Of a stretch of 64,000 nucleotides of DNA, positions 1-64,000 are shown piece after piece; the stretch's first letter is position 1, and each line of letters starts with the position of its first letter. The stretch is taken from assembly GCF_011764445.1 (NCBI RefSeq), contig NZ_BLPG01000001.1:1302001-1366000 (forward strand), in the 5' to 3' direction. A program made the translations under genes and the position numbers. This DNA is from Phytohabitans rumicis. Lineage in GTDB: Bacteria > Actinomycetota > Actinomycetes > Mycobacteriales > Micromonosporaceae. Below the pieces are notes generated by a model, which did not search any database, was not told the DNA's origin, and saw only the letters and a program-made list of their open reading frames with translations.

Positions 1-1034
1 TACGCGGCTCCGTAGCGGTCGAGGTCGTGGAAGAAGCCGGGCACCTCCTGCAGGGCGCCCGCGCCCGCGACCTCGTCGTACACGAACTTCGCCACCGCGA
101 GGTCGAGGACGCCGAGGCCGAACGGTGAGAAGATCACCGGCTGCCCGGCGGGCGGCGTGACGGCCTCGGTCAGGACGTCGAACAGTGTCCCCGCCACGAA
201 CGACCGGTCGCCCACGCGCTGTTCGGTGAGGTGCGGGGAGGTGTTCGCCTTGAGGCAGTGCTCAACATCGTCCACGACGTTGTACGACGACAGGATGATC
301 TCCGGCGCCAGGTCCCGCAGCGAGAGGTGCAGGACGAGCGGGTGGTGGGCGAACCAGGCGGGATCGGCGATGTGCGGTTCGTCCGCGACGGTGGCGAACA
401 CGATCAGATCCGAGGAGCGGATCAGGTCCGCTGGGCGATCGTGCACCGTGACCGGCGCCCGCTGCGCACGCTCGAGGTATCCGCGGAACGCCTCGGCGTT
501 GCCGGCCGCCGTGTCGTGGACGCCGACTCGCTCGAACGCGAAGCCGTTGCCGGCCAGGTAGGTGTGGACGTACCGCGCGATGAGCCCGGCGCCGAAGAAG
601 CCGGCCCGCATCGGGCGGCCGCCGTCGCGATGCTCGCTCAGCCGTGCCGCCGCGAGGGCCGCCGAGGCCGCCGTGCGCGTGGCGCTGATGATCGAGCTCT
701 CCAGGCAGGCGAACGGGTACCCGGTCTCGGTGTCGTTGAGGATGAGCACCGCCGACGCGCGTGGCAGGCCCGTCGCCACGTTCTCCGGAAAGCTGGAGAT
801 CCATTTGATCCCATGGACGTCGAACCCCGCGCGCAGTGAGGCGGGCAGCGCGATGATCCGCGAGGTGGGCCGGTCGGGGAACCGCAGGAAGTATGAGTCG
901 GGGTTCACCGTGGCCGACGTGCCGTGGGCACGGTAGGCGGCCTCGACGACGCTGATGACCTGCGGTTCGCGCCCGCTGAGGACCTGGTGGACCTGCGCGC
1001 CGGAGATCACGGCGAAGGACGGTGTGTTGCTCAT
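1..1034 (-). CDS. sbnB: SbnB-like N-(2-amino-2-carboxyethyl)-L-glutamate dehydrogenase (stop codon cut by window edge)
   Basis: Ornithine-cyclodeaminase/mu-crystallin family protein of 344 residues beginning MSNTPSFAVISG. In the staphyloferrin B pathway SbnB oxidatively cleaves N-(2-amino-2-carboxyethyl)-L-glutamate to L-2,3-diaminopropionate, 2-oxoglutarate and NADH. Visible features are the conserved Lys of GIKW near residue 77 and the Rossmann glycine motif GAGLIA near 148-153. The first two window bases read TA on the minus strand in frame, so the stop codon is probably completed by the base just outside; the gene is essentially whole. It is divergent from sbnA with a 129-bp gap. Assignment rests on family resemblance plus the neighbouring SbnA; a plain ornithine cyclodeaminase is the alternative. 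Confidence 0.85.
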   Translation of the reverse strand, partial: MSNTPSFAVISGAQVHQVLSGREPQVISVVEAAYRAHGTSATVNPDSYFLRFPDRPTSRIIALPASLRAGFDVHGIKWISSFPENVATGLPRASAVLILNDTETGYPFACLESSIISATRTAASAALAAARLSEHRDGGRPMRAGFFGAGLIARYVHTYLAGNGFAFERVGVHDTAAGNAEAFRGYLERAQRAPVTVHDRPADLIRSSDLIVFATVADEPHIADPAWFAHHPLVLHLSLRDLAPEIILSSYNVVDDVEHCLKANTSPHLTEQRVGDRSFVAGTLFDVLTEAVTPPAGQPVIFSPFGLGVLDLAVAKFVYDEVAGAGALQEVPGFFHDLDRYGAA

Positions 1035-1163
1035 GGCTGGCGACTCCGAGGACGGTGACGAAACCACGATTCAAACCCCGCAGGCGTACGCCACGGGCCG
1101 GTCGCCGGGAAAGGTTGGCTGGAAGTCGCCAAAGCCTTCTCACCAGGCACACCGGCCGCGATT

Positions 1164-2207
1164 GTGGCCAGGGTGCCGTCAAACCCGTGGAACCAGACCA
1201 CTCGCACACCGGTTTCACCGGTCTCGGTCACGTACCGCGGCCGCGTTCACCGCATGCTGCTCAAACGCGAGTCGTGCAACGTCACCGGGTCCGTCAAGGA
1301 CCGCACCGCCGCCGGCCTGCTGCGCGACCTGCACGCCCGGGAGCCGCTGCGACCCGGCACGGTGGTGGTGGAGTCGACGTCCGGAAATCTCGGCGTCGCG
1401 CTGGCGCACCTACTGGGCAAGCTCGACTGCCGGCTGATCGCGGTCGTCGACCCCAAGATCCCGCAGTCCACGCTGCGGAGCCTGCACGCGAGCGGCGCGA
1501 ACACGCACATGGTGACCGAACCGGACGGGCGAGGTGGCTACCTGCTGAACCGGCTCGAGGCCGTCGCCCGGATCTGCCGCGAGAATCCCGGATACCGCTG
1601 GACCGACCAGTACGGCAACCCCGCCAACCCGCTGATCCACCAGCAAACGACCGGTCCCGAGATCGTCGCTCAGGCGGGCCCGGGCCTCGACGCGATCTAC
1701 GTGGCGGTGTCGACCGGCGGCACGTTGGCGGGGATCTCGGGATACGTCCGGCCGTTGGGCAGGCCCATCCGGCTGGTCGCGGTCGACGCGGCGGCATCGC
1801 TGACCACGTCCAGCCAGGTTGACCCGCGGGCCCCGATCGCGGCGGGCGCCCGGCTGATCCCGGGGATCGGCGCCAGCCGGCCGTCCTCCTTTCTGCACCC
1901 CCGGGCGGTCGACGGTGTGATCGCGGTCGCCGACTCCCGGGCCATCGCGATGTGCCGGATCCTGCTGGAGGACACCGGAATCGACGTCGGCGGGTCGAGT
2001 GGTGCCGTGGTGAGCGCCTGCGTCGACGAACTGGCCGGTACCGAGCCGCCGCGACTGTCTGTCTGCCTCGCCGCTGACGGCGGGGGCGTGTACGGCGAGA
2101 CGCTCTACGAGGACGACTGGCTCATCCAGGTGGACGCGATGGACGAGGTCAAGCGAACCATCGGCGAGCTTCGCGCCGACGGCCTGGCCTTCCGTCGAAC
2201 CCCATAA
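1164..2207 (+). CDS. sbnA: SbnA-like 2,3-diaminopropionate biosynthesis protein (PLP enzyme)
   Basis: Cysteine-synthase-fold (type II PLP) enzyme of about 347 residues. SbnA couples O-phospho-L-serine with L-glutamate to give N-(2-amino-2-carboxyethyl)-L-glutamate, the substrate of SbnB. The PLP lysine lies in TGSVKDR (about K45), the phosphate-binding loop is STSGNLG (71-77), and a serine/glycine cofactor motif DVGGSSGA is near the C-terminus. The GTG start at 1164 lacks a clear ribosome-binding site; a second in-frame GTG is at 1173. Together with the divergent sbnB it makes the non-proteinogenic amino acid L-2,3-diaminopropionate, so a siderophore or peptide-antibiotic cluster probably continues to the left of the window. 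Confidence 0.85.
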   Translation: MARVPSNPWNQTTRTPVSPVSVTYRGRVHRMLLKRESCNVTGSVKDRTAAGLLRDLHAREPLRPGTVVVESTSGNLGVALAHLLGKLDCRLIAVVDPKIPQSTLRSLHASGANTHMVTEPDGRGGYLLNRLEAVARICRENPGYRWTDQYGNPANPLIHQQTTGPEIVAQAGPGLDAIYVAVSTGGTLAGISGYVRPLGRPIRLVAVDAAASLTTSSQVDPRAPIAAGARLIPGIGASRPSSFLHPRAVDGVIAVADSRAIAMCRILLEDTGIDVGGSSGAVVSACVDELAGTEPPRLSVCLAADGGGVYGETLYEDDWLIQVDAMDEVKRTIGELRADGLAFRRTP

Positions 2208-2451
2208 GCCCGGCGGCTACGCCGCTGAGGAGCCGGCGCGGTCAGCGAAATGTGCGCAGGACCATCTCGATGAGTGCGGCGACGTCGGCTCGGTCCACAA
2301 CAGACCGATCTCCCGATCGCGGAATGCGGCCACCCGGCAAACGACCGTCGCAATACGCCCGTTACCCCAACGCTCCGATGCGGCTGACGACGTTCGCCGG
2401 CGGCAGCACGGCAGAGCTCACCGTGCCGCGCGCCTACGCCCTTCGTTGGCT

Positions 2452-3674
2452 CTACCCGTCCCAGGATGTCGTGCCGGCCAGCAGCAGGTGGGAGCCGGCT
2501 GGTGCGGTGGCGACTACCCAGCGCCGGCCGCTGGCCAGGTCCAGCACCTCGACGGTGATCACGTCACCGGTCCGGGTGATCAGCACCGCGCCGTCGGCGC
2601 GTACCGCGGCGAGTTGGCGACTGGCTGCTCCGCGCCCCGACGGCAACCGGTACCGGTCCAGGACCTGGCCGGCGGCCGAGATGGTCAACAGGTCGCCGCT
2701 CCCGCCGGAACGCGCGCTTACGAGCTGGTAGACCAGCGTCTGGCCGCTCGGAGCGATGAGCAGTGGCATGGCCGGACCGGTGCTCAGCTCGTCGCCTTTG
2801 CCGAGTACCCCGTTGCCCATTGGCACGTACAGGCCGCGCTGCGCGCCGGTGCGGCCGTCGGCGACGGCGAGGAAAAAGCCGGGCGGCTCGCCGTTGGGCC
2901 GGTACGGGCCGGTGAGCGATGGCATCGGCGTGCCGGTCGAGTCCTCGTTAGGGTCGTGGTCCCGGCGCGGGGCCAGCAGGAGGTCGCCCGACGGAAAGAT
3001 GTCCCGGACCGCCCAGGCGTCGGGATCGTGGATGACCACCTCGTGGCTCTGACCAGAGGCCAGCGCCACCACAGTCACGCTCGCCGCGTTGGCGCCGGGC
3101 ACGTTTGGCTCCACCACGACCAGCCGGCTGTCGGGGACCAGGCGACCACTGTCCCGTCGGGCAGCGGACGGCTCATGGTGCCGGTCAGGTCGCGCAGCGT
3201 TCGGGCGCTGTCCCGACCGGATACCAGCCAGCGGCCGTCGGGCGAAAGACTCGCCCGCCCGCCGTCGTCGGCCTTGTACTGCGCGCCGTCGCGGGTCAGC
3301 AGGAAGAACGTCCTGCAGCTCTCGTCCAAGGTGGCGCACGGTGCGTGTACCAGCGCGCCCGCTCCGACCGGCCGGTCCGCGGGAAGCGGTGGCGCCGAGT
3401 CGGGCACGTCCCAACGTTCGGGTATCCAGTCGACGTCGAGCGTGTCGGCCGGCCCCGCGGCGTCGATGCCCGGCAGGCCACCGCCGCCGGATCCTCCGGC
3501 GAGCGGCGCCCAAGCCGCCACCACAGCCAGTACGGCCGCGACCGCCACGCCGACCGGCGCCAGTCGAACCAGCCGCTGCCGGCGGCGCGCGACCCGAATG
3601 ACGGAGTTCGCGACATCGTAGTACTTGGCCTGGTCGGCCTGCGTGGCAAAGTGCTCGCGCAGTCCGGTCATCAC
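2452..3674 (-). pseudogene. Membrane-anchored sigma-associated protein, apparent frameshift
   Basis: Unrecognised protein of about 407 residues once the frame is repaired. The N-terminus (ATG at 3671 or GTG at 3674) has a basic stretch, then one membrane segment (VGVAVAAVLAVVAAW). The outside part resembles a beta-propeller-like sensor, with phrases such as LSPDGRWLVSG and FFLAVADG. The frame breaks near 3132: DGTVVAWSP must continue as DSRLVVVEPN, which needs one extra base in a TCCCCG run. The start overlaps the stop of the upstream sigma factor, so the two are co-transcribed and translationally coupled. By position it may be the sigma factor's regulator or anti-sigma partner; this is inference. 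Sequencing error is as likely as a true mutation. Confidence 0.6.
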
Positions 3675-4183
3675 TACACCTCCTCAGTGATCAGTTCGGC
3701 CAGGTGGGGTTCGAGCGTGCGCAGCCGACCCAGCGCGTGCGCCGTCTGACTCTTCACGGTCCCCTCGGAGCAGCCCAGGATCTGGGCCGCCTCCGCCACC
3801 GAACGGTCCTCGTAGAAACGAAGCACCAGCACCGCCCGCTGCCGCGGCGTCAACCGGGCCAACGCCCGGTCCAGCGCGATACGGCGTACGGCGCTGTCGG
3901 CCTCGTGCCCTACCGGCGACTCCGGCAGCCGCTCGACCGGCCGCTCGTCGAGCCGTTGCCGGCGCCGCCACAGCGAGATCGCCTCGTGGTACATCACTTT
4001 GCGGACGAATGCCTCCGGCTGGTCGTACCCCGAGATCATCCGCCACCGGCGGGCAGTCTTGAGCAGCGCGTTCTGGAGCAGGTCCTCGGCCGCGGCGTGG
4101 CTGCCGGCCAGCACGTACGCCAGCCGCGACCACGCCTCGGTATGGGCGGCGAGGAATTCGCCAAACCCGTCGAACTGGGCCAA
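3674..4183 (-). CDS. SigE-family ECF-like RNA polymerase sigma factor
   Basis: Protein of 169 residues with sigma-70 region 2 (about 10-80, including AAEDLLQNALLKTARRW and the YDQPEAFVRKVM promoter-melting segment) and region 4 (about 110-160, LTPRQRAVLVLRFYEDRSVAEAA then the recognition helix GCSEGTVKSQTAHAL). Length and motifs match the actinobacterial SigE-type sigma family. It directs RNA polymerase to a small set of promoters, commonly envelope-stress genes. The stop codon overlaps the start of the downstream membrane protein, a typical arrangement for a sigma factor and its cognate sensor. Confidence 0.9.
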   Translation of the reverse strand: MAQFDGFGEFLAAHTEAWSRLAYVLAGSHAAAEDLLQNALLKTARRWRMISGYDQPEAFVRKVMYHEAISLWRRRQRLDERPVERLPESPVGHEADSAVRRIALDRALARLTPRQRAVLVLRFYEDRSVAEAAQILGCSEGTVKSQTAHALGRLRTLEPHLAELITEEV

Positions 4184-4254
4184 CTGCCGCCTCCTTCAGT
4201 CATCGGTGTAACACGAAGCAGGCGCAGGCGGGGTTGGAAGGCTACTCCCGTCGA

Positions 4255-4530
4255 TCATGATCGGTGTGGCACGGCAAGCCCAGCGCGGGTACCGGGCTCG
4301 GCGCGTTCGGCAGCGCCGTCAACGCCACCCTCCGATGCGCCGTCGTCGGCGTCCGGGTCCGGCGAGTACTCCCCCAGATACCGGGCCAGCTGCGCGCCGG
4401 CCAGGAGGTAGTTGTACCGGGTCGTCTCCGGGTAATTCCCGGAGCGCAGTGACCGATCCCAATCCCGCAGGAATCCGGCCCAGGTCCGGGACAGCCCCGC
4501 GGTGAGCTTCTGAAGATCCAGTAGTGCCAT
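4255..4530 (-). pseudogene. Tyrosine recombinase (integrase) N-terminal fragment
   Basis: About 91 residues from MALLDLQKLTAG resemble the SAM-like N-terminal core-binding domain of Xer/phage-type tyrosine recombinases (GLSRTWAGFLRDWDRSLRSG and TTRYNYLLAGAQLARYL). The catalytic domain with its R-H-R-Y residues is absent; after about residue 60 the sequence turns into low-complexity acidic and alanine text and stops. It lies about 110 bp from the tRNA 3'-end copy at 4643, a usual place for an integrase. This looks like the remnant of an integrative element's recombinase; the homology call rests on pattern recognition over a short stretch. Confidence 0.5.
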
Positions 4531-4595
4531 GGCAACCTGCCCGAGTTTTGTGGTCCAACAGCGGCGTGCTAGACCGGGCATTCATGCCGAGCAAT

Positions 4596-4638
4596 GAAAA
4601 GAGGGCTCCCGCAAGGCTCTGACCTGCGGAAACCCTCT
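4596..4638 (-). terminator. Probable rho-independent terminator downstream of the tRNA fragment
   Basis: On the minus strand AGAGGG ... CCGCA pairs with TGCGG ... CCCTCT and is followed by TTTTC. It lies directly downstream of the tRNA 3'-end copy, where a tRNA operon's own terminator would be expected. Confidence 0.55.
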
Positions 4639-4642
4639 CGCT

Positions 4643-4685
4643 GTCGGGACGGCCGGATTTGAACCGACGACCCCTTGACCCCCAG
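4643..4685 (-). other. 3' part of a tRNA-Pro(GGG)-like gene: candidate attachment site, left copy
   Basis: On the minus strand the sequence runs from an anticodon-loop-like CTGGGGGTC through a T-arm (GTCGG, TTCAAAT, CCGGC) to an acceptor end CGTCCCG plus discriminator A. This matches the 3' half of an actinobacterial tRNA-Pro from memory. No matching 5' half (CGGGACG acceptor strand, D-arm, left anticodon stem) precedes it. Bases 4643-4677 recur exactly at 54073-54107 in the same orientation. Such 3'-end duplicates are what tRNA-targeting integrases leave behind. Confidence 0.65.
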
Positions 4686-5698
4686 GCTTGAACCGGCTCC
4701 ACTATGGAGTGTTGCCTCGTGTCGGCCTATATCCTCACATCCAATTGACCTCCCAAAATTAACACCTCTGTGTGCTGACCGTTGTTGCGTCATGCTTCCG
4801 CGTCCATATGAAGTTGATCTCTGCTGTGAGCGCGTTGTTAGCGCCCCCAATCAAGTGCGGTTCGTGCTATTGCGTCCACACTGGACTCGCGCGCGCTGTC
4901 GGCGTGCCAGACACCGACGTCGACCGCGGGGCGAATCGCGATCCGCCGGTTTATGCAACGGCGAACTCGCGGCGAACCAGCCCAGTTCGGATCCAGCACC
5001 GCGACGCGCAGGCAACGCGGCCACGCCCGTCGACGAGACGCGGGACACGCCATTCGCCTATCCGTCCCGATCCGGGACCACCGATCGGGACGACACGTCC
5101 CGACCCGTCCCGGTCTCCGCCTACTCCACGCAATGGCGAGCTGGACGGCCGGGACACGGGCCAACGACTGGATAGGAACCCGGTCGGGTAGGACCGCATC
5201 CACGAAAACCACAGCTCGGATGTGCCGCGCGGGTCTCCATCAACCCGACCGCTCGCGACGCCGATGGCGGCATCGGAAGGTGGAAGATACGGGACCGTGA
5301 GGCCGGTAACGGCTGCGGCCACGGATGGTCGAGCCTCCGCGACGGCACTGTGGCGCCCGCGCAAGCAGTGACACCAGCTCGCATTGTCGGCGATCGTTCA
5401 GCGGGTGGCTGCGGCCTATGCAGCGCAGCGCGCCGGTCGCGTCATACCGGCCCAGCAGCACGGTCTGCGGCCACGCTCACCGCGCCGGTGACGCCACCGA
5501 CCACGACGTCGGCCATAGCCCGGACGCACTGAGCCATGCCGAGCAACCTGGCGGTAACGTCGTGTAGCCAAGGCCGACCGGGCCGGCCGCGCCGCCGTCG
5601 CAGTGACGGAGAGTAATCAGGCTAGGAGTGGCCGTCTGCAGCCCGCACGGTCAAATAGCGGATGACAGCACATTCGCTGTCCGTGCACCCTGGTGATC
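4686..5698. other. Gene-poor stretch next to the attachment-site copy
   Basis: About 1 kb with no reading frame I can assign; the open frames look compositionally like chance. Its only clear structure is the cluster of CGTCCCG repeats at 5063-5112. It separates the tRNA fragment from the P-loop kinase gene. Confidence 0.4.
5063..5112. repeat. Clustered CGTCCCG repeats with a perfect 10-bp inverted repeat
   Basis: CGTCCCGATC at 5063-5072 pairs exactly with GATCGGGACG at 5083-5092, and CGTCCCG recurs at about 5096 and 5106. The heptamer also ends the tRNA acceptor stem at the nearby attachment-site copy. Possible protein-binding array; function unknown. Confidence 0.45.
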
Positions 5699-6217
5699 AT
5701 GGGAATGAACGAAGGTCGACGCCCTGGGCAGCCTGAGGTAGTCCTCATGTGCGGGATTGCGGGCTCGGGCAAGACCACGTACGCCAAGGACCTCGAAACC
5801 AAGGGGTTTGTACGCCTGTCCATCGATGAGGAGATCTGGCACCGCTTCGGCCGCTACGGCATCGACTACGGGCCCGACGAGTACGAGCAGCATACCGAAG
5901 TGGCGAGGGAGGCCATGCGAGAGCGGCTGCTCTCACTGCTTGCGGAGGGCCGCGACGTCGTCGTCGACTCCAGCTTCTGGCAACGGTCACGGCGGCAGGA
6001 GTACAAACAGCTGATCGAGCAAGCCGGCGGGCGCTGGCGTCTGGTCTACCTTCAGGTCGACCCGGCACTGCTGCGGGCGCGTCTGTATGAGCGAGCTGAG
6101 CGGTTCGACGCCAACGCCGCGTTCCCGATCACCGATGGGCTACTGGCTCGCTACCTGGACAGCTTTGAGCCACCGTATGGCGAGGGCGAGGAGGCTATTG
6201 TGGTCAGTCACCGCTGA
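5699..6217 (+). CDS. AAA/P-loop ATPase, small kinase-like (zeta-toxin/polynucleotide-kinase-like)
   Basis: Protein of 172 residues with a Walker A motif GIAGSGKTT near residues 19-27, a following acidic LSIDEEIW and a Walker-B-like VVVDSSFW near residue 90. A C-terminal arginine-rich lid follows (LLRARLYERAERFD). Single-domain proteins like this phosphorylate small molecules or nucleic-acid ends; the substrate cannot be read here. Starts at 5693 (GTG), 5699 and 5705 (ATG) are possible and none has a strong ribosome-binding site. No antitoxin gene is visible alongside, so a toxin role is unsupported. Confidence 0.7.
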   Translation: MGMNEGRRPGQPEVVLMCGIAGSGKTTYAKDLETKGFVRLSIDEEIWHRFGRYGIDYGPDEYEQHTEVAREAMRERLLSLLAEGRDVVVDSSFWQRSRRQEYKQLIEQAGGRWRLVYLQVDPALLRARLYERAERFDANAAFPITDGLLARYLDSFEPPYGEGEEAIVVSHR

Positions 6218-6330
6218 CCAGATAGCGCGCCGGCTGGGCCGATGCCCCAGACGCGGTCGCGACGACCTTCGACATCAGCGAACACCCTCGCGGCGCGTGA
6301 CGCGCCAGATCCTCTGTGGTGCGACAAGAA

Positions 6331-6395
6331 GACGCAGAGGCCCCCGGTATGAAGGTGGTCCTTCTACAGATCAACTTCATAGAGGGCTCTGCGTC
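6331..6395. repeat. Inverted repeat at the start of the transposase remnant
   Basis: GACGCAGAG at 6331 pairs with CTCTGCGTC ending at 6395, with GGCCC/GGGC extending the stem across one bulge. It encloses the transposase start codon region; it could be an IS end or an mRNA hairpin limiting translation. Confidence 0.35.
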
Positions 6396-6894
6396 GACGA
6401 CGAGAGTCACATACACGGCGGTGCTGCCAGTAAGCGAGCGGACGGTGGACTTCCTGGCCGGTCTGCTGGCCGCCGAACGCGCCCGGCGCGGTACCCGCGC
6501 CGGCACCCGCGCGCTGTCCTGCCGCGACCAGGCAGTACTGGCCCTTCGATGGCTCCTGGACGGCACCCGGATGCGCCAACTGGCCCGCGACAACAAGATC
6601 GGCAAGTCCACCGGCTATGACTACCTACACGAGGGCATTGACGTGCTCGCCGCCCAGGCCCCTAGCCTGCACGGGGCGCTGCTAGCGGCCAAGGCCGCCG
6701 GCTACAGCCACGTGAACATCGACGGGATGCTGGTCGAGACCGACCGGTCCCGCACCCCCGGGCCCACTCCCGCCGTTGACCTTTGGTGGTCGGGCAAGCA
6801 CGATAACCACGGCGGCAATGTGCAGGTGATCTGGACCTCCCCGGTACGTCCCGGCCGCGAGCATGACACCAGCCGGGTTCGGCGGTGTACGTAG
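6349..6894 (+). pseudogene. IS5-like (DDE_Tnp_4 type) transposase, truncated
   Basis: The N-terminal half of an actinobacterial IS transposase is readable: a helix-turn-helix segment (LSCRDQAVLALRWLLDG, then MRQLARDNKIGKSTGYDYLHEG) and the first catalytic region HVNIDGMLVETDR, with D as the first acidic residue. The hallmark LWWSGKHDNHGGNVQVI follows but runs straight into WTSPVRPGREHDT, so about eight residues normally lying between them (memory of family members) are missing. The frame ends at 6894 without the remaining acidic residues. It is an inactive remnant that abuts a regulator fragment on the other strand. Confidence 0.75.
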
Positions 6895-7080
6895 TGATCC
6901 GCAGGCCGTCCGCGCTGAGGTCGAGCGCCTCGAACGTGAGGCTGAGTCCGCCCACGACCGGATGGTGAAAGCGCTTGACCCCGGGTCCGGTGAAACCACT
7001 CGGCGAAGGCCGCATCGAGGTTGTGGAACGGCTCGCCCTCGGTGGCCTGGGTGTACCAGGTGAAGTCCCAGAGCATGTTG
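6868..7080 (-). pseudogene. C-terminal remnant of an MmyB-like XRE regulator
   Basis: Minus-strand pieces GVKRFHHPVVGGLSLTFEALDL and RITTYTAEPG match the end of MmyB-type transcription factors; compare HHPTVGDLHLTYEAMEL and LITYTAEPG in the intact regulator at 44822-45709. The upstream half is in another frame and no helix-turn-helix is present. The transposase remnant may have disrupted it. Bases 7081-7417, up to the esterase start, contain no further gene that I can support. Confidence 0.5.
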
Positions 7081-7417
7081 ATGGCGAGGTCAGCGTGGCA
7101 GCTTCGCGTCGTGCATCTCCGAGAGCGCGTTCGGGTTGCGTCCTTGAACTCTGATCGTTGCGAGGGTATTGCCGCCGACTCACACCAAGGACTATGGTCT
7201 GCCTAGCAGATCGACTGGTCCATCAGATGGACCAAACACCTCGCGGCGGATCAGGAGCGAACCGCCGGAAACGCGTGAGCGTGGCCGTCAGCCTGCGGCC
7301 GGCCATTGACCGCCCAAGCGCGCCATGACTTCGACGAGCACCCCTGGCCGATTGCCGGTCCACCCGGCGCTATCGCCGCTACAGCCTTGTCTCACCAGAA
7401 CGGAGAGGCCGCTAACA

Positions 7418-9340
7418 ATGGGCATGATCGATCGACGTCAACTACTTCAGGGAACCGCCGCGCTCGCCGTGACGACGACGCTGGTGACAGAAACACTCGC
7501 GGTGCCGCCCGCCGCGGCTCACGGCTCGGGTCGCGGACCGGGCGTGCTCGGCGAGCCGCAGCCGCTGGACGGACGCCCGTTCCCCGCCTACGACTACACG
7601 CGCGCCAACAAGCTGCCGAGGGAGATGACCGGATACTGGACGAAGTCGTTCGATGTCGACGGCCAGACCCGCACCGCGAAGGTCTACATCTCGCCCGAGA
7701 CACCCATCCGCTCCTACTACACAGTGATCGCGGTGCCCGATGGGGTGGATACGGCCGAGTTCCTCCAGAGGTCGTCGTGGGTCGACATCGCGGACCGGCG
7801 GGAGGAGGGGTTGTTCATCCTCGAGCCGGGTGAGGCCGGCTGGGGGAATCTTGAGGCCGAGGCGGCCTACGTCGAGGCGGCGATGGCCTTCTACCAGAGC
7901 AACCGGTACTTCTCGATCTTCGGCCTGCACTATCTCGTCGGGTACGGCGGCGGCGCTCCAGTGCTGGAGGCATGGGCGGTCGCGCATCCCCTGCGGGTCA
8001 TCAGCCAGGTGTACGTCGACTCCCCCGGCTTGAGCGCCGATTACTTGAGCTCTTATGCGGCGCGCGAGTTCGACGGCCAGACCGACGCGAGCTACACGAC
8101 CGTCGTGTTTCCGGATGGCTTCGACCTGATCCGGTACGACGAGACGGTCCTGCCGACCTGGTTCATCCACCCACAGCCGCGCTCTGTCAACGCGAGCCTG
8201 TCCTACTGGAAGCGAGCCAACGACACCGTCGACGCCGGCACCTCGGACCGGACCCTCGGCACGGTCTTCAAACAGCGGCGCCGGTCCGGCAGGTGGATGA
8301 CGTCGTACGCCGGGCCGATTTCCCAGGTTGCGGTCCAGAAGCGACCGATCAGCACCTGGAACAAGCTGAGCACCGATCACATCGTCGACTTCCTGACCGC
8401 ATACACCCGCTACGAGAACTTCTTTGCCTACGGCAACCAGCTCTTCGAACGTGCCGACTACACCCGGCTGGGCGTTCAGGTACGGACGATGACCATCGAA
8501 GGGTTCGTCAGGGAGTACCTCGTCCATGTCCCCCGATCCGCCCGCCGCCTCTGGCGGGACAAGGCGCCCGTCGTGTACGTGTGGCCCGGCAACAGCCAGA
8601 CCGACAAGATCTTCTTCGACGCCGCCCAGTGGTGGAAGGTCGCGGAACGGGAGGGCTTCATCCTCGTCACCGTTTGCGAGCAGTACAGCAACACCTCCAT
8701 CTCTGTTAGTCACCGCGACTCGGTCGCGTTCTTCCGGCAGCTGCGCGACGTGATGATCGACGAGTACCCCGTCGACCCGACCAGGTTCTACTCCACCGGG
8801 CAGTCGGCGGGCAGCCAGGTCACCCAGAACTTCGCGATCGCGTTTCCGGATTACTTCGCGGCGGTCGCTTCCACCTCCTTCACCGCCGCCCCGAATTCCT
8901 CGGGCGGCGTCAGCATGGACGGCGTGCAATACCCGGCCAGCGGGCAGGTGATCCCCAACTACCAGATCTACGGCTACGGTGACCTCGGCTTCCTCGCCGG
9001 TGGACTGTGGGACGACACGGAGAACAGTCTCGACGCTTGGGCGCGGTACCACCTCCATGCCAACGGCTTGGAGCTGTCCGATGTGGACGACCCCGATGGT
9101 GAGCGCGACGGCTGGCATGACCGCTTCCAGACCTGGACATGGCGCGATCCCGATACCGCGATGCCGGTGCTGAAGCTGACGAAGAACCTCTACCGCTCGC
9201 ACAACACCATGCCTGAGGAGTCACCGCTGCTATGGGACTTCCTCAGGCGCTACAGCCGCGAGGTCGACGCCCACGGAAAGGTGATCCGCTACTACAGCGA
9301 GTCAGGCTTCCGGCGTCCTCAAGACCGGAGGCGACTTTGA
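7418..9340 (+). CDS. Tat-exported alpha/beta-hydrolase esterase (PHB-depolymerase/feruloyl-esterase-like)
   Basis: Protein of 640 residues starting at the ATG with GGAGAGG ten bases upstream. It begins MGMIDRRQLLQG, a twin-arginine signal, with a cleavage-like PPAAAHG near residue 35, so it is exported folded. The C-terminal half holds the serine-hydrolase core: nucleophile elbow STGQSAGSQ with S463 and a candidate catalytic H595 in SHNTMPEES. The N-terminal half (about 60-330) also looks hydrolase-related (FGLHYLVGYGGG) but lacks a clear GxSxG, suggesting an internal duplication. Standing first in a hydroaromatic catabolic island, it may release quinate- or shikimate-type acids from esters; that substrate is inference. 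Confidence 0.7.
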   Translation: MGMIDRRQLLQGTAALAVTTTLVTETLAVPPAAAHGSGRGPGVLGEPQPLDGRPFPAYDYTRANKLPREMTGYWTKSFDVDGQTRTAKVYISPETPIRSYYTVIAVPDGVDTAEFLQRSSWVDIADRREEGLFILEPGEAGWGNLEAEAAYVEAAMAFYQSNRYFSIFGLHYLVGYGGGAPVLEAWAVAHPLRVISQVYVDSPGLSADYLSSYAAREFDGQTDASYTTVVFPDGFDLIRYDETVLPTWFIHPQPRSVNASLSYWKRANDTVDAGTSDRTLGTVFKQRRRSGRWMTSYAGPISQVAVQKRPISTWNKLSTDHIVDFLTAYTRYENFFAYGNQLFERADYTRLGVQVRTMTIEGFVREYLVHVPRSARRLWRDKAPVVYVWPGNSQTDKIFFDAAQWWKVAEREGFILVTVCEQYSNTSISVSHRDSVAFFRQLRDVMIDEYPVDPTRFYSTGQSAGSQVTQNFAIAFPDYFAAVASTSFTAAPNSSGGVSMDGVQYPASGQVIPNYQIYGYGDLGFLAGGLWDDTENSLDAWARYHLHANGLELSDVDDPDGERDGWHDRFQTWTWRDPDTAMPVLKLTKNLYRSHNTMPEESPLLWDFLRRYSREVDAHGKVIRYYSESGFRRPQDRRRL

Positions 9341-9354
9341 CGCGGGCCGGTCTT
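9321..9354. terminator. Hairpin over the esterase stop codon
   Basis: AAGACCGG (9321-9328) pairs with CCGGTCTT (9347-9354) around the TGA. Possible terminator or mRNA-stabilising stem; no T-run follows. Confidence 0.35.
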
Positions 9355-9392
9355 CCTTCGCCCGGTGACGCAGGCGTATAAGTAACTATCTA

Positions 9393-9399
9393 GTACGTT
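9393..9399 (-). promoter_or_regulatory. AACGTAC motif upstream of the dehydratase fusion
   Basis: The heptamer AACGTAC reads on the minus strand, 27 bp before the chosen start of the following gene. The same heptamer occurs in three other intergenic spots of this island (16181, 17201, 25084). Candidate operator half-site. Confidence 0.3.
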
Positions 9400-9425
9400 C
9401 GCTATCGCGGAAGGTGGACCGGTCT

Positions 9426-12159
9426 GTGACCGACTATCGGCTGGCCATCGCGACCGTCTGTCTCTCGGGGACGCTCGAGGACAAGCTGTCGGCGGCCGCG
9501 GCGGCGCGCTTCCAGGGCATCGAGCTGTTCGACAGCGACCTGATCGCGTCGTCGTGGTCGCCGCGCCGGGTGCGTCAGGAGTGTGCCCGGCGAGGGCTGT
9601 CGATCGACCTTTACCAGCCGTTCCGCGACTTCGAGGCGGTCGCTCCTGATGTCCTGGCGGCCAATCTCCGCCGGGCTGAGCGGACCTTCGACGTCCTCGA
9701 GGAGCTGGGCGCCGGGACGCTGCTGGTGTGCTCGTCGGTGTCCCCGACGCCGTGGACGACGACGACCTCGCCGCCGAACAGCTGCACGCCTTGGCTAGCC
9801 GGGCGCAGGCGCGCGGCCTGCGGATCGCGTACGAGCCTTTGGCCTGGGGCCGCTTCGCGAACACCTACGCACACGCCTGGCGGATCGTCCGACGTGCGGA
9901 CCATCCGGCGCTGGGCCTGTGCCTGGACAGCTTCCATGTGCTGTCGCGCGGCGAGAATCCGGCCGGGATCAGGGTCATACCCGGGGCGAAGGTGTTCCAC
10001 CTTCAGCTGGCGGACGCGCCGCGGTTGAACATGGACGTGGTCGAGTGGAGCCGGCACCACCGCCTGTTCCCGGGGTTGGGCTCGTTCGACCTCACGGGCT
10101 TCGTCGGCCACGTACTCGCCACCGGCTACGACGGGCCGCTGTCACTAGAGGTCTTCAACGACGTCTACCGGCAGGCGGATCCCCGGTACGCCGCGATCGA
10201 CGGCATGCGCTCGCTCCTCGCCTTGCAGGAGGCGGCCGGCGCGTCCGCGGCGCCGGCAGTGCGGGAGCGGCTCCAGCTCGGCGGCCTGCCGCCGGCGCCA
10301 TCCCTCGCTGGGCACGTGTTCACCGAACTCGCCGTCGACGCCGCCTCCGGGCCGGTCGTGGCCCGCACCCTGACCGCGCTGGGCTTCGCCCACACCGGCC
10401 AGCACCGTTCGAAACCAGTGCAGCTCTGGGAACAGGGGCGGGCCCGGCTACTGCTGAACTACGCACCACAAAGGACGGTCACGCCGGGCACGGCCACCAT
10501 CTGCGCCCTGGCGGTGGAGAGCGCCGACCCTGTCGGATCGACGCGCCGGGCCGAGCGCCTGCTCGCCCCGGTGCTGCCGCGCCTTCGCCAGCCCGAGGAG
10601 GCCGAGCTCACATCCGTGGCTGCCCCTGACGGGACCGCGGTCTTCCTGGTCCGCACCGGCGCGGAGAGCGAAAGCTGGCTTCAGGACTTCGTTTCCACCG
10701 GTGCCGAGACGTCCGGTGCGGGTCGCATCGCAGACACCGACCACGTCTCGCTAACCGACTCGGTCGACGATTTCGACGAATCCACCCTGTTTTACCGAGC
10801 GGTTCTCGGTCTGCACGCGGGCCAGACCACCGAGATCGCCGCACCCTTTGGACTCATTCGGAGCCGGGCCGCCACCGACCCGGCCGGGCGAGTCAGGATC
10901 ACGCTCAGCACGGCACCGCTGCGGCGCGGTGACTGGGCGCCGGCCATCCCGAGCCCGCAACATGTCGCGTTCAGCACCGACGACGCGATCGCCAGCGCCA
11001 AAGCCGTACGCGCGCTCGGCGCGCCGATCCTGAAGATCCCGGACAACTACTTCGCCGATCTCGACGCCCGCCTCGCCCCGCCAGCAGACCTACTGGCGGC
11101 CTTGCGGGAGAACTCGATCCTCTACGACCGGGACGAGCAGGGCGCGTACCTGCATTTCTACACCGAGATGCTCGGCTCCCGGGTCTTCTTCGCGGTTGTG
11201 CAACGCATCGACGGGTACGCCGGTTACGGCGACCCTAGTGCTCCGGTACGCATGGCCGCCCATCGGGAGCGCCGGCTGATCGCGCTGCGGGACACGTCGT
11301 CGCCGCGCGGCGACGAGCGGCACGAGTATTCGCTTGCCCATCTGACGGCGCTGAGCCTGTCTCCGCCGGAGCTGGTCGACGCGGCCGCCGAGGCCGGCTA
11401 CCGGTACGTGGGGCTGCGGCTGACCCGTGTGACGCCGCAGGAGCCGCACTATCCGCTGGCTACCGATCCGGCACTGATGCGCACCACCAAGGTGCGTCTC
11501 GCCGCGACCGGTATCGAGGTCCTCGACATCGAGCTGGCCCGGATCAGCCCGGACGAGGACCCGAAGGACTTCCTGCGGTTCCTCGAGGCGGGGGCGGAGC
11601 TCGGGGCGCGCCACGTCATCACGCAGCTGCCCGATCCCGATCGCGCGCGCAAGACCGACCGGTTCGCGCGGTTGTGTGAGCTGGCGCGACCGCTCGGCCT
11701 CACGGTCGACCTCGAGTTTCCATCGTGGACGGAGACGCCTGACCTGCGCGAGGCGGTGCGTGTACTGCGCGGAGCCGACCAGCCCAACGCCGGGATCCTG
11801 GTTGACCTGCTGCACTTCGCCCGGTCCGGCTCCAGCGTGGCCGACCTTCGCCAGCTGCCCGCCGAGTGGTTCCACTTCGTCCACGTCTGCGACGCGCCAC
11901 CAGGGGTTCCCACGACCAACGAGGGCCTCATCCACACCGCGCGGTTCGAGCGCCTCGTCCCAGGCGAAGGCGGTATCGACGTACACGGAATCCTCGCGGC
12001 CCTGCCTCCTGGACTGCCGTACGCGCTGGAGATCCCCGAGCGACGCTGGTCGCCCAGGTGGGCGGAAAGGAGCATGCCCGCATGTCACTCGCGGCCACCC
12101 GTGACTTTCTCGACCCGGAGCGCGCCTTGTCAGAGCCCGGAGCTCAGCAGATCCGCTGA
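9426..12159 (+). pseudogene. 3-dehydroshikimate dehydratase / HPPD-like / TIM-barrel fusion, two apparent frameshifts
   Basis: Three domains follow one another in about 911 residues. First, a sugar-phosphate-isomerase-like TIM barrel (IELFDSDLIA, LCLDSFHVLS, LSLEVFNDVYRQ) of the 3-dehydroshikimate dehydratase type, which makes protocatechuate. Second, a glyoxalase/4-hydroxyphenylpyruvate-dioxygenase-like half (DHVSLTDSVDDF, ending YLHFYTEMLGSRVFFAVVQR). Third, another xylose-isomerase-like barrel (LGARHVITQLP, AGILVDLLHFAR). The reading frame slips near 9743 (VSP to DAVDDDD) and near 12037 (LEIP to ATLVAQVGG). Both sites are TCCCCGA and each is repaired by one extra base. Two-domain bacterial versions are known; the third domain is unusual. 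Start at GTG 9426 is chosen for spacing from GGAAGG. The 3' end overlaps aroE by 30 bp, tail to tail. Confidence 0.7.
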
Positions 12160-12984
12160 GTGGGCACGCATCGCCTCCGCGTCCGCCGGCCGTCCGGTGA
12201 AATGCTCAAACGCCACAGCGGCCTGGTAGGCGTTCATGCCACCGCCGTGCAGTGTCGGTGCCCCGACGGCACGGGCGGCGCGGAGCAGGGGGGTGTCGAA
12301 CGGCCGATACACGATGTCGGCGACCCACATGTCCCTTCGCAGGTCGGATTCCGGCACCGGTGACCCGGGATGATGCGCCATCCCCACCGGGGTGGTGTTG
12401 ACAACACCATCGGCCTTCGCCAACGTCGCCGCCAGGTCGTCCGGTGCCCCCACGGCGATGCGTTCCGCGCCGAACTCCGCGGTTAGGGCGCTAGCGAGCC
12501 GAGTCGCTCTGGCACGGTCGAGGTCTACGAGGGTGAGGTGCCGAACGCCGAGCGCCAGCAGGGCGTGCGCGACCGCGCTGCCGGCACCGCCCGCGCCGAG
12601 CTGCACGACATCGTCCCGCCGTGCGTCGGCGAAGTCTTGGGCGAAGCTGCGCGCGAACCCGGGGGCGTCCGTGTTGTAACCGCGGGTGGCGCCGTCGTCG
12701 AACACGACGGTGTTGACCGCCCCGAGCACCGCGGCCTCGCGGGACAGTTCGTCCAGGTGTCTCACGACGTCCTGCTTGAACGGGTGCGTGATGTTCAGAC
12801 CCCGGTAGCCGAGCGTGCGGGCCCAACGTAGGAGCTCTGGAAGGTCGCCGGCTGCCAGACCGCGTTCAGCCGAGTCGATGGTCGTGTAGCAGAGCCGGAT
12901 CCGTTGCCGGTCTGCTTCCGCCTGATGGAGCAGGGGTGCGTGTGATCGCTGGATGCCCTCGCCGACCAGTCCGATCAGGACCAT
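12130..12984 (-). CDS. aroE: Shikimate/quinate dehydrogenase (AroE family)
   Basis: Protein of 284 residues. The substrate domain starts GLVGEGIQRSHAP, with the catalytic lysine in NITHPFK (K70) and an aspartate in YNTDAPG (D106). The NAD(P) site is LGAGGAGSAVAH (129-140). It interconverts shikimate and 3-dehydroshikimate, or quinate and 3-dehydroquinate, using NAD(P). Its position at the end of a TRAP-transporter operon, opposite the dehydroshikimate dehydratase fusion, argues for a catabolic rather than biosynthetic role. The ATG start has a GGGAGAGG-type ribosome-binding site just upstream. Confidence 0.85.
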   Translation of the reverse strand: MVLIGLVGEGIQRSHAPLLHQAEADRQRIRLCYTTIDSAERGLAAGDLPELLRWARTLGYRGLNITHPFKQDVVRHLDELSREAAVLGAVNTVVFDDGATRGYNTDAPGFARSFAQDFADARRDDVVQLGAGGAGSAVAHALLALGVRHLTLVDLDRARATRLASALTAEFGAERIAVGAPDDLAATLAKADGVVNTTPVGMAHHPGSPVPESDLRRDMWVADIVYRPFDTPLLRAARAVGAPTLHGGGMNAYQAAVAFEHFTGRPADAEAMRAHSADLLSSGL

Positions 12985-13021
12985 GGCCACCTCTCCCGGT
13001 GGGGTCGTTGGGACGCCCCTT

Positions 13022-13050
13022 GTGAAGGGCCGGGCAGGCCGGCCCTTCAC
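13022..13050 (-). terminator. Intercistronic hairpin between dctP and aroE
   Basis: GTGAAGGGCCGG pairs perfectly with CCGGCCCTTCAC around a 5-base loop, with no T-run. Stems at this place often protect or attenuate operon mRNA so the binding protein is made in excess. Confidence 0.5.
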
Positions 13051-13070
13051 GTAGGCGCTGGCGGTCGCGG

Positions 13071-14105
13071 TCAGGCGGCTGCCCGGACGCTCTTGTAGAG
13101 CTCCAGGTCGGCGCCCTTGTAGAAGGTGTTGAAGTACGCCTCGGCCTTGCTGATGAACGCCTGGCGGTCGACCTGGTCGATCTCCACCACGGTCCGTCCC
13201 GACTCGGCGCGCCATCCGTCGAGCACCTTCTTGGTCTCGTCGTCGACACACTTGCGGTTCTCTGCCCGGATGTCCTTGACCGCCTTGAATAGGGCGTCCT
13301 TCTGGGCCTGGCTCATCTTGTCCAGTGTCTTGTCCGACATGACGACATAGTGCGTGCCGACCTGGTGGTTGGTCAGGCTGGCGACCTTGAGGATCTCGTC
13401 GAACTTTTGCGCGTGGGTGGCGACGACCGGGTTTTCCTGTCCTTGGGCGACACCCTGCTGCAGCGCGAGGTAGAGCTCCTCCACCGCGATGGCGACGGCG
13501 TTCGCGCCGAGCGCCTTGGCATTGGCCAGGAACTGTGGCGTGTTCGGGAAACGGATCTTCAGACCGGCGAGGTCGTCCGGCTTGCGGATCGGCTTCGTCG
13601 CGGTAAAAGTCCGCATACCAAAGTACCAAGCGTCCACAATGGTGGTATCGGTTGCGGTGTTGAACTCCTTGAAGAACGGTTCGCCATTCTGGTCGATCCA
13701 CTTGAAGAAGTGGTCAACGTCGTTGAAGACGTACGCCGCGTCGAGGACACCGATCTTCGGGAAGGCGGTCGACATCGCCGACCCCCCTTGCAGGTCGATG
13801 TCGATGTCTCCGACCTGCACGCTGGCGAACCGTTCCGCGTCGGGGCCGAGTTGGCTGTTCGGGAACAGGTCCAGGGTGAGGTTGAGGTTCTGCGCTTCGA
13901 CGCGCTCCTTGAGCAGCTTCATTCCACAGTAGAAGTTGGGTTGCGTCTCGGGCTGGGAGCTACCGATCTTTAGTGTCACGCGGGGGTTCTCGCCGGCCGC
14001 GGTCGGCGCGTTGTCCTTCGTGGAGCAGCCGGCGGCGAGGACGAGTGGCATGGTGAGGGCGAGTGTGGCAGCGAGCCGGCGCCAGCCGGCGGGTTCTGGA
14101 TACAT
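13071..14105 (-). CDS. dctP: TRAP transporter substrate-binding lipoprotein (DctP)
   Basis: Protein of 344 residues with a lipoprotein signal: MYPEPAGWRRLAATL, hydrophobic stretch, lipobox LAAGC with C27. Typical DctP phrases follow: GSSQPETQPNFY, FPNSQLG, GLKIRFPNTPQF with the conserved arginine that usually binds a carboxylate, and GVAQGQENPV. It captures an organic acid outside the membrane and hands it to the DctQM permease. A strong GAGGAGAGGGAG ribosome-binding site precedes the ATG at 14105. The ligand is probably a carboxylated hydroaromatic compound, given the neighbouring aroE. Confidence 0.88.
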   Translation of the reverse strand: MYPEPAGWRRLAATLALTMPLVLAAGCSTKDNAPTAAGENPRVTLKIGSSQPETQPNFYCGMKLLKERVEAQNLNLTLDLFPNSQLGPDAERFASVQVGDIDIDLQGGSAMSTAFPKIGVLDAAYVFNDVDHFFKWIDQNGEPFFKEFNTATDTTIVDAWYFGMRTFTATKPIRKPDDLAGLKIRFPNTPQFLANAKALGANAVAIAVEELYLALQQGVAQGQENPVVATHAQKFDEILKVASLTNHQVGTHYVVMSDKTLDKMSQAQKDALFKAVKDIRAENRKCVDDETKKVLDGWRAESGRTVVEIDQVDRQAFISKAEAYFNTFYKGADLELYKSVRAAA

Positions 14106-14173
14106 CAGGACTCCCTCTCCTCTCAGGTTAGGGATGACTTGTTCCGCTGGGCTTTGGGGGAAATCGAAGAAGG

Positions 14174-15454
14174 TCAGAATCCGAGCACGCCGGGGAGCCA
14201 CAGGGAAACGATGGGGAACGCGGTGATGAGCACGAGCACGGCGACCAGCGGGATCAGGAATGGGATGATCCCGTGGAACACCTCCTCGACCGGCCTTCCG
14301 GTGACTGAGCTGGTGATGAAGAGGACGCTGCCCACGGGTGGGGTCAGCAGACCGATCATCAGGTTGATGATCATGACCACACCGAAGTAGACCGGGTCGA
14401 CCCCGAGGTCAGTGGCGATCGGCAACAGCACCGGCACGGCCACGAGGATGACGGCGGTCGCGTCGATCGCGGTGCCCAGGATGAGCAGGACGATGTTGAC
14501 CAGGATCATGAAGACCCATGGACTGTCCGATATGGACGTGATGAGCTCGGCAATGTCCCTGGACACGTGGGCCCGGGTCAGGAGCAGACCCAGCAGCGCG
14601 GCCGAACCCAGGATGAGCCCGATGCCGCCGGTGATGGCGGCCGTCTCACGCAGCGACTGCAACAGCACCCGGAGCGTCAGCGTACGGTAGATCAGGCCGA
14701 GCACGAGCATGAGGAGCACGGCCACCGATGCGGCCTCGGTCGGGGTGAAGGTGCCCGACAGGATGCCACCGAGCAGGATGACCGGGACGAAGATCGGTCC
14801 GATGGTGCCGATCGCCGCGGCGCGAAACCGCTGGCCGTCGAACGGCACGGAGGTCAGGTCCGGGCGGCGCGCGGTCCAGATGAAGACGTACACGCAGAGG
14901 CCGACCGCCATGAGCAGCGCCGGGACGACCGACGCGGCGAAGAGGGCACCGGTGGAGACCGTCGCCGTCGCGGCGTAGATCACGGCGGGGATGCTCGGCG
15001 GCATGACCGGACTGATGAGCGACGACGACGCGGTCAGGCCGGCGGCGAAACGGTACGGGTAGCCCGCCTTCACCATGTGCGGGACCTCGATCTTGCCCAG
15101 TCCCGCCACGTCGGCGAGCGCCGACCCGCTCATCCACGAGAAGCCGACCGCGGTGCCGATGTTGACGTACGCGAGGTTGCCCCGGACCCGGCTCAGCCCC
15201 GCCAGGCAGAAGTCGTAGAGCCGGTCGGCGATGCCGAGCCGGTTGGCCATAACGCCGACGAGGATGAACAGCGGGACCGCCAGCAGCGGGAAGCTGTTGA
15301 GGCCGTCGAACGTGGTCTTCAGCGCGAAGCCGCCGGAGTTACCGTCGGCGAGCGCATACCACAAGCTGGGTCCGATGAACGCGAGCCCGACCGGCACCCG
15401 GATCAGCATCAGGAGGGCGATGACGACACCGACCATCCAGAGCTCGAGGATCAT
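14174..15454 (-). CDS. dctM: TRAP transporter large permease (DctM)
   Basis: Membrane protein of 426 residues with about twelve hydrophobic segments. Family phrases are visible: PLFILVGVMANRLGIADRLY, GSALADVAGLGKIEVPHM, ISPVMPPSIPAVIYA and NLMIGLLTPPVGSVLF. It is the ion-coupled channel subunit that imports the acid delivered by DctP. Its start overlaps the stop of dctQ (ATGA). dctP and aroE follow on the same strand, so the four genes form one operon. Confidence 0.9.
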   Translation of the reverse strand: MILELWMVGVVIALLMLIRVPVGLAFIGPSLWYALADGNSGGFALKTTFDGLNSFPLLAVPLFILVGVMANRLGIADRLYDFCLAGLSRVRGNLAYVNIGTAVGFSWMSGSALADVAGLGKIEVPHMVKAGYPYRFAAGLTASSSLISPVMPPSIPAVIYAATATVSTGALFAASVVPALLMAVGLCVYVFIWTARRPDLTSVPFDGQRFRAAAIGTIGPIFVPVILLGGILSGTFTPTEAASVAVLLMLVLGLIYRTLTLRVLLQSLRETAAITGGIGLILGSAALLGLLLTRAHVSRDIAELITSISDSPWVFMILVNIVLLILGTAIDATAVILVAVPVLLPIATDLGVDPVYFGVVMIINLMIGLLTPPVGSVLFITSSVTGRPVEEVFHGIIPFLIPLVAVLVLITAFPIVSLWLPGVLGF

Positions 15455-16014
15455 CGGACCTCCGCCGAGTCGAAGACGGGATCGGGCTGGTTGGCTTGGA
15501 AGATGCGCACGATCGCCCGCATGGTGCCGGAGAGGAACCCCACGAGCGGGAACGCGTACATCGCCCAGATCGGGATCTCCAGAGCGGCCGTCCGGCGGTT
15601 GGGATAGGCCCGGATCAGCTCGTAGGCCTCCCAGACCAGCACCGCGCAAATGATCGCGGTGCAGGCGGCGGAGACGGCTTTGACGACGACCAGCGCCCGC
15701 CCCTTGGCAACGTAGTCGATGATCTGGATCGTGATGTGGCCGTTGTTGCCGATCAAGTAGCCGACCATGACGAACGTCAGGACGATCAACGAGTAGCTGG
15801 CCGCCTCCCCGACCTCCGGCCAGTTGAGGGCCGGCACATACCTGCTGACCACCTGCCAGAGCACACTGACGAAGATGACCACGACCATGGCGCAGCCGAT
15901 CGCCAGCTCGACCGACGCCCACACGCGCAGGAACTTCGGCTCGGGCCGCCGCGGGATCTGCTCGACGGCATCCGCCGCGGAGTCATGCTCGACCAGTGGC
16001 TGCTCGCCGGTCAT
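15451..16014 (-). CDS. dctQ: TRAP transporter small permease (DctQ)
   Basis: Protein of 187 residues with a cytoplasmic N-terminal tail (about 1-30) and four membrane segments (about 33-55, 68-90, 106-128, 146-168). The second begins after the family-typical NWPEVGEAASYSLIVLTF. It bridges DctP and DctM. First gene of the dctQ-dctM-dctP-aroE operon; its promoter should lie in 16015-16268, shared with the divergent IclR gene. Confidence 0.85.
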   Translation of the reverse strand: MTGEQPLVEHDSAADAVEQIPRRPEPKFLRVWASVELAIGCAMVVVIFVSVLWQVVSRYVPALNWPEVGEAASYSLIVLTFVMVGYLIGNNGHITIQIIDYVAKGRALVVVKAVSAACTAIICAVLVWEAYELIRAYPNRRTAALEIPIWAMYAFPLVGFLSGTMRAIVRIFQANQPDPVFDSAEVR

Positions 16015-16180
16015 GGACCGTCACTCCCCACGCGGGACGAGCGCGCCGGCCCGCGCTGCCGGTGGCAGAGGGCAGATGTCGTCACTGTTTGCCTCGCTCT
16101 CCGCTGAAACGCCGGCGGCCGGCCGACTCGACCGCGAACCGCTAGTCGGACCTGCTGACCCACCTAGCGGACTGCGTGTT

Positions 16181-16193
16181 AACGTACGGGCGC
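16181..16193 (+). promoter_or_regulatory. AACGTACGGGCG operator candidate between dctQ and the IclR gene
   Basis: TAACGTACGGGCG starting at 16180 is repeated base for base near 25083, in another divergent promoter region of the same island. Likely binding site of the IclR or TetR regulator. Confidence 0.4.
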
Positions 16194-16268
16194 CCGCCGC
16201 TTCTGGCAAGACTTCGAGTCCAGACCGTTACGGATGTGTGAAAACGGCGCCCTGGTAGGAGAATCGCG

Positions 16269-17141
16269 GTGCTGCGTGATTCGATGGTTCGCCCGGCGGC
16301 ATCCACCGGGCGGCGAGGAGAGTGGGAGAGCGTGGAGTCGCCCATCAGGCAAGGTGCTCCGGCGGAGCAGCCACCGGCGGCGGACGGCGGCGACGCGCAG
16401 GGGGTGCGCAGCGTGCAGCGCGCGTTGGACATCCTCGCGCTGCTCACCGAGGATCGGCCGACCATCACCGTCCGAGAGATCGTCGACGCGACCGGCCTGG
16501 CGAAAACCACGGTGCTGCGCATGGTGTCGACCCTGGAACAGAATGGCCTGCTCTGGGCCACCGCCGGCGGATACATGGCCGGGCCGGGCCTCTGGCGATG
16601 GGCACACCTCGTCCAACGGACCTGGGAGCTGCCGCCGGACACCCAGCGCAGCATGCGGGAGCTCGCCGCGCGACAGCGCGAGACCGTCAACGTCTACGTC
16701 GCCCGCGACATCTACCGGGTGTGCATCGCCCAGCAGGAAGGCCCCCAGCCGCTGCGTCACGTGGTGCACGTCGGCGACGAGCTGCCCATGTGGGCGGGGG
16801 CCTCGGCGAAGGTCCTGCTGCGCGATGCCAGCCCCAGCCTGTTGGAGCGCATCGCACGGAGTTCGCCCTACGGCCCGAAGCACGTCAAGCGACTGCGGGA
16901 GTGGATCGACGAGGCCGCGGTGAAGGGGTACGCCGAGAGCCACGGCGAGCGCGAGGACGGCCTGTCCGCTGTCGCCGCCCCGATTCTCGGCGGGTCCGGA
17001 CGGGTCATCGCCGCGCTGGGACTCAGCGGACCGACCATCCGCTTCACCGAGACCCGCGTCGCCGAGTTCGCCGCCGAAGTCACGCAGATGGCACGCCGGA
17101 TGTCCGAACGGGGCTTCACGCATCCGTTCGGCGGAAGCTAA
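16269..17141 (+). CDS. IclR-family transcriptional regulator
   Basis: Protein of 290 residues. The winged helix-turn-helix lies at about 46-105 (VRSVQRALDILALLTEDRP, then REIVDATGLAKTTVLRMVSTLEQNG). The effector-binding domain follows (VNVYVARDIYRVCIAQQEG, MWAGASAKVLL, GYAESHGEREDGLSAVAAPI). GTG at 16269 is chosen because AGGAG lies seven bases upstream. It is divergent from the TRAP/aroE operon. IclR proteins commonly control aromatic-acid and quinate/shikimate breakdown (PcaR, PobR, QuiR types), so it probably governs this island. Confidence 0.9.
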   Translation: MLRDSMVRPAASTGRRGEWESVESPIRQGAPAEQPPAADGGDAQGVRSVQRALDILALLTEDRPTITVREIVDATGLAKTTVLRMVSTLEQNGLLWATAGGYMAGPGLWRWAHLVQRTWELPPDTQRSMRELAARQRETVNVYVARDIYRVCIAQQEGPQPLRHVVHVGDELPMWAGASAKVLLRDASPSLLERIARSSPYGPKHVKRLREWIDEAAVKGYAESHGEREDGLSAVAAPILGGSGRVIAALGLSGPTIRFTETRVAEFAAEVTQMARRMSERGFTHPFGGS

Positions 17142-17200
17142 CGGGTCAGTCCTCGCCGCACACACGGTCAAGCACCTCCCGACCGTTGTTATACGAACTG

Positions 17201-17207
17201 GTACGTT
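17201..17207 (-). promoter_or_regulatory. AACGTAC motif between the IclR and TetR genes
   Basis: AACGTAC on the minus strand within an AT-rich patch (TTATACGAAC next to TACGTTAG), 82 bp before the TetR start. Candidate autoregulatory operator. Confidence 0.3.
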
Positions 17208-17288
17208 AGTTAGTCATCGGTTGGTGTGAAAGTCAAGAGGCGTGGCAAGCTCGTTCTCGCCGCGACCGAGTCGACATCGGAGGATGGG

Positions 17289-17951
17289 ATGGCCGGTACG
17301 CACGCCACGGAGACCGCCACACGCGTGCGGGACAGCGCGCGAACCCGCAGCGAGATCCTCGACGTCGCCACCGAGCAGTTCGCCGCCCACGGCTACCACG
17401 GATCGCGCGTGGACGAAATCGCCGCCTTGACCCGCACCACCAAGCGGATGATCTACTACCACTTCGGCGGCAAGAAACAGCTCTACATCGCCGTGCTCGA
17501 GCGGGCCTACGCCCGCATCCGCGCCGCCGAGCGCGAGGTCAGCATGGACAACCTCGACCCGGTCACCGCCCTACGACGGGTCGCCGAGGTCACGTTCGAC
17601 CATCACGGAGCCCACCCGGAGTTCATCCGGCTGGTCTCCATCGAGAACATCCACAACGCGGAACACGTTAAGGAGCTCGTCAAGCTGGTCGACCTCAGCG
17701 GCCCGGTGATCTCGATGTTGGACGGCATCCTGCGCCGTGGGCGGGCGGAAGGACTATTCCGAACCGACGTGGACGCCATCGACGTGCACATGATGATCAG
17801 CGCGTTCTGCGTCTTCCACGTGGCGAACCGGCACACGTTCGGCGCCATCTTCGGGCGTGACCTGCTCGACCCTTCGCGCCGCGGCCAGTACCGGACCATG
17901 TGCGGTGACATGGTCGTGCGGTATCTCGCCGCGGGCGTGGGTCAAGCGTGA
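17289..17951 (+). CDS. TetR-family transcriptional regulator
   Basis: Protein of 220 residues starting at the ATG five bases after GGAGG. The N-terminal DNA-binding domain (about 15-65) contains SEILDVATEQFAAHGYHGS and the recognition region TRTTKRMIYYHFGGKKQLY. The C-terminal helical domain (FDHHGAHPEFIRLVSIENIHNA) resembles the TetR C-terminal domains that follow an acyl- or aromatic-acid sensing style. It is followed by a convergent oxidoreductase gene. Likely a second, locally acting regulator of the island. Confidence 0.9.
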   Translation: MAGTHATETATRVRDSARTRSEILDVATEQFAAHGYHGSRVDEIAALTRTTKRMIYYHFGGKKQLYIAVLERAYARIRAAEREVSMDNLDPVTALRRVAEVTFDHHGAHPEFIRLVSIENIHNAEHVKELVKLVDLSGPVISMLDGILRRGRAEGLFRTDVDAIDVHMMISAFCVFHVANRHTFGAIFGRDLLDPSRRGQYRTMCGDMVVRYLAAGVGQA

Positions 17952-18037
17952 GCGGGTGTGGCGGCGCGGCGGCGCTTTCCCGGTGGCGTCGCGAACCTTG
18001 GCCAACGCGGACATCGCCGCCGCCGGGAAGGCGCTGC

Positions 18038-19120
18038 CTACAGGCGCCGCCGCACCCGCTCACGTGGCGGCACAGCGTGAGTGAACTCCACGGCCGCGCC
18101 GGTACCTGACGACGCGTAGATCGCCTCGATGATCTCGAGCGACTTGACCGCGTCGAGCCCGGTTACCTCCGGCTCGCGGTCGTGCCTGATGGCGCCGACG
18201 AAGTCTTCGATCTGTTGGGCGTGGTAGGGCACGAGCTGATCGTGGATCTCCGCCAGCGGCAGGTCGGGCGCGCCCGCACGCACGCGGCCTGTCTGCGATA
18301 CCTCCTGCCCGGGAACGGTCGAGATGTCGGTGAAGCCGACGCCTTCCGGAAATTCCATCACGCTCGCCGTACGCCCCTGTGCGTCACTTACCCAGACCTG
18401 GGCGCCGAGCCCGGGCCGGAACGTCGTGCCGGCCTGGATGGTGGCGATGCCACCGGAGGCGAACTCGACGACCGCCGCCGCGGTGTCCTCCACCTCGATA
18501 AGTCCCTTGTGGACGAGGGTGGCGCACCGGCCGGTGACCCGGCGGACCGGACCCATGAACCATTGCAGCAGATCGACGTGGTGGATCGCCTGGGTCATGA
18601 GAACTCCGCCGCCCTCCGTGGCCGCCCGCCCGCGCCACGGCTCCGCGTAGTAGTCCGCGTCGCGGTTGAACCGAGCGACGACGCCGCCGCAGATCGGTGT
18701 GCCCAGCCGCCCATCTTCGATCGCGCGGCGGATGCGTATCGCCGCGGGCCAGAAGCGGCGCTGGAACAGCACGCCGAACCGGACGCCGGCCGCGGCGGTC
18801 GCGGCGATCATTCGTTGGGCCTGTGCGACAGTAAGGGCGACCGGTTTCTCGCACAGCACATGCGTGCGGTGCCGCGCCGCTGCCAGCACGCCGGCCTCGT
18901 GCGCGCTGTGCGGCGTGCAGACGGTTACAGCGTCCAGGCCGGACCCGAGCATTTCATCGACGTCCTGATATGCCTGCGGGATGCCGTGCGCGGCGGTGAA
19001 ACTGTGGGCGCGGCCGATGTCGACGTCGACCACCGCGACCACCTGGACGCCCGCGACACCGCGGAGCGCGGCCACGTGACTTCTCGCGATCTTGCCGCAG
19101 CCGATGATTCCTACCCGCAC
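18038..19120 (-). CDS. Gfo/Idh/MocA-family NAD(P)-dependent oxidoreductase
   Basis: Protein of 360 residues from the GTG at 19120. The Rossmann motif is VGIIGCGKIA (3-12), the family hallmark CEKPVAL lies near residue 95, and GGGVLMTQAIHHVDLLQWFMG is the conserved GG-x-HxxD region. Members oxidise or reduce sugar, inositol or cyclohexanol hydroxyls with NAD(P). Its start overlaps the end of the AroQ-like gene by 10 bp, so they are translationally coupled. A hydroaromatic-ring or polyol substrate fits the setting; the exact reaction is not readable. Confidence 0.85.
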   Translation of the reverse strand: MRVGIIGCGKIARSHVAALRGVAGVQVVAVVDVDIGRAHSFTAAHGIPQAYQDVDEMLGSGLDAVTVCTPHSAHEAGVLAAARHRTHVLCEKPVALTVAQAQRMIAATAAAGVRFGVLFQRRFWPAAIRIRRAIEDGRLGTPICGGVVARFNRDADYYAEPWRGRAATEGGGVLMTQAIHHVDLLQWFMGPVRRVTGRCATLVHKGLIEVEDTAAAVVEFASGGIATIQAGTTFRPGLGAQVWVSDAQGRTASVMEFPEGVGFTDISTVPGQEVSQTGRVRAGAPDLPLAEIHDQLVPYHAQQIEDFVGAIRHDREPEVTGLDAVKSLEIIEAIYASSGTGAAVEFTHAVPPRERVRRRL

Positions 19121-19569
19121 GCCGGCTCGCCACCCGTCATGCCCTGGAGAGCGAGCATGCCCAACTCGTACACCGCGGGGCCGAAGCCGGCGAGGAACCC
19201 GCCGGCGGCGCGGGCGGTCAACAGCTCGTGGTGGTAGGTCGCCTCCCGGCTGAAGACGTTGGTGAGATGAACCTCCACGATCGGCTGGTCGAGCATCCGC
19301 AGCGCGTCGAGCAGGGCCACCGACCGGGTTGACAACCCGGCGGGGTTGATGATGACGCAGGCCCCTTCGTTGTACGCTTGGTGCAGCCAGTCGAGGATCT
19401 GGCCTTCGGAGTTGGACTGCCCGAAGAACAGGTCGAAGCCGAGGTCGGCGGCAAGGGTCGCGCACCGCTTCTCGATCTCGGCGAGCGTCGCCGTGCCGTA
19501 CAGGTGTGGCTCGCGGCGGCCGAGCATGTTGAGGTTGGGTCCGTTGAGGATGAACAGGCGGCGTGCCAC
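19111..19569 (-). CDS. Divergent type II 3-dehydroquinate dehydratase (AroQ-like)
   Basis: Protein of 152 residues from the GTG preceded by GGAGG. It aligns without gaps to the Mycobacterium tuberculosis enzyme numbering as I remember it: N12 in GPNLN, R19, Y24, N75 and H101 (VEVHLTN) are all kept. Two substrate-contacting positions differ: H81 of the usual THTS motif is T81 (GLSTRS), and R112 is Y112 (REATYHHE). The catalytic base apparatus is thus intact while the ring-recognition residues are changed. In its context it would convert 3-dehydroquinate, or a close relative, to the dehydroshikimate-type product used by the fusion enzyme. It lies in a minus-strand run with the quinoprotein and oxidoreductase genes. 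Confidence 0.8.
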   Translation of the reverse strand: MARRLFILNGPNLNMLGRREPHLYGTATLAEIEKRCATLAADLGFDLFFGQSNSEGQILDWLHQAYNEGACVIINPAGLSTRSVALLDALRMLDQPIVEVHLTNVFSREATYHHELLTARAAGGFLAGFGPAVYELGMLALQGMTGGEPACG

Positions 19570-19579
19570 GAACGGCCTC

Positions 19580-21721
19580 CTAGTAGACCTCGATCTTGCC
19601 GGTCGACCGCGGGCTTGCCGGATCGTTGAAGAAGTACTCGCCGGCGCGGCTGAACGTGTACTGGAATGACTCACCGGGATCGAGGCGAACCTTGAAAAGG
19701 CCCTCGAAGAACTGGGTCACGCCACGCTCGCCGGCGTTGCCGGGATGGTTGGTGAACGTCACGGTGGTGCCGGACGGCACCCGCAGGTGCGTGGGCGCCA
19801 TACCGGCGACGGCGAACGACTCGCTCGCGCCGATCTGCCCGGTCGCGGCGTTGTACGTCCGGCCGATGACAACCGTGTTGGCCACCGCGGCGCCTTCGAC
19901 CGGACCGCCGGAGACCGGCCGGCGGATCACCGGGGGCGGCGGGGTGGGTGCCGGCCCGACGTCCCCGTCGATCTCGAAGGCCCAGAGGAAGTCGCCGCGC
20001 GGGGCGGAATTGCCGTACGGGATGCTGGTCCCGCCGGCGTACACGGCCAGGTACTCCTTGCCGCCGGCGCGGTACATGATGGGGCTGGAGCTGATCGCCG
20101 CTCCGGTCTGGAAGCGCCACAGTTCCCGGCTTGTTCGGGCGTCCATGGCGATCAGGTTGCCGTCCGGCTGGCCGATGAACATCAGGTCGCTGGCGGTGGT
20201 GAGGATGCCGTTGCCGTGGGCCAGCGAGTAGGGCATGCGCCGCTTCCACGTCACGCGGTTGGTGCTCACGTCGACGGCGACGATGCCGCCGGTCTGGTAC
20301 TCCCCCGGTGCCCGCAGGCCGTTGCTGCTCTCGGTGAGCGAGTGCGCGGCCGCGACGTACCCGTAACCGGTGTAGACCAGCCCGGTGCGGTGGCTGAAGG
20401 ACATGTGTGACCAGTCCGCACCGCCGCCGTGGCCGGGGATGGACAAGATCGGCACGTCCCAGTGCGGGTCGTACAGGGCGCCCTGCATGTAGTTGGGCAC
20501 GGCCCGGTTCGGGTCACCCGGGACGGCGGTTCCCAGCGGCTGGTCCACGACGCGCTGCTCGGTCCAGCCGCCCTGCACCGGAAACGGCTGAGTCGGCCAG
20601 GTCTTCTGCCGCGGCTCCTGCGGCACCGGTCGCTCGACGATTCCCAGCGGAGCGGTGCCGTCGACCCGGTCGAGGATGAAGTACATACCGGACTTGCTGC
20701 CGTACACGACCACCTTGCGCCGACGGCCCCGGATCCGGACGTCGGCGAGCACCGGCGCCATCACATTGTCCATGTCCCAGATGTCGTGGTGTACCGACTG
20801 GAAGTGCCAGCGGTAGGCGCCGGTGTGCATGTCCAGCGCCACGAGCGAGTTGGCGAACAGGTTCTGCCCGCCGCGGGCCGAGCCGTCCTGCGAGGAGTTG
20901 TTGCCGCGGGCGTTGCCGAACGTCCAGTACGTCAGCCCCAGCTCGGGGTCGACGGCCGGGTGGATCCACGGCGTCGCGCCGCCGTCCATCCAGGAGTCGC
21001 CCTCCCAGGTGTCGTTGCCGAGCTCGCCCGGCCCGGGCGTGCCCCAGAAGTGCCACAGCAGGTCGCCGCTGCGGGCGTCGAGCGCCACGGCGGCACCGCG
21101 CGGACCGTCGTTGGTGCCGCAGAACAGCATGCCGTCGCAGTACACGACGGCCACCTTCTCGATGTTGCCGAATCCGTTGACCTGACGCTCCCACACGACC
21201 TGGCCGGTTCCCTGGTCCAATGCGATGACGTAGTTCTCGTTCGACTTGGTGAACACCTTGCCGTCACCGACCGCCACACCCCGGCGGACCAGCGTGCCGC
21301 GCGTCTGCTCGTAACGCCATTTCGTCTGGCCGGTGACGCCGTCGACGGCGACGACGTTGCCGAGCGCGGACTCGATGTAGATCGTCCCGTCGACCACGAC
21401 CGCGGTGCTCTCGTTGTTGCCTTCGGTGATCCCGCCCTCGATGCGGTTGACCCACGCGCCCCGCAGCCGGCGCACGTTACCGGGATGGATGCGCCGCAGC
21501 GAGGTGTAGTTCTGGTTGCCCAGGTTGCCGCCGACCTTGGGGAAGTCCTTGTCGCCGGGGGTGTCGAAGCGGCTGAGATCGGCGGCGCCGGGAACGGGTT
21601 GCCGGCCTGTCCCTTGCCCACCCGCGCCGGCGGGTGCCGCGGCGACGGCGGGGCCGGCGGCCGCGGCGACGGCCGCCACCGCGGCGCCTTTGAGCACGTT
21701 TCTTCGGTCGATGTGTGCCAT
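19580..21721 (-). CDS. Tat-exported PQQ-type quinoprotein dehydrogenase with C-terminal cupredoxin-like domain
   Basis: Protein of 713 residues; ATG 21721 is preferred because GAGG sits eight bases upstream. The signal MAHIDRRNVLKGAAV carries twin arginines. Residues about 50-600 form an eight-bladed propeller with repeated tryptophan-dock phrases (VVAVDGVTGQTKWRYEQ, VIALDQGTGQVVWER, LIAMDARTSRELWRF). This matches the quinate/glucose/alcohol dehydrogenase family that oxidises alcohols outside the membrane using PQQ. The last about 100 residues look like a cupredoxin (GTTVTFTNHPGN, GESFQYTFSRAGEYFF), but no Cys-His-Met copper set follows. A quinate or shikimate dehydrogenase role fits the island. 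No PQQ biosynthesis genes are in the window. Confidence 0.75.
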   Translation of the reverse strand: MAHIDRRNVLKGAAVAAVAAAAGPAVAAAPAGAGGQGTGRQPVPGAADLSRFDTPGDKDFPKVGGNLGNQNYTSLRRIHPGNVRRLRGAWVNRIEGGITEGNNESTAVVVDGTIYIESALGNVVAVDGVTGQTKWRYEQTRGTLVRRGVAVGDGKVFTKSNENYVIALDQGTGQVVWERQVNGFGNIEKVAVVYCDGMLFCGTNDGPRGAAVALDARSGDLLWHFWGTPGPGELGNDTWEGDSWMDGGATPWIHPAVDPELGLTYWTFGNARGNNSSQDGSARGGQNLFANSLVALDMHTGAYRWHFQSVHHDIWDMDNVMAPVLADVRIRGRRRKVVVYGSKSGMYFILDRVDGTAPLGIVERPVPQEPRQKTWPTQPFPVQGGWTEQRVVDQPLGTAVPGDPNRAVPNYMQGALYDPHWDVPILSIPGHGGGADWSHMSFSHRTGLVYTGYGYVAAAHSLTESSNGLRAPGEYQTGGIVAVDVSTNRVTWKRRMPYSLAHGNGILTTASDLMFIGQPDGNLIAMDARTSRELWRFQTGAAISSSPIMYRAGGKEYLAVYAGGTSIPYGNSAPRGDFLWAFEIDGDVGPAPTPPPPVIRRPVSGGPVEGAAVANTVVIGRTYNAATGQIGASESFAVAGMAPTHLRVPSGTTVTFTNHPGNAGERGVTQFFEGLFKVRLDPGESFQYTFSRAGEYFFNDPASPRSTGKIEVY

Positions 21722-21760
21722 CGGGGTCACCTCGATACGTTGGTGTGAAAGCGCTACCGG

Positions 21761-23536
21761 TCAGTCGAAGACGCCCTGGTAGATGTCCTTGATGTTCCAG
21801 TGACCGGGTGTCGGGACGGGTTCGTTGACCATGGGTACGTCGAGTACCGCCGGCCGGCGGGACGCGATGGCGGCGCGCAGCGCCTCGCCGAGCGCGTCGG
21901 CGCTGTCCACTGTGTAGCCGTGCGCGCCGCAGGCTCGGCCGAAGGCGGCGAAGTCCGGGCTGTACGGCAAGCCGTCCGGCCCGAGGAAGTCGCAGCCGTA
22001 GCTGCGCCCGAAGTTCGCCGCCTGCAGGTCGGAGATGGTGCCGTGGGATCGGTTGTTCATGACGACGAAGATCACCGGCGCGCCTTGCTCGACGGCCATC
22101 GGTACCGCCGGCAACTGCGCCCCCATCCCGCCGTCGCCGATCAGGGCGACGACGGTGCGGTCGGGTTGCGCGATCTGGACGCCGACCGCCGCCGCGGGGC
22201 CGAAGCCCATCGTCGAGGCGCCGCCGGGGGTGATGAAGCGGCCCTCTTCGGGCAGTTCGTAGCACTGGGCCACGCCGTTCTTGTTCCACCCCACGTCGGT
22301 GACGAGGATCGCGTCGGGCGGGAGGATGGCCCGCAGGTCGGTCAGGATCCGTTCGGGCCGCAACGGAAACTGCGCGCTGGTGCCGCGTTCCCGGCTCTCG
22401 GTGAAGAGGGTGCGTCGGGTCGCGGTGATGGTCTCGCGCAGCCCAGGCCGCCGCCGAGGCGTGGCCTGCCTTTCGTGGACAGCCGCGTCGATCGCGCGAA
22501 CGGCGTCGGCCACGTCGGCGACGGCGCCGATGGTGACCGGGAAGTTGCGTCCGATCTCCGCCGGGTCGATGTCGACCTGGATGAGCCGCCCGGGCGGGAA
22601 CTGCCACGTGTAACGGCGGTCCCAGGAGCTGGCGTCGGTCTCGGCGAAGCGGGTGGCCAGCGCCAGCACGACATCTGCCTCGCGGGTGTACCGGTTGGTC
22701 AGCTCCAGGCCCCAGAAGCCCGGCATGCCGAGCAGGAGCGGATGGCTGTCTGGCAGCGTTCCCTTGGCCATCAGCGAGTGCGCGACCGGGATGTCGAGGT
22801 GCTCCAGCAGCGAGCGCAGGGCGTCGAGGCCGGGGCCGCGGCGCAGGCCGCCGCCGAGGTAGACCAGCGGTCGCTCTGCCGCGACGAGCAGGTCGGCGAT
22901 GCGTCCGGCGACCTCGCGGGGCAGGCCGGGGCGCTCCGGGGCCGCGAGCGGGAAGCCCGCGGCGGCGTCCCGCGGTACTGGACGCGAGAAGTGGTCCATC
23001 GGCACGCTCAACAGAACGGCGCCGGGGCGGCCGGAGGTCGCGGTCCAGAACGCGCGCTCGGTGAATCGGGCCAGGTCGGCGGCCCGGTGCACCTGCCAGG
23101 CCCGCTTCACGAACGGCCGGTAGATCGCCGCCTGGTCACCGTCGGCGTGCAGGTTCACCTCCTGGTGCGGGTGCCGGCCCCGGTAGTACGACGGGATGTC
23201 GCCCGTGATCGCCACCAGCGGCACGGAGTCGAGGGCGGCCGTGAGGACGCCGGTGACGGCGTTGGTCATCCCCGGACCGACGTGCAGCAGCACGACACCC
23301 GGTCGGCCGGTCGCCCGGGCGTAGCCGTCAGCGGCGTGCGCGGCGGCCTGCTCGTGGCGGGCGATGACGAAGCGGATCGTGCTGCGGCCCATCGCGTCCA
23401 ACAGCGCGATGTTGGTGTGGCCGCAGGTGCCGAAGACGTATTCGACGCCGTACGACTCGAGCTGGGCGACCATGGCCACCGCCGCCGTGACCGTGTCGCT
23501 GTGGCTGCCGGTGTCGACAAGCTCGTCGAGGCTCAT
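21761..23536 (-). CDS. Thiamine-diphosphate-dependent enzyme (acetolactate-synthase/decarboxylase superfamily)
   Basis: Protein of 591 residues with the three usual domains. The N-terminal PYR domain has the activating glutamate in ARHEQAAAHAADG (E62), followed by a central domain. The C-terminal ThDP-binding domain carries GDGGMGAQ ... MNNRSHGT. It makes or breaks a bond next to a 2-oxo acid carbonyl. The N-terminus GTCGHTNIALLDAM differs from classical acetolactate synthase, so the substrate is open. The start overlaps the stop of the aldehyde dehydrogenase, suggesting that an aldehyde made by this enzyme is oxidised by that one. Confidence 0.8.
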   Translation of the reverse strand: MSLDELVDTGSHSDTVTAAVAMVAQLESYGVEYVFGTCGHTNIALLDAMGRSTIRFVIARHEQAAAHAADGYARATGRPGVVLLHVGPGMTNAVTGVLTAALDSVPLVAITGDIPSYYRGRHPHQEVNLHADGDQAAIYRPFVKRAWQVHRAADLARFTERAFWTATSGRPGAVLLSVPMDHFSRPVPRDAAAGFPLAAPERPGLPREVAGRIADLLVAAERPLVYLGGGLRRGPGLDALRSLLEHLDIPVAHSLMAKGTLPDSHPLLLGMPGFWGLELTNRYTREADVVLALATRFAETDASSWDRRYTWQFPPGRLIQVDIDPAEIGRNFPVTIGAVADVADAVRAIDAAVHERQATPRRRPGLRETITATRRTLFTESRERGTSAQFPLRPERILTDLRAILPPDAILVTDVGWNKNGVAQCYELPEEGRFITPGGASTMGFGPAAAVGVQIAQPDRTVVALIGDGGMGAQLPAVPMAVEQGAPVIFVVMNNRSHGTISDLQAANFGRSYGCDFLGPDGLPYSPDFAAFGRACGAHGYTVDSADALGEALRAAIASRRPAVLDVPMVNEPVPTPGHWNIKDIYQGVFD

Positions 23537-25026
23537 CGGGTACCTTCCTGATCGCCGAACAGGGACATGCCGCGCAGCATGAGCGTCTTGACGACCGTGT
23601 AGTCGTCGATCATCCAGCGGGGTGACTCGCGCCCGAATCCCGAGTCCTTGACGCCGCCGAACGGGACGTGATCGAGCCGGAAGTTCGACGAACCGTTGAC
23701 CACCAGGCCGCCGACCTCCAGTTCGCGCCAGGCCGTCACGATCCGGCGGACGTCGTTGGTGAACAGGCCCGCCTGCAGGCCGTAGCGGCTGTCGTTGCAG
23801 GTGGCCACAACGTCGTCGAAGTCGTCGAAGGGCAGGACGCTGACTGCCGCGCCGAACAACTCGTCCTGGATCAACCGTGCGTCGCTTGGTGGGGACGCCA
23901 CGATCGTGGGGAGGACGGTGGCACCGTCGCGGCGGCCGCCGGTCCTGACCGTCGCTCCGGCGGCGGCCGCCTCGCCGACCCACGCGACGACGCGTTCGGC
24001 CGCGTCGTCGTCGACCATCGCCCCGACGTCGGTGGCCGGATCGAGCGGATCGCCGACGGTCAACTTCTCCACCTGCCGGGTGAAGCCCTCCAGGAACTCC
24101 TCGTAGCGGTCGCGGTGGACGTAGACCCGCTGCACCGATATGCAGCTCTGGCCGGAGTTGCTGTAGCCGGTGCTGGCGCAGATCCGCGCGGCGGCGCCCA
24201 CGTCCGCGTCCTCGCACACGATCGTTGCGGCGTTGCCGCCGAGCTCCATGACGAGGCGTTTGGCGCCGGCCGCCCGGGCCACCGCCGCTCCCGTTGCCAC
24301 GCTTCCGGTGAAGCTGATGACGCCGACCTCGGGCGCGGCGCACAGTGCCGTGCCCAGGCGCCCGTCGCCGTGCAGCACCTGGACCGCCTCCGGCGGCATC
24401 CCCGCCTCAAGGAGCAGCGCCACGACCGCGGCGGACGCCGCCGGTGCCTGGGGCGGCGGCTTGACGATCGCCGTGTTGCCGGCGGCGAACGCGGCCGCCA
24501 GCTTGTGCGCGAGCAGGTTCGCCGGGGCGTTGAACGGCGTGATCGCCAGTGCCACACCGACAGGGGCGCGATGCGTGAACGCGGTTGTGCCGACACCACG
24601 GGCCCAGCCGGCGACCGGCAGCACCTCGCCACCTATCCGTCGGGCCTCGGCGGCGCAGACGGCGAACGTGTCGGCCACCCGGTCGATCTCGCCCCGCCCG
24701 TCCTTGAGCGGCTTGCCGAGCTCCAGCGCCAGCAGGCGGGCCAGTCCCTCGCGCCGCTCGGCGGCGGCCGCCGCCGCCCGCTCGAGCACGCCGGCGCGCG
24801 CCGCCGGCGACAACCGGGCGACCACCTTGGCACCACGCCGCGCGTACGTCAGAGCCGCCCGCACGTCGCCGTCGTCCGCCTGCCGGGCGGTACTGACGAC
24901 CCGGCGCACCCAGGGACCGAACCGGTCGAGCCGCGTCCCGCCGTCCAGCCAGTCGCCGGCGACCAGGCAGCCGACCTCGACGACCTCGGTCGGCGGCGCG
25001 CTCCGGGTGAGGTTGTCGAGCATCAC
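23533..25026 (-). CDS. NAD(P)-dependent aldehyde dehydrogenase
   Basis: Protein of 497 residues of the ALDH superfamily. Cofactor motif GVALAITPFNAPANL, glycine motif FTGSVATGAA, general-base glutamate in MELGGNAATIV and the nucleophilic cysteine in SNSGQSCISVQRVYVH are all present. It oxidises an aldehyde to the acid or CoA ester. First gene of a minus-strand run with the ThDP enzyme; the quinoprotein follows. It is divergent from the CoA-transferase, with the operator candidate at 25084 between them. Confidence 0.9.
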   Translation of the reverse strand: MMLDNLTRSAPPTEVVEVGCLVAGDWLDGGTRLDRFGPWVRRVVSTARQADDGDVRAALTYARRGAKVVARLSPAARAGVLERAAAAAAERREGLARLLALELGKPLKDGRGEIDRVADTFAVCAAEARRIGGEVLPVAGWARGVGTTAFTHRAPVGVALAITPFNAPANLLAHKLAAAFAAGNTAIVKPPPQAPAASAAVVALLLEAGMPPEAVQVLHGDGRLGTALCAAPEVGVISFTGSVATGAAVARAAGAKRLVMELGGNAATIVCEDADVGAAARICASTGYSNSGQSCISVQRVYVHRDRYEEFLEGFTRQVEKLTVGDPLDPATDVGAMVDDDAAERVVAWVGEAAAAGATVRTGGRRDGATVLPTIVASPPSDARLIQDELFGAAVSVLPFDDFDDVVATCNDSRYGLQAGLFTNDVRRIVTAWRELEVGGLVVNGSSNFRLDHVPFGGVKDSGFGRESPRWMIDDYTVVKTLMLRGMSLFGDQEGTR

Positions 25027-25083
25027 CGCTCCTTCGACTGAACCGCTCAGCGGTACTCCTGGACCGTTGTACGGACTAGGTGT

Positions 25084-25096
25084 AACGTACGGGCGG
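25084..25096 (+). promoter_or_regulatory. AACGTACGGGCG operator candidate between the ALDH and CoA-transferase genes
   Basis: Second exact copy of TAACGTACGGGCG, in a 149-bp divergent promoter region. See also 16181. Confidence 0.4.
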
Positions 25097-25175
25097 CGAG
25101 GTCACCTGGCAATAGCTGGTTCCGAACCTGTAACGGCGACATGAAGCCGCGCCATCAACGACCGAGGGGCGACAC

Positions 25176-26372
25176 ATGGACGACCGACCGTTGCACGGCG
25201 TACGAGTCCTGGACCTGACCAACGTGCTGGCGGGACCGTACTGCAGCTACCAGCTGATGCTCCTCGGCGCCGAGGTCATCAAGATCGAGAAACCGGGTCA
25301 CGGCGACCTCGCCCGCCGGCTCGGTCCCGAGCCGGCGCTCAACCAGGCCGGCGTCGGCGCGTCCTTCCTCGCCCAAAACGCCGGGAAGAAGTCGGTCGAG
25401 CTGGACCTCAAGGACCCCCGGGACCGGGCCGCCTTCGAGGGGCTGCTAGCCGACGCGGATGTCCTGCTGGAAAACTTCCGCGCGGGCGTCCTGGCGCGCA
25501 CGGGCTATGGCTGGGACGTGCTGCACCACATCAACCCGCGCCTGATCTACTGCGCCATCTCCGGCTTCGGCCAGGCCGGGCCGATGAGCCAGGCACCGGC
25601 GTACGACCAAATCATCCAAGGATTGTCCGGGATGATGAGCATCACCGGAACGCCGGAGACCGCTCCCCTCCGGGTCGGCTTCCCGGTCTGCGACTCGGTA
25701 GGCGGACTGGTCGCCGCTATGTCCATCTGTGCCGCCCTCACCGGCCGATCGCGCACCGGCACCGGCGTCCACCTGGACGTGTCCATGTTGGAGGCATCCC
25801 TGTCCGCCATGGGGTGGGCGGCGTCGAACTATCTCGTCAGCGGCATCCCACCCGAGCCGATGGGGGACCAGAACGCCACAGCCGCGCCGTCGGGAACCTT
25901 CGACGCGGCCGACGGGCCGCTCAACATCGCGGCCAACAGGCAACAACAGTTCGAGGTGCTGTGCCGGCTCATCGGCCGGGACGACCTCACCACCGACGAA
26001 CGCTTCGCCGACCGCGAGGCGCGAAAGGTCAACCGGACAGCACTGAATCGAGAGATCAACTCGGCCCTACGACGCCGCCCGGCGCTGGAATGGGAGCGGC
26101 TGCTCTCCGGAGCTGGTGTACCGGCAGCACGGATCCTCAGCGTTCCACAGACCGTCGAGCTGGAGCAGCTGCGGCAACGCGGCTTCTTCACGGACCTTCC
26201 GTTTCCCGGCGATCCCGGACGGCGGCTGCGGGTCAACGGGAACGGCGTACACGTCAATGGCGCCCCACTGCGACCGGGCTCACCGCCGCCGTTGCTGGGC
26301 GAGCACAACATCGAGTTCGACATCCACGACGCGGACGTGGCCGTCACCACCGACGAGGTGAGCGCGCCGTGA
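25176..26372 (+). CDS. CaiB/BaiF family III CoA-transferase
   Basis: Protein of 398 residues, the usual length. The N-terminus VRVLDLTNVLAGPYCSYQLMLLGAEVIKIEKP is diagnostic when read in parts (VLAGPY, GAEVIKIEKP). The catalytic aspartate is D144 in APAYDQIIQG, the residue that forms the acyl-aspartyl intermediate. It moves CoA between an acyl-CoA donor and a free carboxylic acid. Directly followed by a citryl-CoA-lyase-like gene, which suggests activation of a citrate- or malate-like acid and then cleavage. Confidence 0.9.
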   Translation: MDDRPLHGVRVLDLTNVLAGPYCSYQLMLLGAEVIKIEKPGHGDLARRLGPEPALNQAGVGASFLAQNAGKKSVELDLKDPRDRAAFEGLLADADVLLENFRAGVLARTGYGWDVLHHINPRLIYCAISGFGQAGPMSQAPAYDQIIQGLSGMMSITGTPETAPLRVGFPVCDSVGGLVAAMSICAALTGRSRTGTGVHLDVSMLEASLSAMGWAASNYLVSGIPPEPMGDQNATAAPSGTFDAADGPLNIAANRQQQFEVLCRLIGRDDLTTDERFADREARKVNRTALNREINSALRRRPALEWERLLSGAGVPAARILSVPQTVELEQLRQRGFFTDLPFPGDPGRRLRVNGNGVHVNGAPLRPGSPPPLLGEHNIEFDIHDADVAVTTDEVSAP

Positions 26373-26376
26373 GTGA

Positions 26377-26441
26377 GCGAAGCGAGCGAACCATCAAGCT
26401 CAGTACGCTTGGAGCCTCGCGGCCGCCCGCAGCGAAGCGAG
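26377..26441. repeat. GCGAAGCGAG direct repeats between two genes
   Basis: GCGAAGCGAG occurs at 26377-26386 and 26432-26441 in the short gap between the CoA-transferase and lyase genes. I recall this phrase as a dispersed intergenic repeat in Micromonosporaceae genomes; function unknown. Confidence 0.4.
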
Positions 26442-26448
26442 GACGGCC

Positions 26449-27261
26449 GTGAGCGACGACAGCGCCGCACCGACGGTTGGCGACGTGTCGGACTGGTGGT
26501 CGACCGGGATCTCCCGCGTCGAGCCCGACCTGATCGAGCTGCGTGGCCGCCCCATCCAGGATCTCATCGGGAGCGTCAGCTTCGTCGGTGTGATCTGGTT
26601 ACTGCTGCGCGGGCAGCTACCCACTCCCGGCCAGGAACGGCTCCTCGAGGCCGCCCTCGTGTCCTCAGTGGACCACGGCCCGCACGCACCGTCGATCGCG
26701 GTCGCCCGCATCGCGGCCACCTGCGGGATCGGGCTGAACAACGCCATCGCCACCGGCGTGAACACCCTGGGCGACGTGCACGGCGGCGCCGGTGAACAGT
26801 GTTTGCACATGCTCGGCGAGGTCGCGAGCCGCGCCGAGGCCGGAGAACCAATCGAGAAGGCGGCATCATCCGTCGTCGAGCAATGGCGGACGCATTCCCG
26901 TTACCTGCCCGGCTACGGGCACCGCTTCCACACCGTGGATCCCCGCCGCGAGCCGCTGCTAGGCCGGGTCCAAGAGGCCGTCGGCGACGGCGTCGTGGCG
27001 GGCGTCTACCTGCGCGCGGCGAAGGCCGTCGAAGAGATGCTCGCCAACGGGCGGACGCGACCGATACCCATCAATGTGGACGGTTGCACCGCCGTCGTCT
27101 ACGGCGAGCTGGGCTTCGCACCGCCGTTGGCCCGCGGCCTGTTCGTCCTGAGCCGCAGCGTCGGGATACTCGCCCACGCGTGGGAGGAGACGGGCCAAGG
27201 CCGCCGCAACAAGGGCCCCATGCCACCGTCCATCCAGCCGACATATCTAGCAGATACCTGA
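26449..27261 (+). CDS. Citryl-CoA-lyase-like protein (citrate synthase fold)
   Basis: Protein of 270 residues, shorter than full citrate synthase (about 370-430) and of the size of the lyase-type members. Citrate-synthase-like active-site phrases are present: LVSSVDHGPHAPS, VNTLGDVHGGAGEQC with a histidine, YLPGYGHRFHTVDPR and INVDGCTAVVYGELGF with an acidic residue. Such proteins split citryl-CoA or similar 3-hydroxyacyl-CoAs to acetyl-CoA and a 2-oxo acid. It follows the CoA-transferase by 76 bp on the same strand. The pair could form a substrate-activating and cleaving module for the end of the pathway; the true substrate is unknown. Confidence 0.7.
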   Translation: MSDDSAAPTVGDVSDWWSTGISRVEPDLIELRGRPIQDLIGSVSFVGVIWLLLRGQLPTPGQERLLEAALVSSVDHGPHAPSIAVARIAATCGIGLNNAIATGVNTLGDVHGGAGEQCLHMLGEVASRAEAGEPIEKAASSVVEQWRTHSRYLPGYGHRFHTVDPRREPLLGRVQEAVGDGVVAGVYLRAAKAVEEMLANGRTRPIPINVDGCTAVVYGELGFAPPLARGLFVLSRSVGILAHAWEETGQGRRNKGPMPPSIQPTYLADT

Positions 27262-27287
27262 GCTGACCACCACACCAAGGAGCACCC

Positions 27288-28267
27288 ATGCCCTTGAGAC
27301 GCAACACGATCCTCAGCACCGCGTTCGGGGCCGCCCTGGCCGCGACGGTCATGCTGCTGACCACGTCCATCCCCAGCGCGGCGGAGAAGCCCGCACAACG
27401 CCCGAAGGACAGCGGCGCCGAAAACCTCGGCGACCCGGACTACGGTGTCTGTCGAGGCACCGATCCGGACTGCTACCACGACTGGGGCAACTTCGACCCC
27501 GCCGCCGACGGACACCGCGTGCTGGTCTACAGCCGTACCGCCGGCCCCCGCCACGCCCACCTCGGCCCAGCCCTGCCCGCGGGTCTCAACCCTCCGCTCA
27601 CCCCGCCCACGCCGCGCAGAACGCGCTCGTCAAGCTGGGCGCCGAAAACAACTTCGCCGTCGACTGGACCGAGGACGTCACCCAACTCTCCTCCCCGTCG
27701 CGGCTGTTCCGCTACAACGCGGTCATCTTCATGAGCACCACCCGCGACACCCTCGACGACCCGGCTCAGACCGCACTGCGCCAGTACATCCGCGGCGGTG
27801 GCGGTTTCGTCGGCATCCACAACGCGTTCGGCACCGAGTACAACTGGGAGTGGTACGAGGGCCTGCTCGGCGGCGCCAACTACTACGACCACGGACGCAA
27901 CCAGCCCGGCACTGTCGTGACGATGGGCGGCCGCGACGTCTCGACCGCTGGGCTTCCGGCCCGCTGGGACTTCACCGACGAGTGGTACAACCTCGTGCCC
28001 TTCCCCAGCCGGGTCCGGATCCTCGCCAAGGTCGACGAGTCCACATTGCCCGAGGGGCCGACCGGCGGCAGTGGCCACCCCGGCCACGGCCGCAACCACC
28101 CGGTGTCCTGGTGCCAGTACTACGACGGTGGCCGTTCCTGGGTCACCACCCTCGGGCACGCGGTGGAGGCGTGGACCGACACCCCGATGACCGGCGACGG
28201 GTACTTCTTGCGCCACGTACTCGGCGGCATCGAGTCGGCCATGGGACACAGCCCGTTCTGCCAATGA
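27288..28267 (+). pseudogene. Secreted ThuA-like (trehalose utilisation) protein, apparent frameshift
   Basis: About 326 residues after repair. An export signal (LRRNTILSTAFGAALAATV, cleaved near PSAAEKP) is followed by the ThuA glutamine-amidotransferase-like fold (HRVLVYSRTAGPRHAH, GAENNFAVDWTEDV, VIFMSTTRDTLDDPA, GGGGFVGIHNAF, YEGLLGG, ending in MTGDGYFLRHVLGG). The frame breaks near 27598 within a CCC run; one added base joins AGLNP to AHPAHAAQNALVKLG. AAGGAG precedes the ATG. ThuA-like domains in exported actinobacterial proteins accompany carbohydrate or polyol metabolism; the reaction is uncertain. Confidence 0.75.
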
Positions 28268-28292
28268 TCATCGAACGTGGTGCCAATCGGGG

Positions 28293-29654
28293 ATGGCGGC
28301 GCCGTTCGGCGCTGCCATCCGCCGCCCGTGCGTGGCTCACTCCCATGCTCGGTTCGTGAGCGGCACCGCCTGGGCCGCGATCGCGGTCTTCGCCACCGCA
28401 TACGTGCTGATCGCCACAGAGAAGATCCACCGGGTGGCCGCCGCCCTCGCCGGCGCCGCGATCATGCTAGTCATCGGGGCCACCGACGCCGAACACGCGT
28501 TCTTCTCCGAAAGGGCCGGCGTCGACTGGAACGTCATCGTCCTGCTAATCGGGATGATGCTCATCGTCGCCGTCCTCAAGCGCACCGGCGCGTTCGAGTA
28601 CCTGGCCATCTGGGCCACCAAACGCGCCAGAGGCCGTCCGTTCCGGGTGATGGTGCTGCTCGTGCTCGTCACCGCGTTCGTGTCCGCGTTTCTCGACAAC
28701 GTGACGACGGTGCTATTGATCGCCCCGGTCACCTTCCTGGTCTGCGAGCGGCTCAACGTACCGGTCGCGCCGTTCCTGATCGCGGAGGTCTTCGCATCCA
28801 ACATCGGCGGAACGTCGACCTTGGTCGGCGATCCGCCGAACATCATCATCGCCAGCCGCAGTGGCCTGTCCTACAACGACTTCCTCATCCACCTTGCCCC
28901 GATAGTGCTGGTGCTCATGGTGGTGTTCATCGGCCTGTGCCGCATTCTGTTCCGGTCCGCGTTCCGGTACGACCCGGAACGGGCCACGCAGATCGCCGCC
29001 CTGCGCGAACGCGACGCGATCCGAGACAGCCGGCTGCTGGTGGTCACCATGGTGGTGCTGGCCGTGGTGACCGCCGCGTTCGTCCTGCACACCGTGCTGC
29101 ATCTGGAGCCGTCGGTCGTGGCCATCGTGGGCGGGCTGGTCTTGCTGGCGCTGTCCCGGCTGGACGCGGGCGAGATCGCCAAGGACCTCGAGTGGCCGAC
29201 GCTGGTGTTCTTCGCCGGCCTGTTCGTCATGGTCGGCGCCCTGGTCCACACCGGGGTCATCGGGGAAATCTCCCGCGCGGCCAGCGACGCCACCGAAGGC
29301 CGGCTCTTCTTCGCCTCCATAGTGCTGCTGTGGGGATCCGCGGCATTGTCCGCCGTCATCGACAACATCCCGTACGTCGCAACCATGAGTCCCGTGGTGG
29401 CGGACATGGTCCACAGCAACGGCAACACCAGTCAGTCGCAGGTGTTGTGGTGGGCTCTCGCGCTCGGGGCGGACCTGGGCGGCAACGCCACCGCCGTCGG
29501 CGCCTCCGCCAACGTCGTCGTGCTCGGCATCGCCGAACGCGCCGGCAAACCCATCACCTTCTGGCATTTCACCAAATACGGCCTGATCGTCACAATCGTA
29601 TCGATCGCAGTTACCACGCCGTACGTGTGGTTACGCTACTTCGCCCTCGCCTGA
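28293..29654 (+). CDS. ArsB/NhaD (ion transporter superfamily) permease
   Basis: Membrane protein of about 430-453 residues with around eleven hydrophobic segments. Superfamily signatures are the two re-entrant hairpin motifs FLDNVTTVLLIAPV with ASNIGGTSTLVGDPPNIII, and the second copy DNIPYVATMSPV with GADLGGNATAVGASANVV. These belong to the NhaD/ArsB/CitM/SLC13-like group that moves Na+, arsenite or dicarboxylates. A GTG at 28356 would remove an unhydrophobic first 21 residues and may be the true start. Placed 26 bp after the ThuA gene, it is probably co-transcribed. Confidence 0.85.
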   Translation: MAAPFGAAIRRPCVAHSHARFVSGTAWAAIAVFATAYVLIATEKIHRVAAALAGAAIMLVIGATDAEHAFFSERAGVDWNVIVLLIGMMLIVAVLKRTGAFEYLAIWATKRARGRPFRVMVLLVLVTAFVSAFLDNVTTVLLIAPVTFLVCERLNVPVAPFLIAEVFASNIGGTSTLVGDPPNIIIASRSGLSYNDFLIHLAPIVLVLMVVFIGLCRILFRSAFRYDPERATQIAALRERDAIRDSRLLVVTMVVLAVVTAAFVLHTVLHLEPSVVAIVGGLVLLALSRLDAGEIAKDLEWPTLVFFAGLFVMVGALVHTGVIGEISRAASDATEGRLFFASIVLLWGSAALSAVIDNIPYVATMSPVVADMVHSNGNTSQSQVLWWALALGADLGGNATAVGASANVVVLGIAERAGKPITFWHFTKYGLIVTIVSIAVTTPYVWLRYFALA

Positions 29655-29901
29655 GACCAGGTCGGCGTCTCCACCTCGATGTGTCTCAAGGCACACGCCA
29701 CGACACACGTCCGTTCGACGCAGGCCCTCCTTGGGTAAACGGCGACCAGCCTCCGCAGTCCCGGCTTCCGCTTCCCCTCTACTTCCGCTTCCCTCAATTG
29801 ACGACCCTGACAGCCGTCGGCACACCTCGACAGCGAGGGACCCTCGGCTTCGCCCCGCCCGGCAGCAGCCGGTCGCCGCCCTTGTGTTCTTGGCTGGGTG
29901 G

Positions 29902-30537
29902 TCAGCGGCCGGTGGTGAGGACGACGGTGCGCCTGGACCAGGTGCCTTCAACGGCGGCGGTGAGCAGAAACCCGGCGACGTCGGCGCGAGAGATCCGGGG
30001 CAGGCCGGGCAGCCGGTCGAGGTCGGCCAGGTCGGTGGCGCGTACCCGGCCCGAAGCCGGCTTGTTCGTCAGCAGGACCGGGTAAGCGAGGGTCCAGTCG
30101 AGGCCGGAGCCGGTGAGGATCTGTTCCCCGACGGCTTTGTCGGCGAAGGTCGCCTTACCGCCGGCATAGAGGAAACGCATCAGCGCGTTCGCCTTGGCAA
30201 GAGAGGCTCCGACGCCGAACGCGGACATGATCACCAGACGTTTGGTGCTATTGCGTTCAGTGGCGTGGACGATCGCGCGTGTGCTGTCGGCGATGAGGTT
30301 GCCAGGCTCCCTGGCCTTGCCGATGCCCAAGGTGCTGACGAGGGCGTCCATACCCCGCATCGCCTCGGCCAGCGTGTCGGCGTCGCGGACGTCGCCGCCG
30401 ACTGTGGTCAGCCGCGCTCGAGGGGGCAGCTTGGCCGGGTCACGCACGTAGGCCGTCACATCGTGGCCGGCAGCGGTGGCCCGTTCTAGGAACAGGCGGC
30501 CGGTGGCGCCGGTGGCGCCGAGGAGGAGGAGCTTCAT
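29902..30537 (-). CDS. NAD(P)H-binding oxidoreductase (atypical SDR)
   Basis: Protein of 211 residues from ATG 30537. The cofactor site is LLGATGATGR at the N-terminus, followed by GGDVRDADTLAEAM, VIMSAFGVGAS and a C-terminal part typical of NmrA/YwnB-like NAD(P)-binding proteins. These act as small reductases or redox sensors. Divergent from the HxlR regulator with a perfect inverted repeat between them, an arrangement expected for a regulator and its target. Confidence 0.85.
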   Translation of the reverse strand: MKLLLLGATGATGRLFLERATAAGHDVTAYVRDPAKLPPRARLTTVGGDVRDADTLAEAMRGMDALVSTLGIGKAREPGNLIADSTRAIVHATERNSTKRLVIMSAFGVGASLAKANALMRFLYAGGKATFADKAVGEQILTGSGLDWTLAYPVLLTNKPASGRVRATDLADLDRLPGLPRISRADVAGFLLTAAVEGTWSRRTVVLTTGR

Positions 30538-30569
30538 CGCAGCGGTCTCCATTCGCATGCCTGGTCAAC

Positions 30570-30607
30570 TTGCTTACGAATTTATAGTACTTCCTATTCG
30601 TAAGCAA
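30570..30607. promoter_or_regulatory. Perfect 12-bp inverted repeat: HxlR operator
   Basis: TTGCTTACGAAT (30570-30581) pairs exactly with ATTCGTAAGCAA (30596-30607) across 14 bases, in the 93-bp gap between the divergent oxidoreductase and HxlR genes. A dimeric winged-helix repressor could bind it and control both promoters. Confidence 0.75.
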
Positions 30608-30630
30608 CCTGAGGCCTCTAACATGGCGTC

Positions 30631-31038
30631 ATGAGTCGAGGGACGGAACGCGTAGCGGGGATGAGCGTGTTCGACCCCGACTGCACGTCTCGGGAGGTGT
30701 TGGAGCACGCCACTGGCCGGTGGGGTGCGCTGACGCTCGCCGCCCTTGTCGATGGGCCTTTGCGGTTCGCGCAGGTGCGCCGTGCCGTCGTCGGGGTATC
30801 CGACCGGATGCTGTCGCAGACCCTGCAGCGGCTGGAGGCCGATGGCCTCGTTCGTCGGACTCCCCAGGCGACGATCCCGCCACGCGTGGACTATGACCTC
30901 ACCGATCTGGGCCGGCCAATCGCCGACCGAATCTGTGACCTCATCGAAACGATCTATCACCAGTTGCCCGGCATCGTCGCCCACCAGCGTGGTCTCACGC
31001 CCGGCGCGGCGTCACCGGCGCAGGAAAACTCCGCCTGA
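30631..31038 (+). CDS. HxlR-family winged-helix regulator
   Basis: Protein of 135 residues. The HxlR core is clear: TSREVLEHATGRWGALTLAALVDGPLRF when read in pieces, then VSDRMLSQTLQRLEADGLV and PPRVDYDLTDLGR. No cysteine lies at the N-terminal redox position used by HypR-like sensors except C in DPDCTSREV, which does match that place and could sense electrophiles or oxidants (as in YodB/HypR types; inference). Divergent from the NAD(P)H-binding oxidoreductase it probably represses through the operator at 30570-30607. Confidence 0.9.
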   Translation: MSRGTERVAGMSVFDPDCTSREVLEHATGRWGALTLAALVDGPLRFAQVRRAVVGVSDRMLSQTLQRLEADGLVRRTPQATIPPRVDYDLTDLGRPIADRICDLIETIYHQLPGIVAHQRGLTPGAASPAQENSA

Positions 31039-31222
31039 CGATTTTCATGGGCGGGTCGGTAGTGCGAGGAGCTGGTGCCGTTTTCGGGCGCTGCTCGCGC
31101 TGGGTTGTTCGCCGCGGTGGTCGTCCGCTGGACCATCGGCTAGTTCGTCATTCCCGGGGTGCTCGCCGCCGTGATCCGTCCAACGCCCCTTCGAGGAGTG
31201 TGCACGCGGCGCGGCGGTGGGA

Positions 31223-31249
31223 CTCGGCCGGCCTGGGGGGCCGGCCGAG
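31223..31249 (-). terminator. Strong hairpin downstream of the GH5 gene
   Basis: CTCGGCCGGCC pairs perfectly with GGCCGGCCGAG around TGGGG, 19 bp after the glycosidase stop codon. GC-rich terminator without a T-run, common in actinomycetes. Confidence 0.6.
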
Positions 31250-31267
31250 GTCACCACCGTGGACTTG

Positions 31268-32785
31268 CTAGACGTACGGGTTCTGGGTGAGCAGGTGTGC
31301 CTTGTAGCCCTCGCCGATGCCGGTCTCCGGCGTGCCGGCCCAGTCGCGGATGAGGACCCCGCCGGTCGTGCAGCCCCACGGGTTCCACGTCCAGGCCAGG
31401 TATCCCAGGTCGTGTGCGTCCGCCCAGTCGACCAGGCCCCGCATGTAGTCGAAGCCGCAGTTGTCCTGGCCGAACTCGCCGATCACCACCGGCACCTGCT
31501 GTGCCAGGGGCGCGATCTGGCTGTCCCAGCAGGTCGCGTTGGCGCAGGCGTTGAAGCTGTACGCGTGCCACGACGCGGCGATGTTGTTCAGCGGGTCGTT
31601 CGGCTTGTACGCCAACCATTCGCGCATGTCGTTGGTCCATTCCAGACCGCCGACCATGAGCACGTTGGTGGCGCCGGTGGCCCGAACCGCGTCGACCAGG
31701 TCCTGCATGCCGGCGACCTCGTACGGGATGCCGGTGCAGGTGCCGCCGTCGCGCAGGCACTGCCAGCCCAGCGTCTTGTTCCATTCGGCGGGCATGTCCG
31801 GGTAGGGCTCGTTGAACAGGTCGAAGACGACTGCGTCGTTGCCCTTGAACGCGTTGGCCACGCCGGTCCAGAACTGCGGGGCGTACCGGGCGTCGGGCAT
31901 CGGCTTCTGGCAGGTGGCGTGCTCGTCCTTGCAGTGCCAGTCGGGGCTGTTGGTGTAGGCGCCCCAGGTCCAATGCAGGTCGAGGATCGGGTTGATGCCG
32001 TTGGCGACCAGCAGGTTCACGTAGTCCTTGACACCCTGCTGGTAGGTGGCGCCGCCGGGCGAGCCGTTGACGCCCAGCCAGCATTCCTCGTTCAGCGGGA
32101 TCCGCACCGCGTGGATGTTCCAGGTTTTCATCGCGTTGACCGACGCCTGGTCGATCGGGCCGCTGTCCCATTGGCCCTTGCCTTGCACGCAGGCGTACTC
32201 GCCGCTGGATCGGTCGACGCCCAGTAGCCGGTACTGCTGCCCGCCCGCGGTGACGATCTTGTTGCCGGAGACGCGCAGCTTGGGGGCCGGACCGGTGGGT
32301 GGGGCGGTGGTGGGTGGGACGATGGTGGGTGAAGGGCTGGCGGTGGTGGGGCTGGCCGTCGGCGTGGTGACCGAGCCGGTGCACGTCGTGCCGTTGAGCG
32401 CGAACGACGCCGGCACCGGGTTGGCGCCGCTCCAGGCGCCGACGAAGCCTATTGACGTCGACGCGCCGGTGCCCAGCGATCCGTTCCAGCTCATGCTGGC
32501 CGCCGAAACGCGGGCGGCGGACTGCGTCCAGGTCGCGCTCCACCCCTGCGTGACCTTCTGGCTGGCGTTGGGGAAGTCGAACGTCAACGTCCAACTCGTC
32601 ACGGCCGAGCCCAGGTTGGTGACGGCCACGTTGGCGGTGAACCCGCTGGGCCACTGGCTCTGCACGGTGTACGTGACGGAGCAGCCGGTGCTGGCCGCCG
32701 AGGCGGGTAGCGTAACGGTGGCCATGCCGCCCAGTGCCAGGACGGCGGCGACGCCGCCAGCCAGCAGGACAGATCGATGTTTCAT
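31268..32785 (-). CDS. Secreted CBM2-GH5 endo-glycanase (cellulase/mannanase)
   Basis: Protein of 505 residues with GGAGGAG before the ATG. Signal peptide MKHRSVLLAGGVAAVLALG ending near SAAS (about residue 31). A CBM2 cellulose-binding domain covers about 33-136 (VTYTVQSQWPSGFTANVAVTN, SWTLTFDFP). A Thr/Pro/Ser linker runs about 137-165, then the GH5 catalytic domain. The acid/base lies in DLFNEPYP and the nucleophile in VVIGEFGQDN. It cleaves internal beta-1,4 bonds of cellulose or mannan. The neighbouring beta-mannosidase makes mannan or glucomannan plausible; the subfamily cannot be settled by eye. Confidence 0.85.
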   Translation of the reverse strand: MKHRSVLLAGGVAAVLALGGMATVTLPASAASTGCSVTYTVQSQWPSGFTANVAVTNLGSAVTSWTLTFDFPNASQKVTQGWSATWTQSAARVSAASMSWNGSLGTGASTSIGFVGAWSGANPVPASFALNGTTCTGSVTTPTASPTTASPSPTIVPPTTAPPTGPAPKLRVSGNKIVTAGGQQYRLLGVDRSSGEYACVQGKGQWDSGPIDQASVNAMKTWNIHAVRIPLNEECWLGVNGSPGGATYQQGVKDYVNLLVANGINPILDLHWTWGAYTNSPDWHCKDEHATCQKPMPDARYAPQFWTGVANAFKGNDAVVFDLFNEPYPDMPAEWNKTLGWQCLRDGGTCTGIPYEVAGMQDLVDAVRATGATNVLMVGGLEWTNDMREWLAYKPNDPLNNIAASWHAYSFNACANATCWDSQIAPLAQQVPVVIGEFGQDNCGFDYMRGLVDWADAHDLGYLAWTWNPWGCTTGGVLIRDWAGTPETGIGEGYKAHLLTQNPYV

Positions 32786-32837
32786 GTGATCTCCTCCAGT
32801 GTCGTGAGGTGATCGATGGGAGCGCTGCCCGATATTC

Positions 32838-32982
32838 TTAGTTAGACAACTTACGAAAGTCAATGGCATGCCTTCTACGCAGCGGGTACGCGCGAGGCTG
32901 GACGATGGAAGTGCCGCGTCGAGGGGTTGCGCGTGACCGGTCCAACGACCGAGATCCGGTCTAAGTAAGGTAGTTTCGTAAA
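32838..32982. promoter_or_regulatory. Two ROK-type operator candidates in the divergent promoter
   Basis: AT-rich sites in a GC-rich gap: TTAGTTAGAC with CTTACGAAAG at about 32842-32862, and CTAAGTAAGG with TTTCGTAAAG at about 32961-32983. The half-sites TTACGAAA/TTTCGTAA are shared. Binding by the adjacent ROK protein would control both divergent genes. Confidence 0.45.
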
Positions 32983-33004
32983 GCGGTGACCGAGGGGGGT
33001 GAAC

Positions 33005-34282
33005 ATGGCGAGCAGCCCAGTCTGGGCGAGCCGACCGAAGACGCGCGGCATGGTGCTCGATCACATCAGGGCGGCTCGGGCCATCAGCCGGGTCGAGCTC
33101 GCGGCCGCGACCGGTCTGACGGCACCGACCATTTCGGAGGTCGTGCGGGAGCTCATCGCGGACGGTCTGGTCGTCGAGGCCGGTCGGGGTGTCTCGACCG
33201 GCGGTAAGCCGCCCGTGCTGGTGCAGCTCAACCCGCACGCCCGGTACAGCGTCGGGGTGCAGCTCGAACGCAACATGTGTGTCATCGTCATCGTCGATCT
33301 GGCGGGGCGGCAGGTGGCCAGGACCTCGTTCCGCGGTGCGGCGTCGATGCCGCCGGACCGTGCGCTGCCGCTCGTGGCCGCGCAAGTGGATGCGTTGCTC
33401 GCTACGGCTGGCGTCGACCGCGACAAGGTGTTGGGAGTCGGCCTGGTCGGTTACGGCCCGCAGGACCGGCGCGCGGGGACGTTGTTGACCCCGCAACCCA
33501 CCCAGGAGTGGTTCGGCTACCCGGTCGCGCGGCGGCTCGCGGAGAGCCTCGGGTTACCGGTCCTGCTCGACAACGACGCCGCGGCGGCCGCGATCGGCGA
33601 GTACTGGATGGGTGCGGTGGATCCCCGTAGCACCTACGGCTGTATCTACATGGCCACCGGTATCGGCGGCGGGGTCGTGGTCGCGGGCGAGGTGTACCGC
33701 GGCAGCTCCTCGAACAGCGTGGAGATCGGCCACATCTCCATCGATGTCAACGGCGACGACTGCCCGTGCGGCAACCGTGGCTGCCTGGAGAACTATGCCG
33801 GCCCGTCCGCAGTGGTCCGGCAGGCGCTGGCGGAGCCCGGGCTGGCTCAGCGGTTGGGACTCGATCCGGCGGAAGGGGACTTCCTGGCCGAGTTCGCGCG
33901 GATCGGGGCCGCCGCGAACGCCGGCGAGCCCTCGGCCCGGGCCTTGATCGAACGGTCGGCCCGGTATCTGGGTTGCGCCGCCGTCACCATGGCCTGCCTT
34001 TTCGATCTCGACGTGATCGTGTTGGCCGGGCCGAGCTTCGCCGTGGCAGGTGCGATCTACCAGTCCCTGGTCCAGCAGGAGGTGGACCGTCGCACGTTCG
34101 CCCGGCGTGCGCATCCGGTGCGGGTGGTGCCGTCGGTCAGCGGATCGGACGCGGCCGCGATCGGCGGAGCCGTCCTCGTCCTGCAGAGCGAACTCACCCT
34201 CGGCGCCCATGCCCGCCCGGAGGACGGCGCGCGCTCTGACGCCGCTACGGCGTCGCAGGCGGCCGCCCAGCCCGCCGAGTGA
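33005..34282 (+). CDS. ROK-family transcriptional regulator
   Basis: Protein of about 425 residues. The N-terminal winged helix (about 12-70, RVELAAATGLTAPTISEVVRELIADG) is joined to a sugar-kinase-like ROK domain. Ligand and ATP-like loops are DNDAAAAAIGEYW and MATGIGGGVV, and the zinc motif is CPCGNRGCLE. ATG 33005 is taken for its spacing from GAGGGG; GTG 32999 is possible. Divergent from the GH5 gene, it probably senses an oligosaccharide and controls the mannan/glucan locus. Confidence 0.9.
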   Translation: MASSPVWASRPKTRGMVLDHIRAARAISRVELAAATGLTAPTISEVVRELIADGLVVEAGRGVSTGGKPPVLVQLNPHARYSVGVQLERNMCVIVIVDLAGRQVARTSFRGAASMPPDRALPLVAAQVDALLATAGVDRDKVLGVGLVGYGPQDRRAGTLLTPQPTQEWFGYPVARRLAESLGLPVLLDNDAAAAAIGEYWMGAVDPRSTYGCIYMATGIGGGVVVAGEVYRGSSSNSVEIGHISIDVNGDDCPCGNRGCLENYAGPSAVVRQALAEPGLAQRLGLDPAEGDFLAEFARIGAAANAGEPSARALIERSARYLGCAAVTMACLFDLDVIVLAGPSFAVAGAIYQSLVQQEVDRRTFARRAHPVRVVPSVSGSDAAAIGGAVLVLQSELTLGAHARPEDGARSDAATASQAAAQPAE

Positions 34283-34350
34283 AGCGGGCGGCACATCGCA
34301 CCGTCACGGTCGCCGCGCATGCTGGTACGGCGCCGCGCTGCCCGCCTCGA

Positions 34351-35160
34351 TCACGTCAGCCGGGCTGATCTCGAACGACCGTCCCTGGCGTAGGGGTCGG
34401 GCGACGCCGCGGCCAGCAGCTGGGTGTAGGGGTGTTGCGGGTTGACGATGACGTCGCCGGCGGGACCCCGCTCGACGACCCTGCCGCCGTAGAGAACGAG
34501 GATGTCGTCGGCGAAGTGCCGCGCGGTGGCCAGGTCGTGGGTGATGTAGAGCAGCGCCAGGTCCTCCTCGCGTTGTAGGCGCGCCAGCAGGCCGAGCACG
34601 CCGAGCCGGATCGAGACGTCCAACATGGACACCGGTTCGTCGGCCACGATGACCGTCGGCCCCGGTGCCAGCGCACGGGCGATGGCGACCCGCTGGCGTT
34701 GGCCGCCGGACAGCTCGTGTGGCCGGCGGTGGGCGATGTCCCGGGCTGGCAGGCTGACCCGCTCGAGCAACCGCGCCACCTCCTGCCAGGTTTCCTCACG
34801 GGTGCGGGTGCGACCGTGCAGTCTCAGGGGACGCGCCAGGTGGTGCTCGATGCTGTGAAACGGGTTCAGGGAGGCGAAGGGGTCCTGGAAGACCATCTGC
34901 ACGTGGTCGCGGTAGGCGCGATCGGGCACCGGCGTGCCGTCAGGTCCCCGGAGGCTGACGCGGCCGGCGGAGGGCTTGTCCAGCCGCGCGATGATGCGGG
35001 CGATCGTGGACTTGCCCGAGCCTGACTCGCCGACCAGCGCGAGCGTGCGGCCGGGGGTGAGGGCGAACGAGACGTGGTCCACCGCCCGCAGCCGGGTGGG
35101 GCGCAGGCCACCACGGATCCGGAAGTCCTTGACCAGGTCGTGTACCTCCAGTGTGGTCAT
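34351..35160 (-). CDS. Opp/Dpp-type ABC transporter ATP-binding protein (second ATPase)
   Basis: Protein of 269 residues with Walker A GESGSGKST, Q-loop VFQDPFASLNP, ABC signature LSGGQRQRVAIARAL, Walker B VIVADEPVSMLD and the switch histidine in YITHDLA. The tail QHPYTQLL is the Opp/Dpp family C-terminal sequence. It is the last gene of the operon SBP-permease-fused permease/ATPase-ATPase and overlaps the preceding gene by 4 bp. Confidence 0.92.
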   Translation of the reverse strand: MTTLEVHDLVKDFRIRGGLRPTRLRAVDHVSFALTPGRTLALVGESGSGKSTIARIIARLDKPSAGRVSLRGPDGTPVPDRAYRDHVQMVFQDPFASLNPFHSIEHHLARPLRLHGRTRTREETWQEVARLLERVSLPARDIAHRRPHELSGGQRQRVAIARALAPGPTVIVADEPVSMLDVSIRLGVLGLLARLQREEDLALLYITHDLATARHFADDILVLYGGRVVERGPAGDVIVNPQHPYTQLLAAASPDPYARDGRSRSARLT

Positions 35161-36904
35161 GGCGCCTCTCCAGATCGCACAAAGGCCCCGCGTTCGCCGG
35201 TGAGGCTGGGGAAGGAATCGAGCAGTCGCCGCGTGTACGGGTGGCGGGCGCGGTCCCGGACTTCCTCAGCCGGCGCGTGCTCGACGATCTCGCCATCCAG
35301 CATGATGGCGATGCGGTCGCTGACCTCCAGCAGTAGCGGGAGGTCGTGAGTGATGAACAGGACCGCGAAGCCGAGCTCTGTGCGCAGCCGAAGGATCTCC
35401 CGCAGGATGCCGCGCTGGACGACCACGTCCAGCGCCGTTGTCGGCTCGTCCAGGACCACGATGTCCGGATCCAGCAGCAGCGCCATCGCGATCATGACGC
35501 GTTGCCGCATACCGCCGGACAGTTCGTGCGGGTACGAGCGCAGCCGCCGAGGGTCCACCCCGACCAGCGTGAGCACCTCGGCGCAGCGGGCCCGGCGCGC
35601 CGAGCGGGACATCGCCGGGTGGTGGGTGCTCAGCACGTCTGCCAGTTGCGCCCGGATGGTGAGCACCGGGTTGAGGGCGTTCATCGCCCCCTGGAACACC
35701 ATGGACAGCTTCGACCACCGGAATGCCCGCAACTGGCCGGGGTCAGGGCGAGCACGTCGAGGTCCCCGCGCACCTTGTCGTGGAACGTCACGGAGCCCGA
35801 GGTGACCTCCGCGGGTGGTCGGTGCAGGCGGTTGACGGCGTACGCCAGGGTGGTCTTGCCGCAGCCGGATTCGCCGGCCAGGCCGAGGATCTCGCCCCGT
35901 CGCAGGGTGAGCGACACATCGCGTACGGCGTGCACCGGGCGCTCGCCCTGGTAGGTCACGGACAGGCCGGTCAGGGTGAGCACCGCGCCGGCGTCGGCGT
36001 CCGGCTCGGGTGCCGACGCGCGCGAGACCCGCCCGCGCCGGGTGAGGTGCCGTAGCTTCGGGTTGATGATCTCGTCGATGCTGAAGTTGACGAGCGCGAG
36101 ACCGCAGCCGAACAGGGCGATGATCAGTCCGGGTGGTACGAACCACCACCAGGCGCCGCGCTGGAGGGCGAAGCCGTTCTGGGCGTAGTAGAGCATCGTG
36201 CCCAGGGTCGAGGAGGACGAGGCGCCCAGCCCGAGAAACGACAGACCGGCCTCGCTGAGTATCGCGGCGATCACCGCGAAGACGAACTGGGAGGCCAGCA
36301 GCGGCATCAGGTTCGGCAGGACCTCGACGGCGACGACCCGCCACGGTCTCTCCCCGGCGACGCGGGCGGCCAGCACGTAGTCCCGGTTGCGCAGGGACAG
36401 GGTCTGCGCGCGCAGCACCCGCGCCGACGCGGCCCAACTGGTGATCGCCAGCACCACGGCGATGGTCCAGGAACCGCGCCGCTCCGGCGGTACGAACGCG
36501 GAAATCACGATCACGAGCGGGAGGCCGGGGATCACCAGCATCACGTTGGACAACAGCGAGAACGCCTCGTCCACCAGGCCACCGATGTAGGCGCCGACGA
36601 TGCCGAACAGCGCGGACAGCAAGGTGGCCATGACGCCGACCAGGACGCCGATGTAGAGCGATCCCCGGGTCGCCTGGGCGGTCTGGGCGAACACGTCCTG
36701 ACCGAGCTGGGTGGTGCCGAGCAGGTGCCCCGCGCCCGGCGCGGTCAGGCCGACGTTGTCGATCCGGTCCGGGTCGCCCAGCAGCAAGGGGCCGACGAGC
36801 CCGAACAGGGTGATCGCGATGATCAAGCCGGATCCGGCGGCGAGTTTGGGTGACCAGCGGGGCAGCAGGTTGCGCCAGCCGGCGCGCGGTCGGTTCGCCA
36901 TCAT
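35157..36904 (-). pseudogene. Fused DppC-like permease and DppD-like ATPase, apparent frameshift
   Basis: About 583 residues after repair. Residues about 1-290 form the second membrane subunit (GTTQLGQDVFAQTAQATRGSL, six helices, EAGLSFLGLGAS). After a short linker the ATPase follows: Walker A GESGCGKTT, signature LSGGMRQRVMIAMAL, Walker B VVLDEPTTALD, tail RHPYTRRLL. The frame slips near 35742 where LDVLALTP should join GQLRAFRWSKL; one extra base in ACCCCGG restores it. Permease-ATPase fusions of this transporter class occur in actinomycetes. The fused order means one subunit supplies both functions, partnered by the downstream ATPase. Confidence 0.75.
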
Positions 36905-37890
36905 CCGCTCGTGCGGGTACGCGGGTCGATGACGCCGTACAGCAGGTCCACCACCAGGTTCGCGGCCAGCACAGCGACCGTGATGACCAGGAAGATCGCC
37001 TGCATGAGCGCGTAGTCGTTGTTCTGCACGGCCTGCAGGAGCTTCGATCCGATGCCGGGGTAGGCGAAGACCTGCTCGGTGACGATCGAGCCGGCCACGA
37101 TGAAACCGAGGGAGATCGCGAACCCGGCGACCGACGGCAGCACCGCGTTACGGGCCGCGTACCACACCATGATGCGACGCTGGCGCAGGCCCTTGGCCTC
37201 GGCGGTGAGCACGAAGTCCTCGGCCATCGTGGAGACCATCATGTTTCGCGTGCCCAGCAGCCAGCCGCCGACCGAGGAGATCACGATCGTCAGGGCGGGC
37301 AGCACGCCGTGGTAGAGGGCGGAACCGATGAACTGCGCGTTCCATCCGGGCGTGAGGACGACGTCGTACCCGCCGATAAGCGGGAACCAGCCCAGTGCGG
37401 ACCCGAGGACGGCGACCAGGATGAGCGCCAGCCAGAAGTAGGGCACCGCGGACAGCACGGTGGTGGCGGGCACGAGCGCGTCCAGCCACGTCCCGCGCCG
37501 CCACCCCACGAACACGCCCAGCACGACGCCGACCAGGACGGCCAGCACGGTCGCGATACCGACCAGCGCGACCGTCCACGGCAGCGAGGTGGCGATGACC
37601 GTCGAGACCGGTGTCGGGAAGTCGCTCACCGAGATGCCGAAGTCACCGCGCACCATGTTGCCCAGGTAGGAGACGTACTGCCTGATCAAGGGCTCGTCCG
37701 AGTCGGTGCCGAGCAGTAACTCGTAGGCCCTGCGAGCGGCCGGGTCCACGCTGCCACCGCGCTGTTGCAGCTTCGCCATGAGGATGTCCACCGGGTCGCC
37801 GGGCATCATCCGTGGGATGAAAAAGTTCAGCGTCACCGCCGCCCAGAGGGCGACCAGGTAGAACGCCAACTTGCGCAGGTAGTACCGCAT
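36901..37890 (-). CDS. Opp/Dpp-type ABC transporter permease (DppB-like)
   Basis: Protein of 329 residues with six membrane segments. It begins MRYYLRKLAFYLVALWAAV, carries FIPRMMPGDPVDIL, the conserved coupling loop EAKGLRQRRIMVWYAARNAVLP and a final hydrophobic helix before GVIDPRTR, all family features. First membrane subunit of the importer; it overlaps the fused gene by 4 bp and follows the binding protein by 9 bp. Confidence 0.92.
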   Translation of the reverse strand: MRYYLRKLAFYLVALWAAVTLNFFIPRMMPGDPVDILMAKLQQRGGSVDPAARRAYELLLGTDSDEPLIRQYVSYLGNMVRGDFGISVSDFPTPVSTVIATSLPWTVALVGIATVLAVLVGVVLGVFVGWRRGTWLDALVPATTVLSAVPYFWLALILVAVLGSALGWFPLIGGYDVVLTPGWNAQFIGSALYHGVLPALTIVISSVGGWLLGTRNMMVSTMAEDFVLTAEAKGLRQRRIMVWYAARNAVLPSVAGFAISLGFIVAGSIVTEQVFAYPGIGSKLLQAVQNNDYALMQAIFLVITVAVLAANLVVDLLYGVIDPRTRTSG

Positions 37891-37899
37891 TGGTGCGGC

Positions 37900-39579
37900 T
37901 CACTTTCCGGCGGGCTTGAGCCGCAGGTAGACCTCCGCCTGGTCGGGATGTGCCCAGACCGCCGGGAAGGCGTAGAGGTCGTCTTCGGTCGGCCAGCCGG
38001 TGAACTTCGCCGAGTGGTACACGCTGATCGTGCCTTGGGTGACGACCGGGATGTACGGCATGGCCTGCTCGATGCGGGATTGGATCGTCTCCAGGTGCGG
38101 CTGCCGCGCGGCCGTATCGTTGGGGTTGACGTGCTTGAGGGCGTCCAGCGCCCGATCGACCTGCGGGTCGGAGAAGCGGCTGATGTTCGCGCCCGGCTTG
38201 GCCCCGACCTTCGCGGTCTGTGCGGTGCTGAAGAAGTAGCTGTAGAGGTAGTAGGGGTCGGGTGCGGGGCCCTGGTAGAGCGAGTCGATGATCAGCTGGT
38301 ACTCGCCGCGGTCCTTGGCGTCGACGAATTCGTTCCACGACAGCTGCTGTGGAGCCAGCTTGATGCCCACCTGCTTCAGCTGCTGGGTCATCGTGTTGAC
38401 CGCGGTGATGTAGTCGGTCCATCCGGCGACCGTCTTCACCGTCAGCGACAACGGCTTGCCGCCCTTGGTGTAGATGCCGTCGGAGCCCTTGACGTAGCCG
38501 GCGCCGTCCAGGAGCTGCTGAGCCTTGGCCAGGTCCGGCTGCATCGGCGCGACGCGGTTCTGCAGCCTGCCGGAGATGAGCTGCTGGTCCCGTTCCGGCA
38601 GCATGAAGCTCGGCGAAACCTCGCTGGCGGTGTTCTCGAAGGCGAGCGCGTTCAGCTGGGTCCGGTCGAGGGCGTAGTAGATCGCCTGGCGGACTGCCGG
38701 ATCGGTCTGCGGCCCGGAGCAGCCCAGCGCGGCGTTGCTGCACGTGTCCAGCACGATCTGGTTGACCGGTGTGACGACCGACCGGTAGCCGGGGTAGTTC
38801 TTCTCGACGTCCTTCACGTCCGGCACCGGGCCCGTCTGCCAGTCGATCTGGCCGGACTTGAGCGCGGTGGCTCCGGCCTGGTTGCCCGACAGCGCCAGGT
38901 ACCGGATCTTCTTGACGGCGGGCTCGCCGCCCCAGTAGCTCGGGTTGGCCTTGAGTGTGTACGCCTGCGGCTTGAACTCCTCGAGCAGGTAAGGGCCGGT
39001 GCCCACCGGATCCTTCAGGACGGCGACCGCCGGATCGGCGAGGTCCGCCCACTTGTGCTTGGGCACGATGTACGTCTTGCCCAGCACAGTCGGGCCGTCC
39101 ACGAAGGACGGTTGGTCGAACGCGATGCTCACGTGCGTGTCGTCGGTGGCCGTGGCGCGGCCACTGTAGTTGCCGCTGTTCATCCCCTTGTTTTTTGTGA
39201 TCATGTCAAGGGTGAACACGACGTCCTCGGCGGTGAACTTCTCGCCGTCGGACCAGCTCACGCCGTCCCGCAGCGTGATCGAGAGCTGCGTGCCGTCGGC
39301 GTTCCAGGAGAATTGCTGGCCCAGGCGCGGCGCCGGCTCGTCGTCGCGGACGATGTTGTAGAAGAACAGCGTCTGGAAGATGGTGCCCGTGCCGCCGATG
39401 TTCGTCGGCGCGAACGGGTTGAAGTTGATCTGGTAGTCGGTCGACTGGCCGGTGTACGCGACCAGGGTGGGGCTCTGGTCGGACGACGTGCCGGATGACC
39501 CGCACCCGGCGGCGACCACCGCCACGACGGCAAGCCCGGCTACGACGCGGGCATTTGTGCGTTCTGCCTTAAACGCCAT
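37900..39579 (-). CDS. Family 5 extracellular solute-binding lipoprotein
   Basis: Protein of 559 residues; GGGAGGA precedes the ATG. Lipoprotein signal with lipobox VVAAGC near residue 25. SBP family 5 phrases include LRDGVSWSDGEKFTAEDVVFTLD, VGTGPYLLEEF, DPAVRQAIYYALDR and a C-terminal MPYIPVV. Family 5 proteins bind peptides, nickel or oligosaccharides; in mannan-degrading loci they bind manno-oligosaccharides. First gene of the ABC operon and divergent from the beta-mannosidase, so oligosaccharide import is the favoured role. Confidence 0.9.
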   Translation of the reverse strand: MAFKAERTNARVVAGLAVVAVVAAGCGSSGTSSDQSPTLVAYTGQSTDYQINFNPFAPTNIGGTGTIFQTLFFYNIVRDDEPAPRLGQQFSWNADGTQLSITLRDGVSWSDGEKFTAEDVVFTLDMITKNKGMNSGNYSGRATATDDTHVSIAFDQPSFVDGPTVLGKTYIVPKHKWADLADPAVAVLKDPVGTGPYLLEEFKPQAYTLKANPSYWGGEPAVKKIRYLALSGNQAGATALKSGQIDWQTGPVPDVKDVEKNYPGYRSVVTPVNQIVLDTCSNAALGCSGPQTDPAVRQAIYYALDRTQLNALAFENTASEVSPSFMLPERDQQLISGRLQNRVAPMQPDLAKAQQLLDGAGYVKGSDGIYTKGGKPLSLTVKTVAGWTDYITAVNTMTQQLKQVGIKLAPQQLSWNEFVDAKDRGEYQLIIDSLYQGPAPDPYYLYSYFFSTAQTAKVGAKPGANISRFSDPQVDRALDALKHVNPNDTAARQPHLETIQSRIEQAMPYIPVVTQGTISVYHSAKFTGWPTEDDLYAFPAVWAHPDQAEVYLRLKPAGK

Positions 39580-39752
39580 CGCGAATCCTCCCTCGATACT
39601 GCTCAACTCGGGTGTGCTGCGACATGGGACCGCGTCGATCCCGCACATTATTAAGTTGACATACAAAGTCCGTCAACACTCCTGCCCACACCGGGAAGAT
39701 GTGCCCGCTCGGACGCCGCCGCACGGGAGAGCCGCAGCTTGGCAGGTTGCTT

Positions 39753-39797
39753 GACTTACTTAGGCGACATGCGTAAAGATCTGGCCCAACTTATAAT
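39753..39797 (+). promoter_or_regulatory. Beta-mannosidase promoter with TATAAT box and ROK-like site
   Basis: TATAAT at 39792-39797 lies 12 bp before the start codon. Upstream, TTACTTAGG ... GCGTAAAG resembles the sites near 32960, suggesting shared control by the ROK regulator. No convincing -35 box at standard spacing. Confidence 0.4.
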
Positions 39798-39809
39798 CGG
39801 GGAGGGTCG

Positions 39810-42248
39810 ATGTTTCGGACGACCTTGCATGGTTGGTACCTGCGAGCCGCCGGTGGCCAGGTGCCGGACTTCCTGGTGGACCGCCGGCTGCCCGCCCAGG
39901 TGCCGGGCAGCACCCACCTCGACCTGATGGCCGCGGGCGTCATCGCGGATCCCTACCTGGACCGCAACGAGGAAGAACTGGCGTGGGCCCACCGTGTCGA
40001 CTGGCACTACTCGACGGTGTTCCACGCGGCGGCGCCTCGACCCGGCGAGCGCGTCGAGTTGGCCTTCGACGGCATCGACACCGTCGCCACCGTCGTGCTG
40101 AACGGCAAGGTGCTCGGCGATACCGCCAACATGCACCGCGGGTACCGGTTCGACGCGGGCGAGTCGCTGCGAGACGGCGTCAACGAGCTGGTGGTGATGC
40201 TGAGGTCCGCGCTCACCTACGCGGAACAGATGGAGGCTCGGCTCGGCTGGCGCCAACGTGCCTACCCGCATCCGTACAACGCCATCCGCAAGATGGCCTG
40301 CTCGTTCGGTTGGGATTGGGGCCCAGACCTGCAGACCGCGGGCATCTGGAAACCGGTCCGGCTGGAGCGCTGGGACACTGCCCGCCTGGTCCAGGTGCGT
40401 CCCCTGGTCACCGTCGACGCCGATGGCACCGGCAGGGTCGAGGTCCACCTGGAGCTGGACCGGGCCCAGGAGCGTGCGTACACCGTGGTGGCCTCGGTGG
40501 ACGATCACGAGGAGCACGTGTTGGTGTCCGGTGACACCGCGACGGTGACCATCCTCGTGCCGAACGCGCGACTGTGGTGGCCGGTCGGGTATGGCGACCA
40601 GCCACTGTACGACCTGACTGTCACGCTGCTGGACGGCGGCGAACCGGTGGATGCCGCGCGGCGCCGCATCGGCTTTCGCACGGTGACCGTGGACACCGGC
40701 CCGGACGAGTTCGGCACGGCGTTCACCTTCGTCGTCAACGGCAAGCGCATCTTCGCCAAAGGCGCCAACTGGATTCCGGACGACCACTTCCTCACCCGGA
40801 TCACCCGCGAGCGGATCGCCCGGCGCGTCGACCAGGCCGTCGGGGCGAACATGAACATGCTGCGGGTCTGGGGCGGCGGCATCTACGAGACCGACGACTT
40901 CTACGACATCTGCGACGAGCGCGGCGTGCTGGTGTGGCAGGACTTCCCGTTCGCGTGCGCCTTCTACGCCGAGGAGGAGCCGCTGCGCGGCGAGGTCGAA
41001 GCCGAGGCCCGCCAGAACGTCGTCCGGCTCGTGGCCCACCCTTCGCTCGTGCTGTGGAACGGCAACAACGAGAACCTGCCGGCGCACGCGGACTGGGGTT
41101 GGCAGGACGGGTTGCGGGGGCGCACCTGGGGGCTCGGCTACTACACCGAGCTGCTGCCCAGGATCGTCGCGGAGCTGGACCCCACCCGTCCGTACGCGCC
41201 GGGCAGCCCGTACAGCCCGGGCCAGCTGCCGCCGAACGACGCCGACCACGGCACCCGCCACGAGTGGGACGTCTGGAATGCCGTCGACTACAGCCACTAC
41301 CGCGACGTCGTGCCGCGGTTCTGCGCCGAGTTCGGCTTCCAGGGGCCGCCCACCTGGGCCACCCTCACCCGGTGGATCCATGACGAACCGATGACGCCAA
41401 CGTCGCCGGCCTTCCTCGCGCATCAGAAGGCCGAGGACGGCAACGGTAAGCTGCACCGCGGACTCGCCGCCCACCTGCCCGTTCCGGCCGATTTCGAGGA
41501 TTGGCACTGGGCGACGCAACTCAATCAGGCCCGCGCGGTAGCGGTCGGCATCGAGCACTTCCGCTCGTGGTGGCCGCGGACCGCCGGCGCCCTCATGTGG
41601 CAGCTCAACGACTGTTGGCCGGTCACCTCCTGGGCGGCGGTGGACAGCGATGAGCGGCTCAAACCCCTCTACTACGCGGTGAAGCACGCCTTCGCTCCAC
41701 GGCTGCTGTCGGTGCAGCCCAGGCACGGAATCCCCATGCTCATCGCGGTGAACGACGACGACGAGCCCTGGACACCGGAGGTACTCGTCACGAGGCAGAC
41801 CTTCGCCGGCGATGTGCTGGCCACCGCCGAAATCCGTCTCACCGTGCACCCCCGGGCCACCGTCCAGGTCTACCTGCCAGACGATCTACTCAAACCCGCC
41901 GACGTGGCCGGCGAGGTGTTGGTCGCGGCCACCGCCGGCGCCCGGACGCACCATCTGTTCGCCGAGGACCGCGACCTCGCCTACGACCCGATGCCGCTCA
42001 CCGCGGACATCGCGGCCGTGGCCGGCGGCTACCGCATCGACGTACGGGCCACGTCTTTCGCGCGCGACATAGCGGTCCTAGCCGACAAGGTCGCGCCCGA
42101 CGCGGTCGTGGACGACATGCTCGTCTCGCTGCCGGCGGGGCATTCCCACAGGTTCCTGGTCCGCACCGATGCCACGCTGACGCAACCGTCCGCATTGCTC
42201 GATCCGCGGGTGCTGCGCTGCGCCAACACGCTGGCATCCCGCACGTGA
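39810..42248 (+). CDS. GH2 beta-mannosidase
   Basis: Protein of 812 residues, the usual size, with GGAGG before the ATG. The N-terminal sugar-binding domain (LDLMAAGVIADPYLDRNE, FDGIDTVATVVLNG) and Ig-like domain precede the TIM barrel. Barrel hallmarks are ANWIPDDHFL, MLRVWGGGIYE, the acid/base glutamate in WNGNNEN (about 421) and the nucleophile in FCAEFGFQ (about 506). It removes mannose from the non-reducing ends of manno-oligosaccharides. No signal peptide, so it acts in the cytoplasm after ABC import. Confidence 0.92.
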   Translation: MFRTTLHGWYLRAAGGQVPDFLVDRRLPAQVPGSTHLDLMAAGVIADPYLDRNEEELAWAHRVDWHYSTVFHAAAPRPGERVELAFDGIDTVATVVLNGKVLGDTANMHRGYRFDAGESLRDGVNELVVMLRSALTYAEQMEARLGWRQRAYPHPYNAIRKMACSFGWDWGPDLQTAGIWKPVRLERWDTARLVQVRPLVTVDADGTGRVEVHLELDRAQERAYTVVASVDDHEEHVLVSGDTATVTILVPNARLWWPVGYGDQPLYDLTVTLLDGGEPVDAARRRIGFRTVTVDTGPDEFGTAFTFVVNGKRIFAKGANWIPDDHFLTRITRERIARRVDQAVGANMNMLRVWGGGIYETDDFYDICDERGVLVWQDFPFACAFYAEEEPLRGEVEAEARQNVVRLVAHPSLVLWNGNNENLPAHADWGWQDGLRGRTWGLGYYTELLPRIVAELDPTRPYAPGSPYSPGQLPPNDADHGTRHEWDVWNAVDYSHYRDVVPRFCAEFGFQGPPTWATLTRWIHDEPMTPTSPAFLAHQKAEDGNGKLHRGLAAHLPVPADFEDWHWATQLNQARAVAVGIEHFRSWWPRTAGALMWQLNDCWPVTSWAAVDSDERLKPLYYAVKHAFAPRLLSVQPRHGIPMLIAVNDDDEPWTPEVLVTRQTFAGDVLATAEIRLTVHPRATVQVYLPDDLLKPADVAGEVLVAATAGARTHHLFAEDRDLAYDPMPLTADIAAVAGGYRIDVRATSFARDIAVLADKVAPDAVVDDMLVSLPAGHSHRFLVRTDATLTQPSALLDPRVLRCANTLASRT

Positions 42249-42282
42249 CGCGGCATCCGCGCAGGCGCCGCCTTCCATCTAT

Positions 42283-42405
42283 CTACAGTGGACGAACTGC
42301 TCGTACCGCCCAGGGGCCGCGGCCGTCGTGCGCGACGAGGCCGAACTTCGTGGCCAGCACGACCTGGTCGCAGCGGCCCTTCAGCGCCCGGCCGACGGGC
42401 GACGC
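42283..42405 (-). pseudogene. Aldo/keto reductase fragment
   Basis: Forty residues (VGRALKGRCDQVVLATKFGLV and a short tail ending at TAG) match the GRAL-x(4)-RDxVVLATKFG segment of NADP-dependent aldo/keto reductases. Nothing before or after belongs to such a gene. A relic next to the intact reductase at 42448. Confidence 0.5.
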
Positions 42406-42447
42406 CCGCTGTCCCGCGGCATTGCCGGGACAGCGGAGTAGGACGGA

Positions 42448-43335
42448 TCAGGCTTCGGGGATCGGCCGGCCGAAGGTCTCGAGCGTGATGTCGGCGGGCT
42501 CCGGGCCGCCGCGTCGACCGGTATCCAGTCCGTCGATCGCGGCGAGCTGCTCGCTGGTGAGCTCGAAGTCGAACACGTCGAGGTTCTCCGCGATGCGCTC
42601 CGGGCGCGTCGATTTCGGGATCGCCGAGCGGCCCTGTTGCAGGTGCCAGCGCAGCATTACCTGCGCGGGGGTCTTGGCGTGCGCCTTGGCGATCTCGCCG
42701 ATCACCGGGTCCTGCAGGGTGCTGCCGTGGCTGCCGTCGCGGTAGAAGGTGATGCCGCCGATGGGTGACCACGCCTGGGTGAGAATGCCGTGCTCGGCGC
42801 CGAATGCCTGTACCTCGCGCTGGGCGAAGTAGGGGTGCACCTCGATCTGGTTCACCGCGGGCACGACCGTCGCCTTGTCGAGCAGGGCGGTGAGGTGGTC
42901 GATCATGAAGTTGCTGACCCCGATGGCGCGGACCTTGCCGTCGGTCAACAGCGTCTCCAGGGCGCGGTAGGCCTCCAGGGTTTTGCCGAACTCAGACGGC
43001 AGAGCCTGGTGCAGGATGAGCAGGTCGATCTGGTCGACGCCGAGCTTGCGGACGCTCTTGTCGAAGCCGTGCAGAGTCTGCTCGTAGCCGTAGTCGCTAA
43101 TCCAGATCTTGGTTTCCAGGAAGACGTCGGCACGGTCGACGCCCGACTTGGCCACGGCCTCGCCGACCTGCCGTTCGTTGCCGTAGGCGGCCGCGGTGTC
43201 GATGTGCCGGTAGCCGGCCGCGAGGGCGGCCTCGGCGGCGGAGCGGGTCTCGTCCGGCGGGGTCTGGAAGACACCGAACCCGAGGGTGGGCATTTCGACG
43301 CCGTTGTTCAACGTCAGGTGTGTGGTGGTGGGCAT
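42448..43335 (-). CDS. Aldo/keto reductase (2,5-diketo-D-gluconate reductase-like)
   Basis: Protein of 295 residues. The catalytic tetrad is visible: D in RHIDTAAAYGNE, Y in the same motif, K in ETKIW and H in LLILHQA. Substrate loops and the NADP motif IPKSTRPERI are normal. It reduces aldehydes or ketones with NADPH. It follows the DUF2255 gene on the same strand, and a copy of the 34-bp element lies upstream of that gene. Confidence 0.92.
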   Translation of the reverse strand: MPTTTHLTLNNGVEMPTLGFGVFQTPPDETRSAAEAALAAGYRHIDTAAAYGNERQVGEAVAKSGVDRADVFLETKIWISDYGYEQTLHGFDKSVRKLGVDQIDLLILHQALPSEFGKTLEAYRALETLLTDGKVRAIGVSNFMIDHLTALLDKATVVPAVNQIEVHPYFAQREVQAFGAEHGILTQAWSPIGGITFYRDGSHGSTLQDPVIGEIAKAHAKTPAQVMLRWHLQQGRSAIPKSTRPERIAENLDVFDFELTSEQLAAIDGLDTGRRGGPEPADITLETFGRPIPEA

Positions 43336-43349
43336 GGCGGCGTTTCCTC

Positions 43350-43771
43350 TCAGTTTCGGGGCAGCAGGCGGATGGTGACCGTGCTGGCCTTCTCCCCACC
43401 ACGGAGCCCACGATGGTGGGCCCGTACCGGTCGTACTTGGCGTGGTAGGCAGCGTCGATGTCGGCGTGGACGTCCGGGGCGGCCTCGGAGAAGATCACGT
43501 CGCGCTCCAGGCCGCCGGCCCGGATGCGGCCCGCGCCGCTGCGCCGTGCGTGGACGAACCAGGGATTGGCAGGGCCGCGGGCCGAGCGGACGTAGAGCTC
43601 GTCGCCGGCGCGCACGACCCACATCGTCACGTAGGGGCGCAGCGTGCCGTGTTCTCGCAGCGACGCGAGTTCCAGCTCCTCCGCGCGACCGATCTGCATC
43701 AGCTCGCCGCTCGTCCAGGACGTCGTCGTCGATTCGTGTGCCACAGCGTCTCCCTCTTCGCTTTCCGCCAT
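43350..43771 (-). pseudogene. DUF2255 family protein, apparent frameshift at its end
   Basis: About 140 residues. Typical text: [70 protein letters not shown]. The last 15 residues (GEKASTVTIRLLPRN) are in another frame; one extra base in a GGGG run near 43395 joins them. DUF2255 proteins are small, often next to reductases; function is not established. Leads an operon with the aldo/keto reductase, 71 bp after the 34-bp element. Confidence 0.75.
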
Positions 43772-43842
43772 GCCCCCGATCGAGCCCGATCATGTCCGCG
43801 GCGGCCGGCCCACACCAGCAAAACATCGCTGTCCCGATTTCA

Positions 43843-43876
43843 GAGAGTTTCTGTTGAAAGGGGTAACAGCAGGACC
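43843..43876 (-). promoter_or_regulatory. 34-bp control element, copy before the DUF2255/AKR operon
   Basis: On the minus strand it reads GGTCCTG ... TACCC ... CAACAGAAACTCTC. It matches the copy at 45746 at 24 of 34 positions. It ends 71 bp before the DUF2255 start. Confidence 0.6.
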
Positions 43877-43922
43877 CCCTCGCCGCAACAACACGGTGCT
43901 GCACCCGCTGCCTCCTCACGGC

Positions 43923-44633
43923 TCAGCGGGCGAGCAGCCCGATCCGGCGCAGCCACGCCTCGACGGTCGGCTGGGCGTCGGCGACCTCCTCGCCGCGCAC
44001 GGCGAGACCCTCCCCGAGCGTCGCGCCAGAACATGACGCGGCATAGTCACGCTCGGTGGTTCCCAGACCGCTCATCGCGTACGTGGTGAGCGGGTGGACC
44101 GTCTTGCCCGCGAAGTCCAAGCCCTCGACGAACGTAGTCATGATCATGGGTGCTCGGACGTTCCAGATCGGGCTGCCCAGCACCACCGTGTCGTAGCGTT
44201 CGACCGATGTCAGCGGGTTCGTGATGGCCGGCCGGGCGTTCGCTTCCTGCTCGCGCACATTGCGCTCGACCGTCGGGTCGTAGTCGTCCGGGTACGGGTC
44301 GGCGGCCTCGATGCGGTGCACGTCGCAGCCGATGAGCCGGCTAATCATTCCCGCTACCACCTCGGTGTTACCGACGCTTAGTCGCTTGCGACCTCCGTTG
44401 AAGTAGTTCTCCCCGGCACGGGAGAAGTAGGCCAGCAGCACGGTGCCTCCCGCGGAGGAAGAGGGAACCGGGGCGGTGCGGGACTCGCTGTCAGCCGGCG
44501 GCGAAGCCGTAGGGGAAACCGCCGGGGAATCGGTGCAGGCGCCCAGTACTGTGCCCGCCGCCGTCCCGGCGGCACCGAGCAGCGCGCTGCGCAGGAACGC
44601 GCGGCGCGGATGGTGCTTGCTCATCACATCCAT
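43923..44633 (-). CDS. Exported flavodoxin-like lipoprotein
   Basis: Protein of 236 residues; GGAG lies five bases before ATG 44633. The N-terminus KHHPRRAFLRSALLG with VLGAC is a twin-arginine signal ending in a lipobox, so the protein is folded, exported and lipid-anchored. A Ser/Pro/Thr linker leads to a flavodoxin fold (VLLAYFSRAGENYF, VVLGSPIWNVRAPM, TTYAMSGLG), which would bind FMN. Flavodoxins outside the membrane are unusual electron carriers; a quinone- or disulfide-reducing role is possible. Confidence 0.82.
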   Translation of the reverse strand: MDVMSKHHPRRAFLRSALLGAAGTAAGTVLGACTDSPAVSPTASPPADSESRTAPVPSSSAGGTVLLAYFSRAGENYFNGGRKRLSVGNTEVVAGMISRLIGCDVHRIEAADPYPDDYDPTVERNVREQEANARPAITNPLTSVERYDTVVLGSPIWNVRAPMIMTTFVEGLDFAGKTVHPLTTYAMSGLGTTERDYAASCSGATLGEGLAVRGEEVADAQPTVEAWLRRIGLLAR

Positions 44634-44821
44634 CAGTTCTCCAGATCTGCCGTCACCTGCACATGCGCGACGCATCGTCAAGGTCACGCGGGTTTGTCCC
44701 GCGTCGGTAACCAGCCGATGAGCAGACGCAGCCGGGTCAGCGGGGCGACGTTTCCACGCCCGTCCGGGCGAGAATCGGAGCCGGCAGCTGCATTGGTCTC
44801 TCCCGTGTTTGCGATGCGTTG

Positions 44822-45709
44822 CTATGCCTGGTCGGCGCTCTCGGTCGCCTGGGCCTGGTCGAGGGTTGCCGCCCAGCTCGCGAGGAGGTTCAGCGCATCC
44901 TGGGATGGGGAGCCCGGTTCGGCGGTGTATGTGATGAGCGTCAACCCTGGGTCGGCGGTCAGTTCCATGGCCTCGTAGGTCAGGTGCAGGTCGCCGACCG
45001 TCGGGTGGTGGAGGTGTTTGAGGCCGGTGCGGTGGTGGCGCACGTTGTGCGCCGCCCACAGCTGCCGGAAGGTGTCACTGCGGGTGGACAGCTCGCCGAT
45101 GAGGTCGGACAACGCGCGGTCGTACGGGTGCTGCCCGGCTTCGGAACGCAGTGCCGCGACCGTATCGTGCGCCAGACGTTCCCAGTCGAGGTAGAACTCG
45201 GCCGAATCCGGGTGCAGAAACAGGAACCGGGCCGGGTTGGCCGGTCGGACCGGGTCGGCGAATATCGGCGCGAACAGCGCCGCGGCGAGCCGGTTGGTGG
45301 CCAGGATGTCCAGGCGCCCGTTGCGCACGTACGCCGGTGCGCCGGTCATCGCGTCCAGGATGCGTTGGACGCTAGGACGCACCTGCCGCTGCTTGGTCGG
45401 CCGGCGCCGTGTCCGTGCGGTGCTGGTGTTCGCCGCGTGGACCAGGTCGAACAGGTGCGTGCGTTCGGCCTCGTCAAGACGCAGCGCGCGGGCCAGTGCC
45501 TCAAGCACGCTGTCGGACACGCCGCGGACGTTGCCGCGCTCCAGCCGGGTGTAGTAGTCGACGCTGACCCCGGCCAGCATGGCGACCTCCTCCCGGCGCA
45601 GCCCGGCCACCCGCCGGTTGCCGCCGTAGACGGGCAGCCCCACCTGGTCCGGAGTGATCTTGGCCCGGCGGGAAGTCAGGAAGTCACGGATCTCGTCGCG
45701 GGTGTCCAC
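44822..45709 (-). CDS. MmyB-like XRE-family transcriptional regulator (copy 1)
   Basis: Protein of 295 residues from GTG 45709. The N-terminal XRE helix-turn-helix (about 30-85) has GLRREEVAMLAGVSVDYYTRLERG. The C-terminal MmyB-type ligand domain includes ILATNRLAAALFAP, YDRALSDLIGELSTRSDTFRQLWAAHNV and HHPTVGDLHLTYEAMEL. Such regulators sit beside oxidoreductases or efflux genes and usually repress them. It is about half identical in visible motifs to the second copy at 51294. A copy of the 34-bp element lies 37 bp upstream. Confidence 0.9.
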   Translation of the reverse strand: MDTRDEIRDFLTSRRAKITPDQVGLPVYGGNRRVAGLRREEVAMLAGVSVDYYTRLERGNVRGVSDSVLEALARALRLDEAERTHLFDLVHAANTSTARTRRRPTKQRQVRPSVQRILDAMTGAPAYVRNGRLDILATNRLAAALFAPIFADPVRPANPARFLFLHPDSAEFYLDWERLAHDTVAALRSEAGQHPYDRALSDLIGELSTRSDTFRQLWAAHNVRHHRTGLKHLHHPTVGDLHLTYEAMELTADPGLTLITYTAEPGSPSQDALNLLASWAATLDQAQATESADQA

Positions 45710-45745
45710 GGTTTCGACGGTAGGGGCGCGCAACCGCCGGTGGGA

Positions 45746-45779
45746 GGTCCTGTCAGTACCCGGAACACCAGAAACTCCC
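45746..45779 (+). promoter_or_regulatory. 34-bp control element between the regulator and antiporter genes
   Basis: GGTCCTGTCAGTACC ... CCAGAAACTCCC. CTGTCAG is a near palindrome. It is placed between the divergent regulator and antiporter genes. Confidence 0.6.
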
Positions 45780-45900
45780 TCGCGGGTTCCGGGATGGGGT
45801 CTCATAGGTAGCCACCCGCATGTGGACACCCACACTGGTCGGTATGGTCGATTTGCCAGAAATAACAGTGAAAGCATCGCTTTGAGTAGAGAGGTGAAGG

Positions 45901-47486
45901 TTGCTCGGTCTCGAGCTCGTCGTGGTCCTCGGTGTGACCATGCTGCTGAGCCACCTCGTGGCACGCCGCCTGCGGATCGCCCCACCGGTGGTGCTGCTGG
46001 TGTGCGGCGTGCTGCTGGGCTTCGCGCCAGCGCTGCGCGGCGTACACCTGCCGCCGGAGGCGATGCTGCTGCTGTTCCTACCAGCGCTGCTGTACTGGGA
46101 GAGCCTAACCACGTCGCTGCGAGAGATCCGCAGCTACCTGCGTGGCATCGTGCTGATGAGCACGGTGCTGGTGATCGCGACGGCCGCGGCGGTGGCGGTC
46201 GTGGCGCACGCGCTGGGACTGCCCTGGGGACCGGCGTGGGTGCTCGGTGCCGCCGTAGCACCGACCGACGCGACCGCCGTAGGGGTGCTCGCCCGGGCAC
46301 TGCCGCGCCGCACCGTCACCCTGCTGCGCGCCGAGAGCCTGGTCAACGACGGCACCGCCCTGGTCATCTACGGCCTGGCGGTCGGCGTCACGATCGGCGA
46401 AGAACGATTCAGCGTGCCGCACGTCTCCTGGCTGTTCCTGCTCTCATACGGCGGCGGCGTGGCAACCGGGCTGGCAACCGCCTGGGCGGAGTGTGGGCAC
46501 GCCGCCGGGTCGACGACCCGCTACTGGGCAACCTGGTGAGCCTCGTGACCCCGTTCACCGCTTTCCTGCTGGCCGAGGTGGTCCACGCCTCGGGCGTCCT
46601 CGCGGTGGTGGTGTGCGGGCTGATGATCAGCCAAGCCGTGCCGCGCGTGGTGCGGGCCGACACCCGCCAGTACGGTCAGGCGTTCTGGTCGCTGTCCACC
46701 TTCGTGCTCAACGGCGCGCTGTTCGTCCTGGTGGGGTTGGAGGCGCAGGCAGCGGTCCGCGGCCTGAGCGCCGCCGACCTCACCCGTGGCCTGGCCGGGG
46801 TGGGTGTCGCCTCGGCGGTCGTGATCGGTGTGCGCTTCGCGTTCGTATTCACCGCGCCGTACCTGATCCGGCTACTGGACCGGCGACCCCAGCAACGCCT
46901 CCTGCGGACAGGTGCCCGGACCCGGGTGGTCAGCGCCGTGGCCGGCTTCCGCGGTGCGGTGTCACTGGCCGCGGCGCTCGCGGTGCCGCTGGCGCTCGAC
47001 TCGGGTGAGCCGTTCCCAGGCCGCGACATGATCATCTTCGTGACCTGCGGGGTCATCGCGGTGACCCTGGTGGGGCAGGGACTACTGCTACCGGTCATGG
47101 TCCGCTGGGCCCGGCTGCCCCACGACACGGCGGTTGAGCAGGAGCGCCACCTCGCCGAGTGTCTCGCCACGGAGGAGGCGCTGGCCGCGATACCGCGGCT
47201 CGCCGCCGAACACGGCGCCGAGCCGCAGGTGGTCGACCGGCTGTACCGGGAGTACGAGGAACATCTGCGGGTCCTGCGCGCCAACGATGCCGGCATCGAC
47301 GACGAGCCGGTCCTGCGGCACGAACAGCAATACGCCGCGCTGCGCCTGGCCGTGCTGGCTCACAAACGAACCACCGTAGTCCGGCTGCGCGACGAGCGCC
47401 GCATCGACGACACCGTGCTGCGCCAGGTACAGAACCAACTGGACCACGAAGAGGTCCGCCTGTCCCGACGCGAGGTGATCGACTAA
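45901..47486 (+). pseudogene. CPA1-type Na+/H+ antiporter, apparent frameshift
   Basis: About 528 residues after repair, starting at TTG behind GAGAGGTGAAGG. Roughly twelve membrane segments; antiporter core motifs GAAVAPTDATAV and LRAESLVNDGTALV, then GFRGAVSLAAALAVPL, and a hydrophilic C-terminal tail (about 420-528). The frame slips near 46487: LATAWA continues as VWARRRVDDPLLGNLVSL when one G is added to a GGG run. It exchanges Na+ or K+ for protons. It is divergent from the first MmyB-like regulator. Confidence 0.8.
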
Positions 47487-47521
47487 CCCTATCGGCGCGG
47501 GCCAACCCAGGGCAGGTAACG

Positions 47522-47555
47522 GGTTCTGCCAGTACCTGGAACGACAGGATCTCCC
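47522..47555 (+). promoter_or_regulatory. 34-bp control element upstream of the MFS gene
   Basis: GGTTCTGCCAGTACC ... GACAGGATCTCCC. Nearly identical to the copy at 49204. It lies 161 bp before the chosen MFS start. Confidence 0.6.
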
Positions 47556-47716
47556 GCACCGACGCCCGCTCGACTTCTGCGCCGGCGACGATGACCCGCG
47601 CCGTAATCCCGCGACCGGACAACCGGTGTGCCCCGACCAAAGCCGACGAGTAAGCAGACCGTAACGACGCTATGACAAGGGTTCCGTCCGTAACGCTTCC
47701 GAAGAAGGGATCCCCG

Positions 47717-49192
47717 GTGCCTGGTCGCGACGATCATCCCGTTGGTGTCCGCTCGCATCCGACGGCTGTTCTGGCGATCATCTTGGTCAGCTACCTGATG
47801 ATCGTCTTGGACATCTCAGTGGTGATCACGGCGCTGCCGCGGATCCGCGAAGACCTCGGCTTCTCCACCGCCGGCCTGTCCTGGGTGCAGAGCGCCTACA
47901 CGCTCGTGTTCGGTGGTCTGCTGCTGCTCGGCGCCCGCGCCGGCGACATCATCGGCAGGCGCCGCGTGTTCATCCTCGGTCTGGTGCTGTTCACCCTCGC
48001 CTCGCTCGTGGTCGGCGCCGCGCCGTCGGCGGTATGGCTGCTCGCCGGCCGCGTGCTGCAAGGGGTCGGCGCGGCAGCACTGGCGCCGTCGACGCTGGCC
48101 CTGTTGACCGCGAGCTTCCCGGACGGCCCCGAGCGCACCCGTGCGGTGGCTGCCTACGGCGCCGTCGCCGGCGTCGGAGCCAGCGTCGGCCTCGTACTCG
48201 GCGGCGTCCTGACCGGCTTCCTGTCCTGGCGGTACGGGTTCTTCATCAACCTACCCATCGGCGCCGCCATGCTGGTCGCCGCCCGACGCTACCTGACCGA
48301 GACCGAACACAACCCGGGCCGCTTGGACGTCTTCGGCGCCCTGACCTCCACGCTGGGCATGACCGCGCTGGTGTACGGCTTCGTCCGCTCCGCCGAGGCC
48401 GGCTGGAGCGACGGCCTAACCGTCGCGGCGGTCATCTCCGGCGCGGTATTGGCCGTGGTGTTCGTCCTTAACGAGTGGCGGGCCCGGCAGCCGATCATGC
48501 CGCTGCGGCTGTTCGCCAGCAGGGAACGCTCCGGCGCCTACCTTGCACGGCTGCTGTTCCTCGGCGCGATGGTCGGCTACTTCTTCTTCACCACGCAGTT
48601 CCTCCAACAGGTCCTCGGCTACACCCCGCTCCAGGCGGGACTCGCGTTCCTACCCATGACACTGGTCAACTTCGTGGTAGCGCTCGCCGTGCCCCGCCTG
48701 ACCCGGCGGTTCGGCAACACCACGCTCCTCGCGGCCGGCATCGCCGTCACCGTGCTCGGGATGGCGTGGCTCAGCCGCCTCGACGCCGGCAGCCCGTACC
48801 TGACCGCGGTCGCGCTACCCATGGTGCTCATCGGCGTCGGGCAGGGCATGGCGTTCGGGCCGCTGACCGCCGCCGGCATCGCCGGCGTCGCCCCGAACGA
48901 CGCCGGTGCCGCCTCCGGGCTGGTCAACGTCGCGCACCAGCTCGGCGGCTCGCTCGGCCTCGGCATCCTGGTCGCGGTCGCGTCCACCGCCGGCACCGAC
49001 CCGGGCGGCGCCGACGCCACCCTCGCCCGGCACGTCGCCACCGCGCTCACCGTAGGCAGCGTCCTACTCGCGCTGGCGCTGGCAGCCGTACTCACACTGA
49101 TCGCCCGCCGGACACCTGCCCTTGAGCCGTCGCTGCCCCAGCAGCCGCAGCTGACACTCACGACCGCATCCACTCCCGACGCACAAACATGA
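47717..49192 (+). CDS. MFS drug-efflux permease, 14-helix DHA2 (EmrB/QacA) type
   Basis: Protein of about 491 residues with fourteen hydrophobic segments. Signature phrases are LDISVVITALPRI (motif D1), GARAGDIIGRRRVF (motif A) and GRVLQGVGAAALAPSTLAL (motif B), then GPVAGVGASVGLVLGG-like motif C text. It pumps hydrophobic drugs out in exchange for protons. GTG 47717 is chosen for its spacing from AAGGG; ATG 47672 is the longer alternative. A 34-bp element upstream suggests drug-responsive control by the MmyB-like regulators. Confidence 0.88.
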   Translation: MPGRDDHPVGVRSHPTAVLAIILVSYLMIVLDISVVITALPRIREDLGFSTAGLSWVQSAYTLVFGGLLLLGARAGDIIGRRRVFILGLVLFTLASLVVGAAPSAVWLLAGRVLQGVGAAALAPSTLALLTASFPDGPERTRAVAAYGAVAGVGASVGLVLGGVLTGFLSWRYGFFINLPIGAAMLVAARRYLTETEHNPGRLDVFGALTSTLGMTALVYGFVRSAEAGWSDGLTVAAVISGAVLAVVFVLNEWRARQPIMPLRLFASRERSGAYLARLLFLGAMVGYFFFTTQFLQQVLGYTPLQAGLAFLPMTLVNFVVALAVPRLTRRFGNTTLLAAGIAVTVLGMAWLSRLDAGSPYLTAVALPMVLIGVGQGMAFGPLTAAGIAGVAPNDAGAASGLVNVAHQLGGSLGLGILVAVASTAGTDPGGADATLARHVATALTVGSVLLALALAAVLTLIARRTPALEPSLPQQPQLTLTTASTPDAQT

Positions 49193-49203
49193 CCGGTGTG
49201 AGA

Positions 49204-49237
49204 GGTACTGCCAGTACCTGGAACAGCAGGATCTCCC
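49204..49237 (+). promoter_or_regulatory. 34-bp control element before the DUF2255 remnant and alcohol dehydrogenase
   Basis: GGTACTGCCAGTACC contains the perfect palindrome GTACTG-C-CAGTAC; GCAGGATCTCCC closes the element. It ends 72 bp before the DUF2255 remnant, the same spacing as at 43843. Confidence 0.65.
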
Positions 49238-49309
49238 ACGCCAGTCCTGTTGCGTGTTGCATGGGTGTCGGAGGGATTTTCGGTCCGCGCATGAGGAAGG
49301 AGGCGTCCG

Positions 49310-49555
49310 ATGAGTACCTGGACAGCTCGCCTCCCGACGAGACGATGGCAGTCTGCGCCGCCCGGTGACCATGTGGGTGGTACGCGCCGGCGACGAACTG
49401 TACGTGCGTCCATGTACGGCCGCGCCGGCGTCTGGTTCCGCGGCACGCAAACCCGCCACGAGGGCCACATCCGAGCCGGCGGCGTCGACAAGGACGTCGA
49501 CTTCGTCGTCAACCCCGACTCCCGCGCCGCAACGATCAAACTCGTACCCCGCTGA
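49310..49555 (+). pseudogene. Decayed second DUF2255 gene
   Basis: Pieces of the family remain: MSTWT at the start, [14 protein letters not shown] in one frame, then [25 protein letters not shown] and a C-terminal [10 protein letters not shown] in another. The segment between is deleted and the middle is shifted. Compare the better-preserved copy at 43350-43771. Its upstream element is intact, so the promoter may now serve the alcohol dehydrogenase 17 bp downstream. Confidence 0.7.
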
Positions 49556-49572
49556 CTCTCGCAAAGGAAAAC

Positions 49573-50616
49573 ATGTTCACCGTCAACGCCTTCGCCGCCA
49601 CCTCGGCGAGCGAGCCGCTGCACCCAATCACCATCGAACGGCGTGACGTAGGCCCGCACGACGTGCTCATCGAGATCAAGTTCTGTGGCATCTGCCACTC
49701 CGACATCCACACCGCCGGCGACGAATGGGGCATGACGACGTATCCCGTCGTCCCGGGTCACGAGATCGTCGGGATCGTCACCTCAATTGGTTCCGAGGTC
49801 ACCAAGCACTCCGTCGGCGATCAGGTCGGGGTGGGCTGCATGGTCGACTCCTGCGGCGATTGCGTCAACTGTCGCAAGGGTGAGGAGCAGTTCTGCCTGA
49901 ACGGCAGCACCCTCACCTTCGGCTCGATCGACAATGACGGCCTCCCCACGCAGGGCGGCTACTCCACCCACATCGTGGTCACCGAGGACTTCGTTCTCAA
50001 GATCCCCGACGGTCTCGCGCTCGACGCCGCCGCCCCGCTGCTGTGCGCCGGCATCACCACATACTCGCCACTGCGCCGCTGGGGTGCCAGGCCCGGCACG
50101 AAGGTCGCGGTCATCGGCCTCGGCGGGCTCGGGCACCTGGCCGTCAAGTTCGCCCGCGCGATGGGTGCCGAGGTAACCGTGCTGTCGCAGTCGCTCAAGA
50201 AGCAAGACGACGGCCTGCGGCTGGGAGCCCATCACTACCACGCCACCAGTGACCCGCAAACGTTCGAGGAACTCGCCGGCACCTTCGACCTGATCGTGAA
50301 CACGGTCAGCGCGAAGGTTGACCTGGACGCGTACCTGGGCCTACTGGCCCTGGACGGCGCCCTGGTCAACGTCGGCGCCCCCGCCGAGCCGCTGTCGCTG
50401 AACGTGTTCTCCCTGATCATGGTCCGCCGCTCCTATGCCGGTTCGCTGATCGGCGGCATCCGCGAGACCCAGGAAATGCTCGACTTCTGCGCCGAACACG
50501 GCATCAGTGCCGACATCGAAGCCATCCCTGCCGAAAAGATCAACGAGGCGTACGAACGGGTGCTGGCCTCCGACGTGCGGTACCGGTTCGTCATCGACAC
50601 CACGACGCTGAACTGA
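49573..50616 (+). CDS. Zinc-dependent NAD(P) alcohol dehydrogenase (YahK/CAD-like)
   Basis: Protein of 347 residues. Catalytic zinc ligands are CGICHSD and GHEIVG. The structural zinc site is the Cys cluster [15 protein letters not shown]. Cofactor motif [17 protein letters not shown] follows. It matches the cinnamyl-alcohol-dehydrogenase-like group that reduces aldehydes with NADPH. Part of the redox cluster under the 34-bp element and closed by a perfect 15-bp hairpin. Confidence 0.93.
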
Positions 50617-50637
50617 CGCACGCTCACCATCTCCGGG

Positions 50638-50671
50638 CGAGCCGGGGGCGCGTTGCCGCGCCCCCGGCTCG
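50638..50671 (+). terminator. Perfect 15-bp GC-rich hairpin after the alcohol dehydrogenase
   Basis: CGAGCCGGGGGCGCG and CGCGCCCCCGGCTCG pair fully around TTGC, 21 bp past the stop codon. Confidence 0.75.
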
Positions 50672-50765
50672 CATGCGCGCACCCGGGATGAAGAGGTTGA
50701 CGAGAAGTCCTATCCACGCGAAGCGACCCACAGGTCCACCCGCAGTAGGAGCCACTGCTGTGAGA

Positions 50766-50799
50766 GGTACTGACAGGAACCCCAACGACATCAGAAGGT
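50766..50799 (+). promoter_or_regulatory. Decayed half of the 34-bp element
   Basis: GGTACTGACAG matches the first block (with the GTACTG arm intact), but the second block CTCCC is lost. It lies at the end of the SnoaL-like gene rather than before a gene; probably a remnant. Confidence 0.35.
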
Positions 50800-51168
50800 C
50801 GTCGCGACCGTTTGTAACGCGATCCACTCGCCGGTACGACGCTCGTAGGTGGTGGTCAGCTGCAAGTTCCAGGTGGCGCGGCTGCCCCAGATGGTGGCGT
50901 CGACGACATTCCTGCCGACCACGACGGCTGTCTCGTCGGTGACCTCGACTGAGGTGCTCCGTTCCCGCCACGAGTGGTACCGCATCTCGCCCGAGTCGAT
51001 CTGCTGCAACCATTCCGTCTTCGACTGCTGGTATCCGGTCAGATGGGTGAGCGTGTAACCGCCATCCAGCAGGTCGTCGAGCAGATCGGTGTCTCGCTCG
51101 AGCATGCCGCGGTACATTGCGCGGTGCGCCTCGACGAGCGGGGCATTGGCGTCGCTGCTAGGGCTCAT
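50791..51168 (-). CDS. SnoaL/DUF4440-like NTF2-fold protein
   Basis: Protein of 125 residues. The fold signature is readable: AHRAMYRGMLERDTDLLDDLLDGGYTLTH at the start, WLQQIDSGEMRYHSW and the beta strands VVVGRNVVDATIWG and WNLQLTTTYERR. NTF2-fold proteins of this type are small enzymes or binding proteins; the role here is unknown. It lies downstream of the second MmyB-like regulator on the same strand. Confidence 0.85.
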   Translation of the reverse strand: MSPSSDANAPLVEAHRAMYRGMLERDTDLLDDLLDGGYTLTHLTGYQQSKTEWLQQIDSGEMRYHSWRERSTSVEVTDETAVVVGRNVVDATIWGSRATWNLQLTTTYERRTGEWIALQTVATTF

Positions 51169-51293
51169 ATCGACTCCTACTATCGCGCATCCCTGCGGTG
51201 CCGACCGCCGTCAGCTTCGGGGCAGACCTTTCGGGCAACGGGTGATGGCGGGCACCTCGGGTGGGCGTGTGCCGGAGCGGGATGTGCTGAAGA

Positions 51294-52157
51294 TCAGGGC
51301 GAGACGTGTTGTGCCTCGGTGGCGGCCCAGCTCGCGAGCAGGTCGAGCGCTTGCTGGGAGGGTGAGCCGGGTTCGGCGGTGAAGATCAGCAGGGCCAGTC
51401 CTGGGTCGGACGGCAGTTCGAGGGCTTCGTAGGCCAGGTCCAGATCGCCGGCGATCGGGTGGTGCAGGCGTTTGATGCCGGTGCGGTGCAGGCGGACGTC
51501 GTGGGTGGCCCAGCGGGTGCGGAACTCCTCGCTGCGGGTGGCCAGCTCGCCGATCAGGTCGCTGAGCGCCTTGTCGTACGGGTTGTTGCCGGCCGCCGTG
51601 CGCAAAGCGGCCACGGTGTCGCGACCGGTGGCGTCCCAGTCGCGGTAGTAGTCCGCGGCCCGTGGGTCGAGGAACCGGAACCGGGCGTGGTTCGCCGGAC
51701 CGACGGGGCTGTCGAACAGCGGCGAGTTCAGTGCCCGGCCGAGGCGGTTGGTCGCGACGATGTCGCAGTGGCCGTTACTCAACCAGGCGGGGCAGAGCTG
51801 ACTGTCGAGGATCTGCTGGACGACGGGGCGTATCCGCTGGGCGGCCGGCTTGCGGCGCACAGTGGTGCTGGAGTTGGTGGCTGCCCGGGCCAGGTCGAAC
51901 AGGTGCGCCCGTTCGGCCTCGTCGAGCTGCAGGGCGCGGGCGAGCGCGTCGAGCACGCTGTCGGAGGCGCCGCGGATGTTGCCGCGCTCCAGCTGGGTGT
52001 AGTACTCGACCGAGACTCCCGCGAGCTGGGCGACCTCGCCTCGGCGAAGCCCGGAGACCCGGCGGGTGCCGCCGTGTGCGGCAAGGCCCGCCTGCTCAGG
52101 GGTGACCTTGCCACGGCGGGTGACCAGGAAGTCTCGTACCTCGCTGCGGTTGTCCAT
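51294..52157 (-). CDS. MmyB-like XRE-family transcriptional regulator (copy 2)
   Basis: Protein of 287 residues. XRE helix-turn-helix at about 30-75 (GLRRGEVAQLAGVSVEYYTQLERG), then the MmyB ligand domain (CDIVATNRLGRALNSP, KALSDLIGELATRSEEFRTRWATHDVR, RLHHPIAGDLDLAYEALEL, LLIFTAEPGS). Very similar in layout to copy 1 at 44822, so the cluster may have grown by duplication. A copy of the 34-bp element lies 32 bp upstream, consistent with self-control. Confidence 0.92.
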   Translation of the reverse strand: MDNRSEVRDFLVTRRGKVTPEQAGLAAHGGTRRVSGLRRGEVAQLAGVSVEYYTQLERGNIRGASDSVLDALARALQLDEAERAHLFDLARAATNSSTTVRRKPAAQRIRPVVQQILDSQLCPAWLSNGHCDIVATNRLGRALNSPLFDSPVGPANHARFRFLDPRAADYYRDWDATGRDTVAALRTAAGNNPYDKALSDLIGELATRSEEFRTRWATHDVRLHRTGIKRLHHPIAGDLDLAYEALELPSDPGLALLIFTAEPGSPSQQALDLLASWAATEAQHVSP

Positions 52158-52188
52158 GTCTCCACGCTACGAGCCCGGCCTCGCCGCA

Positions 52189-52222
52189 GGGAGACGCTCT
52201 CAGCACCCCTCACGGCAGTATC
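52189..52222 (-). promoter_or_regulatory. 34-bp control element before MmyB-like copy 2
   Basis: On the minus strand TACTGCC and TCTCCC are present with exactly the 26-bp start-to-start spacing seen in the other copies; the middle differs. Confidence 0.5.
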
Positions 52223-52315
52223 CCCTCGGAGTGGTGCTGGCATCTTCCTGAGTGCTCGGCAGGTGCATGTATCAGGTCGAAGATCGCCAAGCGGATTCCG
52301 CCCCGACGTGTGGGG

Positions 52316-52349
52316 GTTACTGTCGGCACCCCTTTCAGCAGAGTCTCCC
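52316..52349 (+). promoter_or_regulatory. 34-bp control element before the exported aldo/keto reductase
   Basis: GTTACTGTCGGCACC ... CAGCAGAGTCTCCC matches the copy at 49204 at 23 of 34 positions, and both carry GTTGCATGGG 18 bp further on. It ends 68 bp before the start codon. Confidence 0.6.
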
Positions 52350-52417
52350 TGTTCGTCGGTATCGCGGGTTGCATGGGCCGCAAGTCATGTCCTGTCGCGA
52401 CAACGAGAAGGTGCTCA

Positions 52418-53581
52418 ATGTCAGACAACAACAGCCGACGCCGGTTCCTGCTGGGTGCGGCCGGCGTCGCGGCAGCTCCCGCGGTGGCCGGCCTGGTCGG
52501 TCCAGCGACGGCCGCGCAGGCGTCCAGCCGTCCCGCCGGCAATGGTGCCCCGGCGACAACAGCCACCACACTGACCAGCCGCCGCCGGCTGGGCCGGCTC
52601 AAGGTCTCCAGCATCGGGTTGGGCTGCCAGACCATGACCGGCCGTCTGTACGGCCCGGTCAGCAGCCGCGCGGACATGGTCAAAATCATCCGCACCGCGG
52701 TCGACCAAGGCGTCACCCTGTTCGACACCGCCGAGGCATACGGGCCGTTCGAGTCCGAACGCATCGTCGGCGAGGCCCTGCGGCGGGTGCGGGACAAGGT
52801 GGTGATCGCGTCGAAGTTCGGCTGGAACATCGACCCGGACACCGGGCAGCAGCTTCCGGGCCTCAACAGCCAACCCGCGCACATCAAGCGAGCCGTCGAC
52901 GGCATGCTCCAGCGCCTGCGCACCGACCACATCGACCTGCTCTACCAGCACCGGGTCGACCCGCAGGTGCCGATCGAGTACGTGGCCGACGCGATCAAGG
53001 ACCTGATCAGGGCCGGCAAGGTGCGGCACTGGGGGCTGTCCGAGCCAGGCCCGCAGACGGTACGCCGCGCGCACGCGGTGCAACCGCTGGCGGCGATCCA
53101 GAACGAGTACAACCTGCTGTGGCGCGGCCCCGAGCAGCAGATCCTGCCGCTGTGCGAAGAGTTGGGAATCGGGTTCGTGTGCTGGGCGCCGCTGGCATAC
53201 GGGTTCACCACTGGCACCATCAACCCCTACACACGCTTCGCCGAGGGTGACTTCCGGGCGTGGGTGCCGCGGCACGCGCCGGAGAACATGACCGCGAACA
53301 TGGCGGTCGTGCAGTTGCTGTCCGACTGGGCCGTGCGCAAGGGAGCGACGCCGGGGCAGTTGTCGCTGGCGTGGTTGCAGGCGCAGAAGCCGTGGATTGT
53401 GCCCATCCCGAGCGCCACCCGCACCTCGCACCTGCTGGAGAACATCGGCACCGAGGAGTTCGCCTTCACCCCGGCCGAGTTGCGCGAGTTCACCACCGCG
53501 CTGAACGCGATCCCGATCCGCGGCGAGCGGCTGCCCGCGCCGGTGCTCGCCCTCTCGGGCGTCGAAGCGCCTCTGCCCTGA
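52418..53581 (+). CDS. Tat-exported aldo/keto reductase
   Basis: Protein of 387 residues. The N-terminus MSDNNSRRRFLLGAAGVAA is a twin-arginine signal, cleaved near ATAAQA. The reductase barrel follows: catalytic D and Y in TLFDTAEAYGPF, K in VIASKFGWN and H in DLLYQHRVD. The C-terminal NADP motif is IPSATRTSHL. Export of an NADPH-dependent enzyme in folded form implies that cofactor is bound inside the cell first. It is the last gene of the redox cluster, under the 34-bp element. Confidence 0.88.
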   Translation: MSDNNSRRRFLLGAAGVAAAPAVAGLVGPATAAQASSRPAGNGAPATTATTLTSRRRLGRLKVSSIGLGCQTMTGRLYGPVSSRADMVKIIRTAVDQGVTLFDTAEAYGPFESERIVGEALRRVRDKVVIASKFGWNIDPDTGQQLPGLNSQPAHIKRAVDGMLQRLRTDHIDLLYQHRVDPQVPIEYVADAIKDLIRAGKVRHWGLSEPGPQTVRRAHAVQPLAAIQNEYNLLWRGPEQQILPLCEELGIGFVCWAPLAYGFTTGTINPYTRFAEGDFRAWVPRHAPENMTANMAVVQLLSDWAVRKGATPGQLSLAWLQAQKPWIVPIPSATRTSHLLENIGTEEFAFTPAELREFTTALNAIPIRGERLPAPVLALSGVEAPLP

Positions 53582-54072
53582 CGTAGCAGGCGGTCGGCCG
53601 GGTAGGCGTCATGGTCTGCCCGGCCCCGTCGTCGGAGCCAGACGACCGTCGCGGCCGCTGTCACCGAACCTGACTGCGCGTCGCTGAGGGCGACGCTGCC
53701 AAGAAGGGGTTCCGGCAGATACTGAGGGTGTATCGCCGGACTCGACCGCGCAGCTCGTGCACGGCTCGGTCGAACCACCGACGTGGTGGCCGTGAGCGGG
53801 CAACGCTCGGCTCCTACTCGCCGACCGCCGCTACGCTGCCCGAGCAGACACCCCGGCACGATATGGCACTGGCGAACATTGGGCGCACTTGATTCGCATC
53901 AAATGCGCGCCGACGTAACCCGACATAAGGGATATACCTTCGGCCGATTTCGGCTCGTTTCGTCGGATTGGTCCGGTGTGGGCCAACGGAACTCGCTCGA
54001 TCACCGTGAGCGCCCGCTAACACACAACGTCCACAAAGGACACACTGTGGCAGAGTTTTCCCTGCTCACACC

Positions 54073-54107
54073 GTCGGGACGGCCGGATTTGAACCGACGA
54101 CCCCTTG
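54073..54107 (-). other. 3' part of the tRNA-Pro-like gene: candidate attachment site, right copy
   Basis: Thirty-five bases identical to 4643-4677, in the same orientation: T-arm, acceptor strand CGTCCCG and discriminator. Upstream bases diverge at once, so no complete tRNA lies here either. The two copies are 49,430 bp apart. Confidence 0.65.
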
Positions 54108-54131
54108 TTACCAACCGTCACCATCCTGGAC

Positions 54132-54209
54132 TTATCACTAGTTGTCAATTATGTGCACTGACCTGCCCAAACGAAGTTCTTCAGTGCTCGCCTCTTATCA
54201 CTGATTGTC
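54132..54209 (+). repeat. Paired 15-bp direct repeats beside the attachment site
   Basis: TTATCACTAGTTGTC (54132-54146) and TTATCACTGATTGTC (54195-54209) differ at two bases and are 63 bp apart, close to six helical turns. This resembles arm-type integrase or excisionase sites. Confidence 0.45.
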
Positions 54210-54663
54210 GCCCCTACGCAGAGGTTTTCGGGGGGTAAACGGGGGGCGAGGACGGACCTTCTGGTCGCACCGGCGGCGCCTCGGCATCCGCCTTCGGCCG
54301 TTCGATGCCATCGACGCCCGATAAGCCAGCAGCAGCCGGACAGCTCTCACGGCTGAGGAACCCGACGTGCGCCGCCCCATGAACGCGCCGATGCGTGGGG
54401 GTTCATGTCGGTGGCCAGATCGACACCGCAACCCCACATGACCAGCCGGCCGACGCCCAAATCGTCATCGGACGATAGGCACTCCACCACCCGGCCCTCT
54501 CGTTTCATCGTGACCCGGCGTCGTCGAGAACGCGGACGGCGCCGTGTCACGATTCGTACCGCCTTACCTCCCATATCTGGGCCTCGGCGAGATACCTCCC
54601 CGCTCCTGTCGCCGCCAGATCGCCGGCTGCCTGCCAAGGCGATGGCCGCCGCGTTCTGCATCC

Positions 54664-57600
54664 CCCTCGATGAAGGGCAGCTCCGGTGGGAGCTGCGGCC
54701 GGTCGCGTACGTCGAAACCTTCGCCGGAGACGTGCCTCAATGAAGGTCAGCTCCGGTGGGAGCTGCGGCCTGTTGGGCATAGCCGCCGGCAGCGAGCTGG
54801 CCAGCCAGCCTCAATGAAAGGCAGCTCCGGTGGGAACTGCGGCGCACTCGGTCACCGCGACCGTGACCTACAAGCTGCCTCAATGAAGGGCAGCTCCGGT
54901 GGGAGCTGCGGCTGCCGATCTCCCCTTTGTGGATAGTTGGCGACATCTGCCTCAATGAAGGGCAGCTCCGGTGGGAGCTGCGGCCGGCCTTCGCCTCGCC
55001 TGCGAGGGCCTTGTTGTACGCCACGCCTCAATGAAGGGCAGCTCCGGTGGGAGCTGCGGCTTGCCTTTCTCGGTGTAGGTGACGACGACCCGCGCAAAGC
55101 CTCAATGAAGGGCAGCTCCGGTGGGAGCTGCGGCAGCGGTGGGTGTGGCGGTGCGTGCCGCCGACGCGCCTCAATGAAGGGCAGCTCCGGTGGGAGCTGC
55201 GGCGTCGGGGCAGATGGCACGCAGGATCCGGGAAGGCCTGCCTCAATGAAGGGCAGCTCCGGTGGGAGCTGCGGCCAGGTCCTTGACGATGTGGGACATG
55301 GCTACGGGACCACGAAGCCTCAATGAAGGGCAGCTCCGGTGGGAGCTGCGGCTTGCTGTCATCCGCACCCGCTGGTCCGGTGCCCCCAGGCTGCCTCAAT
55401 GAAGGGCAGCTCTGGTGGGAGCTGCGGCCTGGGTCCACGGCCCAGCCAGGAAGGGCAGCTCCGGTGGGAGCTGCGGCCTACTGCAACGTTGACGGATCGA
55501 TGCCCGGGATGTCGCCTCAATGAAGGGCAGCTCCGGTGGGAGCTGCGGCTTCTGGCTAGAGCTGGGGCGACGCGCCGGCCGCTTGAGGCCTCAATGAAGG
55601 GCAGCTCCGGTGGGAGCTGCGGCGACTTTACGGTCTTCCGCCGTGCGCCGGAGCCGCTCGGGCCTCAATGAAGGGCAGCTCCGGTGGGAGCTGCGGCATG
55701 CTCGGCAAGCCGATCAACCCGGACGTGGCCGCGCGGACGCCTCAATGAAGGGCAGCTCCGGTGGGAGCTGCGGCGGCGTACTCGCGGTGCTGGCGTGCTG
55801 CGGCGGGCTGCCTCAATGAAGGGCAGCTCCGGTGGGAGCTGCGGCCTTGCGACAGTCCTTTATGGAAGCTTGAGCAGCACGCTGCCTCAATGAAGGGCAG
55901 CTCCGGTGGGAGCTGCGGCCAGCGCTCTCGGCGGCCAGCCCGGTCTGCATGGTCCAGCCTCAATGAAGGGCAGCTCCGGTGGGAGCTGCGGCATCGAAGC
56001 TTCCCTCGTACCCGCAGCTGGCCGACATGCCTCAATGAAGGGCAGCTCCGGTGGGAGCTGCGGCCGGTTGTCGATCGACCAGCGGATCGGATCGGACAAG
56101 CCTCAATGAAGGGCAGCTCCGGTAGGAGCTGCGGCCGGCCTTAATGCACCATGGCCCCTGAGCAAAGAACAGCGCCTCAATGAAGGGCAGCTCCGGTGGG
56201 AGCTGCGGCACCCCGCACTGGCAGACATGCCTCGACGCCGGCCTGCCTCAATGAAGGGCAGCTCCGGTGGGAGCTGCGGCGTAGAAGCTGAGCCAGCCGG
56301 CCTCGTGCTGGCCGCCTCAATGAAGGGCAGCTCCGGTGGGAGCTGCGGCTCGTCTACGAGGGCGGCAGCTACGGCCGCGCCCAGCCTCAATGAAGGGCAG
56401 CTCCGGTGGGAGCTGCGGCGGAGGAAGGGGCCCCGCAGGGCCCCCCGGTCCTGCCTCAATGAAGGGCAGCTCCGGTGGGAGCTGCGGCCTGGGGCCCGGG
56501 ATAGACACCCGGGGACTGGGCGGGTTGGCCTCAATGAAGGGCAGCTCCGGTGGGAGCTGCGGCCCTTCGCCGTGGACGCCGCGCACGACACCGCTCGTGG
56601 CGCCTCAATGAAGGGCAGCTCCGGTGGGAGCTGCGGCGCAGATCTGGGGCACCGTCGACAAGTCCGCGTACGAGCCTCAATGAAGGGCAGCTCCGGTGGG
56701 AGCTGCGGCCAAGTGCGGATGTGGTCAGGTGACGCGCTTGAACAGGCCTCAATGAAGGGCAGCTCCGGTGGGAGCTGCGGCGACGTGACCGAGGCGGAAA
56801 CCCTGGCCGCGCCTTCGCCTCAATGAAGGGCAGCTCCGGTGGGAGCTGCGGCGACGTGACCGAGGCGGAAACCCTGGCCGCGCCTTCGCCTCAATGAAGG
56901 GCAGCTCCGGTGGGAGCTGCGGCCCGCACCGCGGCCTTCGGCACGCCGGCCTTCCCCAGCGCGCCTCAATGAAGGGCAGCTCCGGTGGGAGCTGCGGCAG
57001 GTACGAGGCGGTCGGGACCATCACGAGCTCGTCGGCGCCTCAATGAAGGGCAGCTCCGGTGGGAAGCTGCGGCGGCCAGATGTCCGGCGTGGTGCGGTTC
57101 TCACCCGCCTCAATGAAGGGCAGCTCCGGTGGGAGCTGCGGCCCGTTACCTTCGATTTGCCGACGTTGTCCGACGCGTTGCCTCAATGAAGGGCAGCTCC
57201 GGTGGGAGCTGCGGCCCCGTACACGCTGACCACCCCCGGCCGGACCGCCCTGCCTCAATGAAGGGCAGCTCCGGTGGGAGCTGCGGCCCAGTGGTTGGTG
57301 GCGAAGTGGTGCCTGCCGACCCTGCCTCAATGAAGGGCAGCTCCGGTGGGAGCTGCGGCTCGCGGTGGACCGCGGTCGAGGTGTTCGAGGCGCCTCAATG
57401 AAGGGCAGCTCCGGTGGGAGCTGCGGCCGGAAGCCGGGGTGGTGCTGGGTACGCGCGCCCTTCGGGCCTCAATGAAGGGCAGCTCCGGTGGGAGCTGCGG
57501 CCGCAGCGCCAGACGTGACCGTTGGCCTCAGCGACGCCTCAATGAAGGGCAGCTCCGGTGGGAGCTGCGGCGGCGGCGCCACGGACACGTTCGTGACCCA

Positions 57601-60600
57601 CTGCACGGTGCCTCAATGAAGGGCAGCTCCGGTGGGAGCTGCGGCTTCCATCCGCCGCCGCCCGAGCAGATCCCGGACGTGCCTCAATGAAGGGCAGCTC
57701 CGGTGGGAGCTGCGGCTCGGGGATGGGTGAGCGGTCGGTCGAGCCGGACGAGCCTCAATGAAGGGCAGCTCCGGTGGGAGCTGCGGCTCGGGGATGGGTG
57801 AGCGGTCGGTCGAGCCGGACGAGCCTCAATGAAGGGCAGCTCCGGTGGGAGCTGCGGCCACGTTGAGTGTGAGCTTCTCGCGCTTCAACACGTGGCCTCA
57901 ATGAAGGGCAGCTCCGGTGGGAGCTGCGGCGTCGTAGGTGGTGCCACCATCCGCGCTGCGCACCAAGCCTCAATGAAGGGCAGCTCCGGTGGGAGCTGCG
58001 GCTCGATACGACGGCGAGACCTGAGGTGGGTCTTGCTGCGGCGCCTCAATGAAGGGCAGCTCCGGTGGGAGCTGCGGCCACGCGTTGCCGGCGCGAGCGA
58101 CCGGAGTGCAGGCCTCAATGAAGGGCAGCTCCGGTGGGAGCTGCGGCGGTTGCTGGCTGAGGAACGCGTCGAGGAGGCGATGGACGCCTCAATGAAGGGC
58201 AGCTCCGGTGGGAGCTGCGGCAGAAGATCCTCAGCGGCGGAGCGCAGGGCGGCAGCTCGCCTCAATGAAGGGCAGCTCCGGTGGGAGCTGCGGCGTTCGC
58301 CGACGCCAACGGCCCGCACGCGAGCTTGCCTCAATGAAGGGCAGCTCCGGTGGGAGCTGCGGCGGTCCAGTCCGGGGTCGCGCCGGGCTCTGCCTCGCCT
58401 CAATGAAGGGCAGCTCCGGTGGGAGCTGCGGCGTCCTCAGCACCGCCATGTACTTCACGGTCGGCGGGCCTCAATGAAGGGCAGCTCCGGTGGGAGCTGC
58501 GGCCGGAGGCGACCAGGAGGCCAGCCATGCCGGCCACGCGGGCCTCAATGAAGGGCAGCTCCGGTGGGAGCTGCGGCCACACCGTGTTCGAGCGCGCCGG
58601 AGCCGTGGTCTGAAAGCCTCAATGAAGGGCAGCTCCGGTGGGAGCTGCGGCGGGCCTCCTTGGCCAGCGCGCTGTTGTACGCCAGGCCTCAATGAAGGGC
58701 AGCTCCGGTGGGAGCTGCGGCCCGCCGACATGATGGGGTCAGCCCTGCGGTCCGCGCCTCAATGAAGGGCAGCTCCGGTGGGAGCTGCGGCGATGACGAT
58801 GTCCCCCGACGGGCTGGAGGGGTCGATCGCGCCTCAATGAAGGGCAGCTCCGGTGGGAGCTGCGGCCCGCATCTCCGAGCCGTCGTCCGGAGAGCCGGCG
58901 ATACCGCCTCAATGAAGGGCAGCTCCGGTGGGAGCTGCGGCGTCAAGACCACGCAGCCCGACGCGACCGGTGAGGCTGCCTCAATGAAGGGCAGCTCCGG
59001 TGGGAGCTGCGGCCCGGCACGCGCACCCCGGCCGGCACGCGGCGACAGCGGCCTCAATGAAGGGCAGCTCCGGTGGGAGCTGCGGCCCGAACGCGGCGCG
59101 CTCGACGGCCATGTGCAGCTCCATGCCTCAATGAAGGGCAGCTCCGGTGGGAGCTGCGGCATGGCCAGCGCGGCGAGCACCGCGCAGCCGATCAGGCCTC
59201 AATGAAGGGCAGCTCCGGTGGGAGCTGCGGCAACGTGTCCGGGCTGGCCGGGTCGCCTGCGCGCAGGCCTCAATGAAGGGCAGCTCCGGTGGGAGCTGCG
59301 GCCAGCATCGCACGCACGGCAGCGGATCGGCGCGGAAGGGCCTCAATGAAGGGCAGCTCCGGTGGGAGCTGCGGCGGGAATCCCCTATTCCCCTTCAGCA
59401 AAGACGGCGTACGGCCTCAATGAAGGGCAGCTCCGGTGGGAGCTGCGGCCCGCTGCGTTGGGGCAAGTACGTGATGGCGTTCGTGCCTCAATGAAGGGCA
59501 GCTCCGGTGGGAGCTGCGGCGTGCTCGCGTCATCCGACGACCGGGCGCTGCGGCCTCAATGAAGGGCAGCTCCGGTGGGAGCTGCGGCTCTGGCTTGACA
59601 TCGGCGAGGGGGCAGCCGATGAGCCTCAATGAAGGGCAGCTCCGGTGGGAGCTGCGGCCCAGCACCACGAGCACTGTCCGCGCTGGCCGGCCCGGCCTCA
59701 ATGAAGGGCAGCTCCGGTGGGAGCTGCGGCGCGTCGATCACGTCGTTGATCAGCGAATCGGACGCGCCTCAATGAAGGGCAGCTCCGGTGGGAGCTGCGG
59801 CATGTCGACGCACTGTTGTGCTCCGCTCCCGGCGAGCCGGTGCCTCAATGAAGGGCAGCTCCGGTGGGAGCTGCGGCTTGGCGTCGTCGAGGGTGCCGAC
59901 GATGTCGAACTCGCCTCAATGAAGGGCAGCTCCGGTGGGAGCTGCGGCGGCGGCTACCTCCGCCCGTTGAAGCCCTACCGCGCCTCAATGAAGGGCAGCT
60001 CCGGTGGGAGCTGCGGCCTCGAAAACGCCGGCCCAAACGCCGCGCCCGAAAGCCTCAATGAAGGGCAGCTCCGGTGGGAGCTGCGGCTGGACAGGGGCGG
60101 TGTGGATCCGCCCCAACGGGCCTCAATGAAGGGCAGCTCCGGTGGGAGCTGCGGCGCATGAACACGGACCGTAGGGAGCGTCGATGAGCGTGCCTCAATG
60201 AAGGGCAGCTCCGGTGGGAGCTGCGGCGCGGCAGCCGGCTCAGGTCCGCCACGGCTCAGGAACCCGCCTCAATGAAGGGCAGCTCCGGTGGGAGCTGCGG
60301 CGACACGGCCAGATACACGCCGATCAGCGCTGCGCCGCCTCAATGAAGGGCAGCTCCGGTGGGAGCTGCGGCTGGTAGATCGCCACCAGGGACGCGACCA
60401 TGTCCAGGCCTCAATGAAGGGCAGCTCCGGTGGGAGCTGCGGCGGACTGGAATGGGGAGTCCTGGGTACGGCCGGGATTCGCCTCAATGAAGGGCAGCTC
60501 CGGTGGGAGCTGCGGCCGCGCCGCAGTCTTCGCACGTCTCGTCCGGCCCTTCCCAGCCTCAATGAAGGGCAGCTCCGGTGGGAGCTGCGGCATCCGCGAA

Positions 60601-62898
60601 GATCGACGAGGTGTTGACGTGCGCCGTGCCTCAATGAAGGGCAGCTCCGGTGGGAGCTGCGGCCTCTGGAACGGCCAATGGGGCATGGCCCGGCTCGACA
60701 TGCCTCAATGAAGGGCAGCTCCGGTGGGAGCTGCGGCCTCCGGCGTCACCGGATCGGTGTCACCGCCGGCCTCGACGCCTCAATGAAGGGCAGCTCCGGT
60801 GGGAGCTGCGGCCTCCTTCAGTTGGTGGCCGGACGGTCCGGCCGGGCAAGCCTCAATGAAGGGCAGCTCCGGTGGGAGCTGCGGCTCGCCGGTCAGCGCG
60901 CCAGTGATCCCGACCGTGCCTCAATGAAGGGCAGCTCCGGTGGGAGCTGCGGCGAGGCTCCCGTTGTAAGGAGCCGCAGGGTTGCGGCACCTGCCTCAAT
61001 GAAGGGCAGCTCCGGTGGGAGCTGCGGCTCGGGTACGGGCTCGGTCTGACCCCGGCGGCCAGGCCTCAATGAAGGGCAGCTCCGGTGGGAGCTGCGGCCC
61101 GCTGCGGCGCACCCGCCACCGTCCACCTGATGGTGCCTCAATGAAGGGCAGCTCCGGTGGGAGCTGCGGCAGTCATATCCGCTTAGCTCGTCATCGTTTT
61201 GCAACGTGCCTCAATGAAGGGCAGCTCCGGTGGGAGCTGCGGCGAGGATTCGGAACAGGAAGAACCACGAGCCGTAGGTGCCTCAATGAAGGGCAGCTCC
61301 GGTGGGAGCTGCGGCTGGGAGGCCGGCGCCTCCAACACGGCCGGGAAGCCTCAATGAAGGGCAGCTCCGGTGGGAGCTGCGGCCGGATCTATATGTGAGG
61401 GGTGGCTGAGCAGTGGCGCCTCAATGAAGGGCAGCTCCGGTGGGAGCTGCGGCTAATATTCCACCCCTGCCTGACCTGCGGCGATGCCTCAATGAAGGGC
61501 AGCTCCGGTGGGAGCTGCGGCCCGAACGCCTCGGACGCGCTGAAAAGCGAGTGCGAAGAGCCTCAATGAAGGGCAGCTCCGGTGGGAGCTGCGGCAGCGT
61601 AGCGGTAGCGGCGCCGAGGGGCCCGGGAACGTCGCCTCAATGAAGGGCAGCTCCGGTGGGAGCTGCGGCTCCCGACCCGATCCTGTCGCAGGCTGGGGTG
61701 ACGTTGCCTCAATGAAGGGCAGCTCCGGTGGGAGCTGCGGCCTACCGCGTCGTGGTCGACGCGTCGGAGGCCATGCTGCTGCCTCAATGAAGGGCAGCTC
61801 CGGTGGGAGCTGCGGCCCATCCTCGGCGGTAACACGCCCTGGGCGAGCCGGCCTCAATGAAGGGCAGCTCCGGTGGGAGCTGCGGCGGAATTCTGTTATC
61901 GGGTTCCTGGGTGGGCTCCGCGGCCTCAATGAAGGGCAGCTCCGGTGGGAGCTGCGGCCGCCAGGATGTTCCCGCGCGGTCTGGCTGCCGAGCCTCAATG
62001 AAGGGCAGCTCCGGTGGGAGCTGCGGCTCGCTGGAACGACACCGCGACCGCATTCGCAGCGTGAGCCTCAATGAAGGGCAGCTCCGGTGGGAGCTGCGGC
62101 CACTCCGCGACCTCATCCTGCCCGACCCCGAAAGGCCTCAATGAAGGGCAGCTCCGGTGGGAGCTGCGGCGTCGGCGAGGGTTTTCCCGAAGACTTCGTC
62201 GGCGGTGCCTCAATGAAGGGCAGCTCCGGTGGGAGCTGCGGCGACGGCCACGTCTACGGCGACTGGACCCGCGAGCAGGCCGCCTCAATGAAGGGCAGCT
62301 CCGGTGGGAGCTGCGGCGCAGTGGGTCGTCCGTCGAGAGCGACGATGGCGTCCGCGCCTCAATGAAGGGCAGCTCCGGTGGGAGCTGCGGCTGCGCAGCA
62401 CGTAGGCGGCCTTGCCCGTGAAGGCGGCGCCTCAATGAAGGGCAGCTCCGGTGGGAGCTGCGGCTGGCCGAGGATCATCGCCGTCGACGCCCCGCGTGTG
62501 CCTCAATGAAGGGCAGCTCCGGTGGGAGCTGCGGCTCGATGCGGTGCGGGCGGATGGTCGCGACGACCACGCCTCAATGAAGGGCAGCTCCGGTGGGAGC
62601 TGCGGCCTTAACGGCGTCCTGTGGTTCACCCGATGAGCCGCCGCGCGCCTCAATGAAGGGCAGCTCCGGTGGGAGCTGCGGCGTGCACGGCGGCAGCGTC
62701 GAGGGGCGCTTGCCGGGCGGCCTCAATGAAGGGCAGCTCCGGTGGGAGCTGCGGCCGCCCGGGTCCACGTCGGAGAACATGGCGGACACCGCCTCAATGA
62801 AGGGCAGCTCCGGTGGGAGCTGCGGCCCGGGGCCGGAACCCCCGGCGCGTAGCGCCGCTGCTGCCTCAATGAAGGGCAGCTCCGGTGGGAGCTGCGGC
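54664..62898 (-). CRISPR. CRISPR array, 115 repeats of 36 bp and 114 spacers (hand count)
   Basis: The repeat on the plus strand begins GCCTCAATGAAGGGCAGCTC and ends GGTGGGAGCTGCGGC. GCAGCTCC and GGAGCTGC form a perfect 8-bp stem with a GGTG loop. Spacers are mostly 32-41 bp. Variant repeats cluster at the left: the one at 54664 has two changes in its first bases, 54734 has one and 54808 has two. Repeats near the right end are perfect. Together with cas2-cas1 to the right, this puts the leader on the right and transcription on the minus strand, giving crRNA handles ending ATTGAGGC. Other defects: a fused, shortened unit at 55393-55477, G-to-A at 56100-56135, and one inserted A at 57037-57073. 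Two spacers are duplicated in tandem (56782 and 56853; 57717 and 57788). Confidence 0.97.
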
Positions 62899-63083
62899 AG
62901 GGTCAAGATCCTAGCCGTCTTGAGCAGGGTCCCAGCCGGTCTGCTGCGAAGGGTCTGTTTCCCATGATCGGATAGCGCCATCACGACTGCCAGTGCGGCG
63001 TCCTGCAGGGCGCGCTGGCTGGACAAACACCCGCGCGACAGGTGCACGCTTGGATGCGGGATGACGGAGGCTTCGCCGATGGT
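62899..63083 (-). promoter_or_regulatory. Probable CRISPR leader
   Basis: The 185 bp between the last perfect repeat and the cas2 stop codon. Its side is inferred from repeat decay at the other end and from the position of cas1-cas2. No AT-rich promoter stands out. Confidence 0.55.

Positions 63084-64000
<917 letters not shown>

Follow-up and report, generated by a model that had tools for sequence, protein, structure and literature searches.

The window analysed here, a 64-kb (64,000-nucleotide) stretch of the Phytohabitans rumicis genome, contains two genes for MmyB-like XRE regulators, both of which combine an N-terminal XRE helix-turn-helix (HTH) with an MLTR ligand-binding domain according to domain searches (Table 1). 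The two proteins are 65% identical over residues 1-286. Since regulator 1 contains no cysteine (regulator 2 has two), thiol-type redox sensing is not supported for it. A profile of 28 regulator homologues matches the solved MltR structure 3pxp (E 1.9e-10), whereas a single-sequence phmmer search against 3pxp gave no match at 0.001. Genes for zinc alcohol dehydrogenase (Zn-ADH) and aldo/keto reductase (AKR) lie near the window regulators, and Zn-ADH, SDR and AKR genes adjoin many, but not all, of the homologues. The first AKR gene is perhaps part of a single unit with the DUF2255 gene. The antiporter and DUF4440 are unsupported as targets.

Table 1. Regulators, neighbouring genes and element copies in the window (P1, 15-bp palindrome; bits and E values of elements as given by profile R1)
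Feature	Coordinates	Strand	Details
Aldo/keto reductase	42448..43335	-	PF00248 E 2e-52
DUF2255 protein	43350..43771	-	PF10012 E 6.7e-35
Target-side element upstream of DUF2255 gene 43350-43771	43826..43879	-	P1 43862-43876, CTCTC 43843-43847; 28.1 bits, E 1.1e-07
MmyB-like (MLTR_LBD) XRE regulator 1	44822..45709	-	PF17765 E 6.6e-62, HTH_31 4.4e-11
Predicted regulator 1 promoter	45717..45746	-	CTCCCA 45741-45746, N18, TACCGT 45717-45722, start codon right behind; conserved geometry
Element, regulator 1/antiporter intergenic	45739..45800	+	P1 45746-45760 (centre 45753), arm CTCCC 45775-45779; 44.9 bits, E 6.3e-13
Target-side element upstream of MFS gene 47672	47521..47569	+	P1 47522-47536, CTCCC 47551-47555; 35.8 bits, E 4.4e-10
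MFS transporter	47672..49192	+	PF07690 E 2.7e-54
Best target-side element	49198..49266	+	P1 49204-49218, CTCCC 49233-49237, -10-like TTGCAT 49257-49262; 49.6 bits, E 2.2e-14
Zinc alcohol dehydrogenase	49573..50616	+	PF08240 E 6.7e-28
Full P1 and arm	50723..50783	-	P1 50766-50780, arm CTCCT 50747-50751; 28.7 bits, E 7.4e-08
MmyB-like (MLTR_LBD) XRE regulator 2	51294..52157	-	PF17765 E 1.4e-54, HTH_31 1.5e-10
Degenerate own element of regulator 2	52193..52226	+	P1 52193-52207, centre 52200; matrix 19.9
Target-side element upstream of aldo/keto reductase 52418-53581	52310..52377	+	P1 52316-52330, CTCCC 52345-52349, -10-like TTGCAT 52369-52374; 38.7 bits, E 5.4e-11
Aldo/keto reductase, weak TAT-signal match	52418..53581	+	PF00248 E 2.6e-63 (scan began at 52310)

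Copies of the element in the window

Element copies were scored with a position matrix of 124 sequences, among them the site of regulator 2 in the window itself, and with a profile, R1, trained without any sequence of the P. rumicis genome. The six best matrix scores in the window range from 50.2 to 33.8, whereas the highest scores in five letter-shuffled windows lie between 0.8 and 9.3. The original prediction had described six full copies and one half copy of a 34-bp element, and a copy was found at or near every position it gave. Five of the six full copies score strongly with R1, whereas the one at 52189 is degenerate: its matrix score is only the eighth-highest in the window, R1 has no plus-strand match there, and the two predicted blocks are absent, CTC replacing CTG and TCCCC lying one base early. 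The supposed half copy at 50766 turned out to be a full P1 with an arm, located between convergent genes without a recognisable target or -10 box. The copies do not have the equal standing assumed for them. At 43843 the blocks are in place as CTGCT and CTCTC, with TTTGCTGG displaced 1 bp beyond the usual distance. The spacing from the T of TnCTGnC to the C of CTCCC is 27 bp rather than 26, and the element is longer than 34 bp, the left GGGAG also being conserved.

The distances of 68-72 bp reported between block and gene start for three genes were reproduced (71, 72 and 68). The sequence GTTGCATGGG, noted 18 bp past two of the copies, proved to be an instance of a general target box, GTTnnnTGG at +45. 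Such a box is poor in the copy upstream of the MFS gene, and the antiporter side of the 45739 copy has no good one; the best target-side element precedes a broken DUF2255 gene and the Zn-ADH gene. Two further candidates were rejected, namely an additional element at window position 6420, which falls outside the top 14 matrix scores, and an ECF-type GGAAC -35 inside the window copies, whose letters are unconserved elsewhere.

Architecture and distribution of the composite element

Comparison across upstream regions shows that the recurring element is a conserved composite, larger than the version originally described. Its core is the palindrome P1, GGTnCTGnCAGTACC, alongside which lies an arm, CAG-N3-CTCCC, with CTCCC at +22 from the P1 centre. 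On the target side the arm is followed by the -10-like GTTnnnTGG at +45, while the other side carries CTCCCW-N18-TASCGT, which resembles the regulator's own promoter and whose -35 (x=-7 to -12) adjoins or overlaps P1. When the P1 core was used as the sole anchor for 126 upstream regions, an exact CTCCC occurred at +22 in 50 of them (mean 0.20 at other offsets) and an exact GTTnnnTGG at +45 in 39 (mean 0.03); on the regulator side, CTCCC was present from x=-7 in 61/126 and the -10 box TA[GC]N[GC]T, starting at x=-31, in 88/126. The target -10 box is present at 62 of 83 arm-bearing sites, at 9 of 23 whose arm is weak and at 2 of 17 that lack an arm, so that arm and box co-occur (62/83 vs 2/17, p=1.8e-6). 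This box proved a better test than asking whether arm loss accompanies loss of a divergent gene (79/83 vs 13/17, p=0.027), a weak comparison because ORF calls are loose in GC-rich DNA. At one site (L254), self-complementary at 36 of 53 positions, two divergent targets are served by arms and -10 boxes flanking a single P1 on both sides.

Of 171 regulator homologues in Actinomycetota, 124 have the footprint above 10 bits in their upstream region, compared with none of 855 shuffled sequences; at this threshold the other 47 upstream regions do not contain the element. In 101 of the 124, the P1 centre lies 45-47 nt from the regulator start, and the same geometry recurs across other families and classes of the phylum. 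Among homologues on 11 plasmid records, Kocuria alone scores above 10 (25.9), and those of Streptomyces SYP-A7193, Frondihabitans, Mycolicibacterium, Curtobacterium, Rahnella, Priestia, Sphingobium, Azospirillum and Pantoea score at most 7.1. For the plasmid record of S. longwoodensis, where the matrix gives -7.3, visual inspection shows a site some 165 nt upstream that is truncated where the stretch ends.

Genome scans delineated a predicted regulon around these regulators. The 10.7-Mb genome of P. rumicis contains seven strong profile matches (E<=1.8e-5), six of them inside the window and all within 3 kb of an MmyB-like regulator gene. Another 44 matches are weaker; 22 of these were checked as loci outside the region, and none has an MmyB-like gene within 1.5 kb. 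Across 139 other genomes (60 of the same family, 79 of the same phylum), 42 matches were obtained, mostly adjoining MmyB-like regulators and upstream of oxidoreductases, in line with the original expectation that matches would have such regulators as neighbours. Among the 27 matches that were not part of the training alignment, 19 have an MLTR gene at a distance of up to 2.5 kb and 21 are upstream of oxidoreductases, including sites without a nearby regulator. Eight of the 27 lack an MLTR gene within 4 kb (one is near a contig end), and seven of these eight are upstream of AKR, Zn-ADH, SDR or MFS genes.

Covariation between P1 and the regulator

P1 is two-fold symmetric, and one pair of its half-site positions covaries. 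Positions -7/+7 are G/C in 95 and T/A in 22 of 124 sites, hence complementary in 117 of 124 compared with 66% expected (mutual information, MI, 0.58; shuffle maximum 0.083). Among 14 mirrored pairs this is the only one that covaries as complements; the MI of -10/+10 also exceeds shuffles, yet that pair is non-complementary. The operator class is in turn tracked by regulator residue 54, which is T, V or I in 59 of 59 class A and A or S in 21 of 22 class B proteins, the strongest class association among the positions compared. Residues 44, 40 and 7, outside the second HTH helix, also track operator class, and on the best tree only one of four operator-class changes is forced by starred branches; common ancestry therefore accounts for part of the helix link. 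Taken together, these covariation patterns indicate that the neighbouring MmyB-like regulator very probably reads P1. Arm position +22, however, shows no association with P1 class. This independence gives no support to the arm being occupied by another dimer with identical specificity, and that candidate was rejected.

Mode of control and related systems

The copies are best interpreted as one composite operator-promoter of an MmyB-like (MltR-type) XRE subfamily, in which the regulator reads P1 and activates carbonyl detoxification in a ligand-dependent manner (probability roughly 0.6). An activator-type promoter with LysR-like two-site control is the most likely form. A regulator dimer would bind P1, as suggested by the covariation, with the P1 centre 58 bp upstream of the inferred target start, the arm acting as the -35 and GTTnnnTGG as the -10; relative to CTCCCW-N18-TASCGT, the regulator's own promoter, the same P1 would lie at -43. 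With one P1 serving both promoters, the regulator would control itself and its targets from a single anchor. The unusual promoter raised in the original prediction is also supported for part of the element, the CTCCC arm and the GTTnnnTGG box; P1 behaves as the regulator's site. Ligand-dependent activation is suggested by a -35 far from TTGACA together with the rigid spacing: a ligand of carbonyl type, or an amphipathic one, may act on the PAS-like domain and cause the P1-bound dimer to recruit polymerase, possibly with a second contact at the arm. The predicted targets are chiefly AKR, Zn-ADH and SDR enzymes, along with MFS pumps and small accessory proteins, and their probable role would be detoxification of reactive aldehydes, ketones or quinones.

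Repression, in which a dimer on P1 (and the arm) covers the -35 regions until a ligand causes it to dissociate, in the manner of divergent XRE systems that repress themselves, is an unlikely but serious alternative. It would fit the position of P1 against the regulator's -35, the example of the C. glutamicum XRE regulator MsrR, which represses both its own gene and an MFS gene divergent from it (PMC7532634), and the frequent autoregulation that PMC12565409 describes for XRE regulators. However, the CTCCC -35 is far from consensus, the target-side P1 centre at -58 lies beyond the core promoter, and the distance from P1 to the -10 box is fixed in most arm-bearing sites (62/83), whereas repressor sites need no set phase; moreover, PMC3406030 describes MmyB as an activator.

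An alternative-sigma promoter with a CTCCC -35, the MLTR genes being mere regulon members, would explain why CTCCCW-N18 precedes both types of -10 box and why the arm is independent of regulator class. It is nevertheless very improbable, because the two -10 boxes differ (TASCGT vs GTTnnnT), covariation links the halves of P1 to one another as well as to the regulator, and the sites accompany MLTR genes. A functionless dispersed repeat or chance similarity, which the clustering of copies in 8.5 kb of one genome might suggest, has a negligible likelihood given the geometry kept in other actinobacterial families and classes, the fixed distance from regulator starts and the compensatory changes; the shuffled-sequence controls, the offset-specific boxes and the window scores likewise contradict chance.

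Several known systems share features with the present one. In LysR-type control, a palindromic anchor near -60 is combined with a second element at -35, and the anchor overlaps the regulator's own divergent promoter. The P1 anchor, the arm at fixed spacing and the putatively autoregulated divergent gene would be comparable, but regulator contact at the arm is putative here, and the domain search found only XRE-type HTH and MLTR domains, with no LysR HTH or substrate domain. Phage lambda CI, an XRE-fold protein without a small-molecule domain or an arm of the present kind, binds as a dimer near -42 of its own promoter PRM, a position close to the one predicted for P1 (-43). YqhC, an AraC-type regulator from a different phylum, adjoins its own aldehyde-reducing targets and is likened here by regulon rather than by operator letters. 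In E. coli, where its gene lies beside yqhD/dkgA, it activates two enzymes that reduce aldehydes and methylglyoxal, respectively, as described in PMC8262776. MsrR of Corynebacterium glutamicum is likewise an autoregulated XRE protein with an MFS neighbour and a link to oxidative stress (PMC7532634), but it is a thiol-based sensor.

The closest relatives belong to the MmyB/MltR family (PF17765), for which PMC3406030 describes an XRE domain with a PAS-like ligand domain, a regulator gene divergent from or adjoining a gene for a short- or medium-chain dehydrogenase or an antibiotic gene, and suggested pseudo-palindromic sites ('B-boxes') for MmyB of the methylenomycin cluster. For the dehydrogenase-linked group, the available portion of PMC3406030 contains neither an operator sequence nor a fixed composite promoter, and no helix covariation. 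The B-boxes aside, a literature search found no operator of the present form, and none of five fragments of the site is present in the main text of PMC12565409, in which 5622 XRE motifs were clustered and whose supplements may hold the motif unlabelled. More tentatively, the element may represent an old class of composite promoters, extending from Actinomycetia to Acidimicrobiia, in which an XRE dimer exerts LysR-like two-site control, a shared P1 serves a near-leaderless autoregulated promoter (-43) and a target (-58), CTCCC -35s are used jointly by regulator and sigma, and promoter modules flank P1 on one side or on both.

Actinomycetes have many MmyB-like regulators, and no operator for the dehydrogenase-linked group emerged from the literature search. 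Now that a site has been defined, a specificity residue proposed and a regulon predicted, the ligand, mode of action and targets can be tested directly, and trans-regulated genes can be recognised in genome sequences. If the more tentative reading of an old promoter class is correct, the regulon would be to actinobacteria what the YqhC aldehyde response is to E. coli.

Element architecture and conservation

Domain searches around the two MmyB-like regulators (contig C1, 1302001-1366000, of the 10.7 Mb own genome G000) identified AKR, DUF2255, flavodoxin, Na+/H+ antiporter, MFS, Zn-ADH, DUF4440 and AKR genes. The copies of a recurring control element placed here by the original prediction are present, but some of their details needed correction. 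The best-scoring copy (49198) is followed by a broken DUF2255 (49310-49567), with a stop within the frame starting at 49310 and a 47-residue open piece at 49412-49552 matching DUF2255 positions 42-78; an intact DUF2255 lies at 43350-43771. The Na+/H+ exchanger (45901-47486) is split into two frames overlapping near 46491-46539, each half matching PF00999 separately, which reflects either decay or an assembly error.

A scan of named genomes (38 loci), two whole-genome searches and a set of further stretches supplied homologues of regulator 1; the whole-genome searches matched 139 of 200 Micromonosporaceae and 24 of 296 Actinomycetota genomes at E<=1e-60 (own genome counted in). N-terminal matching yielded 187 places, of which 178 differ in their upstream DNA; removal of the own-genome loci L001-L008 left 171 upstream regions, one being that of the window's regulator 2. 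An iteratively trained motif exceeded 10 bits in 124 of these 171, compared with 0 of 855 shuffled controls (five letter shuffles per region; maximum 7.2). In 101 of the 124, the distance from the motif centre to the start codon of the regulator is 45-47 nt.

Features of the element and its regulators (x=0, middle of CTGnCAG)
Feature	Position	Strand
Palindrome P1 (15 bp)	x=-7 to 7	
Arm (CAG-N3-CTCCC)	CAG x=16-18, CTCCC x=22-26	
MmyB-like regulator 1	window 44822-45709	minus
MmyB-like regulator 2	window 51294-52157	minus

At least four of the five arm CTCCC letters are kept in 84 of the 124 elements, three in 23 and two or fewer in 17. When regions were anchored on the P1 core alone (126 of 170 pass), exact CTCCC occurred at +22 in 50 of the 126 (mean 0.20 at other offsets) and the exact target -10 box, GTTnnnTGG, at +45 in 39 (mean 0.03 elsewhere); on the regulator side, 61 regions have CTCCC starting at -7 and 88 have TA[GC]N[GC]T starting at -31. 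These positions on both sides therefore give 18 bp between hexamers in both promoters; if each -10 box occupies -12 to -7, P1 would sit at -43 relative to the inferred start of the regulator transcript and at -58 relative to that of the target. The target -10 letters (TT at x=46-47, T at x=51) are present in 62 of 83 armed elements, falling to 9 of 23 where the arm is weak and 2 of 17 where it is absent (arm versus no arm, p=1.8e-6).

In most copies that serve a target alone, the regulator's -10 has been lost, whereas P1, the arm and the -10 box are retained. At L254 (G028:C34 near 96738-96846), divergent Zn-ADH and MFS genes share a single P1 flanked on each side by an arm and a -10 box, 36 of 53 positions of the stretch being self-complementary, and Kocuria locus L306 apparently carries the two modules, regulator and target, in tandem (by eye). 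Because of this modularity, the arm is assigned to the target promoter, and P1 is taken to be the anchor. In the DNA preceding regulator 1 homologues (x=-31 to -46), a conserved TASCGT ends about 10 nt before the start codon, and the regulator mRNA is therefore probably leaderless or nearly so.

Covariation of operator and regulator

Positions -7/+7 of P1 are G/C (class A) in 95 and T/A (class B) in 22 of the 124 elements, with seven in neither class; they are complementary in 117 of 124 versus 66% expected (mutual information 0.58, shuffle maximum 0.083). None of the other mirrored pairs among the 14 examined covaried in a complementary manner, several being nearly invariant; pair -10/+10 had mutual information above its shuffles, yet was not complementary. 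For 81 regulators the available gene sequence was long enough (59 of the 95 class A, all 22 class B); among these, residue 54 was the strongest position, being T/V/I in 59/59 class A and A/S in 21/22 class B. Residue 51 is E in 22/22 class B versus 12/59 class A, residue 55 is R in 57/59 class A versus 5/22 class B, and residues 44, 40 and 7 likewise track operator class. By the layout known for the family, residues 51, 54 and 55 belong to the second, DNA-reading helix. On a quick regulator tree with columns 48-58 removed, operator class requires four changes, only one of them being forced by starred branches. Across elements, no association was found between arm position +22 and P1 class. P1 is thus probably read by the regulator, as judged from sequence covariation.

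Genome scans and predicted regulon

The elements used to build profile R1, 67 of the 84 with an arm, include none from the window or the third own-genome locus. R1 gave seven own-genome matches at E<=1.8e-5, six in the window and the seventh before an SDR gene divergent from the third regulator; an MLTR gene (encoding MLTR_LBD, PF17765) lies within 1.5 kb of five and, by window coordinates, within 3 kb of the other two. The next match (E 0.04) is the 49198 palindrome matched from its opposite side, followed by others from 0.06 upwards (51 in all at E<=10), and 22 weaker matches examined as loci outside the region had no MLTR gene within 1.5 kb. A short MLTR_LBD fragment without a full gene (6872-6988, 28.7 bits) has no element beside it among the window's best position-matrix scores.

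Under filters stricter than in the own-genome scan, R1 gave 33 matches in 20 of 60 other family genomes and 9 in 5 of 79 other phylum genomes. Together with the seventh own-genome match, 16 of these are training places and 27 remain, several belonging to the larger set of 124. The original prediction had proposed scanning related genomes for sites near MmyB-like regulators, and 19 of the 27 are indeed within 2.5 kb of an MLTR gene: 13 within 250 bp of its start (two regulators being only 37-39% identical, and one site a second match in a training locus) and six farther away, with eight having none within 4 kb.

The longest open frame served as the next gene, with a revised choice based on third-position GC at 11 sites. 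In a raw, uncontrolled tally this gene encodes an oxidoreductase (AKR, Zn-ADH, SDR, one FMN reductase) at 21 of the 27; the others encode MFS (2), cyclophilin-like (2), endonuclease/phosphatase-family (1) and no known family (1). At the eight sites with no regulator nearby, the following gene encodes AKR (3), Zn-ADH (2), SDR (1), MFS (1) or a protein of no known family (1).

On a Streptomyces longwoodensis plasmid (L307, NZ_CP109035.1), a gene set resembling that of the window (ADH, AKR and MFS on the divergent side of the regulator, AKR downstream) lies near a gene for a tyrosine recombinase, a hint that it may be mobile. The regions preceding MLTR homologues in Priestia, Sphingobium, Azospirillum and Pantoea (L312, L313, L314, L316) share, by eye, a different box, roughly TATACnnnGATAA, followed by an ACTTT stretch in the three Gram-negatives; the divergent gene is SDR (fabF in Priestia). 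This box is perhaps a distant version of TACCnGGATnA...ACTCCC. Two other MLTR paralogues (L203, L204) have CCTGGTACTGCCnGACnCAGGAA in common upstream, a possible different operator of another MLTR subfamily.

Probable mode of action and candidate signal

The P1-bound dimer most likely activates, since the -35 is unusual, the spacing does not vary freely but is rigid, and PMC3406030 describes MmyB as an activator; repression from P1 is the less likely alternative. Regulator 1 contains no cysteine, which rules out thiol sensing there, an exclusion that does not extend to regulator 2.

The papers found on MmyB-like regulators (the structure paper, PMC7532634, PMC10717218, PMC12565409) yielded no operator for this subfamily, and PMC3406030 mentions B-boxes of MmyB by name. 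Both the regulator family and its association with dehydrogenase genes were known before; what appears to be new within the literature searched is the operator-promoter with its geometry, together with the candidate specificity residue. The target set is similar to the YqhC-yqhD-dkgA aldehyde response (PMC8262776), and reactive carbonyls are therefore proposed, as a first guess by analogy, to be the signal.
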